Origin: Flavipsychrobacter sp.
Lineage (GTDB): Bacteria > Bacteroidota > Bacteroidia > Chitinophagales > Chitinophagaceae
Reading direction: 5' to 3'
DNA: 64,000 nt
Assembly: GCA_031292525.1 (NCBI GenBank)
Contig: JARLGY010000050.1
Coordinates: 186,001 to 250,000, forward strand
A model generated the notes under the pieces. The model saw nothing but the letters and a program-made list of their open reading frames with translations, was not told where the DNA came from and did not search any database. Shown piece by piece: positions 1 through 64,000 of this stretch (positions are counted from its first letter, which is position 1; each line of letters begins with the position of its first letter). A program made the position numbers and the translations under genes.

Positions 1-268
1 CAAAGGTTTTTCTACCAATATTTGCATATGTAAAATCTCCTGGTGAGTAAAACGCTACATCCTTGGTTCTAAAACTTGTATCGCCAAGGGTTATTTTGTC
101 TTTCTTAAATGCGCCGTGTTTCCGGTCTACGTCAGACCCTGTGAATTTTGCACCGTCTTTCAATTGCACGTAGGGTTCTTTTGCCGTGTGCAGGTCTGCA
201 AGTCGTTGTTGGGTTTTGCACGATGTGGTTAAAGCTATAAGGGCAATAGCTGCGTAAATAAATTTCAT
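1..268 (-). CDS. Small lipoprotein, C-terminus cut off by the window edge
   Basis: The reading frame opens with ATG at 268 and runs off the left edge, giving at least 89 residues. The N-terminus (MKFIYAAIALIALTTSC) is a lipoprotein signal peptide with lipobox LTTS-C, so the product is expected to be anchored in the outer or inner membrane. After the cysteine the sequence is hydrophilic, with blocks such as LKDGAKFTGSDV and DTSFRTKDVAFYS. I do not recognise the family. An in-frame ATG also exists at 286, but 268 places the signal peptide normally. The gene is too incomplete for a functional call. Confidence 0.6.
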   Translation of the reverse strand, partial: MKFIYAAIALIALTTSCKTQQRLADLHTAKEPYVQLKDGAKFTGSDVDRKHGAFKKDKITLGDTSFRTKDVAFYSPGDFTYANIGRKTF

Positions 269-371
269 GTAGTTATATTTTTGCATAATTATAATACGTA
301 AAATTTTGTTGTGCAATATTTTGTTAAATTTTATTTATAATTAATATTATGCTATATGTAATTAGCCAAGA

Positions 372-396
372 AAGGCAACCTTATTAAGGTTGCCTT
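372..396 (-). terminator. Hairpin downstream of the SDR gene
   Basis: A perfect inverted repeat (AAGGCAACCTT, 3-base loop, AAGGTTGCCTT) lies 42 bases beyond the stop of the SDR gene at 438. On the minus strand it is followed by only a short T run (TTTC), so termination is likely but weak. It may also serve transcripts coming the other way. Confidence 0.5.
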
Positions 397-437
397 GAGA
401 TAAATGATGATATTATTGTTTGCCTTTTAGATAACTA

Positions 438-1181
438 CTACCATGGCAGTTCTTCTTCCATGTGTATAAACCTTCCATTAGGGCCATCAGTACCTACCAG
501 CGATAACGACACACTTGTTTTTGCACCATCTGCAATTTCCATGGGGGCTATTTCCACTCCGCCTAGTTCTGTTTTTACCCATCCTGGATGGGCTGAATTG
601 ACTTTTATGTTTGTATTTGCCAGTTCATCAGCCAAGTGTATAGTGTACATATTCAGCGCTGCTTTTGAAGCATTGTAAGATAACCTGCGGCTAAAGGATA
701 TCGGGCTGTTTTCCTGTGCGTGAATGGTGAGTGAACCTAATATGCTTGATAAGTTCACAATACGGCCAGCCGGGCTTTTCTTCAGCAATGGCAGCAGATC
801 ATTGGTGAGGTAGATAATGCTGAACACATTGGTTTCAAAAATCTCATGCAGTTCGTCGGCTGTCGTTTCTGTAGTTTTCTTTACCATCAGTGAGTCTTCC
901 TTAGGCCCTATTCCTGCATTGTTTACGAGTATATCCAGTTTGCCAAATTTGTCTGATATATAGGCTGCCACTGCCTTTCTTTCAGCGGCATTGTTTACAT
1001 CCAGCTGTATGCCATAGGCATCAATACTTTGTGCTGTTAGTTGTGCTGCTGCAGCTTCTGCAACACTCAGCTTACGCGCCGTTAGTATAACAGCTATCCC
1101 TTTTTCGCCCAACTGTTTGGCGGTTTCAAATCCAATACCACGGTTACTACCGGTAATAAGTGCAACTTTCTGATCTTTCAT
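438..1181 (-). CDS. SDR family NAD(P)-dependent oxidoreductase
   Basis: This is a classical short-chain dehydrogenase/reductase of 247 residues. It has the N-terminal dinucleotide motif TGSNRGIG (residues 11-18), the NNAG motif near residue 86, and the catalytic YNASK near residues 168-172. The C-terminus (GTDGPNGRF...LPW) resembles carbonyl-reductase-like SDRs, and two other SDRs in the window share that ending. The substrate cannot be read from sequence. It lies downstream of a TetR gene on the same strand with a perfect palindrome between them, so it is probably the target of that regulator. Confidence 0.85.
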   Translation of the reverse strand: MKDQKVALITGSNRGIGFETAKQLGEKGIAVILTARKLSVAEAAAAQLTAQSIDAYGIQLDVNNAAERKAVAAYISDKFGKLDILVNNAGIGPKEDSLMVKKTTETTADELHEIFETNVFSIIYLTNDLLPLLKKSPAGRIVNLSSILGSLTIHAQENSPISFSRRLSYNASKAALNMYTIHLADELANTNIKVNSAHPGWVKTELGGVEIAPMEIADGAKTSVSLSLVGTDGPNGRFIHMEEELPW

Positions 1182-1235
1182 TTTGCTTGTTTTTGTTACA
1201 ATGAATTGTTTATGATTAATTTGAGATGAATATTT

Positions 1236-1251
1236 TAGACCATTTGGTCTA
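1236..1251. promoter_or_regulatory. Palindromic operator upstream of the SDR, likely TetR site
   Basis: TAGACCATTTGGTCTA is a perfect inverted repeat (7-base arms, 2-base centre) 55 bases upstream of the SDR start. A near copy lies upstream of the TetR gene. Size and symmetry fit a TetR dimer site. The link to this regulator is inferred from position. Confidence 0.65.
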
Positions 1252-1292
1252 TTTTTAGATAAATAAAAAGATTTCTAAGTCATAGCTATATA

Positions 1293-1886
1293 TTATTTAA
1301 GTGTGCAATAAGTATTTAATTCTTCTTTAAGGCTTTTAATAATCGTTTGCATAGGTTGGCTGCTTTTCATAACCCTGCATATCATATTACCCCCTTCTAT
1401 CGCGGCAAACATTTTGGTAGCAAATCCTTCGGCATTTAGTGTGGTGCTGAACTCTCCGTTGGCAATACCTTCTTTTACAATAGCTATAAATTGTTCGGTG
1501 GCATCACCAATAAAAGACTGCATTTTCTGTTGGATGCAAGGATTGGTGTCATCAGCTTCCGTACTAAAATTCATAATAGGGCAACCTCCACGAAATATGC
1601 TGTTAAGGGGATCTTTGTATAGATCCATAAAAGCCAGCAACTTACTTTTCGCAGTGGTATGATGTTGCATGGAAAATGCAGTAGCATCACCCATCTTCAA
1701 CAGCATATAATCTACTGTAGCAAGCGATAACGCTTCCTTGCTGTCAAAGTGCCCATATAAGCATCCCTTGGCTACATGGGCAGCTTTAAGTACGTCGTCA
1801 ATAGATGTTCCAGCTATACCTTTCTCATTAAAGATTGGTGCGGCTTGCTCTATTATCATTTGCCTCGTACGCTCTGCCTTGGTCAT
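1293..1886 (-). CDS. TetR/AcrR family transcriptional regulator
   Basis: The protein has 197 residues when started at ATG 1886 (MTKAERTRQMIIEQA). The N-terminal helix-turn-helix region (about residues 10-55, with GTSIDDVLKAAHVAKGCLYGHF) is typical of TetR regulators, and the C-terminal half would be the ligand-binding and dimerisation domain. An upstream in-frame start at 1937 is possible, but it would place the operator-like palindrome at 1914-1929 inside the coding region, so I prefer 1886. It probably represses itself and the SDR gene downstream. The inducer is unknown. Confidence 0.85.
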   Translation of the reverse strand: MTKAERTRQMIIEQAAPIFNEKGIAGTSIDDVLKAAHVAKGCLYGHFDSKEALSLATVDYMLLKMGDATAFSMQHHTTAKSKLLAFMDLYKDPLNSIFRGGCPIMNFSTEADDTNPCIQQKMQSFIGDATEQFIAIVKEGIANGEFSTTLNAEGFATKMFAAIEGGNMICRVMKSSQPMQTIIKSLKEELNTYCTLK

Positions 1887-1913
1887 GGTCCTACTTGTTT
1901 GACGATGTAAAAA

Positions 1914-1929
1914 TAGACTGAAAGGTCTA
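1914..1929. promoter_or_regulatory. Second operator-like palindrome, upstream of the TetR gene
   Basis: TAGACTGAAAGGTCTA matches the outer bases of the operator at 1236 (TAGAC....GGTCTA), with one mismatch in the symmetry. It sits 28 bases upstream of the chosen TetR start and suggests autoregulation. It also argues against the longer N-terminus. Confidence 0.55.
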
Positions 1930-2013
1930 AATTGCAAAAGTCAATTACTTAACTACCTATAAAGGTTCTTTATAATTATAACGATCACTAATACTGTAGC
2001 GCAAAATTTGCAC

Positions 2014-2376
2014 TTACTCCGCTAGCCATTTTTTAGCCGTCTCCAGTTCGCTAAGCGTAAAAGCACGAACCTCGCCGGGCATAGCAGTACCAAAAACCTC
2101 AGTAAATTTGTTCACATATTTCTGGTCACTTACTATGGCAATTTTTTTCCATTGCAGCAGGTGCTTAAGTCCCAATTTGATGTCATCGTACCAGGCACCT
2201 GTGCTTATGTTGCTTACATCAGAATCTAGTACAAAGAGGTAACGGAGGCTGCCTGTGCTATCAGCAAGCATATCTACTACCGGTAATAATGTAGTATCGT
2301 AATCGTTCTTGGTGATCTTGCCGGTTCCCCTGAAGCCTACTACATTTTGTGGAAGGTCTTGTATCTGCTCTATCAT
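2014..2376 (-). CDS. STAS/SpoIIAA-like protein
   Basis: A 120-residue single-domain protein resembling the SpoIIAA-like (STAS-fold) family found as stand-alone proteins in many bacteria. The alternating pattern fits: an early strand (VVGFRGTGKITKNDY), a core strand (LRYLFVLDSD), then WKKIAIVSDQKYV and a C-terminal helix ending in ETAKKWL. No partner anti-sigma factor or transporter is adjacent, so a role cannot be assigned. It is transcribed away from etfB. Confidence 0.7.
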   Translation of the reverse strand: MIEQIQDLPQNVVGFRGTGKITKNDYDTTLLPVVDMLADSTGSLRYLFVLDSDVSNISTGAWYDDIKLGLKHLLQWKKIAIVSDQKYVNKFTEVFGTAMPGEVRAFTLSELETAKKWLAE

Positions 2377-2519
2377 AAAAATTGCTTTGTAATATTACCC
2401 TATCAAATTCATGCCATTAACTGGCGTTATTTTGAAACTTTTGCTGACGATTTTTGAATTTTACCGTAGGTTTACATTCCATTTAAACCGCCATGCGGTT
2501 GGCAGTAAATATATTTTAT

Positions 2520-3263
2520 ATGAAGATATTAGTTTGCATCAGCCAGGTACCTGACACTACTACCAAGATCGCGTTTAGCGATAACAACACACACTTTAAT
2601 ACCCAGGGTGTAACTTTCATTATTAACCCATACGATGAATGGTATGCACTAGTGCGTGCGCTTGAATTAAAGGAAAGCGGTGTGGCCACTGCAGTGCACC
2701 TGGTTACTGTAGGCAAGGCCGATACAGAACCTGTAATACGTAAAGCGCTTGCCTTGGGTGGTGAAGAGGCTATACGCATAGATGCCGACAGCAGCGATAC
2801 CTATATGGTAGCTGCACAAATAGCCGAATATGCACGTACCGAAAAGTATGATCTGGTATTGTGTGGCAAAGAAAGTATAGACTATAACAACGGCGCAGTA
2901 GGTGCTATGCTGGCTCAGTTGCTGGATGTAAATTATATAGGCTTTGCAACTAAAATAGATGTTGCTGGTACAGAAGCAACTGTGAACAGGGAGATAGAAG
3001 GTGGTGAAGAAACAAATGTATGCAGCCTGCCGTTGGTAATTAGTTGCCAGAAGGGGGTTGCTGAAGCACGCATACCCAATATGCGTGGTATTATGGCAGC
3101 ACGTACCAAGCCATTAAAGGTAGTTCCGGCTGCTGCTGTAAGCCCACTTACTACAGTGGTAAGTTACGAGCTGCCACCAGCCAAAACCGGTGTGAAAATG
3201 ATAGACGCCGAAAATATGGATGAGCTGGTAAGTCTGTTGCACTCTAACGCTAAAGTTATCTAA
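2520..3263 (+). CDS. etfB: Electron transfer flavoprotein subunit beta
   Basis: The beta subunit of electron transfer flavoprotein carries electrons from acyl-CoA dehydrogenases toward the respiratory chain and binds AMP. The start at 2520 (MKILVCISQVPDT) matches the family start; nine extra upstream residues are possible but unlikely. Diagnostic parts are FIINPYDEWYALVRALELKE, the VTVGKAD segment, CGKESIDYNNGAVGAMLAQLL, and the C-terminal region RIPNMRGIMAARTKPL. The length (247 residues) is normal. etfA follows after 34 bases, so the two are surely one operon. Confidence 0.95.
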   Translation: MKILVCISQVPDTTTKIAFSDNNTHFNTQGVTFIINPYDEWYALVRALELKESGVATAVHLVTVGKADTEPVIRKALALGGEEAIRIDADSSDTYMVAAQIAEYARTEKYDLVLCGKESIDYNNGAVGAMLAQLLDVNYIGFATKIDVAGTEATVNREIEGGEETNVCSLPLVISCQKGVAEARIPNMRGIMAARTKPLKVVPAAAVSPLTTVVSYELPPAKTGVKMIDAENMDELVSLLHSNAKVI

Positions 3264-3297
3264 ACCAATCTTTTAACTATTATTAATACTCCAGTAT

Positions 3298-4272
3298 ATG
3301 TCTGTAATTGTTTTAGCCGAACATGCACAAGGAATTTTTAAGAAGAAAACATTTGAAGCGCTGCAGTATGCTGCTAAAATAGCTAAGGATCTTGGCACTA
3401 CAGTTACTGCAATAGCTGCAGGTAATGTGGCCGATAGCGAAATGCAGGGTCTTGGTGCATATGGTGCACAAAAAGTATTGCACATTGCCGATGCCCGCCT
3501 GAACGATTTTAACGCACGTGCCTACACAAAAGCAATAATAAGCGCAGTACAAAAAGAAAGCGCTAAAGTAATAGTAGGTCTGCACGATGTACCGGGCAAA
3601 TCCGTAATACCACAGGTAGCGGCTGGTTTGAAGGCTGGCCTGGTATCTGGCGCTATCGCTTATCCTGATGTGAGCAATGGTTTTGTAGTGCGTACATCTG
3701 TATTCAGTGGCAAAGCATTTGCCAACGTCAGCATTTCCAGCGATATTAAAGTGATCACCCTGATGCCTAATACTTATCCTGTAGTGAAAGGTGAAGGCAG
3801 CGCAACTGTAGAGCAGTTCCAGGTAGCGTTTGACGATAAAGATTTTAGCATACAGGTAAAAGCTGTGAATAAGGTAACAGGCACGGTGCCTTTATCAGAA
3901 GCTGAACTGGTAGTTTCTGGCGGACGCGGTATGAAAGGACCTGAAAACTGGTATGTGTTGGAAGACCTGGCAAAGGAACTGGGTGCATCAATGGCATGCT
4001 CACGCCCGGTTGCCGATGCACATTGGCGCCCGCACTATGAGCACGTTGGTCAGACCGGTGGTACTATTCGCCCCAACCTATATATTGCCGTAGGTATAAG
4101 TGGCGCTATACAGCACCTGGCAGGTGTTAATGGCAGCAAAACCATTGTGGTGATCAATAAAGATCCTGAAGCGCCTTTCTTCAAGGCTGCTGACTATGGC
4201 GTAATAGGTGATGCTATGGAAGTGGTACCGCGCCTTACTGCCGCAGTAAAGAAGTTTAAAGAAAATAATTAG
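3298..4272 (+). CDS. etfA: Electron transfer flavoprotein subunit alpha
   Basis: The 324-residue alpha subunit pairs with the preceding EtfB. The C-terminal FAD-binding domain is clear: SGGRGMKGPENW, ACSRPVADAHW, VGQTGGTIRPNLYIAVGISG, and VVINKDPEAPFFKAADYGV. The N-terminal domain is the usual Rossmann-like half that contacts EtfB. A strong intrinsic terminator about 50 bases downstream closes the two-gene operon. Confidence 0.95.
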   Translation: MSVIVLAEHAQGIFKKKTFEALQYAAKIAKDLGTTVTAIAAGNVADSEMQGLGAYGAQKVLHIADARLNDFNARAYTKAIISAVQKESAKVIVGLHDVPGKSVIPQVAAGLKAGLVSGAIAYPDVSNGFVVRTSVFSGKAFANVSISSDIKVITLMPNTYPVVKGEGSATVEQFQVAFDDKDFSIQVKAVNKVTGTVPLSEAELVVSGGRGMKGPENWYVLEDLAKELGASMACSRPVADAHWRPHYEHVGQTGGTIRPNLYIAVGISGAIQHLAGVNGSKTIVVINKDPEAPFFKAADYGVIGDAMEVVPRLTAAVKKFKENN

Positions 4273-4320
4273 AATAGGTCAGCTGGGGTTATTATTAAAC
4301 CGCCTTGCATGGTATAATGA

Positions 4321-4358
4321 AAAGTAGCCCCGGTCTTCACAGGCCGGGGCTACTTTTT
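4321..4358 (+). terminator. Intrinsic terminator of etfBA
   Basis: A 13-base GC-rich stem (AAAGTAGCCCCGG paired with CCGGGGCTACTTT, 10-base loop) ends in a T run. It lies directly after etfA and is one of the clearest terminators in the window. Confidence 0.9.
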
Positions 4359-4481
4359 GAGTTGCCTGCTAAAAATAATACCTAACGATTTGCTAATTTA
4401 AAGAATACACAATTGCGATATAGTATTTTTATATGCGCATGCTCCTTAAGCTTACTTATCTTTAATGCCTTATTTTTATAG

Positions 4482-4982
4482 ATGATCACTGTAATATCTG
4501 CTACCAACAGGCCAGAGAGTATGACCTTAAAAGTGGCCCAATTATATACCCGCTTACTTTCAGAGCAGGCTACAGATGTACAATTGCTATCGCTGGAAGG
4601 ACAAGATATCTGGGAGCGCGGCCCCGGGCTTACTGCGCTGGAAAATAAATACCTGATACCGGCAGAGAAGTTTGTGTTTATAATGCCCGAATACAATGGC
4701 AGTTTCCCCGGCGTACTAAAGATGTTATTGGATAATAGCGATATAAAGAAATGTTGGTGGCACAAGAAGGTGATGCTTACAGGCGTGGCCGATGGGCGAG
4801 GTGGCAACCTGCGCGGCTTAGAGCATATGACCAATATATTGCACTACCTGAAGATGCATGTGTTTTATAACAAAATACCACTCAGCCGCATAAACGAGGA
4901 AATGGATGAGACGGGGAAACTACTAAAGCCTGCCACCGTAGAGGCAATAAATGAACAAGTGAACGAATTTTTAAGCTACTAA
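4482..4982 (+). CDS. NADPH-dependent FMN reductase family protein
   Basis: A flavodoxin-like NAD(P)H:FMN oxidoreductase of 166 residues. The N-terminus MITVISATNRPESMTLKVA is the FMN phosphate-binding strand-loop, and FIMPEYNGSFPGVLKMLLD is the conserved PEYNGS motif of the family. It starts 213 bases after etfA, beyond the terminator, and ends 8 bases before the metallophosphoesterase start, suggesting a two-gene unit. The physiological electron acceptor is unknown. Confidence 0.88.
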   Translation: MITVISATNRPESMTLKVAQLYTRLLSEQATDVQLLSLEGQDIWERGPGLTALENKYLIPAEKFVFIMPEYNGSFPGVLKMLLDNSDIKKCWWHKKVMLTGVADGRGGNLRGLEHMTNILHYLKMHVFYNKIPLSRINEEMDETGKLLKPATVEAINEQVNEFLSY

Positions 4983-4990
4983 GAGAAGAT

Positions 4991-6235
4991 ATGCTGCGTC
5001 TTGTTATTATCCTGGCTATCATCGCCCTTGCTGAGTATTATAGTTACGTGGCTGTACGTGCAGCCGTTCAGTCGTTACCAACAGGCTTACGTATTGGTAC
5101 AATGTCCCTTTATATTTTGCTTAGTCTGTCCGCATGGGCCGGCATTGCATTTTTTCGTACCATCAACTGGGCAAACGTGCCGCACCTGCTGCGCAACATT
5201 TATATAGCGTTTGTTATTGGCTTTATAGTGGGTAAAATATTGATACTCATAACTATGCTTGTTGACGACCTACGCAGAGGTGGTGTATGGATATATAATG
5301 CAATTACTGAAAGCCGGGCATCTGTAGCTCCCGGAGATGATGCAATCAGCCGTTCTGTTTTCCTTACTCGCCTTGCTTTACTGCTTGGAGGCACCTCGCT
5401 GGTAGGGTTTATTTATGGTATTACCAATAGGTATAACTATCATATACACCGTATAAAGCTTCCGCTCACCGGTTTGCCAGCTGCTTTCCGGGGATTTAAG
5501 ATCGTGCAGTTGTCAGACATACATACAGGAAGTTTTGACAACCATGCTGCCGTAGCTAAAGGGATAAAAAAAGCATTGGCTGAAAAAGGGGATATCATTC
5601 TATTTACAGGAGACCTGGTGAACAACCACTCTGATGAAGTAGATGAAAACTACCAAAAGATTTTTGCCACCCTGAACGCACCCATGGGGGTATATAGTGC
5701 CTTAGGCAATCATGATTATGGCGATTATGTACAATGGCCAACACCTGCCGCAAAAGTTGCCAACCTGGAAAAATTAAAAGCGATACAGGCAAGCATGGGC
5801 TGGCGCTTACTTATGAATGAACATGTGATATTGGAAAAAGGTACCGATAAAATTGCGCTCATCGGTATTGAGAACTGGAGTGCCAAGGCCAATTTTCCCA
5901 AGTATGGCAATATGGCAAAAGCATACGCCGGACTGGATGCAAAAAATATCCCAATAAAAATACTCATGTCGCACGATCCTTCGCACTGGGATGCAGAGGT
6001 GCGGACACATTATGGGGATGTGCAGCTTACATTAAGCGGTCATACCCACGGCATGCAGTTTGGCATAGAAAGCAAATGGCTAAAGTGGAGCCCTGTGCAG
6101 TATATGTACAAAGAATGGGCAGGTTTATACCAGGAAGAGAAGCAATACCTGTATGTGAATAGAGGGTTTGGTTTCCTTGGTTATCCTGGCCGTCTGGGTA
6201 TATTGCCCGAAATTACAGTAATAGAACTGGTCTAG
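4991..6235 (+). CDS. Membrane-anchored metallophosphoesterase
   Basis: A 414-residue protein with several transmembrane helices in the first about 155 residues and a calcineurin-like phosphoesterase domain after that. All metal-binding motifs are visible: QLSDIHTG, FTGDLVNNH, ALGNHDYG, MSHDPSHW and SGHTHGMQFG. The membrane arrangement resembles YkuE/YaeI-type enzymes, some of which act on lipid-linked pyrophosphates, but the substrate here is not evident. The gene end overlaps by 4 bases the end of a small convergent gene. Confidence 0.9.
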   Translation: MLRLVIILAIIALAEYYSYVAVRAAVQSLPTGLRIGTMSLYILLSLSAWAGIAFFRTINWANVPHLLRNIYIAFVIGFIVGKILILITMLVDDLRRGGVWIYNAITESRASVAPGDDAISRSVFLTRLALLLGGTSLVGFIYGITNRYNYHIHRIKLPLTGLPAAFRGFKIVQLSDIHTGSFDNHAAVAKGIKKALAEKGDIILFTGDLVNNHSDEVDENYQKIFATLNAPMGVYSALGNHDYGDYVQWPTPAAKVANLEKLKAIQASMGWRLLMNEHVILEKGTDKIALIGIENWSAKANFPKYGNMAKAYAGLDAKNIPIKILMSHDPSHWDAEVRTHYGDVQLTLSGHTHGMQFGIESKWLKWSPVQYMYKEWAGLYQEEKQYLYVNRGFGFLGYPGRLGILPEITVIELV

Positions 6236-6429
6236 TTCCTGCGTGCCATTTCTAAAATACGAGCAACTGCTTCATCACGCGGTTGTAGTAAGTCAGTAGC
6301 TGCTGCTTGCAGATATGTATTCATATCGCTGCACTCGGCTTGCGTAATATAAGTTTTATGTGTTATTGGGGCTGCAGTGGGGGCTTTAAAGGTCTTTTGT
6401 GTAATTGTTCTGTGTACAGTTTTATTCAT
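6232..6429 (-). CDS. Hypothetical small protein
   Basis: A 65-residue frame starting at ATG 6429 (MNKTVHRTITQKTF). An upstream in-frame start at 6465 would add 12 residues that look non-native. The protein is threonine- and alanine-rich in its first half and ends in a charged helix (LLQPRDEAVARILEMARRN). I recognise no family. It is convergent with the phosphoesterase gene and has no clear ribosome-binding site, so it may not be expressed. Confidence 0.45.
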   Translation of the reverse strand: MNKTVHRTITQKTFKAPTAAPITHKTYITQAECSDMNTYLQAAATDLLQPRDEAVARILEMARRN

Positions 6430-6531
6430 ATAAATGGTTTGAGTACATAAAAAACGCAGTTTCAAAAAAAATATTGCATTTAAAATTGCAGAAAATACTT
6501 TTTAACAAATATCCCCTGTACAATAACAATA

Positions 6532-7470
6532 TCATTGCTTGGACGGTTCTGGCACCTGGCTTAATATCTTTACTCGATAGCCTCCGGGCGTAGTGCCTTC
6601 TGTCTTTTTAAATACTTTAATAAAATTATTTACATCATCAAACCCGGTTTCCATACTCACTTGTTGAACCGTGTATTTTGAGCTGCAGAGCAACTCTTTT
6701 GCTATTTTAAGTCTTTCTTTGGTAATGAATTGGACAGGTGTAATACCAAATTCTCTTTTAAAAGTGCGGAACAACTGGGTACGGCTCATGCATGCTTTCC
6801 GGCTAAGCAGGGTTATATCCAGCTTATCGTGCAGGTGCTCGCGAATGTAGTTGGCCATCTGCTGAAAGGGGCCACTGTAGCTGCCTACTTGGGCTATACC
6901 GTCTAGTTGGTTCAGGTATTGTTGCTGCACCAGGCGTACCACCAGCTCTTTCATCGTCAGGTCAGCCAGTATATCTTTAGTGGTTGTAGTTTCGGTGCAG
7001 ATAGTCACCATTTTATTGATCACCTCGGCCAGTGAATTGCTATTCTTTAAATGGCCAGTCTTAAAATTGAAGTTCCATTTTTCGCCATGATTGCTCCTGG
7101 GGTGGTACTCATTCAGGTAATTTATGGTATTGGTCAGGCAGTCATTATCTAGTGTCAGCGCTATGCATTGTGTAGGGCTCATTGCCATGGCTTCAGGGAA
7201 ATCTATAAACATCCTGGTGCCTGCAGGGGCAAGTACTGTTTCTCCGGGAAAATAGTCAAACTGCTCAGTGTTAGGCAGGTGCATTACTTTTTTGCCTCGC
7301 ACCATGCTGGTGATCACCATGTCGTGAAAGGTGAGCTGAACTTTTTCAGCCGGTCGGTAAGTTTCAAAAACATTAAGCTCACAATGATTCAGGTTATAAA
7401 CACTTCTGTTCTCTACATCTGTAAGCAGATTTTTAGGAGCAGTTAACTGAATATGCTTAAGTAAGCTCAT
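6532..7470 (-). CDS. AraC family transcriptional regulator
   Basis: The C-terminal about 100 residues form the double helix-turn-helix of AraC/XylS regulators (MANYIREHL, ITLLSRKACMSRTQLFRTFKREFG, VQQVSMETGFDDVNNFIKVFKK). The N-terminal about 190 residues would be the sensor or dimerisation domain. I start at ATG 7470, because the frame upstream only reaches a TTG at 7515. The gene is divergent from the aldehyde dehydrogenase at 7613. This arrangement is common for AraC activators of acetaldehyde dehydrogenase genes, so it likely controls that gene. Confidence 0.88.
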   Translation of the reverse strand: MSLLKHIQLTAPKNLLTDVENRSVYNLNHCELNVFETYRPAEKVQLTFHDMVITSMVRGKKVMHLPNTEQFDYFPGETVLAPAGTRMFIDFPEAMAMSPTQCIALTLDNDCLTNTINYLNEYHPRSNHGEKWNFNFKTGHLKNSNSLAEVINKMVTICTETTTTKDILADLTMKELVVRLVQQQYLNQLDGIAQVGSYSGPFQQMANYIREHLHDKLDITLLSRKACMSRTQLFRTFKREFGITPVQFITKERLKIAKELLCSSKYTVQQVSMETGFDDVNNFIKVFKKTEGTTPGGYRVKILSQVPEPSKQ

Positions 7471-7612
7471 GTGTGTGGCATTTCCTGTCGAAAAGTTACG
7501 AAGATTGCCTGACAAAAAAAGGAATGGGATTTTAGTACTATAGAATGATATTATTTACCTACTCATTTGATTATAGTAAAAATAGCTTTGGTAACAATTA
7601 AAAACCTAAGCA

Positions 7613-9157
7613 ATGAGTACCGTAACAGAGAATACCATAGCAGTAGAAAAAAGTAGTAAGGCTTTTAAATGGCCTGCATTTAAAAGCAGGTACGAAAATT
7701 ACATTGGTGGCGAGTGGGTACCCCCGGTATCAGGTGTCTATTTTGATAATACCTCGCCAATAAACGGTAAAGTATTTACTCAGGCAGCCCGATCGGGTAA
7801 GGCCGATGTGGAGCTGGCCGTAGATGCTGCTGAAAAAGCTTTTAAAACATGGAGCAAAACAGCCGCCACTTACAGAAGCAATATCTTATTGAAAATTGCA
7901 CAGGTTATAGAAGATAACCTGCAATACCTGGCTATTGTCGAAACTATTGACAATGGTAAGCCGGTACGGGAAACACTTGCAGCAGACCTTCCGCTTGTGG
8001 TAGATCATTTCCGGTATTTTGCAGGGGTATTAAGAAGTGAAGAGGGTACTATTTCTGAACATGATGAGCATACTGTAAGCATTAATCTGCACGAGCCTTT
8101 GGGTGTAGTAGCGCAGATCATTCCATGGAATTTTCCATTGCTCATGGCTACCTGGAAAATTGCACCAGCGCTTGCTGCTGGTTGCTGCACTATTGTGAAG
8201 CCAGCTGAACAGACCCCAACCAGTATTATGGTATTGCTGGAGCTAATAGGCGACGTCTTACCTGCTGGGGTATTGAATGTAATTACAGGTTTTGGCCCTG
8301 AAGCTGGCAAGCCATTAGCTACATCAAATCGTATCGCCAAAGTAGCATTTACTGGAGAAACTACTACGGGCCGACTCATCATGCAATATGCATCTGAAAA
8401 TCTGATACCGGTAACTATGGAGCTGGGTGGTAAATCCCCCAATATCTTCTTTGCCTCAGTTGGAGATGCAGACGATGCCTTTTTCGATAAGGCAGTGGAA
8501 GGTGCTGTTCTCTTTGCGCTGAACCAGGGCGAAGTATGTACTTGCCCATCGCGCATATTGGTACACGAAAGCATTTACGACAAGTTTATGGAAAGGGTAG
8601 TGGTACGTACCAAAGCCATAAAGATGGGGAATCCACTTGACCCGGAAACTATGATAGGCGCCCAGGCATCTAACGATCAATACGAAAAAATACTTTCTTA
8701 CATAGATATAGGGAAGCAAGAAGGTGCAGAAGTACTTACCGGCGGCGGTGCTGCAAGGTTGAATAGCGGACTGGAAGACGGGTACTATGTGCAGCCTACC
8801 ATTTTTAAGGGCAACAATAAAATGCGCATTTTCCAGGAGGAAATATTTGGGCCGGTTGTTGCGGTAACCACGTTTAAAACTACAGAAGAAGCAATTGCCA
8901 TTGCTAATGACACCATGTACGGACTTGGAGCGGGCGTATGGACAAGAGATGCTCACGAACTTTACCAGGTGCCACGTGCTATACAGGCAGGTCGCGTATG
9001 GGTAAACTGTTATCATGCTTATCCTGCACACGCACCATTTGGTGGCTACAAAAAATCAGGTTTTGGCCGCGAAACGCACAAAATGATGTTGAACCACTAC
9101 AGGCAAACAAAGAACATGCTCATTTCTTACGACAAGAACAAGCTGGGATTCTTTTAA
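7613..9157 (+). CDS. NAD-dependent aldehyde dehydrogenase (AldB/ExaC type)
   Basis: A 514-residue aldehyde dehydrogenase that oxidises an aldehyde, plausibly acetaldehyde, to the acid. Visible motifs are [10 protein letters not shown] and KPAEQTP for the cofactor fold, [14 protein letters not shown] with the general-base glutamate, and [11 protein letters not shown] with the catalytic cysteine. The VCTCPSR variant and the neighbouring DUF779 gene point to the AldB/ExaC subgroup. A TAGCTTTG box at 7583-7590 fits a Bacteroidota -7 element. The divergent AraC gene is the likely activator. Confidence 0.93.
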
Positions 9158-9174
9158 TGGCATTAGGGGTTGAG

Positions 9175-9210
9175 AAGGGGACTGCCTAAAAGCAGCCCCT
9201 TTTATTTTTT
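9175..9210 (+). terminator. Terminator-like hairpin between aldehyde dehydrogenase and DUF779 genes
   Basis: Arms AAGGGGACTGC and GCAGCCCCTT pair with one bulged A, and a long T-rich tract follows (TTTTATTTTTTTT). It lies within the 68-base gap, so it may only partly reduce expression of the downstream DUF779 gene. Confidence 0.7.
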
Positions 9211-9225
9211 TTAATAACGGCTACT

Positions 9226-9588
9226 ATGGAAAGAGTATTGATAACGACAGAGGCAAAGGCTTTGATAGATACATTGCGGGCTATACATGGGCCACTCATG
9301 TTTCATCAAAGTGGCGGGTGCTGCGATGGATCGCAGCCTATGTGCTTTGAAAAAGGCGAATTCAAAACTGGCGATAGCGATATATGCCTGGGTGTGGTAC
9401 ACGGTTGCGAGTTCTGGATGGCCCGCGACCAATTTGAATATTGGCAGCATACGCAGCTAACGGTAGATGTAGTTAAGGGCCGGGGCTCCAGTTTCTCGTT
9501 AGAGATACCGCTTGGGTACAGATTTATCACCCGTTCGCGTGTATTTACTGATGAGGAATCGATGGCTATGGACTTGTCTGGAATGTAA
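9226..9588 (+). CDS. DUF779 domain protein
   Basis: A 120-residue protein of the DUF779 family, which in many bacteria is found beside acetaldehyde dehydrogenase genes, as here. Distinctive parts are MFHQSGGCCDGSQPMCF (a cluster of three cysteines), DSDICLGVVHGCEFWM, and the C-terminal SLEIPLGYRFITRSRVF. The function is not established. The clustered cysteines and histidines suggest metal or redox chemistry, which is inference. Confidence 0.88.
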   Translation: MERVLITTEAKALIDTLRAIHGPLMFHQSGGCCDGSQPMCFEKGEFKTGDSDICLGVVHGCEFWMARDQFEYWQHTQLTVDVVKGRGSSFSLEIPLGYRFITRSRVFTDEESMAMDLSGM

Positions 9589-9635
9589 AACTAGTGCTGT
9601 TGTCTATTGCACAATCGTCTTATCTTAGTATTACT

Positions 9636-10388
9636 ATGGATAGCAAAGATAGATTCAGTAATAGGGTAAACGATTATGTTAAATACAGACCAGGATACCC
9701 TGCAGAAATTATTGGTTTTTTGCAAAATGATTACGGTCTGTACAGTGATAGAAAGATTGCAGACATAGGTGCCGGAACAGGTATGTCAAGTAAGCTATTT
9801 CTTGTTGCCAGGTATGATGTGGTAGCTGTAGAACCCAATAAGGAGATGCGCGAAAAGGCCGTGGAATTGCTAAATGCTTTCTCCGGTTTTACAATTCTGG
9901 ATGGTTCTGCTGAGCACACAGGATTAGGCGACGCCAGTATAGATGCAATTATTTGTGGGCAGGCTTTCCATTGGTTTGATGTACCGAAGACTAAGGAAGA
10001 ATTTAAGCGAATAGTAAAAGATGATGGTATAGTAGTACTGATATGGAATGAAAGAAAAATGGCATCTGGTTTTGAGAAAGAGTATGATAGTTTGATCGTC
10101 AAACATGCCACTGATTATGTGAAGGTAGATCACCGCAATATTGACCTTGCGCATATCGAAGCATTCTTTAGTCCGAACCCTTGCCGTCTCGAAATATTTC
10201 AGAACAGCCAGGTGTTTGATTTTGATGGATTGGTGGGACGTTTGGCATCATCGTCTTATATGCCTGCGAGGATCGAGCCTGGTTATGCTGAAATGATAAC
10301 CGACCTGAAAGAATTATTTTTTCGCTATCAGGCTGAAGGGAAGATCACTATTCATTACGATACAAAGGTGTATGTGGGAAAGCTATAA
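9636..10388 (+). CDS. Class I SAM-dependent methyltransferase
   Basis: A 250-residue methyltransferase started at ATG 9636 (MDSKDRFSNRVNDYVKYRPGYP). The RPGYP segment and motif I (IADIGAGTGMSSKLFL) are typical of small-molecule class I methyltransferases. Motif II (VVAVEPNKEMREKA) and the post-motif segment DAIICGQAFHWFD also fit. The substrate is unknown. Longer non-ATG starts upstream are possible but less likely. Confidence 0.87.
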   Translation: MDSKDRFSNRVNDYVKYRPGYPAEIIGFLQNDYGLYSDRKIADIGAGTGMSSKLFLVARYDVVAVEPNKEMREKAVELLNAFSGFTILDGSAEHTGLGDASIDAIICGQAFHWFDVPKTKEEFKRIVKDDGIVVLIWNERKMASGFEKEYDSLIVKHATDYVKVDHRNIDLAHIEAFFSPNPCRLEIFQNSQVFDFDGLVGRLASSSYMPARIEPGYAEMITDLKELFFRYQAEGKITIHYDTKVYVGKL

Positions 10389-10414
10389 CACTAATGACAG
10401 GTAAAACTAAACGG

Positions 10415-11137
10415 TTACCGTTTCATCATCCTGTCTTTCAAGATCTCTTTCATAATGCCATCCTGTAGTGTTTGACTGATCACCACTTTGGCTTTACCCA
10501 TGTTTATTTCATTGCCTTCAATACTCTTTATTTTATTGATATTCACAATGGTCGATTTGTGAATTTTTAAAAAAAATTCAGAAGGCAGTTGTTCCATTAC
10601 CCCTTTTATAGTGAGGTAAACAATGAGCTTCCGGGTATCTGTATGCAACACCACATAATTGAGCATGGCTTCTACATACACCAGTTCATCGTACAATATC
10701 TTTTCAATACGTCCATCACATTTAACAAAGAAAAAATTGGGAGTTTGTTGAGGAGCACTGACATTGCTCCTCTGTTGCAGCTCAATGTATTCTTTAGCCT
10801 TATTGCATGCCTTGAAAAATCGTTCGAAGGAAAATGGTTTTACCAGGTAGTCCAGTACATCCAATTCAAAACCTTCAATAGCATATTCGGCATATGCAGT
10901 TGTCATAATGGTAAGCGGTAACGATGTAGAGCTGCGCAAAAAGTTGATACCATTCATTTTGGGCATGTTGACATCAAGGAACATGAGGTCAACATGTTGG
11001 GTGCTAAGCAGATTATGTGCCTTTAATGGATGTTCTGCCTTACCAACTAGTTGTAGAAAATCAATATCCCCTATATATTCTTCCAGCAGCTTTCTGGCCA
11101 CTGGTTCATCATCCACTATAATACAATCAATTTTCAT
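10415..11137 (-). CDS. LytTR family response regulator
   Basis: A two-domain response regulator of 240 residues. The receiver domain (residues 1-120) has the acidic pair in IIVDDEP, the phosphoacceptor aspartate in LMFLDVNMPKMNG, the conserved T in MTTAYAEYA, and LVKPF with its lysine. The C-terminal LytTR DNA-binding domain spans about residues 135-235 (FFVKCDGRIEKI, LPSEFFLKIHKSTIVNI). It overlaps the upstream kinase gene by 11 bases, so the two are translated together. Confidence 0.92.
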   Translation of the reverse strand: MKIDCIIVDDEPVARKLLEEYIGDIDFLQLVGKAEHPLKAHNLLSTQHVDLMFLDVNMPKMNGINFLRSSTSLPLTIMTTAYAEYAIEGFELDVLDYLVKPFSFERFFKACNKAKEYIELQQRSNVSAPQQTPNFFFVKCDGRIEKILYDELVYVEAMLNYVVLHTDTRKLIVYLTIKGVMEQLPSEFFLKIHKSTIVNINKIKSIEGNEINMGKAKVVISQTLQDGIMKEILKDRMMKR

Positions 11138-12155
11138 GAAGGTGAAGTTTTAATGTCACTTTATATGCAGCTGTGCTATCCTCAATTTTAAGATCGTGTT
11201 TGCCCGGATAGAGTAATGCCAGCCTGCGTTTTGCATTGGTAATGCCTATGCCTTTATGTTCTATAGTATTGGTGTCTATTGTTTCTTTTGTATTAAAACA
11301 TGTGAACAACAATATGTCCTCGGTTTTCTGGAAGCTAATGATCACTTCATTCCTGGCATCATCAGTATTGCTAACATACTTAAAAGCATTTTCCACAAAG
11401 GCTACAAACAAAAGTGGAGCGATGGTAAATCCATTTATATCCTCATCTATACAAAATTGAACAACCAGGCTGTCTTCTTTGCGTGCCTGTTGCATAGTTA
11501 CGTAATTGCGTAGGTAGTTTATTTCTTTGTCTATCCCTATAGTTTCTGTATTGCACTCGTACAGTTGATACCGTAGCGTTTCGGAGAAGGTAAGGAGCAT
11601 GCTCCTGGCTGTTGTGTTTTGTTTGTCTATATGACCGTAAATGGAATTAATGGAATTGAAGAGGAAGTGTGGATTAAATTGTGCATTCAAAAAATCAAGC
11701 TCTGCTCTTGCTTTTTCTTGCGCCATATCATCCAGGTATTGTTGAAAACGAAACCTGTCTACAATGAGTTTTCCCGAAACGATACACACTACCCAGATGA
11801 AAATATTTAAGAACGACCCGGTTAATAATTCAATACCTCCGGGTTGCGGTTTGTTCACCAGGAAAAAATGTGCATTCAGGTACATGGCCAATGGCACCCG
11901 CAAGCATGCAGTAATAAATATCCCTGTAAGCATTGTAATTGCAAAGGCAAAATATCGTTTGCGATACAGAAATACGGGTATGGTAAAAAGGGTGTTAAAA
12001 TAGAAGTTGGCAGCAATGAATAGGAGATAACAGAACTGTACGGTTAAGGTCTGGGAGAAAGCAAAGGCCCTTCTCTGGAAAACCATGATCCAGAAGATGT
12101 ACAAGCCCACCCAGCATAGTAGCTGCAACCAGTTATTTTTTTTGTTTGTCATCAT
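11127..12155 (-). CDS. LytS-type sensor histidine kinase
   Basis: A 342-residue membrane kinase with about four transmembrane helices in residues 10-150. The His_kinase domain follows, with its phosphoacceptor motif in FNPHFLFNSINSIYGHI, and a GHKL-type ATPase region (FVAFVENAFKY with the N box, GIGITNAKRRL with the G box). It has no large extracellular sensor, so the signal is probably sensed in or near the membrane. It pairs with the overlapping LytTR regulator. Confidence 0.92.
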   Translation of the reverse strand: MMTNKKNNWLQLLCWVGLYIFWIMVFQRRAFAFSQTLTVQFCYLLFIAANFYFNTLFTIPVFLYRKRYFAFAITMLTGIFITACLRVPLAMYLNAHFFLVNKPQPGGIELLTGSFLNIFIWVVCIVSGKLIVDRFRFQQYLDDMAQEKARAELDFLNAQFNPHFLFNSINSIYGHIDKQNTTARSMLLTFSETLRYQLYECNTETIGIDKEINYLRNYVTMQQARKEDSLVVQFCIDEDINGFTIAPLLFVAFVENAFKYVSNTDDARNEVIISFQKTEDILLFTCFNTKETIDTNTIEHKGIGITNAKRRLALLYPGKHDLKIEDSTAAYKVTLKLHLHEN

Positions 12156-12345
12156 TGCTTATACCAAAGGTACTACCTGTGCCAGCTATGTTTATATGTT
12201 TTACACCAACTATCCCAAAACCTTGATTAACACTAAAACAGGGGATAATCAAGTAGTTCCTCGGGTTCATGTAAGTTATTTTACGGTAATAACAGGTTGG
12301 CTTTGTTTTGTGCTTCAATCAAATTACATCTAAAGATCTTAAAAA

Positions 12346-12840
12346 ATGAAAAAAGTAATTATCTGGTTAAGCGACCCGCCTGTTACAGGTCCTTCAACTA
12401 TCTTGGCATTGCGCTTCATGGCAGGTGGCGTTTTCTTTTGGGAAGGGATATTGAAATTCGTTTATGTAAACCAAGGGGTAGGCCGATTTACTAAACTAGG
12501 CTTCCCTATGCCCGAGCTTACAGCCAACTTTGTAGCCACAACAGAGATTATTGGTGGTTTATTCTTATTGTTTGGTCTTTTTACCCGGTTTGCAGCGTTC
12601 TACTTTATTGCTGAAATGATAGTGGCTATATTTTCCACCAAAATATCACTTTATCTGGGCACAAGTCCATTACCCTTACCGCCAGCGCCACCCAAGATGG
12701 GTATTTGGGCTGTGCTGCACGAAATAAGATCAGATTACGCGCAGCTTTTAGTCTGTGTGTTTTTACTTATAGAAGGGGCAGGAAGAAACTCTATAGATGC
12801 ATTACTGAAAAGACAGCGCAGATCTATCATAGTAGAGTAG
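12346..12840 (+). CDS. DoxX family membrane protein
   Basis: A 164-residue protein with about four transmembrane helices. The DoxX pattern is seen in ALRFMAGGVFFWEGILKF (helix 1), the middle TEIIGGLFLLFGLFTRFAAF, and the C-terminal YAQLLVCVFLLIEGAGRNSID. A proline-rich loop (SPLPLPPAPPKMG) separates helices 3 and 4. DoxX-like proteins are often tied to redox or thiosulfate functions but this one is uncharacterised. It is transcribed alone and ends at a bidirectional terminator shared with the malic enzyme gene. Confidence 0.85.
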   Translation: MKKVIIWLSDPPVTGPSTILALRFMAGGVFFWEGILKFVYVNQGVGRFTKLGFPMPELTANFVATTEIIGGLFLLFGLFTRFAAFYFIAEMIVAIFSTKISLYLGTSPLPLPPAPPKMGIWAVLHEIRSDYAQLLVCVFLLIEGAGRNSIDALLKRQRRSIIVE

Positions 12841-12866
12841 CTAAAAAGAATACCACATGGCTGTAA

Positions 12867-12906
12867 CTAAAATGAGTTCCAGGAGATAGCCTGGAACTCA
12901 TTTTAG
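12867..12906. terminator. Bidirectional terminator between DoxX and malic enzyme genes
   Basis: A perfect 17-base stem (arms at 12867-12883 and 12890-12906, 6-base loop) has A and T ends, so it works on both strands. It lies in the 82-base gap between two convergent genes. Confidence 0.92.
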
Positions 12907-12922
12907 TTGAAATTTTCACCCA

Positions 12923-15196
12923 CTATTTGCTTCGCTCCTGTGCGTCTACAACAGCTATTGCAACCATGTTTACTATCTGGCGTACGGTACTGCCCAGCTG
13001 CAATACATGTACTGGCTTGCGTAAGCCTAGTAATATAGGTCCCACAGCTTCTGATCCGCCAACTTCTTGCAAGAGGTGGTAGGCAATGTTGCCCGCTGCA
13101 AGATTGGGGAATATGAGCACATTGGGCGACTCGTTCACGAGGTCTGAAAAGGGATAGTTTTCGCGCAACAGATCTTTATTGAAGGCTACCCCTGCCTGCA
13201 TTTCACCATCTACAACTATTTCGGGATATAGCTTTTTCATTTTAGCTACTGCCTCACGTATGATTATTGCTTCGGCGGAGTTTGAAGACCCAAAGTTGGA
13301 ATAAGACAGCATAGCTATCCTGGGCTTTATGTTGAACTGGGCTACTTCCTTTGCTGCAAGCAAGGTTATGTCTATCAGTTCATCTACTGTTGGGTTAAAG
13401 TTTACAGTTGTATCTGCAAAGAATAATGGTCCCTTCTTGGTCAGCATCAGGTACATACCTGCTACTTTCTTTACATTTTCCTGCAGGCCAATTATCTGTA
13501 TTGCGGGGCGCACCGTATCTGGGTAATTACGTGTAAGTCCAGATATCAAAGCATCAGCGTCTCCATTGTCCACCATCATGCAGCCAAAATAAATACGATC
13601 CTGCATTGCCTTGTGGGCTTCAAACAGGTTGTATCCGCGCCTATTTCTTTTTTCAAAGAATTGGTCGCCATATTTTTTGCAGGTTGCTTTCAGTTCAGGG
13701 CTTTGGGGGTCAAGTATCTGCACTCCTTCCAGGTGCAGGTTATTCTCCGCTATCATGCCCCTTATTATGGCTTCATTGCCCAATAGTATAGGTATAGCTA
13801 TCCCGTCGTCCTGCACGGTTTGCACGGCTTTCAGCACTTTAAGGTTTTCAGCTTCAGCAAATATTACCCGCTTAGGGTTTTGCTTGGCTTTATTCACTAT
13901 AAAGCGCATGATATTATCATCGGTACCCAGCCTGCGATACAATTCTGTTTCATAAGCCTGCCAGTCAGTAATGGGTTTGCGGGCCACACCACTATCCATT
14001 GCAGCCTTAGCTACAGCAGGCGATACCGTAACCAAAAGGCGGGGGTCGATAGGTTTAGGGATAATATAGTTGGCTCCAAAGTGCAGGCTTTTTTCATTGT
14101 ATGCTACGTTCACAATATCAGGCACCGGTTCTTTTGCCAGTGCAGCTAAAGCCTTTACGGCAGCTAGTTTCATTTCCTCGTTTATTGTAGTTGCGCGTAC
14201 ATCCAGTGCGCCACGGAAAATGAATGGGAAGCCCAGCACATTATTTACTTGGTTGGGGTAATCACTGCGGCCTGTTGCCATTATTACATCTTGTCTTGCA
14301 GCCAAAGCATCTTCATAAGATATTTCAGGGGTAGGGTTTGCCAGTGCAAAAACAATAGGCGATGGCGCCATAGCTTTTACCATGTCCTGCGATACGATAT
14401 TGCCCTTTGAAAGCCCTATGAATACATCGGCGTCATGCATGGCGTCTTCCAGTTGCATAGAAGGCTTGTCCTGGGCAAATATTTGTTTGTGTTCATCCAG
14501 ATCGGTACGCGATTTTACGATCAATCCCTTACTGTCAAACATGTAGATGTTCTCTACAGTAGCGCCAAGGGCCAGGTATATCTTACAGCAAGATATCGCG
14601 GAAGCTCCAGCGCCACTGATCACGAACTTTACATCGCCAATTTTTTTGCCTACTACTTCAAGTGCATTCAATAATGCTGCACCAGATATGATGGCTGTGC
14701 CATGTTGGTCGTCATGCATTACTGGTATCTTTAGCTCAGCCTTTAACCTCTTTTCTATTTCAAAGCATTCAGGCGCTTTTATGTCTTCCAGGTTTACACC
14801 GCCAAAGGTGGGCTCTAAAGCCTTAACCACATTTACAAACGAATCTATGTCAAGTGCGTTCAGTTCAATGTCAAATACATCGATATCTGCAAATATTTTA
14901 AAGAGTAGGCCTTTTCCTTCCATTACAGGTTTTGAAGCTTCAGGGCCAATATTGCCCAAGCCCAGCACGGCAGTACCATTGCTGATAACGGCAACCAGGT
15001 TCCCTTTCGCAGTGTATTTATATACATCTTCAGGATTGTTGAAGATTTCCATGCAGGGGTCTGCTACCCCGGGTGAATATGCCAGTGCCAGGTCGCGCTG
15101 TGTTTTTGTCTCTTTGGTTGGAACAACTTCTATTTTTCCGGGGCGTCCTTTAGCGTGATACTCTAATGCGTCTTCCTTTCTTATTAATTGAGCCAT
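12923..15196 (-). CDS. maeB: NADP-dependent malic enzyme fused to a phosphotransacetylase-like domain
   Basis: The enzyme decarboxylates malate to pyruvate with NADP. The start at ATG 15196 (MAQLIRKEDALEYHAKGRPG) gives 757 residues, the usual MaeB length; a longer frame upstream adds 33 unlike residues. Residues 1-420 hold the malic enzyme domains, with LAYSPGVADPC, MHDDQHGTAIIS and the nucleotide fold FVISGAGASAISCCKIYLA. Residues about 430-757 form the phosphotransacetylase-like domain (RVIFAEAENLKVLKAVQ, FADTTVNFNPT, SEAVGPILLGLRKPVHVL). In MaeB proteins that domain is usually regulatory rather than catalytic. Confidence 0.94.
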   Translation of the reverse strand: MAQLIRKEDALEYHAKGRPGKIEVVPTKETKTQRDLALAYSPGVADPCMEIFNNPEDVYKYTAKGNLVAVISNGTAVLGLGNIGPEASKPVMEGKGLLFKIFADIDVFDIELNALDIDSFVNVVKALEPTFGGVNLEDIKAPECFEIEKRLKAELKIPVMHDDQHGTAIISGAALLNALEVVGKKIGDVKFVISGAGASAISCCKIYLALGATVENIYMFDSKGLIVKSRTDLDEHKQIFAQDKPSMQLEDAMHDADVFIGLSKGNIVSQDMVKAMAPSPIVFALANPTPEISYEDALAARQDVIMATGRSDYPNQVNNVLGFPFIFRGALDVRATTINEEMKLAAVKALAALAKEPVPDIVNVAYNEKSLHFGANYIIPKPIDPRLLVTVSPAVAKAAMDSGVARKPITDWQAYETELYRRLGTDDNIMRFIVNKAKQNPKRVIFAEAENLKVLKAVQTVQDDGIAIPILLGNEAIIRGMIAENNLHLEGVQILDPQSPELKATCKKYGDQFFEKRNRRGYNLFEAHKAMQDRIYFGCMMVDNGDADALISGLTRNYPDTVRPAIQIIGLQENVKKVAGMYLMLTKKGPLFFADTTVNFNPTVDELIDITLLAAKEVAQFNIKPRIAMLSYSNFGSSNSAEAIIIREAVAKMKKLYPEIVVDGEMQAGVAFNKDLLRENYPFSDLVNESPNVLIFPNLAAGNIAYHLLQEVGGSEAVGPILLGLRKPVHVLQLGSTVRQIVNMVAIAVVDAQERSK

Positions 15197-15393
15197 TTTA
15201 TATGAAGTGCTTTTATACTTTAAATAATTATAGTTTACAACGTCAATGTACAACAACCATTTGCCCAAATCGCATTTGGCACGTAAAAATAACAAACACT
15301 GCCCATCAAAAGTCTGTTAAAGAACGATTCAGTGCATTACAGCTTCCAAAAAAATGGCTTCTTTTATTAAATTTGTGATCTTACGAAACAACT

Positions 15394-16830
15394 ATGAAGC
15401 CTTTATTATTGTCTTTTATATTGCTATTATTTTCATTGTGTTGTTTTGCGCAAACCTCACCAGACCTCGATATATCTATAAAACTGACTCCATATAAGAA
15501 TGCTTTGGTGTACCTAGGCAGCTATTATGGCAAGAATAAAACAACTGTTGATACCGCCATTCTCGATGCTAAGAGTGAGGGGCATTTTAAACATAAGCAT
15601 AAGTTACCTGAAGGTGTTTACTTTGTTTCGTCCCCGGATAATAAAATGCTGTTTGAACTGCTGCTAGGTAAAAACCAAAGGTTTAGCATTGTTGCAGATA
15701 CGGCACATATACCGCAGATAGTATTTAAAGGATCTCCCGACAACGATCAATTTAAAGAATATGCCTCGTTGGTAGATGCCAACGCGAAGCAATTTAACTT
15801 GCTGAATGAGCAAGTGCGTACCGCAAAGGATATGACAGAGGTACAACGGATAAGGGACGGCGAGCGGACACTAATGGGTCAACTGCAGGTTTCTGGTGAT
15901 TCTCTTATTCACAAATATCCTGGGTCGCTAACTGCTATCTACATAGCATTAAAAAGTCCACCCCATACTCCTGCGGGCTTTATTCCTAAAAATAAAGCAG
16001 ACTCTGTTGCCGGTGGTTTTTACATGAAACAACACTACTGGGATAACGTAGCTTTTAACGACGACCGATTATTGTACGTTCCTTTTTTTGATCATAAATT
16101 GGATATGTACTTCAGGGCTTTTGTACCTCCTAATCCTGATTCAGTAATAAAGGATATGGACTATATGCTCTTATATGCACGTACTGGCAAGGCGGTTTAT
16201 CCTTATTTACTAAGCAAGTTTACAAATCGTTACCTCGTGCCAGCCCCAGGTCTAAACAAAGTATTTATCGATCTGTTCCAAAACTTCTACTTGAAAGGCG
16301 ATACTACGTTGGTAACAGATTCGTTCAAGAAAGTGATCTACGAAAGGGCGTATCAATATATGGCTAACCAGGTAGGCGACCCAGCACCTGCATTGGATCT
16401 TTTAGACATTAACGATAAGCAGGTGTCGCTATACGACGTACATGCGCCTTATACCTTTATAGTATTTTGGGATCCTACTTGCAGCCATTGCAAAGAGCAG
16501 GTGCCAAGGGTGGATAGCATTTATAAAGCCAAGTGGAAGGCCATAGGTATGCAGCTGTACAGTGTGAATGTTAATGGCACGTTGATGCCTGAATTGAGAA
16601 AATTTGTGCAGTCTAACAATCTGAGTCCCGACTGGATTCATACCTACGAGCCCGATGCGAAGACTCGCGAGCTAGTTAAAAATGGGTTACCTACCTTCCG
16701 GCAGTTATATGAAGTATATGAGACGCCTACCATGTACCTTCTGGATAAGGACAAGCATATTGTGGGCAGGCACCTTACTGTAGCGCAGTTTGATGCGCTT
16801 ATGGAAGCAAAACAGAATGGCAAAAAGTAA
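15394..16830 (+). CDS. Periplasmic thioredoxin-like (TlpA/AhpC-TSA) protein
   Basis: A 478-residue exported protein. Residues 1-19 are a signal peptide ending at FAQ. An N-terminal DUF4369-like beta domain is followed by a helical DUF5106-like middle region. The C-terminal thioredoxin fold (about residues 340-475) has the redox motif in FWDPTCSHCKEQVPRVDSIY (CSHC) and the cis-proline near YETPTMYLLD. Such proteins are common in Bacteroidota, where they probably reduce or isomerise periplasmic disulfides. No partner is adjacent. Confidence 0.88.
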   Translation: MKPLLLSFILLLFSLCCFAQTSPDLDISIKLTPYKNALVYLGSYYGKNKTTVDTAILDAKSEGHFKHKHKLPEGVYFVSSPDNKMLFELLLGKNQRFSIVADTAHIPQIVFKGSPDNDQFKEYASLVDANAKQFNLLNEQVRTAKDMTEVQRIRDGERTLMGQLQVSGDSLIHKYPGSLTAIYIALKSPPHTPAGFIPKNKADSVAGGFYMKQHYWDNVAFNDDRLLYVPFFDHKLDMYFRAFVPPNPDSVIKDMDYMLLYARTGKAVYPYLLSKFTNRYLVPAPGLNKVFIDLFQNFYLKGDTTLVTDSFKKVIYERAYQYMANQVGDPAPALDLLDINDKQVSLYDVHAPYTFIVFWDPTCSHCKEQVPRVDSIYKAKWKAIGMQLYSVNVNGTLMPELRKFVQSNNLSPDWIHTYEPDAKTRELVKNGLPTFRQLYEVYETPTMYLLDKDKHIVGRHLTVAQFDALMEAKQNGKK

Positions 16831-17506
16831 AAATTGGTTTTAAAACTTAATACCAGTTAATATTTTCCAATCTAGTTGTATATCTATATGGTATATATGA
16901 CACGCTGTTCGTGTTGAATATTAATTGATAGGACGATAGAGATGCATGCCTGCCGTCAGCTGAAATCCAACAAACGCTAATAATAGGATTTTATTATTAA
17001 TGACAGGCAGGCATTAATAATACCAAATATTAGACGCTAATCGGCTAGCTAACAAAATGCATGCAAACACAAAAATGGTTTCAAACATTATAGTCTGAAA
17101 CCCTTACCTGCAGATGCTATCCCCCTATATTACATGTAATTTCAGACAGCCTATATCTACTAAATAACATGATCTGTACTGAACTTTGGTAACATTTCAT
17201 TATTCAGCGCATATTTACTGAAATATTGAGTAACTTCTATGTTTCAATTCAGTCTGGAATTTGCTGTTTTACCAATACCGTATCATTTCCATCAGTACAT
17301 ATAACTATGCCTTATAACCGGCATATTTTACCAATTGCCACACCTGGAACTCATGACCTTTGAGCCGTTTCTGATAAGACACAACAATATCGTGAACCAG
17401 TGACAACATAGTTAATTACAAGTAGGAGTGCACTACTTCGCGGCCGTTCGCTCAGAGAATTGTGAATCAGACAAAAAGTGCTTAAGAAGTGATTTTACAA
17501 TCAAAT
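16831..17506. other. Long intergenic stretch before the sulfur locus
   Basis: About 680 bases with no convincing gene on either strand. It contains one long imperfect hairpin (16946-17014, listed separately) and a repeated octamer ACGCTAAT at 16973 and 17034. The remainder is AT-rich and I see nothing further. A consensus promoter for the sulfur locus starts at its right end. Confidence 0.6.
16946..17014. repeat. 69-base imperfect hairpin, REP/MITE-like
   Basis: The arms ATGCCTGCCGTCA and TGACAGGCAGGCAT pair over 13 bases with one bulged base. An inner AT-rich pair (TAATAATA with TATTATTA) lies near the centre. There is no T run, so it is not a typical terminator. It may be a REP-like or miniature mobile element, or a structured RNA. 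Confidence 0.5.
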
Positions 17507-17536
17507 TTGTTTTTTTAAAAAGAAGACCTAAGTTTG
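17507..17536 (+). promoter_or_regulatory. Bacteroidota consensus promoter of the sulfur locus
   Basis: TTG (17507-17509), a 19-base spacer, then TAAGTTTG (17529-17536) match the phylum's -33/-7 consensus (TTG, TAnnTTTG). Transcription should start about 17541, just before the SAM riboswitch. Confidence 0.8.
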
Positions 17537-17554
17537 CATCAGTTCTTTACAAAT

Positions 17555-17664
17555 ACTTATCAAGATAGGCAGAGGGATATGGCCCAATGAAGCCTTAGCA
17601 ACCCATTTGGTAAAACAGATACGGTGCTAACTCCATCTTAACACATGTGTTAGGATAGATAAGT
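17555..17664 (+). promoter_or_regulatory. SAM-I (S-box) riboswitch aptamer
   Basis: The aptamer is recognisable from the S-box core: AGAGGGATATGGCCCAATGA, then AGCCTTAGCAACCC, and a third arm containing GGTGCTAACTCC. The P1 helix is ACTTATC (17555-17561) with GATAAGT (17658-17664). It binds S-adenosylmethionine in this class and usually shuts off expression when SAM is high. A promoter stands just upstream and a terminator 40 bases downstream. The regulated genes would be the first poly-Cys peptide, the porin and the ABC importer. Confidence 0.9.
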
Positions 17665-17703
17665 CAGATGCAACAGTTATAAAATCATTTTAGATAACGT
17701 ATG

Positions 17704-17732
17704 CCTTTCTGACTATATCAGGAAGGTTTTTT
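17704..17732 (+). terminator. Riboswitch expression-platform terminator
   Basis: Stem CCTTTCTGA with TCAGGAAGG (5-base loop) is followed by TTTTTTATTTT. The 5' arm element TCTGA (17708-17712) can pair instead with TCAGA (17664-17668), which touches the 3' side of P1. This gives the alternative antiterminator expected of a SAM-off switch. Confidence 0.85.
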
Positions 17733-17796
17733 ATTTTATGCCTGCTTGCTTACGTAATGTACCAGAACTAAGAATAAATATCATAAAATAAGAACA

Positions 17797-17904
17797 ATGA
17801 GCAAGGTAATTTCATCTGCCGCCAATGCATTTCAGTCTATAGTTACTAACTATGCTGCATGCCCTTGCTTGTGTTGTCCTCAGGCCTGCTGTTGTTGTAA
17901 CTAA
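17797..17904 (+). CDS. 35-residue poly-cysteine peptide 1, candidate Cys-sensing leader
   Basis: An ATG frame of 35 codons sits 64 bases after the riboswitch terminator. Its first half is ordinary (MSKVISSAANAFQSIV) and its end is YAACPCLCCPQACCCCN: eight cysteines at residues 22, 24, 26, 27 and 31-34. The last four Cys codons (TGC TGT TGT TGT) lie in the 5' arm of a hairpin that spans the stop codon. Poly-Cys leader peptides are known in mycobacteria as cysteine-responsive attenuators, and the setting here (sulfur assimilation) fits. A stand-alone metal- or thiol-binding peptide is the alternative. A second 35-codon peptide of the same design precedes cysH. Confidence 0.75.
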   Translation: MSKVISSAANAFQSIVTNYAACPCLCCPQACCCCN

Positions 17905-17912
17905 TCAACAGC
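17888..17912 (+). promoter_or_regulatory. Hairpin overlapping the Cys codons of leader 1
   Basis: GCTGTTG (17888-17894, inside the final Cys codons) pairs with CAACAGC (17906-17912) across the stop codon. A T6 run follows 11 bases later (17924-17929), further away than in a standard terminator. Ribosomes held at the Cys codons would prevent this stem. The next about 295 bases up to the porin start hold no other gene I can support, only a small GAGCA/TGCTC stem. Confidence 0.55.
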
Positions 17913-18207
17913 CCACATTTATCTTTTTTGTTTAATGGCACTCAATTACAGAGCATAATATAGCCTGTGCTCATTTCTCAAAGGATATCTCAATCAATCT
18001 CCATTTTCAAATTTCATGCATTGAGCATTGCTGCTTCTCGCGCATAAGCGATTAAGCTTGCCTGCCAGATGCTAAATATTTAATACTGTGATCATAATCT
18101 CAGCCCATTCTTTTAGTGGCATCAGTAAAGGTGGCATTGCATCGTGTTAGTACTGTTCATTCTTATCGTCTGAATAACAATTAATGATTACTACTAACAC
18201 ATACATA

Positions 18208-19467
18208 ATGCACACTAAAAGATACATATATACGATAGCCTTAGCAGGCATAGGCTTTAATTTCCTTGCAATGTCGGTGGCAGCACAAAGCACACCTGCA
18301 ATTTTTAAAAGTGCACCAGATACTGCATCCGGAGATGGTTTTAAACCACATGGCGAAATATGGGGCCAGGTTTTTGGCGATTATTATTATAAGGCCCACT
18401 CTGATACTGTAGGTGGCGGAAGGGGCGGTTCTAATCAATATACAGGTATTCCTCAAAATAAAAATGCTTTCCAGTTTCGCAGAATATACCTGGGTTATAA
18501 TTACACCTTTAGCAAACGCTTCTCTACAGAATTCCTGCTTTCATCTGAAGATGATTTTGCATCGGGAGATTTGTTGCAGGACGGCAAAATAGCTCCATAC
18601 ATAAAATGGGCCAACATACGCTGGAAAGAAATATACCCAGGAGCAGATCTGGTGATCGGGCAAATGTCAACACCCTCTTTTTCTCTACTTACGGATAAGG
18701 TGTGGAGCTATAGGTCTGTAGAGCGTACTGTTGCTGATATCAGAAGAACGCCTTCTTACGACTTTGGCGCTGCGATCCAGGGTAAGTTCGTTCCGGGTAA
18801 CGACAATTTTGGATACAACCTTATGGTTGGTAACGGGCAAACTGCAAAGCCTGAAAACGATAGCTACAAATGGTTTTATGGTGATGTGTATGGACTGTTC
18901 TTCAACAGGCATATAATAATTGATCTCTATGCTGACTATGAGCGGTTGAACTGGACCCCAACATGGCACCATGACAGGCACATGTTAAAAGGGTTTATTG
19001 CATACAATGCACCAAAGATCACCGCAGGGGTTGAGGCTTTTGTTAATACTATACATGCAGATGATGTTGCCACGAGAAGACAGGACGGGAAATCAGATAC
19101 ACTTACCAACAGCGCAACTGCTGTATCGCTGTACATAAGGGGCAGTATCTATAAAAAGGAACTATCATTTTTTGCACGTTACGATGTTTACAATCCCGCA
19201 GGCAATATAGACAATAGTAAGTACAGCAAGTACACCCCACTCACTACCAACTATGATCCCAATACAAAGGAACAGTTTGTAAGCGCGGGGCTTGACTGGG
19301 CGCCATTACGCAACGTGCATATAATGCCCAACGTTTGGTACAATACCTATAGCAATGCAGGGCCTAAAAACTACGGTACTGCCAATAATGATTATGACCT
19401 GGTTTACAGGCTAACGTTCACTTACATATTTGGCGCGTCACCTGCAAGATTCAATGAATTTCAATAA
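18208..19467 (+). CDS. Outer-membrane porin of the sulfur locus
   Basis: A 419-residue beta-barrel protein started at ATG 18208 (MHTKRYIYTIALAG), with a signal peptide ending near SVAAQS. Many amphipathic strands ending in aromatic residues (FQFRRIYLGYNYTFSKRFSTEFLLSSED, LSFFARYDVYNP, YDLVYRLTFTYIFG) indicate an outer-membrane barrel similar to phosphate-selective porin O/P-type proteins. It lies between the S-box and an ABC importer gene, 31 bases before the latter, so it probably admits the importer's substrate, which I infer to be sulfate. Confidence 0.75.
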   Translation: MHTKRYIYTIALAGIGFNFLAMSVAAQSTPAIFKSAPDTASGDGFKPHGEIWGQVFGDYYYKAHSDTVGGGRGGSNQYTGIPQNKNAFQFRRIYLGYNYTFSKRFSTEFLLSSEDDFASGDLLQDGKIAPYIKWANIRWKEIYPGADLVIGQMSTPSFSLLTDKVWSYRSVERTVADIRRTPSYDFGAAIQGKFVPGNDNFGYNLMVGNGQTAKPENDSYKWFYGDVYGLFFNRHIIIDLYADYERLNWTPTWHHDRHMLKGFIAYNAPKITAGVEAFVNTIHADDVATRRQDGKSDTLTNSATAVSLYIRGSIYKKELSFFARYDVYNPAGNIDNSKYSKYTPLTTNYDPNTKEQFVSAGLDWAPLRNVHIMPNVWYNTYSNAGPKNYGTANNDYDLVYRLTFTYIFGASPARFNEFQ

Positions 19468-19498
19468 TCCCAAATTTTCAAAACAGCTACAAATAAAA

Positions 19499-20443
19499 AT
19501 GGAATACTTCAATTTTATCCGGACTATAACTCTGATTGCAGGCATTCTTTTATTGAATGCTTGCGGTTCAGACACGAACAAGAACAGGCTGAATATCACA
19601 GGTGCTTTTGCCTTATATCCGCTTGCCATCAAATGGTCTGATGTCTATAAAAAAACACATCCGAATATCAGATTCGATATTTCAGGAGGGGGTGCAGGTA
19701 AGGGGTTGACAGATGTGCTTGCCAGCGCTGCTGATATAGGTATGTTTTCCCGCGATCTTACACCAGAGGAGAAAGCAAAAGGGATATGGAGCATAGCAGT
19801 AGCCATAGATGCTGTTATTCCTACTGTAAGCACTCAGAACCCGTCGCTCAATGCACTTCTTGAAAGTGGGCTTTCTCAAGAACAATTTAAAACCATATTT
19901 CTGTCTGGAGCCCAGATTACGTGGGGCAGCCAGCTTGGAACAGCAGATAGTAGTAAGATAAACGTATATACCCGTTCTGATGCAGCCGGTGCTGCTGATA
20001 CCTGGGCAAAATACCTCGGCAGTAAACAAGAGCGCATAAAAGGTATAGGTATATATGGTGACCCAGGCCTGGCAGATGCTCTTGCAAAGGATCCACAGGG
20101 CATTGGCTTCAATAATGTTGCCTATATCTATGATGCTAAAACAGGGCATAAATATCCTGGTGTAGAGGTGGTGCCAATTGATATCAATGGTAATCATAAA
20201 ATAGATACCGATGAAAATTTCTATAAAAACTCAGATGCTATACTCAATGCTATTGCAAAAGGGAAATACCCTGCACCACCTGCCCGGGAGTTGTATTTTA
20301 TCTCTAATGGCAAACCTGTAGATCCTGAAGTTATTGCTTTCATGAAATGGATATTAACAGATGGACAGGCGTTTGTAAAAGAAGCTGGATTTGTGCCTCT
20401 TGAACCCAATAAAATAGCAGAGCAACTTTCTAAACTGAACTAA
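19499..20443 (+). CDS. Pst-type substrate-binding lipoprotein, candidate sulfate binder
   Basis: A 314-residue lipoprotein started at ATG 19499 (MEYFNFIRTITLIAG), with lipobox LLNAC. It belongs to the phosphate-binding PstS-like periplasmic family: ITGAFALYPLAIKW at the start, FDISGGGAGKGLTDVL, ADIGMFSRDLTPEE and YTRSDAAGAADTWAKYLG. In PstS proteins the last motif normally reads GSGT, whose Ser and Thr contact phosphate; here it is AAGA. Both hydroxyls are thus missing, which suggests another ligand. Its place in a SAM-regulated sulfate assimilation locus points to sulfate or a related oxyanion. An upstream start at 19430 overlaps the porin and lacks a signal peptide. Confidence 0.8.
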   Translation: MEYFNFIRTITLIAGILLLNACGSDTNKNRLNITGAFALYPLAIKWSDVYKKTHPNIRFDISGGGAGKGLTDVLASAADIGMFSRDLTPEEKAKGIWSIAVAIDAVIPTVSTQNPSLNALLESGLSQEQFKTIFLSGAQITWGSQLGTADSSKINVYTRSDAAGAADTWAKYLGSKQERIKGIGIYGDPGLADALAKDPQGIGFNNVAYIYDAKTGHKYPGVEVVPIDINGNHKIDTDENFYKNSDAILNAIAKGKYPAPPARELYFISNGKPVDPEVIAFMKWILTDGQAFVKEAGFVPLEPNKIAEQLSKLN

Positions 20444-20444
20444 A

Positions 20445-21344
20445 ATGATAGAATACCTGCATTTACGTAGGAGGCTAATTGATCGTATTTCCAGTATATG
20501 GATTGTGCTGTCCGTGATGTTACTACTCTTATTACCATTAGCTATAGGATTGGGGTTAGCCATCGAATCCCTTCCTATAGTTAAAGCCTTTCCGCTGAGA
20601 GCGTTATTGACTTCGTCAGACTGGTCTCCAATGGAAGGGAAGTTCGGATTCTACACATTCATTATCAGCTCTGTCTGGGTTACTGCAATAGCTTTTGTCT
20701 TGTCGGCTCCTGTCTGCATCTTGTCTGCTATTTACCTTACACAATATGCACATGCCAGGGTACTGTATATAATGAACCTGATCATTGATGTAATGGCTGG
20801 TATCCCATCAGTAGTATATGGTGTTGGTGGTGTTCTTGTTGTTGTACCATTTATCAAGGACAACTTGGCGCCACTGTTTAATATTAACTCATCAGGGTAT
20901 TCTGTTCTTGCAGGAGGCATAGTGCTGGCTATTATGAGCATACCGTATATGCTGAATATGCTGATAGATATATTTAAGGGGATGTCGTTGGAAATAAAAG
21001 AGGCTTCTCTTTCACTTGGTGCGAATGTTTGGCAAACAGTAAAATTTGTGCTGATCAGGAAAGGATCTTCAGGTATTGTTGCCGCATTAGGTTTAGGTAT
21101 CTCAAAATCACTTGGCGAGACTATTGCGGTTTTGATGGTGGTGGGTAATGTGGCCAGGATACCCCAAAATATGTTTCAGCCGGGATACCCTTTACCTGCC
21201 CTTCTGGCCAATAATTATGGCGACATGATGTCGATACCTGTGTATGAAGCTGCTTTGATGTTTGCTGCTTTAATTCTCTTTTTGATCATCATGTTATTCA
21301 ATGTATTTACCAATATCCTCATCTACAAGCAAACTAAAGAATAA
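20445..21344 (+). CDS. PstC-like ABC permease of the sulfur locus
   Basis: A 299-residue inner-membrane permease with about six helices. The conserved cytoplasmic EAA loop is in KEASLSLGANVWQTVKFVLI, followed by LGLGISKSLGETIAVLMVVGN as in PstC. It begins one base after the binding-protein stop, and its own stop overlaps the next ATG, so it belongs to a tight operon. No phoU gene is present, unlike in most phosphate systems. Confidence 0.85.
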   Translation: MIEYLHLRRRLIDRISSIWIVLSVMLLLLLPLAIGLGLAIESLPIVKAFPLRALLTSSDWSPMEGKFGFYTFIISSVWVTAIAFVLSAPVCILSAIYLTQYAHARVLYIMNLIIDVMAGIPSVVYGVGGVLVVVPFIKDNLAPLFNINSSGYSVLAGGIVLAIMSIPYMLNMLIDIFKGMSLEIKEASLSLGANVWQTVKFVLIRKGSSGIVAALGLGISKSLGETIAVLMVVGNVARIPQNMFQPGYPLPALLANNYGDMMSIPVYEAALMFAALILFLIIMLFNVFTNILIYKQTKE

Positions 21345-22192
21345 TGAAAAAAAGAAGTATTGAAGAACAGTTTTTTTTATGGTTGATGCGGTTTACGACT
21401 GCCAGTATCATTATGGTTTTATCGGGCTTGTTATTTGTGATTTTCAAGAAAGGTTATCACGCCATGTCATGGGCCATGATCTCTGAGGAACCCCAAGGTG
21501 GTTTTTACCTGGGGGCAGGGGGAGGCATTTTAAATGCAATTCTGGGTTCTGTATATCTTTCTGTTGGGGCTATTATTCTTGCCATACTTGTAGGCTTGCC
21601 AGTGGCATTGGCGATGAATGTACACATGGTCAGGTACAAAATATGGGTTACTGTCATCCGGTTTTTGCTGGATACATTATGGGGGGTTCCCTCTATTGTA
21701 TATGGCGCATTTGCCTTCGGCATAATGGTCTATTTTCACTTAAGAGCTTCGTTGCTAGCAGGCATCATTACAGTGGCTTTGCTTATAGTGCCTATCATTA
21801 CCAGGGCTTTTGACGAAGCATTAAGAACGATTCCTAACGGCCTACTTGAAACAACTTATGCAATTGGAGGTACACGCTCTGAAGCATCATTTGTTATTTT
21901 TTTCAGGCAAGCGCTCCCTGGTCTTATTACAGCCGTACTGCTGGCATTGTGCAGGGGTATTGGTGATGCAGCATCTGTGCTTTTTACTGCAGGCTATACA
22001 GACCATGTACCACAAAGATTAACAGACCCAACGGCAACATTGCCATTAGCCATATTTTTTCAACTTAGCTCTCCTATACCGGAAGTGAAAGAAAGAGCCT
22101 ACGCAGCAACATTAGTATTAACGATCATCATTCTTGTTATTAGTATACTGTCGCGTATAGCAGGCAGACGATTTAAAAAATACGTTTTATAA
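21344..22192 (+). CDS. PstA-like ABC permease of the sulfur locus
   Basis: The second permease, 282 residues, with about six helices. It resembles PstA, with ITRAFDEALRTIPNGLLETTYAIGGTRSEASFVIFF forming the EAA loop region (described in pieces: EALRTIPNGLLE, GGTRSEASFVIFF) and ALCRGIGDAASVLFTAGYTD after it. The ATG overlaps the preceding stop by one base. It forms the heterodimeric channel with the PstC-like protein. Confidence 0.85.
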   Translation: MKKRSIEEQFFLWLMRFTTASIIMVLSGLLFVIFKKGYHAMSWAMISEEPQGGFYLGAGGGILNAILGSVYLSVGAIILAILVGLPVALAMNVHMVRYKIWVTVIRFLLDTLWGVPSIVYGAFAFGIMVYFHLRASLLAGIITVALLIVPIITRAFDEALRTIPNGLLETTYAIGGTRSEASFVIFFRQALPGLITAVLLALCRGIGDAASVLFTAGYTDHVPQRLTDPTATLPLAIFFQLSSPIPEVKERAYAATLVLTIIILVISILSRIAGRRFKKYVL

Positions 22193-22201
22193 GTACCGAT
22201 C

Positions 22202-22960
22202 ATGTCAAACTCAGCAATTGTCCGTATTAAGGATTTGAACGTACAAAGTGGTAATACTGCCATTTTAAAGAACATTAATGTAGAGATACCGCGCAATAAG
22301 ATAACTGTTATTCTTGGGCCGTCAGGTTGCGGAAAAACAACATTATTAAAAAGCCTGAACCGTCTTACAGATCTGCAGCCGCACTTAAAGATATCAGGCA
22401 GTATTTTCATTGATGATGAAGATATTTTGCAGGTAACTGATGGGCTGACGAGGATAAGACAAAAAATGGGGTTGCTTTCTCAAAAGCCATATCCACTTCC
22501 CATGTCTATTTACAAGAATATCGCTTTTGGGTTGAAGATACAAGGTGTATCAGACAAAAAGATCATTAATGATAGTGTGGAACGCTACCTTGCTGAGGTG
22601 GGCCTTTGGGACGAGGTAAAAGATAGATTACACAGCCCTGCGTCGCGATTGTCTATTGGCCAGCAACAAAGGCTCTGTTTGGCCAGGGGGCTTGCCGTAC
22701 ACCCTGAGATCATCCTGGCTGATGAACCAACATCTGCACTTGATCCTATATCGAGTAAAAAGATCGAGGAAAAATTCATTGCATTAAGAGATGATTTTAC
22801 CGTCATCGTTGTAACTCATATTTTAAGACAGGCTAAACGCCTGGCAGACAATGTGATCTTTATGTACTACGGCGAAATAGTAGAGCAGGGGCCTCCTGAG
22901 CAACTATTTGAGCATCCAGTATCTCCGATTCTAAAAGACTATTTAAACACCGGTCATTGA
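22202..22960 (+). CDS. PstB-like ABC transporter ATPase of the sulfur locus
   Basis: A 252-residue ABC ATPase with Walker A GPSGCGKTT (about residues 39-47), signature LSIGQQQRLCLARGLA, Walker B IILADEPTSALDP, and the H-loop in VIVVTHILRQAKRLADNV. The overall form, including HPVSPILKDYL near the end, matches PstB. It powers the two permeases upstream and ends the first part of the locus; a new promoter begins 90 bases further on. Confidence 0.9.
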   Translation: MSNSAIVRIKDLNVQSGNTAILKNINVEIPRNKITVILGPSGCGKTTLLKSLNRLTDLQPHLKISGSIFIDDEDILQVTDGLTRIRQKMGLLSQKPYPLPMSIYKNIAFGLKIQGVSDKKIINDSVERYLAEVGLWDEVKDRLHSPASRLSIGQQQRLCLARGLAVHPEIILADEPTSALDPISSKKIEEKFIALRDDFTVIVVTHILRQAKRLADNVIFMYYGEIVEQGPPEQLFEHPVSPILKDYLNTGH

Positions 22961-23050
22961 GCTCTTTGTATTCATATCCATTGCTTACAAATAACTAATT
23001 ACTAAAAATAAGGCACATGCTTTCTAATCAGATAAGAACAAAACTATTTT

Positions 23051-23081
23051 TTGGATTTGAAAATAAGTCCATCTACTTTTG
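23051..23081 (+). promoter_or_regulatory. Promoter of the cysH operon
   Basis: TTG (23051-23053), a 20-base spacer and TACTTTTG (23074-23081) match the Bacteroidota consensus. The predicted start near 23086 precedes the second poly-Cys peptide. It also argues that the peptide starts at 23137, not at the in-frame ATG at 23017. Confidence 0.65.
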
Positions 23082-23136
23082 CAATGCATCGTTTTACAAA
23101 CTGTGGGACGAAAGACAATTCAAAAGTCTATTTAAA

Positions 23137-23244
23137 ATGAAACAGTTAACATCACTCGCCACTGCCATTCAAAATGCCAGCATATCTTCTGCCGCATTTA
23201 TGGTTGCGTGTTGTTGTTTCATTTGTTGCAGCTGTTGTATCTAA
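23137..23244 (+). CDS. 35-residue poly-cysteine peptide 2, candidate Cys-sensing leader
   Basis: A 35-codon frame (start MKQLTSLATAIQNAS) ends in FMVACCCFICCSCCI, with seven cysteines at residues 25-27, 30, 31, 33 and 34. It has exactly the same length as the peptide at 17797, and both place the cysteines in the last 14 residues, one residue before the stop. It lies 117 bases before cysH on a transcript with its own promoter. Several hairpins start within its last Cys codons. Leader-peptide attenuation by charged tRNA-Cys is the simplest reading; a secreted or metal-binding peptide is less likely. Confidence 0.75.
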   Translation: MKQLTSLATAIQNASISSAAFMVACCCFICCSCCI

Positions 23245-23319
23245 CAACAAGGTTCACCTTTACATTCTTATTTCTTGTTAGTAAGGTAAACCAGCAATGG
23301 ACAGCCATAGTTCTGTCCA
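23233..23319 (+). promoter_or_regulatory. Hairpin series after leader 2, candidate attenuator
   Basis: Three stems follow in order. The first is TGTTGT with ACAACA (23233-23249), overlapping the last Cys codons. The second is a longer stem of about 23251-23293, formed by GGTT/AACC and ACCTTTAC/GTAAGGT. The third is TGGACAG with CTGTCCA (23298-23319), trailed by a T-rich stretch ending in TTTTTT at 23336-23341. AACAAG after the stop could also pair with CTTGTT in the second stem, giving mutually exclusive folds. No perfect terminator is seen. Confidence 0.5.
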
Positions 23320-23361
23320 CTCTTTAATCATTCCCTTTTTTAACGTATTTAATTACAGATC

Positions 23362-24078
23362 ATGCCACATGCTTCTGAAGCTGCAATTGCGCAATTGTTG
23401 GACGAATTGCGCAATCTCACAATTGATGAGTCACTAAAAAAACTTGCAAAAGATTATAGCGGCTCAGTAACCTTCTCTACCAGTTTTAGTTTGGAAGATC
23501 AGGTCATCACCCATTTGATCGCACAAAGTGGTGCGGATATCAGCCTGTTTACATTAGATACAGGTAGATTATTTGAACAGACCTATGCGGTATGGGAAAA
23601 TACAAATGCCCACTTTGACATCAAACTCAAAGGCTACTATCCTGATAACATACAGGTAGAAAAATTCCTGGATGAAAAGGGACCCAATGCGTTCTATTCT
23701 TCTGTTGATAACCGGAAAGAATGCTGTTACATCAGGAAAGTAGTACCACTTAAACGGGCATTGAACGGCAAACAGATCTGGGTCACAGGACTTAGGGCAG
23801 AACATTCTGTATCGCGTGAAGGTCTTGAGCTGTTAGAATGGGATGAAGGTAATCAGCTCATCAAGTACAATCCATTGCTGCATTGGTCAACAGATGAAGT
23901 GAAAGCCTACATGGCCAGGTTTCAGATACCTTATAACACCCTGCATGATAAAGGCTTTGTAAGCATTGGGTGCGAGCCTTGTACTAGAGCTATCAGAGAC
24001 GGTGAAAGTTTTCGTGCCGGGCGGTGGTGGTGGGAAGATAATAGTAAAAAAGAGTGTGGATTACATATTAAGCAATAA
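23362..24078 (+). CDS. cysH: Assimilatory adenylyl-sulfate (APS) reductase
   Basis: This enzyme reduces activated sulfate to sulfite with thiol electrons. The 238-residue protein has the PAPS/APS reductase fold (SFSLEDQVITHLI, LDTGRLFEQTY). It also has the paired cysteines CC near residue 119 and CEPC near residue 203, which bind the 4Fe-4S cluster that marks the APS-using type. The catalytic cysteine is in KKECGLH at the C-terminus. This fits the absence of an APS kinase (cysC) gene in the operon. cysD follows 21 bases later. Confidence 0.92.
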   Translation: MPHASEAAIAQLLDELRNLTIDESLKKLAKDYSGSVTFSTSFSLEDQVITHLIAQSGADISLFTLDTGRLFEQTYAVWENTNAHFDIKLKGYYPDNIQVEKFLDEKGPNAFYSSVDNRKECCYIRKVVPLKRALNGKQIWVTGLRAEHSVSREGLELLEWDEGNQLIKYNPLLHWSTDEVKAYMARFQIPYNTLHDKGFVSIGCEPCTRAIRDGESFRAGRWWWEDNSKKECGLHIKQ

Positions 24079-24099
24079 CAATCAAAAAGACATTCAATC

Positions 24100-25008
24100 A
24101 TGAGCAATAAAAGAATTGACCATTTAGACCTGTTGGAATCAGAAGCTATTTATATACTGAGAGAAGTGGCTGGACAGTTTGAGAAACCAGCTTTGCTGTT
24201 CAGTGGTGGTAAAGATTCAATAGTATTGGTACACCTGGCATTAAAAGCATTCAGGCCCGGTAAATTTCCTTTCCCATTGGTGCATATAGACACAGGGCAC
24301 AACTTTCAGGAAGCGCTTGATTATAGGGATGAACTTGTAGCGGCGATTGGAGAAAAGTTGATAGTGAGGAAAGTAGAGGATACAATAGTTGCAAAGAACC
24401 TTACAGAACCACGGGGTAAGTTTGCCAGCCGCAATGCATTACAAACTTACACGTTGCTGGATACGATTAATGAATTTCGTTTTGATGCGTGCATAGGTGG
24501 TGCACGAAGGGATGAAGAAAAGGCAAGAGCCAAAGAACGCGTCTTTTCTATAAGGGATGAATTTGGCCAGTGGAATCCTAAACTGCAACGCCCGGAACTA
24601 TGGAATAATTACAATGGAAAGATCCATAAAGGAGAAAACGTGCGTGTATTTCCCATCAGTAACTGGACCGAACTGGATGTGTGGAACTACATAAAAAGAG
24701 AAGGAATAAAACTGCCGTCCATTTATTTTTCCCACGAACGCGATGTTATTGAATACGATCAGCAGCTTGTTGCATTGTCGCCATTTATCAGGCTGGATAA
24801 AGAAGATGTAGTCTTTAAATGCAAAGTAAGGTACCGAACGGTAGGGGATATGACCTGTACAGCAGCAATTGCTTCAGAAGCCTTCTCTATAGACGATATA
24901 ATAGAAGAGATCATCTCAAGTAATACAAGTGAACGTGGGGAGACAAGGATAGATGATAAAGTATCTGAAGCCGCAATGGAAGACAGGAAAAAGAATGGTT
25001 ATTTCTAA
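24100..25008 (+). CDS. cysD: Sulfate adenylyltransferase subunit 2
   Basis: The catalytic subunit of ATP sulfurylase, 302 residues. It forms APS from sulfate and ATP together with CysN. Visible parts are the PP-loop FSGGKDSIVLVHLALKAF, HIDTGHNFQEALDYRDE, CIGGARRDEEKARAKER, and the conserved NWTELDVWNYI. It ends 19 bases before cysN. Confidence 0.95.
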   Translation: MSNKRIDHLDLLESEAIYILREVAGQFEKPALLFSGGKDSIVLVHLALKAFRPGKFPFPLVHIDTGHNFQEALDYRDELVAAIGEKLIVRKVEDTIVAKNLTEPRGKFASRNALQTYTLLDTINEFRFDACIGGARRDEEKARAKERVFSIRDEFGQWNPKLQRPELWNNYNGKIHKGENVRVFPISNWTELDVWNYIKREGIKLPSIYFSHERDVIEYDQQLVALSPFIRLDKEDVVFKCKVRYRTVGDMTCTAAIASEAFSIDDIIEEIISSNTSERGETRIDDKVSEAAMEDRKKNGYF

Positions 25009-25027
25009 CAAACAAAAAAACATTATA

Positions 25028-26269
25028 ATGGACATACTTCGTTTTATTACCGCAGGCAGTGTTGACGACGGTAAAAGTACCCTGATAGGCAGATTGCTAT
25101 ACGACAGCAAGAGTATATTGATAGATCAGTTGAGATCTATAGAGAAGGCAAGTAATAAAGCAAATGGGGAAATAGACCTTGCATTGTTAACCGATGGCTT
25201 AAGGGCCGAGCGTGAGCAGGGTATTACTATTGATGTGGCATATAAATATTTCAGCACACCCCGAAGGAAATTTATAATAGCAGATGCGCCGGGCCATATT
25301 CAATATACCAGGAACATGGTGACAGGGGCATCCAATTCAGACCTTATTATTATACTTATTGATGCCAGGCATGGGGTAGTAGAGCAAACAAGGAGACACT
25401 CTATTATTGCTTCGTTGCTGGATGTTGCTCATGTTGTTGTAGCTGTCAATAAAATGGACCTTGTAAACTATGACGAAACAGTTTTTGATATAATTGTAAA
25501 TGACTATAAAGAAGTTGCTGCTTCATTAGGCCTTAATGAAGTAACCTATATACCCATAGCAGCTATCACAGGCGATAATATTACTGAACACAGTACGAAA
25601 CTAGATTGGTATAATGGGGAACCTTTATTGGCATTTCTGGAGCAGGTAAATATTAAAAGAAGTACAGAAAATAATAAAGCAAGACTATATGTACAGTATG
25701 TAATACGCCCTCAAGCACCGGGCTACCATGATTATCGCGGTTATGCTGGCCGAATTACAGGTGGCAGTCTTCATGTTGGCGATCATGTTATCTCATTGCC
25801 ATCTGGTATATCAACAACAATCAGCGCTATCGAATCAGGAGGCAACGCAATAGATGAAGCTCATACAGGGCAGAGCATAACCATTCAATTAGCAGATGAC
25901 ATTGACATTAGCAGAGGCGATGTGATTGTGAAAAAATCTGATCTGCAACCAATAGTTTCACAAGACCTGGAAGCTTTATTATGCTGGATGGATACGAGAC
26001 CACTGCTGCCAGGCAACCGATATTTATTACAACTCAACAGCCTTACTGTACCGGCTATTGTGAAGCATATCGGGTACAAGGTAGACGTAAATACAATTGA
26101 TAAAACGCATAACCCTGCTACTGCTGAGCTAAATGATATAGTAAGTGTTACACTAAAAACGGCATCGCCTGTTCCGTATGATAAATATACAGTACTGCAT
26201 ACAGGCGGTGGCGCCATACTCATTGATGAAACAAGCTATGCTACAGTTGCTGCAGCCATTTTACAATAA
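25028..26269 (+). CDS. cysN: Sulfate adenylyltransferase subunit 1 (GTPase)
   Basis: The regulatory GTPase subunit of ATP sulfurylase. Started at ATG 25028 (MDILRFITAGSVDDGK) it has 413 residues, somewhat shorter than the about 475 of enterobacterial CysN. GTPase motifs are GSVDDGKST, DAPGH and NKMD; switch I lies around EREQGITIDVAY. The C-terminus has EF-Tu-like beta barrels (YRGYAGRITGGSLHVGD). A longer frame upstream overlaps cysD and is rejected. No CysC domain is fused. Confidence 0.94.
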   Translation: MDILRFITAGSVDDGKSTLIGRLLYDSKSILIDQLRSIEKASNKANGEIDLALLTDGLRAEREQGITIDVAYKYFSTPRRKFIIADAPGHIQYTRNMVTGASNSDLIIILIDARHGVVEQTRRHSIIASLLDVAHVVVAVNKMDLVNYDETVFDIIVNDYKEVAASLGLNEVTYIPIAAITGDNITEHSTKLDWYNGEPLLAFLEQVNIKRSTENNKARLYVQYVIRPQAPGYHDYRGYAGRITGGSLHVGDHVISLPSGISTTISAIESGGNAIDEAHTGQSITIQLADDIDISRGDVIVKKSDLQPIVSQDLEALLCWMDTRPLLPGNRYLLQLNSLTVPAIVKHIGYKVDVNTIDKTHNPATAELNDIVSVTLKTASPVPYDKYTVLHTGGGAILIDETSYATVAAAILQ

Positions 26270-26288
26270 CAGATAAAATAATTTAAAA

Positions 26289-27122
26289 ATGAACGAATCA
26301 GATTTGCTGCAAACATTGTTTCAAAGAAACTATAGCAGTACCCAGAACTTTCCTGATAAAGAGTTGGCCGAAGAATACATTGATAAGCTGTTCAACTTCC
26401 TGTTTACAGCAAAAGAGCATAGGTATGATTCTAAGGAGCAACTTGTGAATGAGTATGATAATCTTAAAACTACTTTATCAAATATTGTTTACGACATATT
26501 GCGTAATGATGCGGAAGTAGAAGGGATTATTGAACACTTTTTTCTTTCCATTCCGCATATCTACAACACACTGCTAAAAGACGCAACTGCTATAGTAGCA
26601 TTCGATCCTGCTGCAGGCTCCCTGGAAGAAGTACTTCTTGCATATCCTGGGTTTTATGCTACTGCTGTATATCGGCTTGCTCATAAACTCTATAAACTAA
26701 AACTAAATACGCTCAGTAGGATATGGTCTGAATTTGCACATAGCAAAACAGGTATAGACATCCATCCCGGTGCAATAATTGGTGAATCTTTTTTTATAGA
26801 TCACGGCACAGGTATTGTTATAGGGGAGACCACCTTTATTGGTAACAACGTGAAAATATACCAGGGGGTAACATTAGGCGCCTTAAATGTTATAAAGAAT
26901 GCTTCAACTACTAAGCGGCATCCCACCATTGAAAACAATGTGATCATCTATTCAGGCGCTACAATATTAGGCGGCACCACAAGAATAGGACATGACAGTG
27001 TAATAGGGGGTAACGTGTGGCTGACTGAAAGTGTGGAACCTCATTCGGTAGTTTATCACAAAAGTAAAGTGATAGTAAAAGATAAGTATCCATTCCCTGC
27101 ACCATTGAATTTCGTGATATAA
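26289..27122 (+). CDS. cysE: Serine O-acetyltransferase
   Basis: It makes O-acetylserine from serine and acetyl-CoA, the acceptor for sulfide in cysteine synthesis. The 277-residue protein has a helical N-terminal half. A left-handed beta-helix with hexapeptide repeats follows ([58 protein letters not shown]). The catalytic histidine is expected in the IDHGTG segment. The position directly before cysK is typical. Confidence 0.92.
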
Positions 27123-27162
27123 GGTAAAAGATGATTTAATCATTCAATTAAAAAGAAATAAA

Positions 27163-28077
27163 ATGAAAGCACAAACAATTTTAGAAACTATAGGTAATAC
27201 ACCTCATGTCCGTATCAATAATCTCTTTGGGAATGACCATGAGATCTGGATAAAATTAGAAAAGAATAATCCTGGTGCGAGTATTAAAGATCGTATAGCC
27301 TTGGAGATGATAGAGGATGCGGAACGCAAGAGGTTACTCAATAAAGATAGCGTTATCATAGAACCGACATCCGGGAATACAGGTATTGGGCTTGCGCTGG
27401 TAGCAGCTGTAAAAAAATACAAGATCATCCTGGTTATGCCTGAATCGATGAGTGTGGAACGGCGGAAGATCATGACTGCATACGGAGCAACATTTGAATT
27501 GACCCCAAGAGAAGGTGGAATGAAAGCTGCAATTGCAAAAGCATATGAACTGGCACAAAGCATTCCTAATTCCTGGATGCCACAACAATTTGACAATCCT
27601 GCCAATGTTGACGTACACCGTAAAACTACAGCACGGGAAATATTGAATGATTTTCCTGGTGGTATAGATTATCTGGTAACTGGTGTGGGGACAGGTGGTC
27701 ACATTACAGGAGTTGCAGAGATATTGAAAGAACAGTTCCCATCATTAAAAGTATTTGCTGTTGAGCCTACTTTGTCACCAGTGTTGAGTGGTGGTACAGC
27801 AGGGCCACATCCTTTACAAGGTATAGGTGCAGGGTTTGTCCCCAACATATTAAATGTGCACATTTTAGATGGCATCATACAGGTAGAGAAAGAAGAAGCT
27901 TTTAGATATACACAACAAATCGCACTTCAGGAAGGTATCATTGTAGGTATCTCCACCGGGGCTTCATTGGCTGCAATAGCTAAAAAGCTGGCAGACATAC
28001 CCAAAGGTGCAAAGATCCTCACCTTTAACTACGACACAGGTGAAAGATATCTTTCTGTTGAGGGGCTTTATAACTAA
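27163..28077 (+). CDS. cysK: Cysteine synthase A (O-acetylserine sulfhydrylase)
   Basis: A 304-residue PLP enzyme that joins sulfide to O-acetylserine. The PLP lysine lies in [16 protein letters not shown], the substrate loop is [15 protein letters not shown], and the phosphate-binding glycine loop is [36 protein letters not shown] is also characteristic. It follows cysE at 40 bases, so the two cysteine-forming steps are coupled in one operon. Confidence 0.95.
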
Positions 28078-28118
28078 CCAATCACAACTGGAATTGTTTC
28101 AGGTAAAAGAAAATAACA

Positions 28119-28928
28119 ATGTACACAGGCAAAGTAATTATAGTGGGTGCTGGTCCGGGTGACCCGGAACTGATAACGCATAAGGCAGTAAAATACCTGC
28201 AACAGGCAGATGTGGTACTGACAGACCGGCTGGTAAGCAGGGAACTGTTGGATGAATACGTGAATCTGGAGGCAGAAATAATATATGTAGGTAAGGAAGC
28301 TGGTTCTGCCCGTTCTACGCCGCAGAGAAAGATCAATGATCTTTTGGTAGAACATTACTACCAGGATAAATTGGTGGTGCGGTTAAAAGGGGGGGATGTT
28401 TCTATATTCTCCAATATTCTCGACGAGCTGGAAACATTGCAGGAGCACAAGATACCCTACGAAATTATTCCAGGTATAACTGCTGCTTCAGGCGCTGCTG
28501 CATATTCTGGTATCCCACTCACTGCAAGAGGTTATGCTGATTCGGCACGGTATTTAACCTGCTATAAATCAGAATACAAGCCGGAAAATTATTGGAGAGA
28601 ACTGGCAAAAACAGATGATACACTTGTCTTTTATATGTCGGGAGAAAACATTGACACACTTGTGTTCAATCTGATTCGCCACAATATTTCAGCCGATAAG
28701 GCGATCGCGGTAATTACTCAGGCTACTACGCCTTGTCAGCATGTATCCATCTACCAATTTGATGATATAAATACATTAACGAATACTGCTTTTGTTTCAC
28801 CTACTCTTATCATTATTGGTAAGGTTGTGAACCTATACCAGCGGTTTAGCTGGAAGGATAACAGCATAAATTCAGACAGCTATTTCAAATCAGTAGCCAA
28901 CATAAAAAATCGACTTAGTGTATTGTAA
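28119..28928 (+). CDS. cobA: Uroporphyrinogen-III C-methyltransferase
   Basis: It makes precorrin-2, the precursor of the siroheme needed by the sulfite reductase encoded just downstream. The 269-residue protein begins with the SAM-binding motif VGAGPGDPELITHKAVKYL, followed by VLTDRLVSRELLDEY, the loop VVRLKGGDVSIFS, and GITAASGAAAYSGIPLTARG. It supplies the cofactor pathway together with the siroheme synthase four genes later. The symbol sumT is also used. Confidence 0.93.
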   Translation: MYTGKVIIVGAGPGDPELITHKAVKYLQQADVVLTDRLVSRELLDEYVNLEAEIIYVGKEAGSARSTPQRKINDLLVEHYYQDKLVVRLKGGDVSIFSNILDELETLQEHKIPYEIIPGITAASGAAAYSGIPLTARGYADSARYLTCYKSEYKPENYWRELAKTDDTLVFYMSGENIDTLVFNLIRHNISADKAIAVITQATTPCQHVSIYQFDDINTLTNTAFVSPTLIIIGKVVNLYQRFSWKDNSINSDSYFKSVANIKNRLSVL

Positions 28929-28940
28929 TAAATTTTAAAA

Positions 28941-30632
28941 ATGATGTTAGTAAAATCTAAATTAAATGCGTTGACTGCACTGGTAAGTGACGCCACTTAC
29001 TATGAACTGATCTGGATGAATGGGTTCATATCTGGTGCGGTTTCTGTCAATGCATCCCGTCCGGCAGTTGCAGCAGCATCGGTAAAAATAGACAAGATCA
29101 CAATTGTTTATGGTACAGAATCGGGCAACTCAAAAAAGTTAGCCACAGGTTTCGCGACTAAAGTAAAACAGAATGGTATCGCAGTAAATGTTGCATCACT
29201 GGATCAGTACAGGTTAAATGATCTGTCTAATGAAGAGTACTTTCTTGTTGTGATCAGCACACAGGGTGATGGGGAACCACCGGCGACAGCAAAGAAATTC
29301 TACGACCATTTATTTACAAACAAAGTAACACTATCCAATTTAAAATACGGAGTAATTGCTCTGGGAGATAGTGCTTACCCGCTATTTTGCAAAACAGGAG
29401 CAGACATAGATGCCCAGCTACAACAACTTGGGGGCACCCGGATCACTACCTTGCAAAAATGCGATACTAACTATGAACCTATTGCCAATGAATGGTTTGA
29501 ACAAGTATTGTCTGTTTTGAAAAATGGAACTGACGCAGGTTCACGTCCGCAGACGCATGCAGTAAAAAAGGTGGGTAAGGAGACCTATACCGGTACAGTA
29601 GTAACCAATATTAACCTGAATGATAAAGGATCTGAAAAGAAGACCCACCATTTAGAAATTACTGCTGAAGGATTGGTTTACGAGCCAGGAGATTCTATTG
29701 GAATTATTCCTGAAAATCAGCATGAGACTGTAAATGCCATTTTTGAAACAGTTGGTATAAATGCAGATAAACTAATGCAGTACCGTGGTGAGGAAAAATC
29801 TCTATTTGGCCTATTTAAAAACGAGCTAAATATAGTTTACTTGCCTGAACGGATCACAAAGCAATATGGAACTATCATAAATCAGGAAATACCGGAAACT
29901 AACATTGGTCTGTTAGACCTACTGAAAATATATCCTGTTAAAGATGCACAGCAATTTGAGCAGCTAGTTAATGTGTTGACGCCTATAACCCCGAGGTTGT
30001 ACTCTGTTTCATCGTCTTTAAATGCGCATGCTGATGAGGTGCATATAACTGTGTGCCAGGACAAGTTCTATATCAACAGTGAAGAACGATATGGCTTATG
30101 CTCCGGCTACCTGGGTCAGTTATCAGAAAACACACAGTTGAACTTTTATGTGCATAAAAACAATCAGTTCCGCCTGCCCGACTCCGATAAAAATATTATT
30201 ATGATCGGGCCTGGTACTGGCATTGCGCCATTCAGAGCATTTCTCGAGGAGCGTGATGCTACAGGCGCTACAGGTAAAAACTGGCTGTTCTTTGGTAACC
30301 AGCATTTTACTACAGATTTTCTTTACCAGACAGAAATACAAAACTGGTTTTCTACAGGTTTGCTCACAAAAGTGAATACCGCATTTTCAAGAGATTTGCC
30401 TGAAAAAGTGTATGTGCAGCATAAGATGCTTGCAAATGCCGCAGAACTGTACGACTGGATTCATTCCGGGGCATACATCTACATATGTGGCACTAAAGAC
30501 TCCATGAGCATGGATGTTCTGGAAACACTACAACAGATAATAGCACAACAAGGTGGCTACACAGCTGAACAGGCAAAAGCTTACCTGGAGCAATTAGAGG
30601 AAGATGGTAGGTTATTAAAAGATGTGTACTGA
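28941..30632 (+). CDS. cysJ: Sulfite reductase flavoprotein subunit
   Basis: The 563-residue electron-transfer partner of CysI passes electrons from NADPH to the hemoprotein. After a leader of about 50 residues unlike CysJ, the flavodoxin domain starts with TIVYGTESGNSKKLA and includes STQGDGEPPATAKKF. The FAD domain has RLYSVSSSL and the NADP domain has GPGTGIAPFRAFLEER, with TKDSMSMDVLETLQQII and a terminal Tyr-containing KDVY. It lies 12 bases after the methyltransferase stop. Confidence 0.93.
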   Translation: MMLVKSKLNALTALVSDATYYELIWMNGFISGAVSVNASRPAVAAASVKIDKITIVYGTESGNSKKLATGFATKVKQNGIAVNVASLDQYRLNDLSNEEYFLVVISTQGDGEPPATAKKFYDHLFTNKVTLSNLKYGVIALGDSAYPLFCKTGADIDAQLQQLGGTRITTLQKCDTNYEPIANEWFEQVLSVLKNGTDAGSRPQTHAVKKVGKETYTGTVVTNINLNDKGSEKKTHHLEITAEGLVYEPGDSIGIIPENQHETVNAIFETVGINADKLMQYRGEEKSLFGLFKNELNIVYLPERITKQYGTIINQEIPETNIGLLDLLKIYPVKDAQQFEQLVNVLTPITPRLYSVSSSLNAHADEVHITVCQDKFYINSEERYGLCSGYLGQLSENTQLNFYVHKNNQFRLPDSDKNIIMIGPGTGIAPFRAFLEERDATGATGKNWLFFGNQHFTTDFLYQTEIQNWFSTGLLTKVNTAFSRDLPEKVYVQHKMLANAAELYDWIHSGAYIYICGTKDSMSMDVLETLQQIIAQQGGYTAEQAKAYLEQLEEDGRLLKDVY

Positions 30633-30665
30633 TAAAAATTACTTCATAAAAAATTATACAGATCA

Positions 30666-32333
30666 ATGAGCAACAATAAAAACCTTTCAGAAGTAGAGGC
30701 AATTAAACAAAATAGTGATGGCTTAAGGGGCACCATACATGAAAGCTTACAAAATGAAATAACGGGTAGTATAAGCGAAGATGATCAGACACTCATAAAA
30801 TTTCATGGCATGTACCAGCAGGACGACCGTGATGTGAGAACAGAACGTGCTGAAAAAAAACTAGAAAGGCTATATACTTTTATGATACGGCTACGCTTAC
30901 CAGGTGGTTTTTTAAAACCGGAACAATGGGAAGCTGCACATAACATTGCAGGTGAACATTCAACCGGTGTAATTAAGATCACTACGCGACAAACCATACA
31001 ATTGCATGGGTTGGTAAAATCTAAGATCAAACCTGCCATCTATCAATTTGATAAGGCACAACTAGATTCTATTGCTACCTGCGGCGATATCAACCGTAAT
31101 GTATTGTGCAGTGCCCATCCGGGGCAGTCGGCTATTCATGCACAGATATTTACTTATGCAGACAAATTAAGCACACTCCTATTGCCCAAAACAAATGCAT
31201 ACTACGAGATATGGCTGGATAAAGAAAAGATAGCAGATAAGAAAGATGAAGAAGATCCGCTATACCAGGACCGTTACCTGCCCCGAAAATTTAAAATTGC
31301 AATTGCCATACCGCCGAATAACGATATAGATGTATTCACAAATGACATAGGTCTTATTGCCATTATTGAAAATGACCAGCTAAAGGGATTTAATATAGCG
31401 GTAGGTGGCGGATTGGGTACTACTCATGGTAATACAGCTACTTATCCGCGCTTAGGGACTGTTATTGGTTTTATAGACAGTGAAGAAAAGACATTTAAAA
31501 CAGTGTATGAAATACTGACCATACAACGCGACTATGGCAACCGTAGCGATAGGAAAAATGCACGACTGAAATATACCCTTGATAAATATGGTATAGAATG
31601 GTTTAAAGAGGAACTGGAAAAACGCATCGGGTTTTCATTGGATACTGCACGACCCTATGTGCTTAATAAACGGAAAGACTACTACGGTTGGCAGAAAAAC
31701 CATGAAGGGCTTTGGTACTATACCGTATTTGTAGAAAATGGTCGCGTATTGGACAATGAGGCCGTAGCCATGAAAACTGCATTCCTCGAGATTGCCAGAA
31801 GAAGAAAAGCAAACTTTCGTTTTACAGGCAATCAAAATGTAATCATCAGCGATATTAAGGAGGCGGATAAAATAGTAATACAAAATCTGCTTGATAAATA
31901 TCATGTTATTGCTCACACGGAAAACACATCCGCTATCCGCAGAAATGCAATGGCGTGCGTTGCATTTAATACCTGTCCCCTTGCCTTGGCAGAAGGCCAA
32001 CGCTACCTGCCCCAACTTATCTCTAAGATTGAAATATTGCTAAATAAGCACGCCCTTGGACAGGAAGAGATCATTATCAGAATGACGGGCTGCCCTAATG
32101 GATGCGCTCGTCCTTTTGCTGCCGAGATAGGTTTTGTAGGAACTGCATATGGCCGTTATAACATGTACTTGGGTGGTGATAACCATGGGCTGAGGTTAAA
32201 CAGTATCTATAAAGAAAGCCTTGATGAAGCAACGATCCTAGACGAATTAGATGCGCTGTTTAATATATATCGTCAACAAAAAAGTGATGGTGAAAGTTTT
32301 GGCGATTTCACTCATAAATACCTAACCATTTAA
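30666..32333 (+). CDS. cysI: Sulfite reductase hemoprotein subunit
   Basis: It reduces sulfite to sulfide at a siroheme-4Fe4S centre. The 555-residue protein shows the two cluster motifs C-x5-C (CVAFNTC, near residue 430) and C-x3-C (CPNGC, near residue 475). It also has the N-terminal HGMYQQDDRDVR and the siroheme-binding region VIKITTRQTIQLHG. NADPH-type sulfite reductase rather than nitrite reductase is supported by the adjacent CysJ. The next gene supplies siroheme. Confidence 0.93.
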   Translation: MSNNKNLSEVEAIKQNSDGLRGTIHESLQNEITGSISEDDQTLIKFHGMYQQDDRDVRTERAEKKLERLYTFMIRLRLPGGFLKPEQWEAAHNIAGEHSTGVIKITTRQTIQLHGLVKSKIKPAIYQFDKAQLDSIATCGDINRNVLCSAHPGQSAIHAQIFTYADKLSTLLLPKTNAYYEIWLDKEKIADKKDEEDPLYQDRYLPRKFKIAIAIPPNNDIDVFTNDIGLIAIIENDQLKGFNIAVGGGLGTTHGNTATYPRLGTVIGFIDSEEKTFKTVYEILTIQRDYGNRSDRKNARLKYTLDKYGIEWFKEELEKRIGFSLDTARPYVLNKRKDYYGWQKNHEGLWYYTVFVENGRVLDNEAVAMKTAFLEIARRRKANFRFTGNQNVIISDIKEADKIVIQNLLDKYHVIAHTENTSAIRRNAMACVAFNTCPLALAEGQRYLPQLISKIEILLNKHALGQEEIIIRMTGCPNGCARPFAAEIGFVGTAYGRYNMYLGGDNHGLRLNSIYKESLDEATILDELDALFNIYRQQKSDGESFGDFTHKYLTI

Positions 32334-32356
32334 TAAAATAATAATGTCGGATAAAT

Positions 32357-33118
32357 ATGATAACACAAAATTCAGATAGCTTAAGCGCCCCCCTATCTCT
32401 ACCCACCGCAGTTAATGATCTAAACGGAGGCAACAAGCTATTTCCTGTATTTTTAAAGCTTGAAAGTTTAAGGTTGGTTATTATTGGTGGTGGAAATGTC
32501 GGCCTTGAGAAAACGCGTACCATTTTGCAAAACTCGCCTGGTACAACTATAAAAGTTGTGGGCAGGGAAATATGTAGTGAGCTTATTCGTTTGCGCAATC
32601 AACACCATTTTGAGATTATAACTGCACCATATGAGACTTGGCACTTAGATGCTGCAGATATAGTAATAGTAGCAGTAAATAATAAACAACTAAGTGCTGC
32701 TATCAGGGCTGATGCTAAGGCTTTTGGATTGCTCGTAAATATAGCGGACACACCCAGTCTCTGCGATTTTTATTTAGGATCTATCGTGCAAAAAGGAAAT
32801 GTGAAAATTGCTGTGTCTACTAATGGAAAATCCCCCACTATCGCCAAGCGGATCAAAGAAAATCTGCAGGTATGGTTGCCAGATGATATTGATACTTTGT
32901 TAGAGAATATGAATGTTATACGGGGTAACCTGGATGGGGATTTTAGCGCGAAAGTTAAAGCATTAAATAGGATCACAAATGACATGATCGTTGCCGGAAA
33001 TTATAAAACAAGTAGCAGGAGGAGACTGCTTACTATTGCAGCTTGCATGCTCTTTGGCTTTGTCGGGGTATTGTTGGTTTGGAATATAATATTGTTTTAT
33101 TCCCAAGCCCCATTTTAA
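32357..33118 (+). CDS. Siroheme synthase (precorrin-2 dehydrogenase/ferrochelatase) with C-terminal membrane helix
   Basis: Residues about 30-190 match the CysG N-terminal/Met8p type that oxidises precorrin-2 and inserts iron: LVIIGGGNVGLEKTRTIL (NAD-binding), VVAVNNKQLSAAIRADAKA, and DFYLGSIVQKGNVKIAVSTNGKSP (written here in two parts: DFYLGSIVQKGN, IAVSTNGKSP). The length (253) exceeds the usual about 200. The extra tail has a basic patch (SSRRRLL) and one hydrophobic helix (TIAACMLFGFVGVLLVWNII). Such a membrane anchor is unusual. It completes the siroheme pathway beside cobA. Confidence 0.9.
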   Translation: MITQNSDSLSAPLSLPTAVNDLNGGNKLFPVFLKLESLRLVIIGGGNVGLEKTRTILQNSPGTTIKVVGREICSELIRLRNQHHFEIITAPYETWHLDAADIVIVAVNNKQLSAAIRADAKAFGLLVNIADTPSLCDFYLGSIVQKGNVKIAVSTNGKSPTIAKRIKENLQVWLPDDIDTLLENMNVIRGNLDGDFSAKVKALNRITNDMIVAGNYKTSSRRRLLTIAACMLFGFVGVLLVWNIILFYSQAPF

Positions 33119-33124
33119 TATAAA

Positions 33125-33195
33125 ATACCCATGGCCGAGTGGTTAGGTGCCAGACTGCAAATCTGGTTACAACAGTTCGAATCTGTTTGGGTATT
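33125..33195 (+). tRNA. tRNA-Cys(GCA) directly after the cysteine operon
   Basis: Acceptor ATACCCA (33125-33131) pairs with TGGGTAT (33188-33194) and the discriminator is T, as expected for tRNA-Cys. The anticodon stem CCAGA/TCTGG encloses the loop CTGCAAA with GCA at 33157-33159. The T arm is AACAG TTCGAAT CTGTT. CCA is not encoded. The gene begins 7 bases after the siroheme synthase stop, so it is very likely cotranscribed with the cys operon. Confidence 0.95.
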
Positions 33196-33493
33196 CAATG
33201 CACTATAGAAATATAATGCGCATATATATAGATAGGTCTGCCCAAACAGGACTTTCGATATAAAAGTAAAGGATAACAGTATATACAATTTGACAGTATA
33301 TAAATGTATACAAGTAGTCGGTCAGTCAAGGAGAGATGAGGAAGCAATGCTGTCACATAGCATAATCTCAAACCACTCACTGAGAACAAATTCTAAGAAA
33401 TTCCGGAGTCATATTAACATACAAATAAACTTTATTTTCACTTTACTCAACACGGAATTTTGATAGTAAAATTCCGGAACGAAAAAATAATTT
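33196..33493 (+). other. Gap between tRNA-Cys and the trp operon
   Basis: No gene is seen in about 300 bases. A stem CGGAATTTT with AAAATTCCG (33453-33476, 6-base loop) near its end lacks a T run. The block ATTCCGGA also occurs at 33399. It could end the tRNA transcript or be a regulator site; I cannot decide. Confidence 0.45.
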
Positions 33494-33524
33494 TTGGAAA
33501 ATTGTTTTTTTTGTTTCAGCTTTG
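33494..33524 (+). promoter_or_regulatory. Probable trp operon promoter
   Basis: TTG (33494-33496), a 20-base spacer and CAGCTTTG (33517-33524) match the TTG/TAnnTTTG consensus except for the first base of the -7 box. The predicted start is about 33529, placing a short leader before the trpL peptide. Confidence 0.45.
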
Positions 33525-33555
33525 GAGAGTCGGATAAGGACGACATTTTTCTTAA

Positions 33556-33618
33556 ATGAACAACTTTTTTTCAAATAAATATTGGTGGCTTTCACGTTGG
33601 CAACTCGTGAACAGCTAA
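33556..33618 (+). CDS. trpL: trp operon leader peptide
   Basis: A 20-residue frame with core NKYWWLSRWQL carries three Trp codons (TGG TGG and TGG). It lies 137 bases before trpE and 25 bases before a strong attenuator. Slow translation at these codons when charged tRNA-Trp is scarce would favour antitermination. The same logic is proposed for the poly-Cys peptides at 17797 and 23137. Confidence 0.9.
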   Translation: MNNFFSNKYWWLSRWQLVNS

Positions 33619-33642
33619 TATTATTTGTATAATATTCCCCTC

Positions 33643-33673
33643 AAGGGCTTGCTGTTTCAGCAAGCCCTTTTTT
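33643..33673 (+). terminator. trp attenuator terminator
   Basis: Stem AAGGGCTTGCTG with CAGCAAGCCCTT (3-base loop) plus a T run. AACAGC (33610-33615, the end of the leader frame) can pair with GCTGTT (33651-33656) in the terminator's 5' arm and loop. This gives the expected antiterminator. Confidence 0.92.
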
Positions 33674-33700
33674 CATGTCCGATCCTTAAAATTTACACAA

Positions 33701-35098
33701 ATGACCATTGCATTTACGGCTAATTACGCCAATTATTTATTCGATACTGAGACACCGATAAGTATCTATTTGAAGATCCGGGAACATTTTAACCAATGTG
33801 TCTTATTGGAAAATGCACAAGGCGGTTTGACCTCAAGCCAGCATTCTTACATCTGTTTTGACCCAATTGCGGGTATATCGGTAAAGGGTATTGATATGAC
33901 TTTATCTTATCCAGGCGGCAAGAAAACCATCAAAAAAATAACGGACAACAGGACTGTATTGTCAGATATCATTGATCATCTGCAGGGGTATATTATTGAT
34001 GGTTTACAGAGTGGCTTTCCAGGTTTAGTTGGCTATATGACTTATGATGCTGTCAGGTATTTTGAAGATATCGAGCTTCCTTCAAATAAAGATTTATCAA
34101 TACCAGATCTGCAATACGATCTGTATCGTTATATGATAGTTATCAACCACACTAACAACGAACTGAAGCTAATAACGATAAGTGGGGTTGATGAAATACC
34201 TGTAACTACCATAGATATAATGTCTATTATCAGCAATAAGCATATTCCTGCTTATCCATTTAAAGCTACCTCTGATGAAAGATCTGATACGAGCAATGAT
34301 ATATACCTTGACAATGTAATAAAAGGGAAGACTTTTTGCCATAAGGGTGACGTTTTCCAGGTTGTTCTATCAAGGTCCTTTGAAATGGATTTCCTTGGTG
34401 ATGACCTGAATGTATACCGTGCGTTAAGATCGGTCAATCCTTCTCCCTACATGTTTTACTGCGATTATAACAGCTTCCACTTGTTTGGTTCATCTCCCGA
34501 AGCTCAATTTAAGATCACTAATGGCACAGCAAGTATACATCCTATTGCAGGTACCTATAAACGAACGAACGATCCTTTAACTGACGAAAGGCTTGCGTTG
34601 CAATTACAAGAGGATACAAAAGAAAATTCCGAACACATCATGCTGGTAGACTTGGCAAGAAACGACCTGAGCAAACACTACCTGCAGGTAAACCTGGCAG
34701 AATACAGAAAAATAGAACAGTATTCTCATGTAATGCACATGGTCTCAAGGGTAGAAGGTCAGCATTTGTTAGGAGATGTGCATCCTTTGCAAATACTTGC
34801 TGACACATTTCCTGCCGGCACGCTATCCGGCGCACCTAAGTATAGAGCTATGAATATCATAAAAGCAACTGAGTCTACACCAAGAGGATATTACGGAGGA
34901 TGTGTAGGCTTTATTGGTCTCGATGGCTCGATCAATAAAGCAATAATGATACGCTCATTTTTGAGTATGAACAACACACTTCATTACCGCGCAGGTGCTG
35001 GCATCACTGCTGCTTCCGTGCCTGAAAATGAGTTACAGGAGATCAACAATAAAATCAATGCTTTAAGGAAAGCTTTAAACCTTGCAAATACATTGTAA
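33701..35098 (+). CDS. trpE: Anthranilate synthase component I
   Basis: It converts chorismate to anthranilate with ammonia from TrpG. The 465-residue protein has the chorismate-binding C-terminal half with FQVVLSRSFEMDF, HPIAGTYKRT, HIMLVDLARNDLSKHYL, SRVEGQHLLG and FPAGTLSGAPKYRAM. The N-terminal tryptophan-binding motif reads LLEN where the usual form is LLES; that serine is the one tied to feedback inhibition in enterobacterial TrpE. The stop is immediately followed by trpG (junction TAATG). Confidence 0.95.
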   Translation: MTIAFTANYANYLFDTETPISIYLKIREHFNQCVLLENAQGGLTSSQHSYICFDPIAGISVKGIDMTLSYPGGKKTIKKITDNRTVLSDIIDHLQGYIIDGLQSGFPGLVGYMTYDAVRYFEDIELPSNKDLSIPDLQYDLYRYMIVINHTNNELKLITISGVDEIPVTTIDIMSIISNKHIPAYPFKATSDERSDTSNDIYLDNVIKGKTFCHKGDVFQVVLSRSFEMDFLGDDLNVYRALRSVNPSPYMFYCDYNSFHLFGSSPEAQFKITNGTASIHPIAGTYKRTNDPLTDERLALQLQEDTKENSEHIMLVDLARNDLSKHYLQVNLAEYRKIEQYSHVMHMVSRVEGQHLLGDVHPLQILADTFPAGTLSGAPKYRAMNIIKATESTPRGYYGGCVGFIGLDGSINKAIMIRSFLSMNNTLHYRAGAGITAASVPENELQEINNKINALRKALNLANTL

Positions 35099-35664
35099 TG
35101 GAACTACTTATTATAGATAATTACGACAGCTTTACTTACAATCTTGTTTACCTGGTAAGAGCGATCACCGGCGAAGAACCACATGTGAAAAGAAATGACC
35201 GTTTTTTATTGGAAGAGGTTGCTAGGTATGATAAGGTTATTCTTTCTCCAGGTCCTGGAGTGCCGGGAGATGCAGGCTTATTAATGGAACTGCTTGAACA
35301 TTATGCAACAAGTAAATGTATTTTAGGTGTATGCCTTGGACACCAGGCTATCGCTTGCCACTATGGTGCCGAACTTATAAATATGTCGGATGTTGTTCAT
35401 GGAAAAGAGACACTCGTTAAGCAGGTAATAGGAGATACCCTCTTTTCGGGGTTGCCGCAACATTTTAATGTAGGACGTTACCACTCATGGGTTGTAGATA
35501 AACAGCGATTACCTGATAGCTTAGAAGTGACCGTTGAAGATAAATACGGTTCTGTCATGGCGCTACGGCATAGAACAGATGATGTAAAAGGTGTCCAGTT
35601 CCATCCTGAAAGCATTATGACAAAATATGGTCAACAAATCATTACTAACTGGATAAATAGCTGA
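35098..35664 (+). CDS. trpG: Anthranilate synthase component II (glutamine amidotransferase)
   Basis: The 188-residue class I amidotransferase supplies ammonia to TrpE. The start IIDNYDSFTYNLVYL is typical, the active-site cysteine is in LGVCLGHQAIA, and the His-Glu pair is in GVQFHPESIMT. It is a stand-alone TrpG, not fused to TrpD. The ATG overlaps the trpE stop. Confidence 0.95.
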   Translation: MELLIIDNYDSFTYNLVYLVRAITGEEPHVKRNDRFLLEEVARYDKVILSPGPGVPGDAGLLMELLEHYATSKCILGVCLGHQAIACHYGAELINMSDVVHGKETLVKQVIGDTLFSGLPQHFNVGRYHSWVVDKQRLPDSLEVTVEDKYGSVMALRHRTDDVKGVQFHPESIMTKYGQQIITNWINS

Positions 35665-35665
35665 C

Positions 35666-36655
35666 ATGAGAACAGAATTAGCAAAGCTCTTTAGGCATGA
35701 AATATTTGACCGTTCCAGTGCAAAGACTTTACTACATAAAATACTTGATAGGAATGTCAACCCATCGCATGTAGCATCCTTTCTTGCCGTGTACAATATG
35801 CGTCAGCCAACCATCGGAGAACTTCAAGGTTTTACTGATGCTTTAATGGAATCGTGCAAAACAATTGATCTTGATGCCAGGGATGCTATTGATATCGTTG
35901 GTACAGGGGGGGATGGGAAAAATACGTTCAACATCTCGACACTTTCTGCCCTGGTTGTTGCGGCGGCGGGTGTTAGAGTCGTCAAACACGGCAACTATGG
36001 GTCCACCTCTGTTTCAGGATCATCTAATGTTCTTGAAAAGCTCGGTTATCAATTCTCCGGAGACAAGTCTATACTAAAACGTCAACTAGATCTTACTAAT
36101 ATTTGTTTCCTCCATGCGCCTTTATTACATCCAATAATGGGAAGCGTAAAACAAGTAAGAAAAGAAATGGGGTTGCAAACCATTTTTAATTTGCTGGGCC
36201 CCCTTATAAATCCTGCTGAACCGGGCAAACAACTATTGGGAGTAAGCCATCATTCTCACATAAGAAAGTATCAATATTTACTGAATGAAACAGACAAGGA
36301 GTATGGTATTGTTCATGCAATGGATGGTTACGACGAGATCTCATTGACAGGGAGTTTTAAGATAACTGGGCGTGATGGAACGAAACTTTATTACCCGGAG
36401 GATATTGGGATGACAAGAATTGCCCCACAATGTTTAGTGGCAGGTAATTCCGTAGATGAATCCGCCATAATATTCCTCGATATATTATTGGGAAGGGGTA
36501 CCCATCAGCAAGAAATGGTTGTCATTGCAAACAGCGCTTTTGCTATACAATGCGCATGCCTTAAAACAATTGACAAATGTATTGAAATGGCAAGAACAGC
36601 ACTCTATTCAGGGAAAGCATACCAAATACTAAAAAAAATAATCGAGTTATCATGA
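35666..36655 (+). CDS. trpD: Anthranilate phosphoribosyltransferase
   Basis: A 329-residue enzyme that links anthranilate to PRPP. The PRPP motif is DIVGTGGDGKNTFNIST, and the anthranilate site is in VKHGNYGSTSVSGSSNVLE. FNLLGPLINPAEPGKQLLGV is conserved. It starts one base after the trpG stop and overlaps trpC by 4 bases, so expression is coupled. Confidence 0.95.
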   Translation: MRTELAKLFRHEIFDRSSAKTLLHKILDRNVNPSHVASFLAVYNMRQPTIGELQGFTDALMESCKTIDLDARDAIDIVGTGGDGKNTFNISTLSALVVAAAGVRVVKHGNYGSTSVSGSSNVLEKLGYQFSGDKSILKRQLDLTNICFLHAPLLHPIMGSVKQVRKEMGLQTIFNLLGPLINPAEPGKQLLGVSHHSHIRKYQYLLNETDKEYGIVHAMDGYDEISLTGSFKITGRDGTKLYYPEDIGMTRIAPQCLVAGNSVDESAIIFLDILLGRGTHQQEMVVIANSAFAIQCACLKTIDKCIEMARTALYSGKAYQILKKIIELS

Positions 36656-37470
36656 GCATTCTTGAACAAATAGTACAGCAAAAACGCAAAGAAGTAAAGC
36701 AAAAGAAAATGCTTTATCCCGTTAAGCTTCTTGAACGATCAGAGCATTTCAGCAGCCCGGTAGTTTCGTTAAAAAGCTATCTTACCCAAAAACAGAAAAG
36801 TGGCATTATTGCCGAGATCAAAAGAAGTTCTCCATCCAGGGGTGTTTTGAATAAATATATTTCTGTCGAACAAACCTCCATTGGTTACATGCGGGCTGGT
36901 GCCAGCGCGCTTTCTATCCTCACAGATGAACCCTTTTTTTCTGGGACAAACAATGACCTGATAGTCGCAAGGCAGTTCAATTACTGCCCCATTCTTCGTA
37001 AGGACTTCATCATTGATGAATACCAGGTCATAGAGTCACGTGCGATAGGAGCTGACGCTGTTTTGTTGATAGCATCCATTTTAAGTGATAATGAGATACG
37101 CCATTTATCTGGAATCGCAAAAGCACTAGATCTTGAAATTATCCTTGAAGTTCATACCAAAGAGGAATTGAACAAAGTAAATAACAGTATTGACATAGTA
37201 GGGGTCAACAACCGGGACCTGGCAACTTTTGTTACCGATATTGAAAGATCAATCGCATTGTATGATCATATCCCTAAACAGTTTGTCAAAATATCAGAGA
37301 GTGGCATACATACTCCGGAAATTGCCTACAAACTAAAAAAGAAAGGCTTTGATGGCCTACTGATCGGTGAACAGTTTATGACCCATAGCCAGCCTGGCCA
37401 TACGTGTGCACAATTCATTAACGAACTAAAACAGTTATATGCTGGTGAAGATATGCGGGCTCAGGAATAG
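36652..37470 (+). CDS. trpC: Indole-3-glycerol phosphate synthase
   Basis: A 272-residue TIM barrel that closes the indole ring. Key parts are IIAEIKRSSPSRG (catalytic lysine), ALSILTDEPFFSG, CPILRKDFIIDEYQ, DIVGVNNRDLATF and KISESGI. It is monofunctional, with TrpF encoded separately. Its end overlaps trpF by 32 bases in another frame. Confidence 0.95.
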   Translation: MSILEQIVQQKRKEVKQKKMLYPVKLLERSEHFSSPVVSLKSYLTQKQKSGIIAEIKRSSPSRGVLNKYISVEQTSIGYMRAGASALSILTDEPFFSGTNNDLIVARQFNYCPILRKDFIIDEYQVIESRAIGADAVLLIASILSDNEIRHLSGIAKALDLEIILEVHTKEELNKVNNSIDIVGVNNRDLATFVTDIERSIALYDHIPKQFVKISESGIHTPEIAYKLKKKGFDGLLIGEQFMTHSQPGHTCAQFINELKQLYAGEDMRAQE

Positions 37471-38062
37471 TGAAAATATAGAAGCTGTAGCACGTTTGCA
37501 GCCAGATTTTATCGGGTTGATATTTTACAGGGAATCTAAACGTTATATACATTCCGATCCGATCTTAGAAGATTACACCAGAAAGTTAACCAGTGTGAAG
37601 AAGGTGGGTGTTTTTGTGAACCCAACTTATGATGAGGTAATGTTAGCAGTCGCTGATCATGATCTTGACTTTATACAGTTGCATGGAAATGAGACTATAA
37701 CGTTCTGTGATGGGGTCAACAAGGTCATTCCTGTAATAAAGGCTTTTCATATTGGTGAGATATTTGAGTGGCAGACGTTAGAAACCTATATAGAATCCAC
37801 AACTCTTTTCTTATTTGATACCTATACAAAAGAATATGGAGGCAGTGGGAAGAAATTCAACTGGGACATTCTGAGTAGTTACCATTGCAGCCATCCTTTT
37901 TTTTTGAGCGGTGGAATAGCAAGTACCGATATAGAAAGTATAAAAAAGATAGCTCATCCAAACCTAATTGGTATTGATGTAAACAGCAGCATAGAAGATA
38001 GTCCCGGCATAAAAAATATTGACAAAGTAAAAAAACTGATAAATGAAGTACGAAATAGATGA
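37439..38062 (+). CDS. trpF: Phosphoribosylanthranilate isomerase
   Basis: A 207-residue TIM-barrel isomerase. It starts MLVKICGLRNSENIEAV with the catalytic cysteine, has FIQLHGNE near residue 79, and ends with SGGIASTDIESIKK and IGIDVNSSIEDSPGIKN. It overlaps trpC by 32 bases and trpB by 20 bases, an unusually compact arrangement. Confidence 0.94.
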   Translation: MLVKICGLRNSENIEAVARLQPDFIGLIFYRESKRYIHSDPILEDYTRKLTSVKKVGVFVNPTYDEVMLAVADHDLDFIQLHGNETITFCDGVNKVIPVIKAFHIGEIFEWQTLETYIESTTLFLFDTYTKEYGGSGKKFNWDILSSYHCSHPFFLSGGIASTDIESIKKIAHPNLIGIDVNSSIEDSPGIKNIDKVKKLINEVRNR

Positions 38063-39224
38063 GTTTGGGTATTATGGCGAATTTGGCGGAGCATACATAC
38101 CTGAATTGCTATACAACAATCTGCACCAACTAAAAGCAGCATACAAAGAAATTGCAACTGATGAGACATTTATAGGAACGTTGAATGAACTATTAACTGA
38201 TTACGTTGGACGACCATCTCCATTGTACTATGCGAAAAGATTGTCCGAGCATTACCAGACTAATATTTACCTGAAACGGGAGGACCTAAACCATACCGGC
38301 GCGCATAAGATCAACAATACCATCGGCCAAATATTTTTGGCTCAAAGAATGCGAAAGAAAAGGATAATAGCTGAAACCGGTGCAGGCCAGCATGGTGTTG
38401 CTACCGCTACTGTCTGTGCATTAATGGGGCTGGAATGTATTGTGTATATGGGTGCTACAGATATAGAGCGACAACAACCAAATGTAGACCGGATGCAATT
38501 GCTTGGCGCCAGGGTTGTGCCTGTACATAGTGGTTCTCAAACGTTGAAAGATGCCACAAATGAAGCTATAAGAGACTGGATTGCACATCCGGATGACACC
38601 CATTACATCATAGGGTCAGTTGTTGGGCCCGATCCCTATCCCGAGATTGTAACTCATTTCCAAAGTATCATAGGAAAAGAAATAGCGATACAATTAGCAG
38701 AGAAAACTGGCAATAAAAATCCTACTGCTATCATAGCCTGTGTAGGTGGAGGCAGTAACGCAATAGGCGCTTTTCATCATTTCCTCTCTGATGAAAAAGT
38801 TGCATTGTACGCGGTCGAAGGCAGCGGAGAAGGGATTTATTCCGGAAGAACAGCGGCTACAATGGTTCAAGGTAAGCCAGGTATCATACATGGCAGCAAA
38901 ACATACCTTATGCAAGACGGGGATGGACAGATAACAGAACCATATTGCATATCTGCGGGACTTGACTATCCAGGTATTGGCCCACTACATGCCCACCTGT
39001 TCAGAGAGAAGCGGGTTCATTATATGCATGCAACGGACGATGATGCCTTAACAGCAGCTTATCAGCTGATGAAATTTGAAGGTATCATTCCAGCATTGGA
39101 ATCGGCACATGCTTTTGCAGCCTTAAAAAAAATAAAATTCTTACAGACAGATACAGTTGTTATCAATCTCTCAGGCAGGGGAGACAAAGATCTGACGACG
39201 TATGTCAATAATAAACAACAATGA
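38043..39224 (+). CDS. trpB: Tryptophan synthase beta chain
   Basis: A 393-residue PLP enzyme that makes tryptophan from indole and serine. The PLP lysine is in DLNHTGAHKINNTIGQ, the loop ETGAGQHGVATATV is present, and the phosphate loop is CVGGGSNAIGAFHHF. GLDYPGIGPLHA is also conserved. It overlaps trpA by 4 bases. Confidence 0.96.
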   Translation: MKYEIDEFGYYGEFGGAYIPELLYNNLHQLKAAYKEIATDETFIGTLNELLTDYVGRPSPLYYAKRLSEHYQTNIYLKREDLNHTGAHKINNTIGQIFLAQRMRKKRIIAETGAGQHGVATATVCALMGLECIVYMGATDIERQQPNVDRMQLLGARVVPVHSGSQTLKDATNEAIRDWIAHPDDTHYIIGSVVGPDPYPEIVTHFQSIIGKEIAIQLAEKTGNKNPTAIIACVGGGSNAIGAFHHFLSDEKVALYAVEGSGEGIYSGRTAATMVQGKPGIIHGSKTYLMQDGDGQITEPYCISAGLDYPGIGPLHAHLFREKRVHYMHATDDDALTAAYQLMKFEGIIPALESAHAFAALKKIKFLQTDTVVINLSGRGDKDLTTYVNNKQQ

Positions 39225-39997
39225 ACAGGATCAAAGAATTATTCAATAATAAACGGAGGGACATATTGACCATATACTTTACTGCGGGCTTCCCTACACT
39301 CAATTCAACCATAGAAATTATAAAAGAGCTTGACAACAGTGAAGTCGACATGATTGAAATAGGTATTCCTTTTTCCGATCCAATGGCGGATGGTGTAATA
39401 ATACAGGAAAGTAATCAAGCCGCATTAAAAAACGGAATATCCATTGAACGGCTTTTTTTACAATTAAAAGACATAAGGGATGTGACCCATAAACCAATGG
39501 TTCTTATGGGATATTTCAACCCTATTATGCAATATGGTGCTGAAAAATTTTGTAGCGTGGCGAGAAAATGCGGCGTTGATGGAATTATCATACCAGATCT
39601 GCCACTAAGGGAATACCAAGCTATTTATCGGCCTTTTTTTGAGGCTAATGATCTGGCTATTTGCTTTCTGATAACTCCTGAAACAACTGAGGAACGGTTA
39701 AGAAAAATAGATGAGGTAAATACTGGATTTATCTACCTAGTTACAAGTCCCGGGGTCACAGGCAGGCAAGTGCAATTTGGACATGCTCAGACAGAGGCAC
39801 TGAGAAAAGTCCAACTCTTACATCTTAAAAATCCTGTACTGGCGGGTTTTGGTATCAGCAATAATGAAGGGTACAAAATAGTGTGCAAATATGTAAATGG
39901 GGGTATCATTGGTAGCGGTTTTATCAGTGCCTTGAACAATGGCAAACAAAGCATATCAGAGAATATTCATCAATTCATAAAATCGATCAAGTCATGA
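39221..39997 (+). CDS. trpA: Tryptophan synthase alpha chain
   Basis: A 258-residue TIM barrel that releases indole from indoleglycerol phosphate. The catalytic glutamate is in DMIEIGIPFSDPMADGVIIQ and the aspartate in CGVDGIIIPDLPLRE. TSPGVTGRQ and VLAGFGISN are typical. Its end overlaps the DAHP synthase gene by 4 bases. Confidence 0.95.
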   Translation: MNRIKELFNNKRRDILTIYFTAGFPTLNSTIEIIKELDNSEVDMIEIGIPFSDPMADGVIIQESNQAALKNGISIERLFLQLKDIRDVTHKPMVLMGYFNPIMQYGAEKFCSVARKCGVDGIIIPDLPLREYQAIYRPFFEANDLAICFLITPETTEERLRKIDEVNTGFIYLVTSPGVTGRQVQFGHAQTEALRKVQLLHLKNPVLAGFGISNNEGYKIVCKYVNGGIIGSGFISALNNGKQSISENIHQFIKSIKS

Positions 39998-41004
39998 TAA
40001 TACAATTAGAAAAGGACCTGAAGGAACAATACAAGCAAGGTATTATAAACAAGGTCATAAGTGAAGGCTTTACGATCACTGAGGTAAAAACCCAAATGGC
40101 AGCATACCTTATCTGTATATCAAAAAACAATATTGACATACGAAAAATAGGCTCACTTCCAGGAGTTATGGATGTTCATATTATATCAGATAGCTACCAG
40201 TTGGTGTCGGCAAAATGGAAACTGAGGCCCAGCAGCATTTCCGTTGGCGATGTACAGATAGGAAATACTGACTTTACTATTATGGCCGGCCCATGTGCCA
40301 TTGAAAATGAAAGCCAGGTATGGTCTATTGCAAAACACCTTGTGGATAATGGTGTGCAGATAATGAGGGGGGGAGTGTTTAAGCCACGAAGTTCTCCCTA
40401 TGCATTCCAAGGTTTAGGAAAAGAAGGACTTGTTATGTTCTATAAAATATGCAAACAACACGGGCTCAAGATCATATCTGAGGTAATGGAAGTTGACCAG
40501 ATAGACCAGATGTGCGACCTTGTAGATATTTTCCAGGTTGGCGCACGAAACTCACAAAACTTTAATTTGCTGCATGCACTGGGCAAAACTGATAAACCAG
40601 TTCTCATTAAACGGGGGACAAGTGGAACTATCGATGAATTACTTCAATCCGCTGAATATGTATTTTCCAGCGGCAATGAAAAACTCATATTATGTGAACG
40701 TGGCATACGGACGTTTGAAAATGCCTCACGAAATACTTTTGATATCAATGCCATACCTATCCTGAAAAAGAAATCACACCTCCCGGTAATAGCTGATCCG
40801 TCTCATGGGATAGGTATCCGTGAACATGTGACAGCGATTGCCCTTGCTGCAATTGTTGCCGGCGCCGATGGCTTGATCTACGAAGTGCATAAAAATCCGG
40901 AGGAAGCATTGAGCGACGGGCAGCAAACATTGAGCTTTAATGAATCTGCAACTCTTTTAAAAAAAATCGGACAATTGTCTCATGTCTTCAAACTTCCAAT
41001 CTGA
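39994..41004 (+). CDS. 3-deoxy-7-phosphoheptulonate (DAHP) synthase, type I-beta
   Basis: The first enzyme of the shikimate pathway, 336 residues. An N-terminal ferredoxin-like domain of about 75 residues precedes the barrel, a feature of the I-beta group (aroF/aroA-like, often feedback-regulated). The barrel has IMAGPCAIENESQVW, GVFKPRSSPYAFQGLG, LIKRGTSGTIDEL and IADPSHGIGIREHVTA. It overlaps trpA by 4 bases, so entry into aromatic synthesis is controlled by the trp attenuator. Confidence 0.93.
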   Translation: MIIQLEKDLKEQYKQGIINKVISEGFTITEVKTQMAAYLICISKNNIDIRKIGSLPGVMDVHIISDSYQLVSAKWKLRPSSISVGDVQIGNTDFTIMAGPCAIENESQVWSIAKHLVDNGVQIMRGGVFKPRSSPYAFQGLGKEGLVMFYKICKQHGLKIISEVMEVDQIDQMCDLVDIFQVGARNSQNFNLLHALGKTDKPVLIKRGTSGTIDELLQSAEYVFSSGNEKLILCERGIRTFENASRNTFDINAIPILKKKSHLPVIADPSHGIGIREHVTAIALAAIVAGADGLIYEVHKNPEEALSDGQQTLSFNESATLLKKIGQLSHVFKLPI

Positions 41005-41212
41005 AAATTCTAAAAATGCTGTCGTTTCCGTGTTTATATCATCGTGCCAATCGGCAGCCATACAAGTGAGCACAAATTGTTTGATCCCATTTGAAAAAAG
41101 TTTTTTCAAAATCTCCAAGATAGCTGAATGGCCATTATAAACAGTTATTTCATCCAGTCCGTCAATTATCACTTTATAACAGGTACCGGCTTCGGGCCAG
41201 CAATTGTTTCAT
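41005..41212 (-). pseudogene. Fragment of a NACHT-type NTPase
   Basis: A frame on the minus strand reads CYKVIIDGLDEITVYNGHSA, then ILEILKKLFSNGIKQFVLTC and AADWHDD. The IIDGLDE block matches the Walker B region of NACHT/STAND NTPases and FVLTC with AADW the following sensor-type strand. Only about 70 codons survive and no start is left. The frame runs on into the antisense of the DAHP synthase, but homology should end there. NACHT proteins often act in signalling or phage defence, so this is likely the scar of a lost accessory gene. Confidence 0.5.
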
Positions 41213-41695
41213 CCAGTCGCTGGCATGCGACCGTTGGGCCCAGCCGTTGAAATCACTGATATGTTCTTTGTATTGCTGCTGCATCAGCTTGTCATCTATT
41301 TGAAAATATTCGCCAAGCTGAAAACAGCTTATCGGCTTACTATCCAAATATCCCTTAAAAAAAAGACTGAACTCAGTGGTCATCCGGGTTCCTGCGCGCA
41401 CAAGTGTCCAGTCTCTGCTTACAATGGCTGAGGTAGATTGTATCTCCCATCATCTGCGTTTGGTACATAACTGTACTTTTTTACCGCTGATAGGAAAATC
41501 CTGGACTTTCATCTCCGGATAAAAACCTTTTGAATGCAAATTTTCTGTCTTGTACTCTTCGGATAGATATTTTTTTCTTCGAGGCTTATTTTATCCTTCT
41601 GAATTTTTGACGCCATTGACCAACTCAAAATATTCTAATATCCCTTTTCGCAGAAATAACTCAATCAAACTACGGTAGGTCGAGTCCAATTTGTT
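41213..41695 (-). pseudogene. Decayed ISAon1-type transposase, N-terminal region
   Basis: On the minus strand about 160 codons can be read in one phase with shifts and stops: LDSTYRSLIELFLRKGILEY, then SKGFYPEMKVQDFPI, VSRDWTLVRAGTRMTTEF and QYKEHISDFNGWAQRSHASD. These blocks resemble the N-terminal part of ISAon1-family transposases, with their SKGF..E..VQDFPI and Q.QYK.H.SDF..W..R.HA motifs. At least two in-frame TGA/TAA codons break it. Homology stops at ASDW, exactly where the NACHT-like fragment begins, so the two remnants share one breakpoint. I see nothing in 41696-41820. Confidence 0.65.
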
Positions 41696-41820
41696 TCACA
41701 ATTAAAATATCTGCGAAACAAATAATTTCCTACCAAATCCCTAACTTCTCAACTTGATCCGACAAACACAAGTTGAGCCAGTTTAGTGCGAATTTCAGTA
41801 CTGTTGAGATATATGAACAT

Positions 41821-41852
41821 AAAAAAAGAGTTGTACTGGTGTACAACTCTTT
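41821..41852 (-). terminator. Terminator of tRNA-Asn
   Basis: A 12-base stem (AAAGAGTTGTAC with GTACAACTCTTT, 4-base loop) followed on the minus strand by a run of seven T. It lies 21 bases past the tRNA. Confidence 0.9.
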
Positions 41853-41873
41853 GTAAATGAACCTGTTAAGGTG

Positions 41874-41947
41874 CTCTCCCTTCTGGACTTGAACCAGAGA
41901 CCCTCTGATTAACAGTCAGATGCTCTAACCAACTGAGCTAAGGAAGA
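41874..41947 (-). tRNA. tRNA-Asn(GTT)
   Basis: On the minus strand the acceptor TCTTCCT pairs with AGGGAGA (one T-G pair), the D arm contains AGCTCAGTTGGTTAGAGC, and the anticodon loop CTGTTAA gives GTT. The T loop is TTCAAGT. CCA is not encoded. A good terminator follows. Confidence 0.95.
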
Positions 41948-42004
41948 TTGTCATTTGGGATTGCAAAAATAAGACGCTTTTTCTTTTTGCAAAACTTTTT
42001 TTCA

Positions 42005-43951
42005 CTATTCTCCTAAATATTTAAAATTGTTAAGCATCAGGGTTACTTCCATGCCCGCTGTATAGTGCTGTGCGTATGCAATATTCAATTGATTTTTCAC
42101 TTCTTCCCCCGGCGTATATCCTGCAATTATATTGTATGGTGGCAATATATTTTTGCGGATACGAGGCAAATATGCATTGTAAGGATGCAGCGCATACCCC
42201 GTCCATGTACGTTTACCTACCATTACAAGCAGACAATTCTCGATAAAACTCATTGGTTTCTTCACCATAAAGGCGGTAACAGGCAATAATACCAAAAACA
42301 ATACCGAGGAAACCAAGTCTATCATCCGTTTATTACGCATTTGGGCAAAACTGTCCAGGTTATACCGACGATCAACGGTATAAAGGTCTCCTGCTGTATG
42401 GCTGCTGTTACTACCCACAAAGCTCTGGCTGCCTGGCAGATGTATCTTGTAGTCGTACCGGGCACCGCAGGTCTGCATTTGGGCAAATACATCAGCATAA
42501 CTAAGTCCGTTTATACAAAAGATGACTTCATTAATGTTAGCAGTGTACAACAGGTTTTTCATTTCGGCAGTACTACCCAAGGCATCATGCTGCTGAATGT
42601 ATGGGTTTATGCGGCCTGCTACCTGCGGGGCATAATGCACACGCTGCAGGGTATGGGCCGTTTGGCGGTAATGAGTTTCATCGGCAACTATCACCGCTTT
42701 GCGAGGCAGCTTATCGTACGCTATATATTTAAAAATACCAAGACGATGCAATATATCATGGAGACCCAGCAGCAATACAGTACCCACGAATCCGCTAAAT
42801 ATAATAATAGCGCGGCTATAGCGCAATCCCGGCTGCAGCAGGCCGTAATAGGCCAATATTACTATAGTACCCACCACCATGCCTCGCGTCACTCGCAATG
42901 CCCTGTATGGCTGGTCGTAAGCTCCATTAAAATATAGTGTTACTATCCACAACACAGTATAAACCGGCAAAGTGGCATATAGAGAGCTGAATGGTATAGG
43001 CAACATATTTTTTACCTGCAATACCCAAAAACTGGTGATAAGCCATAAAGTGCCCAGCAGTATCAATGCATCGAATAATGGCATACGCAGTATTTTAAGA
43101 GCCCTTCTCAGCGCCCCTAGCACTGCACGCAGCACTATGCCAACATTTATAAAAAGCAGGTAAAGACTGGCCTGTTTTTTACTATAGTGCTTTTTTACAA
43201 AAATGATGAGTGCCTCGTTAAATATACGCACGTATGACAAGGTGGCCTTCCGTGTGCTTTCACCTTTATAATGTATGAGCGTGGCCGGGGGATAATATAC
43301 ATTCTCATAACCCGCCTTCTGTATGCGATAAGAAAGATCAACATCCTCGCAATACATAAAATAATCTTCATCAAAAGCGCCGCCTACTTCTGCTATCACG
43401 CTGCTGCGTACCAGCATACAACATCCGCTCAATACTTCAACAGGCGCTATTTCATGCTCACCAACATGCACTGCATAGTATTTATTAAAATAGGGGGACT
43501 TGCTGAACAGCTTATTAATACCTATAGTTTTAAAGAGCGCCACCTGCAATGTAGGGAAAGACTTCTTGGCATCGGGTGCAAACTGCCCCTTACCATCTAT
43601 AAGCCTGGGACCAAGGGCACCGGCCTTAGGATGGGCATCCATATACCCCAGCGTCTGTGTAAAAAAGTCTTCAGGCATTACGGTATCTGGGTTCAGGAAC
43701 AATATATATTCGCCACGGGCTATTGCCACTGCCTGGTTATTTGCCTTTGAGAACCCTTGGTTATCTTTATTTTCCAACAATACCACATCCGGGAATTGCG
43801 TTTTCACCATATTGCAACTATCATCTTTCGAATTATTATCAACCACTATTATTTCCGCAGCTATACCTTTTGCAGCCCTGCTTACCGAATGCAGGCACAC
43901 CTCAAGAAAGTACTTTACATTATAGTTGACAATAATTACAGATAGCTTCAT
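42005..43951 (-). CDS. Family 2 glycosyltransferase fused to a sugar-transferase-like C-terminal half
   Basis: A 648-residue protein. Residues 1-250 form a GT2 (rhamnosyltransferase-like) domain: SVIIVNYNVKYFLEVCLHSV, VVDNNSKDDS, YILFLNPDTVMPED and FMYCEDVDLSYR. Several transmembrane helices follow (residues 265-410). The rest resembles the nucleotide-binding and membrane parts of undecaprenyl-phosphate sugar transferases (RKAVIVADE, then a hydrophobic helix VSSVLFLVLLPVTAF). The catalytic end of such transferases is not obvious to me, so that half may be degenerate. It probably acts in cell-surface polysaccharide synthesis. Confidence 0.85.
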   Translation of the reverse strand: MKLSVIIVNYNVKYFLEVCLHSVSRAAKGIAAEIIVVDNNSKDDSCNMVKTQFPDVVLLENKDNQGFSKANNQAVAIARGEYILFLNPDTVMPEDFFTQTLGYMDAHPKAGALGPRLIDGKGQFAPDAKKSFPTLQVALFKTIGINKLFSKSPYFNKYYAVHVGEHEIAPVEVLSGCCMLVRSSVIAEVGGAFDEDYFMYCEDVDLSYRIQKAGYENVYYPPATLIHYKGESTRKATLSYVRIFNEALIIFVKKHYSKKQASLYLLFINVGIVLRAVLGALRRALKILRMPLFDALILLGTLWLITSFWVLQVKNMLPIPFSSLYATLPVYTVLWIVTLYFNGAYDQPYRALRVTRGMVVGTIVILAYYGLLQPGLRYSRAIIIFSGFVGTVLLLGLHDILHRLGIFKYIAYDKLPRKAVIVADETHYRQTAHTLQRVHYAPQVAGRINPYIQQHDALGSTAEMKNLLYTANINEVIFCINGLSYADVFAQMQTCGARYDYKIHLPGSQSFVGSNSSHTAGDLYTVDRRYNLDSFAQMRNKRMIDLVSSVLFLVLLPVTAFMVKKPMSFIENCLLVMVGKRTWTGYALHPYNAYLPRIRKNILPPYNIIAGYTPGEEVKNQLNIAYAQHYTAGMEVTLMLNNFKYLGE

Positions 43952-43999
43952 GCTCAGGCTAAAGAAGTTGCGAATATAAGCGCACTGCCGTTAATAACG

Positions 44000-44029
44000 A
44001 AAAAGCCGTGGATACATTGTACCACGGCT
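44000..44029 (-). terminator. Terminator of the SRPBCC gene
   Basis: Stem AGCCGTGG with CCACGGCT (10-base loop); on the minus strand five T follow. It lies 22 bases past the stop codon at 44051. Confidence 0.85.
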
Positions 44030-44050
44030 CTTTAGATATTTCAGATATAT

Positions 44051-45055
44051 TTATTGCGCTGTATAGATGATCCGTGTTACCCATTTATTTGAGTCAGGTT
44101 CAGAATAGTGCCCAACTACATACTCTTCAAGTACCACCCCGGGACGCAGGTTTTTAGCTGCCATGTATTGCATCAGTGCATAATGCTCCTTGCCTTCACT
44201 AGCATATCCGCCATTGTGTACTGCTACGTATACTTTGCCCGCGGGTACATAAAAGTAACTCACTCCAGCAGTGTGCAATCCAGTATCCTTTACAGGAAAA
44301 ACTGCAGCGACGTCTGTTGTATGGTGCACGGTATCCCAGTTATAATAGAGACCGTAAGCATGGGTATTGGCATCAGGATGCAAGGTTTTGCCTAGCATAG
44401 GATATGTGTCCATGAAGAATTTCGTCATATCGCTCCATGCCATCTGTTTGCGGACGCCTGCAAATGCCATAGCGGGCTGGTCCATTTCGGTGATAGAGCC
44501 TGTGGTGGCCCCGGCATTGGATTCAACATATTTTTTTAAATTCTGTAAACCGCGATCAAAATCGCCACCCAGCATCTTGTCCATGTTCATGAAAGCATTC
44601 ATTGCATTCATAGGGAATTTTTGGTGCATGCTGATACTCCATACCACTTTGGTTTGGTTATTCCCGGTATCTGTTGCATTAAAATAGCCCTGTGCCTGAC
44701 CGTCGTAGGGTTTAATGAAATGCAGTGCATAGTTCAGTTTTGTTCCTTCTACTCCTGCATTAGACATTTCGCCTTCACCTGTACGTTTGGGGTCGCCTAC
44801 CCAATGGTAATTACTTCCTTGTGTACCATCTGTACCGTTGTAGGTCATTTGCACATTGGTATCCATCTGGTACCAGGGGCTCCAATGCGGCCAGTTTTTG
44901 AATTTAACTATCTGCTCGAAAACAGCAGCTTTCGGGGCATTTATTACTATACTGCGCTGTATGGTGACATCTTTGGGTTCAACAACACCCAATACTATGA
45001 TGCCTATTACAATGACACCCAGCAATACCAATAAAAAGCGTAAGAAACTTTTCAT
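44051..45055 (-). CDS. Membrane-anchored SRPBCC/GyrI-like domain protein
   Basis: A 334-residue protein started at ATG 45055 (MKSFLRFLLVLLGVIV), with one N-terminal membrane helix. Residues about 30-170 are a polyketide-cyclase-type SRPBCC domain (RSIVINAPKAAVFEQIVKFK, WPHWSPWY). Residues about 190-334 are a GyrI-like effector-binding domain ending VVLEEYVVGHYSEPDSNKW. Such proteins bind small hydrophobic ligands; the ligand is unknown. A TACATTTG box lies 18 bases upstream of the start. Confidence 0.85.
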   Translation of the reverse strand: MKSFLRFLLVLLGVIVIGIIVLGVVEPKDVTIQRSIVINAPKAAVFEQIVKFKNWPHWSPWYQMDTNVQMTYNGTDGTQGSNYHWVGDPKRTGEGEMSNAGVEGTKLNYALHFIKPYDGQAQGYFNATDTGNNQTKVVWSISMHQKFPMNAMNAFMNMDKMLGGDFDRGLQNLKKYVESNAGATTGSITEMDQPAMAFAGVRKQMAWSDMTKFFMDTYPMLGKTLHPDANTHAYGLYYNWDTVHHTTDVAAVFPVKDTGLHTAGVSYFYVPAGKVYVAVHNGGYASEGKEHYALMQYMAAKNLRPGVVLEEYVVGHYSEPDSNKWVTRIIYTAQ

Positions 45056-45159
45056 AAATAAGTGGTTTTTTGCAAATGTATAAAAGTTGAGAAGCAATAC
45101 ATAGCCCTGTTATATATTAAAAGCCAACATTTTTTACATTTCAGTCACAATCACTTACG

Positions 45160-45167
45160 TACCTTTG
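45160..45167 (+). promoter_or_regulatory. -7 promoter box of rlmN, almost leaderless
   Basis: TACCTTTG ends 4 bases before the rlmN ATG at 45172. No TTG is seen at the expected -33 spacing (TTT instead). If used, transcription starts at or next to the start codon. Confidence 0.5.
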
Positions 45168-45171
45168 CACC

Positions 45172-46218
45172 ATGAATAATTTGCGCAGCTATACTTTGCC
45201 TGAATTGGAAACCATCCTTGTAAAACTTGGTGAACCTAAATTCAGGGCAAAGCAGGTATATGAATGGATATGGAAAAAATATGCCGGTGATATAAACGAC
45301 ATGACCAACCTATCTAAAGACCTGCGTGCAAAGCTTAGCGAACAATACTTTATACCCAAGGTAAAAATACACCATACACAGCACAGCAACGATGGCACTA
45401 TAAAGAACAGGCTGCAGCTACACGATTCTCATTTTATGGAGAGCGTACTGATACCTACCGAAAACCGCATGACGGTGTGTGTATCTTCACAAGTAGGCTG
45501 CTCGTTGTCTTGCAAGTTCTGTGCTACTGGCTACATAGAGCGTAAGCGTAACCTTGATTATGATGAGATATATGACCAGGTTGTGCTCACCGGCCAGCAG
45601 GCACAGGCAAAATATGGTAAGAATCTCAGCAACATAGTCTTCATGGGTATGGGCGAACCCCTGCTTAACTACAAAAATGTTTTAAAGGCCATAGAGATGA
45701 TCACCAGCCCCGATGGGTTGGGAATGAGCCCTAAACGCATTACTGTATCTACCGCAGGTGTTGCCAAAATGATACGCCAGCTGGGTGATGATAAGGTGAA
45801 ATTCAAACTGGCAGTGTCGCTGCACGCACCTACGGATGCCAAGCGCAACCAGATAATGCCTATTAATGAAAGTAATAACCTGAAAACGCTTATAGAAGCG
45901 CTCAACTACTTTTATAAGTGTACCGGCAACGAGATCACTTTCGAATACATACTCTTCAAAGGTGTGAACGACAGCATACAAGATGCTGACGACCTAGTGA
46001 AGATATACCGGCAGGTACCCGCTGACCTCATCAACATTATTGAGTATAACCCCATTGATGCGGCACAATTTGAAAAACCGGATGAGGAAGATGTTGATGC
46101 GTTTATGGAATACCTGGAATCTAAAAAAGTGAACGCGCGCTTGCGCCGTAGCCGTGGTAAAGACATAGATGCTGCCTGCGGCCAGTTGGCCAATGTGGAT
46201 CACGAGGCAGAAGCGTAA
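45172..46218 (+). CDS. rlmN: 23S rRNA (adenine-2503-C2)-methyltransferase, radical SAM
   Basis: A 348-residue radical-SAM enzyme that methylates A2503 of 23S rRNA and often A37 of tRNAs. The cluster motif is C-x3-C-x2-C in CSLSCKFCATG (about residues 110-120). Other signs are VFMGMGEPLLNYKNVLKA, RITVSTAGVA, LAVSLHAPTDAKR and the C-terminal LRRSRGKDIDAACGQL with the methyl-carrying cysteine. Its terminator is 38 bases downstream. Confidence 0.96.
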   Translation: MNNLRSYTLPELETILVKLGEPKFRAKQVYEWIWKKYAGDINDMTNLSKDLRAKLSEQYFIPKVKIHHTQHSNDGTIKNRLQLHDSHFMESVLIPTENRMTVCVSSQVGCSLSCKFCATGYIERKRNLDYDEIYDQVVLTGQQAQAKYGKNLSNIVFMGMGEPLLNYKNVLKAIEMITSPDGLGMSPKRITVSTAGVAKMIRQLGDDKVKFKLAVSLHAPTDAKRNQIMPINESNNLKTLIEALNYFYKCTGNEITFEYILFKGVNDSIQDADDLVKIYRQVPADLINIIEYNPIDAAQFEKPDEEDVDAFMEYLESKKVNARLRRSRGKDIDAACGQLANVDHEAEA

Positions 46219-46256
46219 TCATTTATACCTTCCATTATAACTGACCTTTCATTTAG

Positions 46257-46279
46257 CCCAGACCTTTGGTCTGGGTTTT
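46257..46279 (+). terminator. rlmN terminator
   Basis: Stem CCCAGACC with GGTCTGGG, loop TTT, then TTTT. It lies 38 bases after the rlmN stop. Confidence 0.9.
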
Positions 46280-46361
46280 CTATGATTAGCGCTCTATGAC
46301 CTCGACTTCATATTGGTGGCGGTACAGCCAAATATCTCATTCAAACAAAACATACCAGCTA

Positions 46362-48296
46362 TTACATAAACTTTCTGAATGCCTTCATGTCTGCTTCGGC
46401 TTGTTGGGCATTTTTCATTAAGGCTTCGTGGTGGCGCTCTATAGTTGTAAATGCATTTGTGACACCCAATTTCAGATACTGTAATTGTTTGTATTCTGTC
46501 TTTATCTCCTCCTCATATTTTTGACGCCTGTTGTTTATGTCATTCATGGCCAGTGCCAAGTCTGTGTTGATGGCTTTGTGGTTGGGAATATAGGTAAATG
46601 CAGACCCTATTTGCCGTTGCCAGTCTATAAGTACCTGTATATTCTTGGGGCCGATGGATGGTATTTTTATCCTGTTGAGCTTTGTTATGTCTGCGGCATT
46701 CACTATCCCATTCAAGTATAGCAATCCCTTCTTGGTGACACCAAAGGAAGGGATGGTGTGCTGCTTTATCTCGAACCGCTGCAGGTACTCATGATACTGC
46801 TGGTTATAGTATTTCTCATCTATCTGCCGGCGCATACTATTGAACTCGCCCTGTAAGCCTTTATAGTTGCTAATAATGCTGCCCAGCTTATTTTGGGACT
46901 TATTATACTTATCCAGTTCGGGCGGATTTTTATAGCGGGCAGCAGTAGCATCTACCTCGGCATGTATAGCGCGCAGCACGGTATTGCGTCTGGCCAGTTC
47001 TGCATTCAGCTTCTTCTTCTCGGGCGAGTACATATTATACACCAAGACAAACAACACGGCAATTAAAACCAGGCCAGGATTGATGAGACAAGGTAAAAGT
47101 GTGATGAGCAAACCCACCACCATCCTGGCCCTGTGCGCTTTTTTAATGTTGTAAAACTGTCTATCGATAGGACTGGGTTTTACAATGCCGCTTACCGGTG
47201 GAGCAGTTAGTTTTTTAGGCACTATCTGCTCCATCTTATACCCATGTATAAAACGGTCTATATCGTTAAGAACTGATGCCGATTTTAGATAAGTATCATC
47301 GAGAAAGAAAACGATGCCCGACCTATCTATAAATGCGCACCATGGACATTGCGCCAGCTGCTTGGGATAATAGTGCAAGCCCGACCTACTGCACACCATA
47401 AGCTCCTTGCCAAAATTATCCAGTTCCTGCACCCAATCGCCCGGTGCGGGGCGGGTATCCAGCGTTTCAAACGCCCTGTGAAACAGGTCTATTATGCCAG
47501 GAGTAAAGCTGTGCATATCGAGACTGTTCTTTGCCGGATTTAGCTTCTTGTTGCTGCGTTTTAATGAGTAGGCAAACTCCATTGTTTTAATGGCCTTTTC
47601 CTCATCAATATCCTCCTTTGTGAGGTTAGTACCTGTAAATGGATGCCGCCCCAGGAATAGCAACTGAAATATGAGCACTGCCAGCGAAAATGAGTCTGTA
47701 GCCGGAGTACGTACTACATAATTAAACGTGCCCCTGTTCAACAATTCGGGTGGGGTATAGCGCAGTATGCCTACCTCGCAAAAATGATATGTGTTGCCGT
47801 TCTTGACCTGGAACGAATCGCAGTCTATGAGGCTGATGAGGCCATTAGCATTCACCAATATATTACCTTCATTCACATCGCCTATTACAATACCCACAGC
47901 ATGGATCTTGTGGAATGCAGTAGCCAGGTTGCGGGCTACATGCACCAGGAAGTTATACCCTTTATCGGGGAACAACCGCTTCCTGTCCATAGGGCTAAAG
48001 AGCATGTGCAAGGGCACATAGCCTTCGAGCTTTCGCATTACAAAACCACAAACTTCGTTGGTGTTGTCGCCCACGAGGTCTTGCGGCCAAGCAGCCAGTT
48101 TGTTTAGGTCTGCATCCTGCAGGGCCAGCATGTGCTGCAGCTTCAGGGTCTTGTCCCTGTCCAGCCGTTCGTTGTATGTTTTCAGTACCAGGTTTGCATC
48201 TTCCTTCACCTCGTACACAGCCCCCTCACCACCGCGACCGACCTCCCGGCCCACGGTGTATCTTCCCTTCTGCCCGGTGTAGAACTGTGTTATCAT
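46362..48296 (-). CDS. TerY-P-type protein kinase with membrane segment and helix-hairpin-helix
   Basis: A 644-residue protein. Residues 10-290 are a kinase domain with glycine loop VGRGGEGAVYEV, lysine in LVLKTY, catalytic loop VIGDVNEGNILVN and a DCD motif (LIDCDSFQV) in place of DFG. This variant is usual for TerY-P-type kinases. Residues about 400-440 are hydrophobic membrane helices (VVGLLITLLPCLI, LVLIAVLFVLVY), followed by a coiled-coil region. A helix-hairpin-helix lies near residue 560 (NRIKIPSIGPKNIQVL). Its ATG overlaps the PP2C stop by 4 bases. Confidence 0.88.
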   Translation of the reverse strand: MITQFYTGQKGRYTVGREVGRGGEGAVYEVKEDANLVLKTYNERLDRDKTLKLQHMLALQDADLNKLAAWPQDLVGDNTNEVCGFVMRKLEGYVPLHMLFSPMDRKRLFPDKGYNFLVHVARNLATAFHKIHAVGIVIGDVNEGNILVNANGLISLIDCDSFQVKNGNTYHFCEVGILRYTPPELLNRGTFNYVVRTPATDSFSLAVLIFQLLFLGRHPFTGTNLTKEDIDEEKAIKTMEFAYSLKRSNKKLNPAKNSLDMHSFTPGIIDLFHRAFETLDTRPAPGDWVQELDNFGKELMVCSRSGLHYYPKQLAQCPWCAFIDRSGIVFFLDDTYLKSASVLNDIDRFIHGYKMEQIVPKKLTAPPVSGIVKPSPIDRQFYNIKKAHRARMVVGLLITLLPCLINPGLVLIAVLFVLVYNMYSPEKKKLNAELARRNTVLRAIHAEVDATAARYKNPPELDKYNKSQNKLGSIISNYKGLQGEFNSMRRQIDEKYYNQQYHEYLQRFEIKQHTIPSFGVTKKGLLYLNGIVNAADITKLNRIKIPSIGPKNIQVLIDWQRQIGSAFTYIPNHKAINTDLALAMNDINNRRQKYEEEIKTEYKQLQYLKLGVTNAFTTIERHHEALMKNAQQAEADMKAFRKFM

Positions 48297-49060
48297 GCTT
48301 GCACCCTGGTGGCTAGTAATAAAGTTTTATCGTCATCGGTACGGCTGTTGATGGTGGCACTACCCAGGTATTCAGTCAGCTTACCATCCAGTATGGCCAC
48401 ATGTTCTGGATCGGTGGTCATACGCAGCCACTTGAAAAGCTCAGTAAAAAATGGCTGGTGCACTGTTTCACTTTCATTATTCAAGGCCAGCATTTGCAGC
48501 CCATCTGTGAACATGGCTACCTCGCCTATTGGTTCTTCAATGATCCTGGTATACAGGTTACGAAAATGGATATCATCGACCAGGAAGGTTGTGGTATTCT
48601 GATACTCACCATTATGTGGCCACCACAGATAGGTGAAGAATCCGCTACCGTCATTACGCACTATAGCGCCATCGCCTATTTGCAAAAAACATGCACGTTC
48701 GGGGAGTATTACAAACCCCAATAAGGTGCATGAAAATTCGTTGAGCGGTGCATTTTGTTCTTTGGCCAATACGCTGAGCGTATCGTAAACAGTCTCTACC
48801 AATTGCAGCAGGTGGGTCTCGTCAATTTCCACGCCGCCCATCAACCACTGCTCTGCAATGGCAGCACTATTGTGTACAGCGGCTGCGCTTGCCATAGCAG
48901 CATACATGGCGCTGCCTGCCCCATCGCTTACAAAGCCGATCAGCGCCTCATTGCCAGTAGGAAGCATAACTGTTTTGTAGCAAACAGCATCCTCACAGCC
49001 CTTACCACTGCCAGTGTGAGAGGTGCCAATTACGCTTTGGCCTATGCATTTCCATATCAT
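48293..49060 (-). CDS. PP2C-type serine/threonine phosphatase of the TerY-P triad
   Basis: A 255-residue phosphatase started at ATG 49060 (MIWKCIGQSVIGTSHTGSG). Metal-binding motifs are GCEDAV, VSDGAGSAM, IGDGAIV and MFTDGLQML. The start overlaps the VWA stop by 4 bases and the stop overlaps the kinase ATG by 4 bases, showing strict coupling of the three proteins. A longer frame to 49147 exists but the overlap and family start favour 49060. It probably reverses the action of the kinase. Confidence 0.88.
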   Translation of the reverse strand: MIWKCIGQSVIGTSHTGSGKGCEDAVCYKTVMLPTGNEALIGFVSDGAGSAMYAAMASAAAVHNSAAIAEQWLMGGVEIDETHLLQLVETVYDTLSVLAKEQNAPLNEFSCTLLGFVILPERACFLQIGDGAIVRNDGSGFFTYLWWPHNGEYQNTTTFLVDDIHFRNLYTRIIEEPIGEVAMFTDGLQMLALNNESETVHQPFFTELFKWLRMTTDPEHVAILDGKLTEYLGSATINSRTDDDKTLLLATRVQA

Positions 49061-49740
49061 AGATCGGCCCAGCCTGAAGGTGGTAACAGATTGATAGCGC
49101 TGCCCGGGTTCTTGCTGCTCACCATTTTCATACTGGATGACAACCATAAGAAGAACTCGCGGAACATGAGCCCCTTTAGTTTTAGCGGCGTGCGCACAGC
49201 CAGCTTGCCCAGCACATCCATATTAGCGCCTTCCACACCTATGGCAAAGAACGCGAAAGAGCCTTTTGCCTCGCCTTCTTTAATGAGTTCGGCAGCGTGG
49301 CCCCAATTATCGGTAGGGGCACCGTCTGTGATGAGTATGATCCATGGCTTGTAGTAGCCTACCCCATTTTCTTTATATACCTGCTTGCGCCGGTTGATAA
49401 GCTCAATGCCCATAGTGACCGCGGCACCAATGGGGGTATCGCCATCGGCTACGAGGCGTTTCGGGTAAAAATTATCGACTGTTTTAAAGTCAGACTCCAG
49501 CTGCACGGGGCCAAATGTGACCATGGCGACCTCTACCCTTTTCATAGCCAACGGGTCTTGCATCAGCTCGTTCTTCAGCGTCTGTATCCCCTCGTTTAAC
49601 TGCTGCATGGCCATGCCAGCCATAGACCCGCTTGTATCGAGCAGCAACATGCACGGGCACCGCGATTCCGGGTTATCTGCAAAGTCATTTCCCCCAAACG
49701 GTACCTGCTCAAAAGATATGTATTCCTGATTTTTATCCAT
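49057..49740 (-). CDS. TerY-type von Willebrand factor A domain protein
   Basis: A 227-residue VWA protein with an intact MIDAS site: LLLDTSGSMAG (DxSxS), threonine in GDTPIGAAV, and ILITDGAPTDNW. A cysteine pair (CPCML) precedes the first motif. It is the first gene of a VWA-PP2C-kinase operon, an arrangement known from the TerY-P triads proposed to signal in stress or defence. The transcript looks nearly leaderless. Confidence 0.9.
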   Translation of the reverse strand: MDKNQEYISFEQVPFGGNDFADNPESRCPCMLLLDTSGSMAGMAMQQLNEGIQTLKNELMQDPLAMKRVEVAMVTFGPVQLESDFKTVDNFYPKRLVADGDTPIGAAVTMGIELINRRKQVYKENGVGYYKPWIILITDGAPTDNWGHAAELIKEGEAKGSFAFFAIGVEGANMDVLGKLAVRTPLKLKGLMFREFFLWLSSSMKMVSSKNPGSAINLLPPSGWADL

Positions 49741-49747
49741 TGTATTG

Positions 49748-49778
49748 CAAAGTTACGGGGTGTGGGGGTAGTTGCCAA
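49748..49778 (-). promoter_or_regulatory. Near-leaderless promoter of the TerY triad
   Basis: On the minus strand TTG (49776-49778), a 20-base spacer and TAACTTTG (49748-49755) match the consensus. The -7 box ends 7 bases before the VWA ATG, so the transcript should begin within a few bases of the start codon. Confidence 0.7.
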
Positions 49779-49982
49779 TTGTGCCCTGTCGGTTGTCTTT
49801 TTTGCGAGAATCGCATGGTAAATGGACTAAACTTTGGTGATGGGCATCGGATTTAGGTATTTTAATGAGCTTTTTTTTGGGGTGGGCTTGTCCGGTTTTT
49901 AAAGGAAAAGGGGACATATGGGTTTTGATGTATGTTAGAATGCTTTGTGGTGGCTAATATGCGTTTATTTTAAACTGTCTGA

Positions 49983-50003
49983 CCTGTCCGGTCATTGGAC
50001 AGG
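49983..50003. repeat. Perfect inverted repeat between the triad and the broken SnoaL gene
   Basis: CCTGTCC, 7-base spacer, GGACAGG. No T run on either side. The 308 bases between 49741 and 50048 hold this repeat, the promoter of the VWA gene and no gene I can support. Confidence 0.4.
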
Positions 50004-50048
50004 GTGAGCATGCCTGAACGAGCGGTAGCTTTCAGTTTGCAGCCTCCT

Positions 50049-50498
50049 CTATTTGGTCAGCGAAGCTGCAAACTGCGGAAGTACATCGGCTATTTGCGCA
50101 TAGCCAATGGTATTTGGAAAGTCTTTGTAATGCTTCACCTTGCCCTGATGACAATGAATGATAGCTATAGAAGAAGGAATATCAAATATGTTACCTGTTG
50201 AGACAGATGTGCCCTGAATGCGAAATTCGACTGTTACCTTATCAGGATCGGCACCAGGATGCTGGGTAGCCTGAACTTTATGCAGTTACAGTAATTTGGT
50301 AGAGGGATTTTGTGCAATAATGTTGAAATGCGCCCTTATTGCTTCAATGCCCTGGCAGCGTTTTGTGTTTTGTTGTAGCCCGAAAGGCACCTCAAATATT
50401 GCGTCGCCTTCAAAGAGATCGACAAACACATTGTAATTTCTTGCCTCCAAAGCCTGGCGTAGGGCTTCAACGATTTCTGTTGTGTTAAGTATGTTCAT
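50049..50498 (-). pseudogene. SnoaL/NTF2-like protein broken by one in-frame stop
   Basis: The frame starts at ATG 50498 (MNILNTTEIVEALRQALEAR) and shows a SnoaL-like first half (DLFEGDAIFEVPFG, GIEAIRAHFNII). A TAA occurs at 50286-50288, codon 71. In the same phase the rest of the fold continues without further stops (LHKVQATQHPGADPDKVTV, FRIQGTSVSTG, IAIIHCHQGKVKHYKDF) to a TAG at 50049. A single C-to-T change (CAA to TAA) would explain it. The full product would be 149 codons, a normal length. Confidence 0.75.
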
Positions 50499-50638
50499 AG
50501 TAATTGCTATTTATTGATAAAGGGCGGACTGAAAATTCTGACATAAAAGTATAAGTGATTCTGTTCAAGCAAAAGAAATTCCAACTTTGTGCCATAGGCT
50601 AAACGTTTTTTATTGTGGTTTGTTTTGCGCTATAACGT

Positions 50639-50774
50639 AAAATGTCTGTTGGAAAATAAAAAAATGAAAAGGACATTTTGGAGGATTAATAGGATTAAAT
50701 GTAGCCACAGGAGCGAATCTTCAGTTATTCGGATTCCTGTAAAATGTCTTAAAATGTCCGTTGACGGACATTTT
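50639..50774. repeat. Cluster of AAAATGTC repeats and hairpins
   Basis: AAAATGTC occurs directly at 50639, 50741 and 50751, and inverted at about 50671 and 50765. The last two copies form a hairpin (AAAATGTCCG, TTGA, CGGACATTTT). Another stem (ACAGGA with TCCTGT) lies at about 50707-50740. The rest of the 517-base gap 50499-51015 shows no gene that I can support. Confidence 0.55.
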
Positions 50775-51015
50775 AATTTTCGTGACTTTACGCATGTGCA
50801 TTGACGGTTTACATGCTAGATTAACGGATGCAAGATACTAATGGCTGAGCTTATATACGCGAAAGAGATATGCACAGTTCCACGAGGTGGGATGTTTCAC
50901 GGGCGTTGCAGACTCTGCGCTGGTGGGTCTTCGAAACATTTGAGGACCAGAACTGGGCTACTATATTTTACAATATGATATAAAATAATTTGAAAGTAAA
51001 ACATTAATTTCATTC

Positions 51016-51774
51016 ATGTCAGAAAATGTAATTAAAACTTCGGAAAAGCTCATTTTTAAATATCTTCCAATTAACGTCTACACACTCCAAACTATAGTTA
51101 ATAACGAACTACATTTTACATCTCCACAAGATTTCAATGATCCACGTGACAGCAAATTCAAATTAAAAGTAAGCGCGGAAATAGATGGAGTAATAAATTT
51201 TTATAACAGTTTAAACCTCTCTTCAGAAGAAAAAGCAAAAAAAATATCGCGCTATTATTTAGACAACAAAGAGTTTTTTAATGATATAGAAACTGAATTC
51301 AATACTAGATTAAAAAAAGAAACAGGTGTTACATGCTTTTCTGAAAGGAATGATAATGCCCTTATGTGGTCACATTATGCCGACAAGCATACAGGCATCT
51401 GCCTTATGTTTGAATGGGAAAAACATGCTTCTTTTTTCATGGGTTATAAAGTACAATATAAGAACACTATCCCTGAAGTTTATTACAGTGGTAACGGCCT
51501 GTTTGAAACAGGCAATATTATTCTTACTAAATTGGCACATTGGTCATACGAGCAAGAAGTAAGATCGGTTATAAAGTTAGACAACGGCACTAATCATTTA
51601 GCTGCATTTGACCCGAAAGCTTTAAAGGGTATTATTTATGGAGAACGTGCTTCCAAGGTTGATAAAAAAACAATTCGCAAAATAATAAATATGCATCCTG
51701 GATACGAAAACGTTGAATTTTTCACTCAATCCGTTAATGAATCAAATGGTATTATAATTAAAAAGATTACCTGA
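51016..51774 (+). CDS. DUF2971 domain protein
   Basis: A 252-residue protein of the DUF2971 family. Typical blocks are IFKYLPINVYTLQTIVNNEL with HFTSPQDFNDPRDS, GVTCFSERNDNALMWSHYAD with HTGICLMFEW, and LAHWSYEQEVRSVIKL. The family is uncharacterised and often found in accessory and mobile DNA, sometimes beside defence genes. The coding region is richer in A and T than its neighbours, which suggests acquisition. No partner gene is nearby. Confidence 0.85.
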   Translation: MSENVIKTSEKLIFKYLPINVYTLQTIVNNELHFTSPQDFNDPRDSKFKLKVSAEIDGVINFYNSLNLSSEEKAKKISRYYLDNKEFFNDIETEFNTRLKKETGVTCFSERNDNALMWSHYADKHTGICLMFEWEKHASFFMGYKVQYKNTIPEVYYSGNGLFETGNIILTKLAHWSYEQEVRSVIKLDNGTNHLAAFDPKALKGIIYGERASKVDKKTIRKIINMHPGYENVEFFTQSVNESNGIIIKKIT

Positions 51775-51837
51775 ATATTCGAAAAAGTCATTTTATAGAA
51801 TGTGAAACATATAACAAATTTGCAATGAGACGGCAAG

Positions 51838-52404
51838 ATGACAACCAATACATTTAAGATAACGATACATATGGTGTCAAGTCTGGATAGCATTATTGCC
51901 AAAAAAGACAATGGTACAGATTGGTTTGATACAGAAGACCATTATGAGAAAGGCGTTGTACTTACCGAAGAGGATACAGAGGCATTCCTTAAAACAATAG
52001 ATTGCTATGTGATGGGCGCGCGGACATATGAACATGCCTTGGAACTTTCGAAACTTTACGGGTGGGCCTATGGTGATATACCGACCATTGTATTAACTCA
52101 TAGAGACCTGCCTGTTGAAAGGTCGAGTGTTGAAACTTATTCGGGCGACCTGAACAAATTGGTAGAAGAACGGCTAAAACCTAACTATAAGAATGTATGG
52201 CTTGTGGGTGGGGCTATACTGGCTAAAGAATTCATTCGTTTACAACTGGCGGATGAAATAAGGTTGTCGGTTATGCCTATTATTTTAGGAGAGGGCGTGC
52301 TGTTTTTCGAGGGTATAGAACAGGAACAGGCATTGCACCTGAAAGACGTTACAGCGTACCCGAACGGTATGGTGGAATTGCATTACGAGATAAAAAAGCA
52401 ATAA
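51838..52404 (+). CDS. RibD C-terminal / dihydrofolate reductase-like protein
   Basis: A 188-residue protein of the RibD_C type: ITIHMVSSLDSIIAKKDNG at the start, CYVMGARTYEHAL, IVLTHRDLP and WLVGGAILAKEFIRLQLADE. These stand-alone reductases bind NADPH and are common in Bacteroidota; the substrate is unknown and need not be a folate. The gene stands alone with its own start 63 bases after the DUF2971 gene. Confidence 0.85.
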   Translation: MTTNTFKITIHMVSSLDSIIAKKDNGTDWFDTEDHYEKGVVLTEEDTEAFLKTIDCYVMGARTYEHALELSKLYGWAYGDIPTIVLTHRDLPVERSSVETYSGDLNKLVEERLKPNYKNVWLVGGAILAKEFIRLQLADEIRLSVMPIILGEGVLFFEGIEQEQALHLKDVTAYPNGMVELHYEIKKQ

Positions 52405-52550
52405 CGTGTATTGAGCGAACCGCTTGTTGAAGCGAGGATATTTGAACGGCTGAGCTCTATGCTACTTTCTCACTTTGGCTACGGAAACCCTCAATTAGGC
52501 TACAACTACCGAACTATATGGGTTGACCTTTGTGTTTCAATAATTGAAAA

Positions 52551-53405
52551 ATGAAAACAATGGAACATCAGAATGATAATTCGAGTGGAAGTAAAGTTTG
52601 GTTCATTACGGGAACTTCGCGTGGTTTTGGCCGTGTATGGGCTGATGCAGCGCTTAAGCGCGGCGACAAGGTAGCTGCTACGGCACGCAAGCTGGAAAGC
52701 ATTGCAGACCTGAAAGAAAAGTACTGCGCAAACGTACTGACCCTGGAACTAGACGTGACCAAACCTGAACAGGTGAAGGCTGCTGTGGAGCAAGCACATG
52801 CACACTTTGGCAGGCTGGATATTGTGTTCAATAACGCGGGCTATTCACTTGTGGGCACAATAGAGGAAGCCAGCGCTGACGATGTGCGGGCACTGTACGA
52901 GACGAATATTTTGGGGCCGCTTGCAGTTATTAAAGCTGCTTTGCCACTGCTGCGGAAACAGGGCGGAGGCCACATACTCGGCACATCGAGTGGACTTGGC
53001 CATGTGACGATGCCGGTAATAGGTTATTACTGTTCCTCTAAATGGGCATTTGAGGCGATACATGAAAGCCTGGCCGCTGAGGTAAAACAGTTTGGCATTA
53101 AGGTGACAATAATAGAACCTGGAGCCTATGCTACCGAGTTTGGCAGCCAGGAGTCTTTGAAGTTTGCTGCGGGGATGGACATATATACAGATCTGAAAAC
53201 ACAACTGTTTGACGGCTTAAAAAACATGGAAAGAGGCGACCCTAATGCGACACCTGACGCCATCTTTAAAGTTGTGGACGCCGAAAACCCGCCGCTGCGC
53301 TTTAATTTAGGCAGACATAATTTGCCCTGGGTAAGGGCGGCATATGCAGAACGTTTGGCAACGTGGGAAGCCTGGGAAGAGATTTCTAATTCGGCCCAAG
53401 GCTAA
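52551..53405 (+). CDS. SDR family oxidoreductase
   Basis: A 284-residue short-chain dehydrogenase with FITGTSRGFGRVWADAAL (cofactor motif TGTSRGFG), IVFNNAGYSL, and the catalytic serine/tyrosine region HILGTSSGLG and YYCSSKWAFEAI. It is followed 79 bases later by an AraC gene on the same strand, the same regulator type that neighbours other oxidoreductases here. The start could be Met1 or Met4. Confidence 0.87.
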   Translation: MKTMEHQNDNSSGSKVWFITGTSRGFGRVWADAALKRGDKVAATARKLESIADLKEKYCANVLTLELDVTKPEQVKAAVEQAHAHFGRLDIVFNNAGYSLVGTIEEASADDVRALYETNILGPLAVIKAALPLLRKQGGGHILGTSSGLGHVTMPVIGYYCSSKWAFEAIHESLAAEVKQFGIKVTIIEPGAYATEFGSQESLKFAAGMDIYTDLKTQLFDGLKNMERGDPNATPDAIFKVVDAENPPLRFNLGRHNLPWVRAAYAERLATWEAWEEISNSAQG

Positions 53406-53484
53406 TAAAAAAATCTAGTTATAAATAGAAGCGACAACCGATAATATTTTTCATTATCGGTTGCCATTGCATTAAATTGTAAAA

Positions 53485-54408
53485 ATGAAAAAGGAAGAAA
53501 ACATCCCGCATAAATTTGATTCTTTATCAGATGCGCATAAAGCGATGGGGTTGCCAAAGCCCGTGCACCCTTTGATCAGCCTCATCAATAGTACAAACAC
53601 GTCGGTTGAATTTAACAGACCGCCACAATCGCATGTGCTTAACTTTTACAAAATATCGTACAAACCAAAGCTTGGTGGGAAATTTAGATACGGGCAGGAT
53701 TATTATGATTTTGATGAAGGCGGGTTATTGTTCGCAGCCCCTAACCAGGTTATTGGTGGCCACGATGAAAGCGAAGTAAGAGAATGCTCTTTATATACTT
53801 TGCTGGTTCACCCAGATTTTTTGTTGAATTACCCTTTGGCAAAAAAGATCAAACAATACGGCTTCTTTTCTTATTCGGCCAATGAAGCATTACACCTTTC
53901 GGAACATGAAAAGGCGACGATCATTTCCATTTTTAAATTCATGGAAGAGGAGCTGAACAGCAGGATAGATGACTTTAGCCAAGACGTTATGATCTCGCAG
54001 ATAGAGCTATTACTGAATTATGCGAACCGCTTTTACAAACGCCAATTCATTACACGTAAAGCGGTAAGTAATGACCTGTTACAAAAGCTGGAAGAAATAT
54101 TGGATGATTATTTCAACAACGAAAAATCTCTAAGCCAAGGAATACCAACTGTTCAATACCTCTCCGAACACTTGAACATTACAGCAAGTTATTTAAGTGA
54201 TATGCTGCGCTCATTGACCGGACAAAATGCACAGCAGCACATACACCATAAACTTATTGAAAAAGCGAAAGAAAAACTATCTACTACTAACTTAACTGTA
54301 AGTGAAGTTGCGTACGAATTGGGCTTTGAACATCCGCAATCGTTTAGTAAATTATTTAAGACAAAAACCAATCTTTCGCCGTTGGAGTTCAGGAAGTCTT
54401 TTAATTAA
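53485..54408 (+). CDS. AraC family regulator (paralogue group)
   Basis: A 307-residue AraC/XylS-type protein. The C-terminal double HTH includes VQYLSEHLNITASYLSDMLR and VSEVAYELGFEHPQSFSKLF. The N-terminal part starts with FDSLSDAHKAMGLPKPVHPL, closely matching the proteins at 59983 and 62840. It likely controls the SDR gene upstream, or the SDR at 55417. Confidence 0.9.
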   Translation: MKKEENIPHKFDSLSDAHKAMGLPKPVHPLISLINSTNTSVEFNRPPQSHVLNFYKISYKPKLGGKFRYGQDYYDFDEGGLLFAAPNQVIGGHDESEVRECSLYTLLVHPDFLLNYPLAKKIKQYGFFSYSANEALHLSEHEKATIISIFKFMEEELNSRIDDFSQDVMISQIELLLNYANRFYKRQFITRKAVSNDLLQKLEEILDDYFNNEKSLSQGIPTVQYLSEHLNITASYLSDMLRSLTGQNAQQHIHHKLIEKAKEKLSTTNLTVSEVAYELGFEHPQSFSKLFKTKTNLSPLEFRKSFN

Positions 54409-54465
54409 CAGACGATATACATTAGTTATACAAATAAAGAAGAACTTTATTTTTAGTTCCAGCTA

Positions 54466-55365
54466 ATGCACATGCATAACAACAATCAACAAATTCCGGT
54501 TTACCGATTAGAACCCGACGAAACCGGCAATAAACATTTTAGAGTATATAACTTTGGAGGTAATTATGATGGTAATTTACCTAACCAGTCGGACCTTCTT
54601 GTATCGCACAGAAAGGACCATTACCTGCTCGTATTTATACGGCGCGCAGGACGCAGGCAATGGATAGACATGACACCTTACATACTTAAAGAAAACACTA
54701 TTTATTTTACTGGCCCTAATCAAATAATAATAAAGGAGGAATTTAAACAGTTGTGGAGTACAGGTATTGCTTTTACAAAGGAGTTCCTATCATTCCAGGA
54801 AAACGATTCGCTGAACAAGTTACCACTGATTCAAAATCCTCATAGCGGCTATGAATTATTGCTAACGGATGCAGATATAGACTTGGTGGAGGACATGCTA
54901 ACCAAGATCAACGTTGAATATCAAAACCCAAGTGAATGGCAGCAGCGCATGTTGACCGCGTACCTGACGGTTTTGCTTACTTACCTGAGCCGACTGTACA
55001 CAGAACAGTTTAAGGATAACAACACTTCTGTGAATAAGCTTCTTTTGAAGAATTTTCAAATGAAGATCAATGAACGTTTTCGCGAACTGCGTGAGGTGGG
55101 TGATTATGCTTCTTTGCTGCACATTTCAGCCGGGCATTTAAGTGAAGTGGTGAAAACACAAAGCGGGAAGCCGGCCATTAAGCACATTCATGAGCGAATA
55201 GCGCTGGAAGCACGGCGCCTGCTCTTTCATACCAATAATTCTTTAAAAGAAATTGCCTTTGACCTTGGTTTTGCAGATGCCTCTTATTTTAATCGCTTCT
55301 TTAAACGTGAAACAGGTGTAACACCAGCCGAATACAGAACTAACACCCGCAAAATGTACCATTAA
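54466..55365 (+). CDS. AraC family regulator (different subgroup)
   Basis: A 299-residue AraC-type protein. HTH elements are YASLLHISAGHLSEVVKTQS and IAFDLGFADASYFNRFFKRE. The N-terminal part (IPVYRLEPDETGNKHFRVY) differs from the neighbouring regulator, so it is not a recent duplicate. It lies 51 bases before an SDR gene with its own -7 box. Confidence 0.88.
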   Translation: MHMHNNNQQIPVYRLEPDETGNKHFRVYNFGGNYDGNLPNQSDLLVSHRKDHYLLVFIRRAGRRQWIDMTPYILKENTIYFTGPNQIIIKEEFKQLWSTGIAFTKEFLSFQENDSLNKLPLIQNPHSGYELLLTDADIDLVEDMLTKINVEYQNPSEWQQRMLTAYLTVLLTYLSRLYTEQFKDNNTSVNKLLLKNFQMKINERFRELREVGDYASLLHISAGHLSEVVKTQSGKPAIKHIHERIALEARRLLFHTNNSLKEIAFDLGFADASYFNRFFKRETGVTPAEYRTNTRKMYH

Positions 55366-55404
55366 AACCGCTGGATGTGTCGCAACCAAGAACCAAGCAC
55401 GCTA

Positions 55405-55412
55405 TAGCTTTG
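55405..55412 (+). promoter_or_regulatory. -7 promoter box, near-leaderless SDR transcript
   Basis: TAGCTTTG ends 4 bases before the SDR ATG at 55417. No clear TTG stands at the -33 spacing, so an activator such as the upstream AraC protein may be needed. Confidence 0.5.
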
Positions 55413-55416
55413 CATT

Positions 55417-56154
55417 ATGAAAACAGTACTGATAACAGGAGCAAACAAAAGCATTGGCTTTGAAACAGCCAGGCAATTATTACAGCAGGGATATTTTGTA
55501 TACCTGGGATGCCGAGATATAAAAAAGGGCGAGCAAGCGGTGAGCCAGTTACAACAAGAAGGCTTAACCCAGGTAGCGCCTATAGAGATAGATGTAGATG
55601 ACAGAGAATCAATAAAGGCTGCCCGCGAAGTGCTTGGACGGAAAACTAAAGTGCTGGATGTGCTGATCAACAATGCAGGCATTAGTGGTGGTCTGCCCCA
55701 GCCGCCATTAGAAACCGATGTAAGTATATTTAAGCAGGTTTTTGAAACGAACTTTTTTGGCGTAATAGAAGTGACGCAGGCGTTTATAGATCTGCTAAGG
55801 CAATCGCCGGAACCAAGAATAGTTAACGTTACCTCAGGTCTGGGTTCGCTCACCTTGCATAATGACCCTACATGGAAGCATTACAAGGTAAAACCAGCCA
55901 GTTATGTGGCATCTAAAGCTGCGCTCAACGCTTATACCATTGTATTAGCTTATAACTTGCGCGATACCCCATTTAAAGTAAATGCGGTTGACCCTGGCTA
56001 TACTGCTACAGATTTCAATAATCACTCTGGGCCTGGAACTGTGCCTGATGCCGCTGCGAGGGTTGTAAAAGCAGCCACACTAGGTGCAGATGGCCCCACA
56101 GGGCAATTCTTTAGTGATGATAATGTGCCTGAAACAGGCATTAGCCCATGGTAA
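55417..56154 (+). CDS. SDR family oxidoreductase
   Basis: A 245-residue short-chain dehydrogenase: LITGANKSIGFETARQLL, DVLINNAGISGG, YVASKAALNAYT and VNAVDPGYTATDF. The ending GADGPTGQF...SPW resembles the SDRs at 438 and 63789. A terminator follows 20 bases after the stop. Confidence 0.88.
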   Translation: MKTVLITGANKSIGFETARQLLQQGYFVYLGCRDIKKGEQAVSQLQQEGLTQVAPIEIDVDDRESIKAAREVLGRKTKVLDVLINNAGISGGLPQPPLETDVSIFKQVFETNFFGVIEVTQAFIDLLRQSPEPRIVNVTSGLGSLTLHNDPTWKHYKVKPASYVASKAALNAYTIVLAYNLRDTPFKVNAVDPGYTATDFNNHSGPGTVPDAAARVVKAATLGADGPTGQFFSDDNVPETGISPW

Positions 56155-56173
56155 ACCACGGTGTAATCTTCAT

Positions 56174-56212
56174 AAAAAAGCTTTCAAAATCTGTTGTTTT
56201 GAAAGCTTTTTT
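56174..56212. terminator. Bidirectional terminator between SDR and PKD genes
   Basis: A stem of about 15 bases (AAAAAGCTTTCAAAA with TTTTGAAAGCTTTTT, 7-base loop) with A and T ends serves the convergent SDR and PKD genes. Confidence 0.88.
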
Positions 56213-56242
56213 ATTTTTTGAACTCTATGATAAAGCCTTATT

Positions 56243-58753
56243 CTATCTTACAAGCGTAACATTGCCCTTCCACATCATACTTTGTCCCTCATCACATACA
56301 GCCTCAAGCACATAAACGTAAGTATCGGTCAAAGGTTTTGCTCCTTTGTAACCACCATCCCAGCCACTACTTTCATCGTTCAGATTTATGTTATCCCCCT
56401 CAAATATCAACTCACCCCATCTATTGTATATGCGGAATGAGGTAATTGTTTTTATGCCAACGCCCCTTGCATAAAAAACATCGTTCTGTCCATCGCCATT
56501 AGGTGTAAATGTATTAGGTATGAATACCTGGCTCTTATCGCATAAAACATCTACCAGTACGTTTGCACTATCTACACAACCATACTGGTTGGTACCTGTT
56601 ACCGTAAATAATGTAGTCTGTTGCATAGTAGCAATGGGATCGGTGCAGTCATCGCAACTGAGTACATCTGCATGGTTCCATAAAAATGATACGATATCAG
56701 ATCCATATGCCTGCAGGTTTACTTTTGCACCTGCTAATACAGTGCCCCCACCCAATGCCGTTACTTTAGGCGATGGGTGTACGGTAACATTTACATAGCC
56801 AGTATCGGCTATACAGCTTCCCGTTTGTGCTATAACCATGTATATAGTGCTCTCAGAAGGACTGGCTAAAGGATTTGAGCTATAACTATCGGACAGCCCT
56901 GTTGGTGGATACCAGCTATATTTTTGTGCTCCGGAGTCGGAAAGAACAATAGACCGGCCGATACATAGCTGCCCTCCAGGGCCAGGATAGCTCTTAGTCT
57001 TATAAGTAAAAGCGATCTTAACCGTGTCTGTATTCTTACACCCATACGCGTCGGCGCCCGTTACTACATAATTTGTAGGTGTTGCTGGCAAAACATAGGT
57101 TGAACCGCATGAAGCACAATGAACAGTGGCTGCCGGGGACCATGTGTAAGCACTACCCCCTTGTGCGGTAACACGAGCAGAATCGCCTGGGCAGATAGTG
57201 CTATCTCCAATAGCTGTTATGGATGGTAATGAGCGCACAGTGACTATATTAGTGGCAGAATCCTTACACCCTGAAGCATCTGTAACTATAAGCGTTACCG
57301 GGAAGCTACCAGCTGCCTGATAGTTGTGCACAGGATTGTGAACAAAGGCAATAGTACCATCACCAAGATTCCAGCGCCAGTTGTTAACCGGCGAGAATTG
57401 CCCTGAAGAAGTATCTGCAAAATGGACACTATCATACAAACATGCCGGGGTTGTTCCAGAAAAGCCTGCATTAGGTTTGCCGATATGGATGTATGCTGTT
57501 TTGACCAGTGTATCGCGACAACCAGCAGTATCAATGTCGGTAAGTGTAACAGTATATATACCAGGCGCCGCGTAAGTATGTGTTGGAGAGGTTATGTTAG
57601 AGCCCATACCGTCGCCAAAGTTCCAGACGGTATTTGTAGCTCCTCCAGAGCTTGTATTTGTAAACATCGCTACCTCACCGGTACATAGGTTGGGATCGGC
57701 GACCGTAAAGTTAGTAGTGAGCACTGTCGCATTAAAAGTATCAACAGAATACACACAACTTGATTGCGCACCTGATTGCTCAACAATTACGGAATTGGAT
57801 GCGGCTATAACGCTAACAGCGGCACCACCACCAGTTATAACTGCGGGGCCACTTACAACCGACCAGGTATAGGGACTTCCGCCAGAAGCATTGAGCGTAG
57901 TACCTGTACCTGTTGAACACACAAATATATTGTCTGTAGTATGCGAGATATTAAATGGACACGATGCAAAGTCGTTAGCATAAGCATAGTTGGGTACGCT
58001 GCCAACTGCGGATAAGTTTATGTTACCCCCTACTGTTGAGATGACGCCCCCATACAGCGTATTTCGAGCCACATCAAAATATACGTGATTATTAATAACG
58101 GCAAGACCTCCTCCACCCGTTCCCGTGTAGCCAGAAACGGTCCATGAGTTTATTAATGATCCCGAGGAATTATATTCATATAAATGTCCGGGGCTTACCT
58201 TAGTTTCAAGTGCATAAAAGTTGCCGTTACAATCCGCTGATAAATCGTATGGGTCACTAATATTCCAATTAACAATGGTGGTGATCAAAACTGCATTCCC
58301 GGTACCGTCATATCTGTAGACTTGCCCGTTGCTGCCTACCAGGCTATAAACATAGTTACCTCCAGCAGCAATATTTATAGCTTGGTTACTCAATGCAAAA
58401 GTGGATGGCAGGTGACCTGTATTCACCCATGCAGTTCCGTTATAATAAAAATATGTGCTGTCGGGGCCAACAGTATAAAAAGTTGGTGATGGCCCGGCAG
58501 CATTCAGATTCTTTCCAATGGCCAAACCACCATCAAAACCGAATGGCCAGGTTAGCGCAGGTATGGTATTGGCCATAGGATTAGTTGGCGAAACAGGTAG
58601 TGTTGGATCTATACTGTATATAGTATCGCCCGCAACATAATAGAGCAGGTTGGCACTAGCTCCGCTACAGGTTGGTAATTGAGCAAAGCAATGCCCGCTC
58701 ATTAACAATAAGCTGAAATAAAAGAATAATGTTTTACTGCGGAGGAAAGCCAT
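56243..58753 (-). CDS. Secreted PKD-repeat protein with gliding-motility/T9SS C-terminal domain
   Basis: An 836-residue exported protein started at ATG 58753 (MAFLRSKTLFFYFSLLLMSG), signal peptide ending at CFAQ. The first about 270 residues look like a beta-propeller-type region. PKD domains follow (NTVWNFGDGMGSNITSPTHT with YAAPGIYTVTLTD; WRWNLGDGTIAFVHNPVHNY). The end is a type B C-terminal sorting domain (IPNTFTPNGDGQNDVFYARG, FRIYNRWGELIFEG). The type IX secretion system probably exports it to the surface. Confidence 0.9.
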   Translation of the reverse strand: MAFLRSKTLFFYFSLLLMSGHCFAQLPTCSGASANLLYYVAGDTIYSIDPTLPVSPTNPMANTIPALTWPFGFDGGLAIGKNLNAAGPSPTFYTVGPDSTYFYYNGTAWVNTGHLPSTFALSNQAINIAAGGNYVYSLVGSNGQVYRYDGTGNAVLITTIVNWNISDPYDLSADCNGNFYALETKVSPGHLYEYNSSGSLINSWTVSGYTGTGGGGLAVINNHVYFDVARNTLYGGVISTVGGNINLSAVGSVPNYAYANDFASCPFNISHTTDNIFVCSTGTGTTLNASGGSPYTWSVVSGPAVITGGGAAVSVIAASNSVIVEQSGAQSSCVYSVDTFNATVLTTNFTVADPNLCTGEVAMFTNTSSGGATNTVWNFGDGMGSNITSPTHTYAAPGIYTVTLTDIDTAGCRDTLVKTAYIHIGKPNAGFSGTTPACLYDSVHFADTSSGQFSPVNNWRWNLGDGTIAFVHNPVHNYQAAGSFPVTLIVTDASGCKDSATNIVTVRSLPSITAIGDSTICPGDSARVTAQGGSAYTWSPAATVHCASCGSTYVLPATPTNYVVTGADAYGCKNTDTVKIAFTYKTKSYPGPGGQLCIGRSIVLSDSGAQKYSWYPPTGLSDSYSSNPLASPSESTIYMVIAQTGSCIADTGYVNVTVHPSPKVTALGGGTVLAGAKVNLQAYGSDIVSFLWNHADVLSCDDCTDPIATMQQTTLFTVTGTNQYGCVDSANVLVDVLCDKSQVFIPNTFTPNGDGQNDVFYARGVGIKTITSFRIYNRWGELIFEGDNINLNDESSGWDGGYKGAKPLTDTYVYVLEAVCDEGQSMMWKGNVTLVR

Positions 58754-58877
58754 ATAGATATACCGCATACAGTAAAGACGCTAAGAACGATAAGAAGGTT
58801 AGACATACACACAATTATAATAACATAAGCAACTTATTATCAAGATCTTAGTAGCCAATACCACTAAATACAAACAG

Positions 58878-59069
58878 ATGACGCAACTACCCCGACTGTT
58901 CCTGTTTTATAAAACAAGAGTTTACCTGTGTACAGTTATTCCTTCGACCGCCCTTCTGCTTTTTAATGCTTGCCCCGTGAATTACAAGCAAGCTAGTGAG
59001 CGACAGCTTGGGGATTTCGCCATCATTTCGACTACAGGAAAGTCAAATTCGGCTAAATTAAGTTGTTGA
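58878..59069 (+). CDS. Possible small lipoprotein
   Basis: A 63-residue frame with a hydrophobic start and lipobox-like LLFNAC. The rest (ERQLGDFAIISTTGKSNS) is hydrophilic and unrecognised. There is no good ribosome-binding site. The surrounding 337-base gap (58769-59105) holds nothing else that I can support. Confidence 0.25.
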   Translation: MTQLPRLFLFYKTRVYLCTVIPSTALLLFNACPVNYKQASERQLGDFAIISTTGKSNSAKLSC

Positions 59070-59105
59070 CGTTGAAGCAATTTTGCAGGAATAAAAAACA
59101 GCAAG

Positions 59106-59972
59106 ATGAATATTATTGTTACGGGCTCTTTAGGAAACATCAGCAAACCACTGGCACAGCTGCTGATAAAAAACGGGCACTCGGTTACTATTATCAGTAG
59201 CAATATTGAAAGACAGAAAGACATAGAGGTTTTAAATGCCAAAGCGGCAATTGGCAAGCTGGAAGACTCTAATTTTCTGACTCAAACTTTTACGGGAGCG
59301 GATGCTGTATATTGTATGATACCTTTTGATTTTAAAGAACAAAACCCAAAAAATCATTTCAATAAAATAGTTAACAGCTATGTTCAGGCCATTAAAGCCA
59401 CGGAAATTAAACAGGTGGTATTTTTGAGTGGTTGGGCTGCTGACATAGCTGGATCGTATAATGCAGGACCAATTCTTGAACAACTAGCAGACATAGCTGT
59501 GGCAGAGTTGCGCCCGGGTTCCTTTTATACTAATTTTTACGGCTATATAGGAATGATAAAAGAACAAGGTGTAATAATGGCCAACTATGGTGGTGAAGAT
59601 AGAATTGCATTTGTTTCGCCATCGGACATAGTTATTGCGGTTTTTGAAGAATTGACAACAAAGTTTCAAGGTCGAAAAATACGCTATGTTGCAAGTGATG
59701 AATTGACCTGTGATGAAGCTGCCCGTATACTAGGAGAAGCAATAGGCAAACCCGAATTAAAATGGATAACCATAACAGAGGAGCAGATGCTGAATGGCTT
59801 ATTAAACTCGGGCGTTCCTGAACAACTAGCCAAAGATTTGGTGAATATGCAGGCCGCAACGCACAGTGGTACAGTTTATGAAAATTACCTTCGTAACAGA
59901 CCGGTTTTAGGCAAAACGAAGCTGAAAGAATTTGCAAAAGAATTTGCCGCTGTATGTTATCAACAGAAGTAA
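59106..59972 (+). CDS. NmrA-like NAD(P)-binding protein
   Basis: A 288-residue atypical SDR. It begins IIVTGSLGNISKPLAQLLIK (a Rossmann loop variant), with FTGADAVYCMIPFD, QVVFLSGWAADIAG and ELRPGSFYTNFYGYI. Proteins of this type act as redox sensors or as reductases of quinones. Its stop is 10 bases before an AraC gene, so the two are probably one transcript. Confidence 0.85.
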   Translation: MNIIVTGSLGNISKPLAQLLIKNGHSVTIISSNIERQKDIEVLNAKAAIGKLEDSNFLTQTFTGADAVYCMIPFDFKEQNPKNHFNKIVNSYVQAIKATEIKQVVFLSGWAADIAGSYNAGPILEQLADIAVAELRPGSFYTNFYGYIGMIKEQGVIMANYGGEDRIAFVSPSDIVIAVFEELTTKFQGRKIRYVASDELTCDEAARILGEAIGKPELKWITITEEQMLNGLLNSGVPEQLAKDLVNMQAATHSGTVYENYLRNRPVLGKTKLKEFAKEFAAVCYQQK

Positions 59973-59982
59973 ATATGCATCC

Positions 59983-60897
59983 ATGGAAAAACGCAGACCT
60001 TACAGGATAAAAACCATTAGCGAACTTCATAGGTTGCGTGGCCTGCCCATGCCAGAGCACCCTTTGATCAGTGTGATAAATATAGAAGATATAATACGAG
60101 TAGACGAAAATGCAAACCATTTTGTGCTGGACTTTTACAGCATATCAATTAAACGAACACAGGGTGTAAAGTATAAATACGGTCAGCAAGATTATGATTT
60201 TGACGAGGGCGTTATGTTTTTTATGGCACCTAACCAGGTGATGGGCCTAAACATAGGTGCAGGCCTTGCAGCACCATCGGGTTGGATACTGCTGATACAC
60301 CCGGACTTTCTCTGGAATACAGCCTTGGCAAGCGGAATAAAAAAGTATGATTTCTTTGACTACTCAGTAAATGAAGCACTGTTTCTTTCTCAAAAAGAAG
60401 AAGATATTTTAAACAACATCGTAAAAAACATCCAACAAGAATATCATTCTAATATTGACAAATTCAGCAAACAAATAATTATTTCACAAATTGAAAGTTT
60501 GCTCAATTATAGTGAACGATTTTATCATCGTCAGTTTATAACGCGTGAAAAAGCCAATGATGAGATACTGGACCAATTAGACAAAATACTAACAGACCGT
60601 TTTAATAGCAGCGACCTGATCTGTACCGGCCTACCGAAAGTGCAATCTATATGCGAGACCATGAACATTTCTGTAAGCTATTTAAGCCGTGTTCTTAAAC
60701 TATTAACAGGCCAAAGTACGCAGCAGTTCATACATGAGAAACTGATTGCAAAAGCCAAAGAGAAACTCTCCACAACAAACCTAGCTATAAGCGAAATTGC
60801 ATACGAGTTGGGTTTTGCGCATCCTCAATCATTCAGCAAATTATTTAAAACAAAAACTAATCTTTCTCCGCTGGAGTTTCGGCAAACATTTAACTAA
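59983..60897 (+). CDS. AraC family regulator (paralogue group)
   Basis: A 304-residue AraC protein started at ATG 59983 (MEKRRPYRIKTISELHRL); a longer frame overlaps the NmrA-like gene. HTH parts are VQSICETMNISVSYLSRVLK and ISEIAYELGFAHPQSFSKLF. It is a paralogue of those at 53485 and 62840. It likely regulates the NmrA-like gene. Confidence 0.9.
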   Translation: MEKRRPYRIKTISELHRLRGLPMPEHPLISVINIEDIIRVDENANHFVLDFYSISIKRTQGVKYKYGQQDYDFDEGVMFFMAPNQVMGLNIGAGLAAPSGWILLIHPDFLWNTALASGIKKYDFFDYSVNEALFLSQKEEDILNNIVKNIQQEYHSNIDKFSKQIIISQIESLLNYSERFYHRQFITREKANDEILDQLDKILTDRFNSSDLICTGLPKVQSICETMNISVSYLSRVLKLLTGQSTQQFIHEKLIAKAKEKLSTTNLAISEIAYELGFAHPQSFSKLFKTKTNLSPLEFRQTFN

Positions 60898-61042
60898 CAG
60901 GGATACCGTAAATAAAACAAGGTAGACTGTAGGCCAGCATGTGTCCTTTACGACATTGATCAGCACCTTCAGTATTACCAATCTTTTCAAATCCATCTTC
61001 ACTAAGCCTACTACCAGAGAACCTACTATACGCAAAGGCTTT
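60890..61042 (-). pseudogene. Short gene remnant of unknown family
   Basis: An open minus-strand phase of about 50 codons, without a start, reads SRFSGSRLSEDGFEKIGNTE, then QCRKGHMLAYSLPCFIYGIP and a stop. The composition looks like real protein sequence, but I cannot name the family. It convergently overlaps the AraC stop by a few bases. The rest of the gap to 61208 shows nothing. Confidence 0.3.
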
Positions 61043-61208
61043 TTTTTAAAACTGCCTATCTATTGCAGCACGGAGATAGATAATAACTTCTGATCAAGTT
61101 ACAAGCAGTTTAAAAATCAAAAATATTCATTCTGAATAAAAGATATTTCTACAAATTATTGGAGTCATTCATTTACCATACAGTATAATTTGGTGATATA
61201 GCTGCAAT

Positions 61209-61619
61209 TTATGAAACGTGCAGATTTGATGATATTATTGGTGAAGATTGCTCCCGCATACTCTGCTTCACTTTTTCTCTATGCTGTTCACCCCAGGTGC
61301 TGAGTTCGCCAAGCACATTTTTTAACGTACGGCTATACTCTGCAGCTTCATAAATAATAGTTACGGGGGTTGTAGAGTAGACATTACGGGTTATAAAACC
61401 ATTCAGCTCCAAATCTTTTAGCTCTTTGGCCAGAACCTTAGCAGATATGCCCGTGAGTGCATGTTGAATCTCGTTAAATCGCTTTGATGATTGCACCAGG
61501 CACAGAATAACCGCCAGCTTCCACCTACCGTTAAGTACATAGAGGGCATCCCGTACATTCCTGAGCGACCCTGCGCATGCTTCGTAACTGGGCAGTGCAT
61601 CGTTTATCATCGTTTCCAT
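61209..61619 (-). CDS. HxlR family transcriptional regulator
   Basis: A 136-residue winged-helix regulator of the HxlR group: CAGSLRNVRDALYVLNGRWK with LAVILCLVQSSKRFNEIQHA, GISAKVLAKELKDLELNGFI and the wing TTPVTIIYEA. A cysteine sits at the N-terminal position (YEACAGSL) used as redox sensor in related proteins such as HypR. It is divergent from azoR, and a large inverted repeat lies between them. Confidence 0.9.
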   Translation of the reverse strand: METMINDALPSYEACAGSLRNVRDALYVLNGRWKLAVILCLVQSSKRFNEIQHALTGISAKVLAKELKDLELNGFITRNVYSTTPVTIIYEAAEYSRTLKNVLGELSTWGEQHREKVKQSMREQSSPIISSNLHVS

Positions 61620-61639
61620 AGCTGCACAAAGGTAACCAC

Positions 61640-61671
61640 TTACCCCAATGTAACCGCTTTCCTTGGGGTAA
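61640..61671. promoter_or_regulatory. Inverted repeat in the hxlR-azoR intergenic region
   Basis: TTACCCCAA (61640-61648) and TTGGGGTAA (61663-61671) form a perfect 9-base inverted repeat with a 14-base spacer. Related GGTAAC blocks lie at 61631 and 61692. A TAGTTTTG box for azoR lies at 61700-61707. It is a good candidate HxlR operator. Confidence 0.6.
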
Positions 61672-61805
61672 CTACTAACCTTTAGACAGCGGGTAACTAT
61701 AGTTTTGCATTTGACAATTCAGGTAACAAAACTTCTATCTCACACAAAAGGAAAACTTAGCGCCGAGGAATTTAAAACACAACATTATCAATCAACTAAA
61801 ATTTT

Positions 61806-62408
61806 ATGAAACACATCCTTCATGTAATGTCAAGCCTGCAAGGCAAACAATCGTATAGTATAAAGCTGGGGCAGGCCATAGTAGAGAAAATACAGGAAAA
61901 ATACCCCGAGAGTACAATTGAAGAATTGAACCTTGTAGCAACTGAAATCCCACACCTTAATCCTGATGTGCTGCGCACATTCTTCATTCCCGGAGATCAG
62001 CTTTCTGAAGATGAGAAACGATCCATTCGCTTTTCTGACGAGGTGGTTAAGCAGTTATTTGCTGCAGATATTATTGTAATTGGTGCGCCGCTATACAACT
62101 TTACCATTCATACATCGTTAAAGGCATGGATAGATCATATTACCCGAGCAGGGATAACGTTTGGACATAATGAAAATGGTCTTGTGGGTAAGGTGACCGG
62201 CAAGAAAGTATATGTAGCCATGTCTTCAGGTGGTGTTTATTCAGAAGGGCCGGGTAAGGCAAACGACTTTGTAGCTCCTTATTTGAAAAGCTTCCTGGGA
62301 GCCCTTGGCATGACAGATCTCACTGTATTTCGTGCTGAAGGGCTAAAGGTGCCGGGAGTGATGGAACATGCTATGGAGAAAGCAATTGATAGTATAGCAA
62401 TCGATTAG
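61806..62408 (+). CDS. azoR: FMN-dependent NADH-azoreductase
   Basis: A 200-residue flavodoxin-like quinone/azo reductase. It begins HILHVMSSLQGKQSYSIKLG (FMN phosphate loop) and has APLYNFTIHTSLKAWIDHI, GKKVYVAMSSGGVYSEGPG and LKSFLGALGMTDLTVF. It reduces quinones and azo compounds. Control by the divergent HxlR gene, a common pairing, is expected upon electrophile stress. Confidence 0.92.
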   Translation: MKHILHVMSSLQGKQSYSIKLGQAIVEKIQEKYPESTIEELNLVATEIPHLNPDVLRTFFIPGDQLSEDEKRSIRFSDEVVKQLFAADIIVIGAPLYNFTIHTSLKAWIDHITRAGITFGHNENGLVGKVTGKKVYVAMSSGGVYSEGPGKANDFVAPYLKSFLGALGMTDLTVFRAEGLKVPGVMEHAMEKAIDSIAID

Positions 62409-62575
62409 CAACGAGAACGATGCTATTATTTAACAACATTTCCTAAATTTTAGTCTACGACTGGGGCTATCGCACTGCCGTGATAAGATCAAATACTTTT
62501 ACTAAGATCCACCATCGCTACCTGCATTTAACGAGCGAAGTTTTACTTTTGGCGATTAAGGATTAATTGTGACAT

Positions 62576-62613
62576 AAAAGAGGCACTCCGGAACTTCCCG
62601 GAATGCCTCTTTT
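62576..62613. terminator. Bidirectional terminator near the tRNA-Met fragment
   Basis: Arms AAAAGAGGCA and TGCCTCTTTT enclose a mismatch and an inner TCCGG/CCGGA stem. On the minus strand it follows the tRNA-Met 3' fragment, as the terminator of a tRNA gene would. The 62409-62575 stretch before it shows nothing. Confidence 0.7.
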
Positions 62614-62624
62614 GTATTTGAAGT

Positions 62625-62660
62625 GTAGCGAGGACAGGGATCGAACCTATGATCCCGAAA
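62625..62660 (-). pseudogene. 3' fragment of a tRNA-Met gene
   Basis: On the minus strand TTCGGGATCATAGG leads into the T arm (ATAGG TTCGATC CCTGT) and the acceptor strand CCTCGCT with ACA. It closely resembles the 3' end of bacterial tRNA-Met. The 5' half is missing. TTTGAAGTGTAG occurs at both 62617-62628 and 62719-62730, so a second, even shorter tRNA end seems to be repeated 102 bases away. Confidence 0.6.
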
Positions 62661-62695
62661 GCTTTGGGGAGTAAATAAGCTACACAAGCAAAATA

Positions 62696-62721
62696 AAAGG
62701 CAACCATTGCCGATTGCCTTT
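62696..62721 (-). terminator. Terminator after the second tRNA-end copy
   Basis: Stem AAAGGCAA with TTGCCTTT (10-base loop); on the minus strand TTTTATTTT follows. It directly follows the repeated tRNA-end block at 62719-62730. Confidence 0.65.
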
Positions 62722-62839
62722 GAAGTGTAGAGAGAAGCATTTATAAGTCGAACTTTAAAATTGATTTTATAGGCAATTGAAAAAATGAAAGGAGTAATTG
62801 CCAATCTTTAAAATTTTTAAAAGTATTTAGCGCTTATTA

Positions 62840-63760
62840 TTAGTTAAAAGACCGTCTAAATTCCAAGGGTGATAAGTTGGTCTTTGTTTTAAATAAAGTG
62901 CTAAAGGATTGAGGATGTTCAAAGCCCAGTTGGTAAGCAACTTCGCTGATGGATAATTTGGTGGTGGATAACTTTTCTTTCGCTTTGTCTATGAGCTTCA
63001 GGTGGATGTGCTGCTGAGCATTTAACCCGGTCAGAGAACGGAGCATATCGCTTAAATAGTGCGGCGAAAGATGCAATTGGTCTGCCAGGTATTGTACTGT
63101 CGGAATACCCTTATTAAAGGCTGCATTATCCTTAAAATACTCATCCAATATTTCCTCCAGTTTTTGCAGCAGATCATGATTAACTGCTTTGCGGGTGATG
63201 AACTGGCGTTTATAAAAGCGGTCGGCATATGTGAGCAATAGCTCGATCTGGGAAATGATTACGTCTTGGCTAAGCGCATCTATACGGCTGTTCAATTCTG
63301 TATCAATAAATTTGGCAATTACCAGGATAGTTTCTTTTTCCTGATCGGATAGGTGGAGAACTTCCGTGGCAGAGTAGGAAAAGAAATTATATTGCCTGAT
63401 TTTTTTAGCCAAAGAATAGTTCAGCAACAAATCGGGATGGATGAATAAGGTGAAGCCGCTAAAGTCCAGGTATTGTTCACTAGTTCCGGTAAGCTGATTC
63501 GGTGCAAGGAAAAACAGGCCGCCCTCATCAAAATCGTAATCATGTTGCCCGTACCTGAATTTCCCTTTCAGATTAGGTTTATACGAGATCTTGTAAAAAG
63601 ACATCATAAATTGCTTGCAGGCCATATCCGGCACCCTGATTTTTCCATCTGTGTTATACACAAGACTAATCAACGGGTGCATGGGCTTTGGCAATCCCAG
63701 CACCCGGTGAAATTCAGAAATAGATTCAAATTTGTAGAGCGCGCCTGATTCCTTTTTCAT
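62840..63760 (-). CDS. AraC family regulator (paralogue group)
   Basis: A 306-residue AraC protein, very similar to that at 53485: FESISEFHRVLGLPKPMHPL at the start, VQYLADQLHLSPHYLSDMLR and ISEVAYQLGFEHPQSFSTLF in the DNA-binding domain. It lies 28 bases downstream of an SDR gene on the same strand, so it probably forms an oxidoreductase-regulator pair. Confidence 0.9.
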   Translation of the reverse strand: MKKESGALYKFESISEFHRVLGLPKPMHPLISLVYNTDGKIRVPDMACKQFMMSFYKISYKPNLKGKFRYGQHDYDFDEGGLFFLAPNQLTGTSEQYLDFSGFTLFIHPDLLLNYSLAKKIRQYNFFSYSATEVLHLSDQEKETILVIAKFIDTELNSRIDALSQDVIISQIELLLTYADRFYKRQFITRKAVNHDLLQKLEEILDEYFKDNAAFNKGIPTVQYLADQLHLSPHYLSDMLRSLTGLNAQQHIHLKLIDKAKEKLSTTKLSISEVAYQLGFEHPQSFSTLFKTKTNLSPLEFRRSFN

Positions 63761-63788
63761 TTACTTATAGCTAAGATAAACATTTATA

Positions 63789-64000
63789 TTACCACGGTAT
63801 AGCTGTATTCTCCCAACGGGTAAAAGTGCCGCTCTGGCCGTCTGGACCAAGCAGTGCAACGCGCACCACTTCGCGGGAGCCATCTTCAACAGATTGTGTA
63901 CCCTCATAACCATTAAGGTTTGTGCTGGTAAACTCAGGAGAAACCAAATTAACCTTGATGTCGGTACCTTCCAATTCAACCATGATAGCCAGCGTGATGG
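63789..64000 (-). CDS. SDR family oxidoreductase, N-terminus beyond the window edge
   Basis: Only the last about 70 residues are seen: ITLAIMVELEGTDIKVNLVS, SPEFTSTNLNGYEGTQSVED, and the end LLGPDGQSGTFTRWENTAIPW (given in part: LLGPDGQSGTF). These match the C-terminal part of carbonyl-reductase-like SDRs. The catalytic and cofactor parts lie outside. An AraC paralogue follows 28 bases downstream. Confidence 0.8.
   Translation of the reverse strand, partial: ITLAIMVELEGTDIKVNLVSPEFTSTNLNGYEGTQSVEDGSREVVRVALLGPDGQSGTFTRWENTAIPW

Follow-up and report, generated by a model that had tools for sequence, protein, structure and literature searches.

A putative cysteine-sensing leader frame behind a SAM riboswitch and its counterparts at sulfate-assimilation operons of Chitinophagaceae

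The open reading frame at positions 17797-17904 of the DNA analysed here (the window: 64,000 nucleotides, positions 186001-250000 of contig C19 in a 4.44-Mb genome) appears from its sequence and from its relatives to be a cysteine-sensing leader, one of two in its operon and a member of a large set found at the heads of sulfate-assimilation operons in Chitinophagaceae. We put the probability of this reading at about 0.78. The leader, of a kind found in soil-type Bacteroidota, would probably let the ribosome gauge cysteine supply, with sulfur uptake running only in shortage, and the gene arrangement makes ribosome-based cysteine sensing in series with SAM sensing a well-supported proposal. Our working model is as follows: when Cys-tRNA is scarce, the ribosome would stall within the Cys tract, next to the leader stop, switching the downstream genes on; when cysteine is ample, it would finish the leader and depart, and the downstream genes would be off. 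High SAM would end transcription at the S-box terminator, ahead of the leader, while low SAM would allow the leader and the importer genes behind it to be reached, full expression following only if cysteine were also low. The initial annotation of the frame, which had proposed attenuation by charged tRNA-Cys behind a SAM riboswitch, is partly supported by these results.

Layout of the locus

All features described here lie on the forward strand. A putative Bacteroidota-type promoter at 17506-17536 consists of TTTG (17506-17509), a 19-nt spacer and the -7 box TAAGTTTG (17529-17536); the consensus for this type of box is TAnnTTTG (PMC9723704), and the congener retains both boxes. It is followed by a SAM-I (S-box) aptamer at 17554-17665, scoring 82.2 bits against RF00162 (gathering threshold 44.4), and by an expression platform at 17662-17732 in which the antiterminator strand AGTCAGA (17662-17668) is complementary to TCTGACT (17708-17714) within the terminator stem (17704-17726), with a T-run at 17727-17732. 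The score, the terminator platform and the complementary antiterminator strand place this element in the RF00162 family. The terminator hairpin (17704-17732) folds with a z of -2.30 and was the sole region flagged by our terminator test. The genome has two SAM-I riboswitches, of which this is one; the other (L002, G000:C23:39227-39339) is followed by a cystathionine gamma-synthase-like gene and lacks a Cys leader.

Leader 1 begins 131 nt after the aptamer, with the S-box terminator between them, which agrees with the position first assigned to it. It encodes MSKVISSAANAFQSIVTNYAACPCLCCPQACCCCN in 35 codons followed by TAA, and the eight Cys codons originally counted are all present; four are consecutive, as claimed, and the run stands nearly at the end, one Asn codon separating it from the stop. 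Since no TAnnTTTG box was found in the sequence separating leader 1 from the S-box terminator, transcription apparently gets to leader 1 only by reading through the S-box, and the AND-type control by SAM and cysteine suggested in the initial annotation would be the natural reading of this series order. The spacer that follows (17905-18207) is unstructured and has more C than G (G 10-19%, C 17-26%) and no terminator; it is a candidate Rho loading region.

The first gene of the importer operon (18208-19467; the listed ORF starts at an ATG further upstream, 18184) had no Pfam match and is judged to be outer-membrane porin-like from its position and its signal-like N terminus. Behind it are a PstS-like periplasmic binding protein at 19499-20443 (PF12849, with TIGR02136 below cut-off; ORF listed from TTG 19430), which probably binds sulfate or another oxyanion, and the permeases (20445-21344 and 21344-22192) and ATPase (22202-22960) of an ABC importer. 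The Pst-type importer (19499-22960) thus sits within the sulfate-assimilation operon. Given that the genome has another Pst-like permease, on C13 (29% identity), the importer is probably one for sulfate or thiosulfate.

Leader 2 (23137-23244), a poly-Cys frame encoding MKQLTSLATAIQNASISSAAFMVACCCFICCSCCI and of the same 35-codon length as leader 1, lies ahead of cysH behind a promoter box of its own and without a riboswitch. The -7 box TACTTTTG at 23074-23081 would serve as its internal promoter. Two codons of leader 2 differ between the congener and the window, neither of them for Cys. A spacer (23245-23361; C 22%, G 12%) separates it from cysH, encoding (phospho)adenylylsulfate reductase (23362-24078; NF002537 over cut-off), after which come cysD, cysN, cysE, cysK, a uroporphyrinogen methyltransferase-like gene (sumT) and a cysJ-like gene (24100-30632; names from sequences). 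The order of genes in this sulfate-assimilation/cysteine operon is identical in relatives, and all genes downstream of the leaders serve cysteine synthesis or, probably, the uptake of its sulfur source. Leaders 1 and 2 would constitute two cysteine checkpoints within one operon.

Two pattern searches of the same genome gave 147 sites, leader 2 falling outside both patterns. Among the first 60 of the 147, which were the ones examined, those other than leader 1 mostly overlap long frames and were rejected as further leaders. One site, L223 (MCPRLNYDEGLCCC), is located before another promoter box. A plasmid search for leader 1 returned no match.

Frequency and anatomy of the leaders in relatives

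Within the window, frames opening with ATG were counted as leaders if they had 12-45 codons and either CCCC close to the end or seven or more Cys among the last 12 residues; one frame fits, and 10 dinucleotide shuffles of the window gave none. Conservation was examined in the surroundings of cysH (15 kb at most) from 38 same-family genomes and in a second set of 60 further genomes. In 16 of 38 loci of the first set a terminal-Cys-run frame immediately precedes cysH and shares its strand; in the second set such a frame lies just upstream of cysH in 38 of 60. Combined, this amounts to 54/98 same-family cysH loci, compared with 114/5158 background windows (2.2%); the binomial p of about 2e-62 is indicative only, since the genomes are related and the leader counts are therefore not independent events. 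Under a stricter ORF rule the background fell to 0.6%. When a TAnnTTTG box 5-61 nt before the ATG was also demanded, 24 matches were found in 3.79 Mb of strand sequence, and 19 of these stood directly before cysH. Position in the operon matters as well: by the stricter rule a leader was found in 1/17 loci where cysH is internal to an operon and in 50/81 of the others, the length rule having missed at least two further leaders (L033 and L041) beyond those 50.

The leaders are alike in their anatomy. The -7 box lies 19-33 nt before the leader ATG in most (median 26), the peptides are mostly 21-23 residues long (typically about 22 codons) and the spacer to cysH measures 13-136 nt (median 59.5). 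Counting back from the stop, the residues at -1, -2, -3 and -4 are Cys in 80, 74, 85 and 62% of the leaders, respectively, a second Cys cluster falls at -7 to -9, and both codons are used (TGT 222, TGC 99). What we see is the general form of an amino-acid attenuator, namely a short frame rich in the cognate codon that heads the cognate operon and is conserved in relatives. Many leaders (L036, L170, L174, L180 and others) also have a palindrome, TTAGTCTACC-n5-GGTAGAAAAA, upstream of them and beside the promoter box, and in the same set TCCACyA...TrGTrGACTA occurs after the box. The palindrome is probably a repressor or activator site, the operator of a sulfur regulator; the leader 2 promoter in the window has a weak remnant of it only (GTCCATC).

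Three findings count against the Cys-sensor reading. About one third of the cysH loci that appear to head an operon lack a strong Cys run, most Bacteroidota with cysH have no leader, and leader 1, unlike the leaders of cysH, lies some 300 nt from its downstream gene, that for the porin. Several of the cysH loci scored as negative contain weaker Cys leaders, for example MNIRFPIKLCCM and MSTRKMIKPMRCTQPKCC. Beyond the family, MVYPSHIERMRFCCCSPCCCCC stands 77 nt ahead of cysH in Rufibacter ruber. Short frames with CC or CCC also lie 75-101 nt before a sulfite reductase gene in Pedobacter, Mucilaginibacter and Parapedobacter, so a weaker form of the leader is probably present there. In Sphingobacteriaceae, such CC or CCC frames at 75-101 nt from the sulfite reductase gene (NIR_SIR) come straight after a TAnnTTTG box (L092, 3390-3452; L136, 3441-3506; also L119, L126, L128 and L139). 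On the minus strand of the Mucilaginibacter pedocola locus L139 (reverse-complement positions 1291-1365), MYFLSTPTSTKTLQMQCLSACCCC ends at a stop 56 nt before the gene for an 856-residue protein that resembles a TonB-dependent receptor and may be a Cys-controlled importer.

Stacking with the SAM riboswitch

The placing of a poly-Cys leader in series behind a SAM riboswitch, as first described for the window, is borne out by other genera in which SAM aptamer, terminator and leader follow each other in the same order. The series leads to cysH in two genomes of a common genus, g6 (G006, L044; G310, L160), in G266 (L191, genus g2) and in Sediminibacterium sp. Gen4 (L077). With the window genus, at least four genera therefore have the tandem arrangement, and the gap from aptamer to leader ATG in the tandem loci is 103-145 nt. 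In G281 (L205) and G027 (L053) a riboswitch precedes cysH and there is no leader, and most relatives have the leader alone behind its own promoter. The existence of tandem, riboswitch-only and leader-only loci indicates that the two sensors behave as separate modules, which from their distribution would have been joined more than once, or joined early and then lost.

A leader ahead of the importer was seen only in the window genus. We considered leader 1 as a general feature of such importers and rejected this, as orthologous importers in eight relatives have no convincing leader; a candidate in G020, MLFKRAFYCCLCAVC (L211), ends about 300 nt before the next frame and looks like chance.

Alternative explanations and the mode of output

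The least likely alternative, one to which we give very little weight, is that the frame goes untranslated and that its TGY repeats arose by chance in the leader RNA or belong to a DNA element. Genus-level substitutions show no synonymous excess across the whole peptide, as this alternative would have it. The in-frame Cys runs nevertheless end at the stop and use both TGT and TGC, the distance to the promoter box is fixed, such frames are rare in random windows, and in the congener all Cys codons of leader 1 are unchanged while AAC has become AAT and the stop has changed from TAA to TGA. It is also improbable, if not quite to that degree, that the nascent Cys-rich peptide senses copper, zinc or redox state and stalls the ribosome by itself, cysteine supply being irrelevant. 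The Cys content and the two clusters about three residues apart in some tails (-1 to -4 and -7 to -9) fit such a peptide. Metal-binding peptides, however, usually retain a fixed motif, whereas here neither the spacing nor the remainder of the peptide is constrained from genus to genus, pure CCCC or CCCCCC tails occur, and the downstream genes are those of cysteine synthesis. The preferred reading, a sensor of cysteine itself, leaves the question of how stalling is converted into expression, for which three forms of output were weighed.

Attenuation of the trp type, with the stop-spanning hairpin as one arm of a terminator/antiterminator switch, has codons and operon that are cognate in its favor, and the hairpin noted at the outset is indeed predicted (17888-17912; arms 17888-17894 and 17906-17912; -9.4 kcal/mol, z -1.85). 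The T-run is too far from the stem for this hairpin to be a terminator, a reservation the initial annotation had itself raised and with which we agree. A switch through the hairpin, as then proposed, does not hold up: in the sole congener the 20 nt following the leader 1 stop are among the most altered of the region, the 3' arm changing from CAACAGC to CAGCATC and the T-run becoming shorter, while the Cys codons are all kept. Nor was a terminator found in any of 61 leader-to-cysH regions (0.3 expected by chance), where the longest T-runs are mostly of six or fewer; the same test caught the S-box terminator, our positive control. The Cys tract showed no pairing above chance with the spacer or with the cysH start (mean z -0.16 and -0.17). 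We consequently consider hairpin attenuation highly unlikely, about on a par with the metal or redox peptide or slightly below it, and the stop-spanning hairpin to be probably incidental.

A second form of output is translational, the stalled ribosome preventing the RNA from folding over the start site of the downstream gene, as reported for the mycobacterial poly-Cys frames. The short spacers (median 59.5 nt) suit it, and in our modelling stalling a ribosome on the Cys tract made the cysH start cheaper to open by 0.86 kcal/mol, but shuffled spacers gave most of the same release (0.65) and shuffled cysH starts are less open than the real ones. As the basis of such a switch, pairing between Cys tract and downstream start gave no signal (the mean z of -0.17 above) and was rejected. 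More favorable is the leader 5' UTR, which in genera g104 (L170, L173, L174, L180, L183) and g118 (L152, L154, L182, L189, L194) can pair with RNA located at the leader stop or immediately past it; the g104 pairing includes a double change, from ATTGAGTA/TACTCAAT to ACTGAGTA/TACTCAGT in L180. This pairing is not a general mechanism, being found in two genera only with a mean z of -0.27, and may be a local addition there. Taken as a complete account of the locus, a cysteine sensor with translational output seems to us unlikely, though several times more probable than any of the alternatives above.

We lean instead toward Rho. Leader spacers have a C/G ratio of 1.69, compared with 1.11 in leaderless cysH and in control genes, their deficit in G is significant against both (p of 1e-4 and 1e-5, respectively), and they are less structured than shuffles (z +0.82), so that the RNA after the leader stop is C-rich, G-poor and unstructured as in a tnaC-like system. 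These features point to Rho acting on the spacer and to a stalled ribosome holding it off. If the leader is a Cys sensor, its output may then be early termination by Rho in the G-poor spacer, whose first part the stalled ribosome would protect as it does in E. coli tnaC. Stalled at the final Cys codons, a ribosome covers just about 15 nt beyond its A site, and many spacers are 36-60 nt long, which is short for a rut site, so Rho would need part of cysH as well. Because an excess of C over G is weak evidence for Rho and the spacers are short, we hold Rho-dependent output, given a Cys sensor, to somewhat below an even chance, and rank a translational switch next, as doubtful. The broader notion of a Bacteroidota cysteine 'ribulon', in which terminator-less, Rho-dependent poly-Cys attenuators are spread through the family, heading its sulfate-assimilation operons, and are repeatedly placed in series with a SAM riboswitch to give two inputs (SAM and charged tRNA-Cys), is more tentative still.

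Comparison with known systems

There is reported precedent for cysteine-reading leaders in other phyla. Poly-Cys leaderless short ORFs were reportedly tested in mycobacteria by Canestrari et al. in 2020 (Mol Microbiol 114:93), a study referred to in PMC13236596 and PMC9094748. Both those frames and ours are short, carry a Cys run and lie upstream of cysteine or sulfur operons, with several independent copies per genome (at least two in the window genome). The mycobacterial frames are leaderless, whereas the Bacteroidota leaders are not: the -7 box lies a median of 26 nt from the ATG, which in most relatives would put the transcription start some 20 nt ahead of the frame, and leader 1 is preceded by the S-box and 131 nt. 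Sequestration of the start site, the mycobacterial model, left no specific signal in the Bacteroidota leaders, and the two groups belong to different phyla with no evidence of common descent.

Candidate Cys leaders have also been predicted in Mycobacterium, P. acnes and B. longum (Seliverstov et al. 2005, PMC1262725). Like ours, these have Cys runs near the stop, no conserved terminator and possible Rho sites in the spacer; unlike ours, they are from Actinobacteria and a riboswitch in series was not reported. The uORFC-8-2 motif of Rhodobacterales, a structured Cys uORF upstream of cysS (PMC8632094), likewise places tandem Cys codons ahead of a Cys gene. It has structured stems, a terminal U-run, two Cys codons only and cysS rather than sulfate assimilation downstream, whereas our leaders precede cysH or an importer and have no terminator. 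With an ordinary SAM-I riboswitch (RF00162) the locus shares its aptamer and terminator platform, the difference being that a second, ribosome-based sensor follows. With E. coli tnaC the present leaders may share a ribosome that halts where the leader ends and so could keep Rho from a site immediately beyond the stop, but tnaC is an arrest peptide that stalls on tryptophan, whereas the present leaders would stall on uncharged tRNA.

The initial annotation knew of no Bacteroidota precedent, and we too found no description, in the literature searched, of poly-Cys leaders in this phylum or behind an S-box; a transcriptome study of Flavobacterium psychrophilum reports strong indications that leader peptides attenuate amino-acid operons (PMC9723704), and a Cys case may be among them. 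Our findings would extend codon-specific ribosomal sensing of cysteine to a phylum for which we found no report of it, and point to a class of genes of about 22 codons that automatic annotation is likely to overlook. They also offer dozens of natural variants for studying how a terminator-less leader controls an operon, together with naturally occurring cases in which a metabolite riboswitch is placed in series with a leader read by the ribosome. Set against the known Cys leaders, those described here would appear to share the sensing principle and to differ in their anatomy, in a new phylum and in a two-input arrangement.
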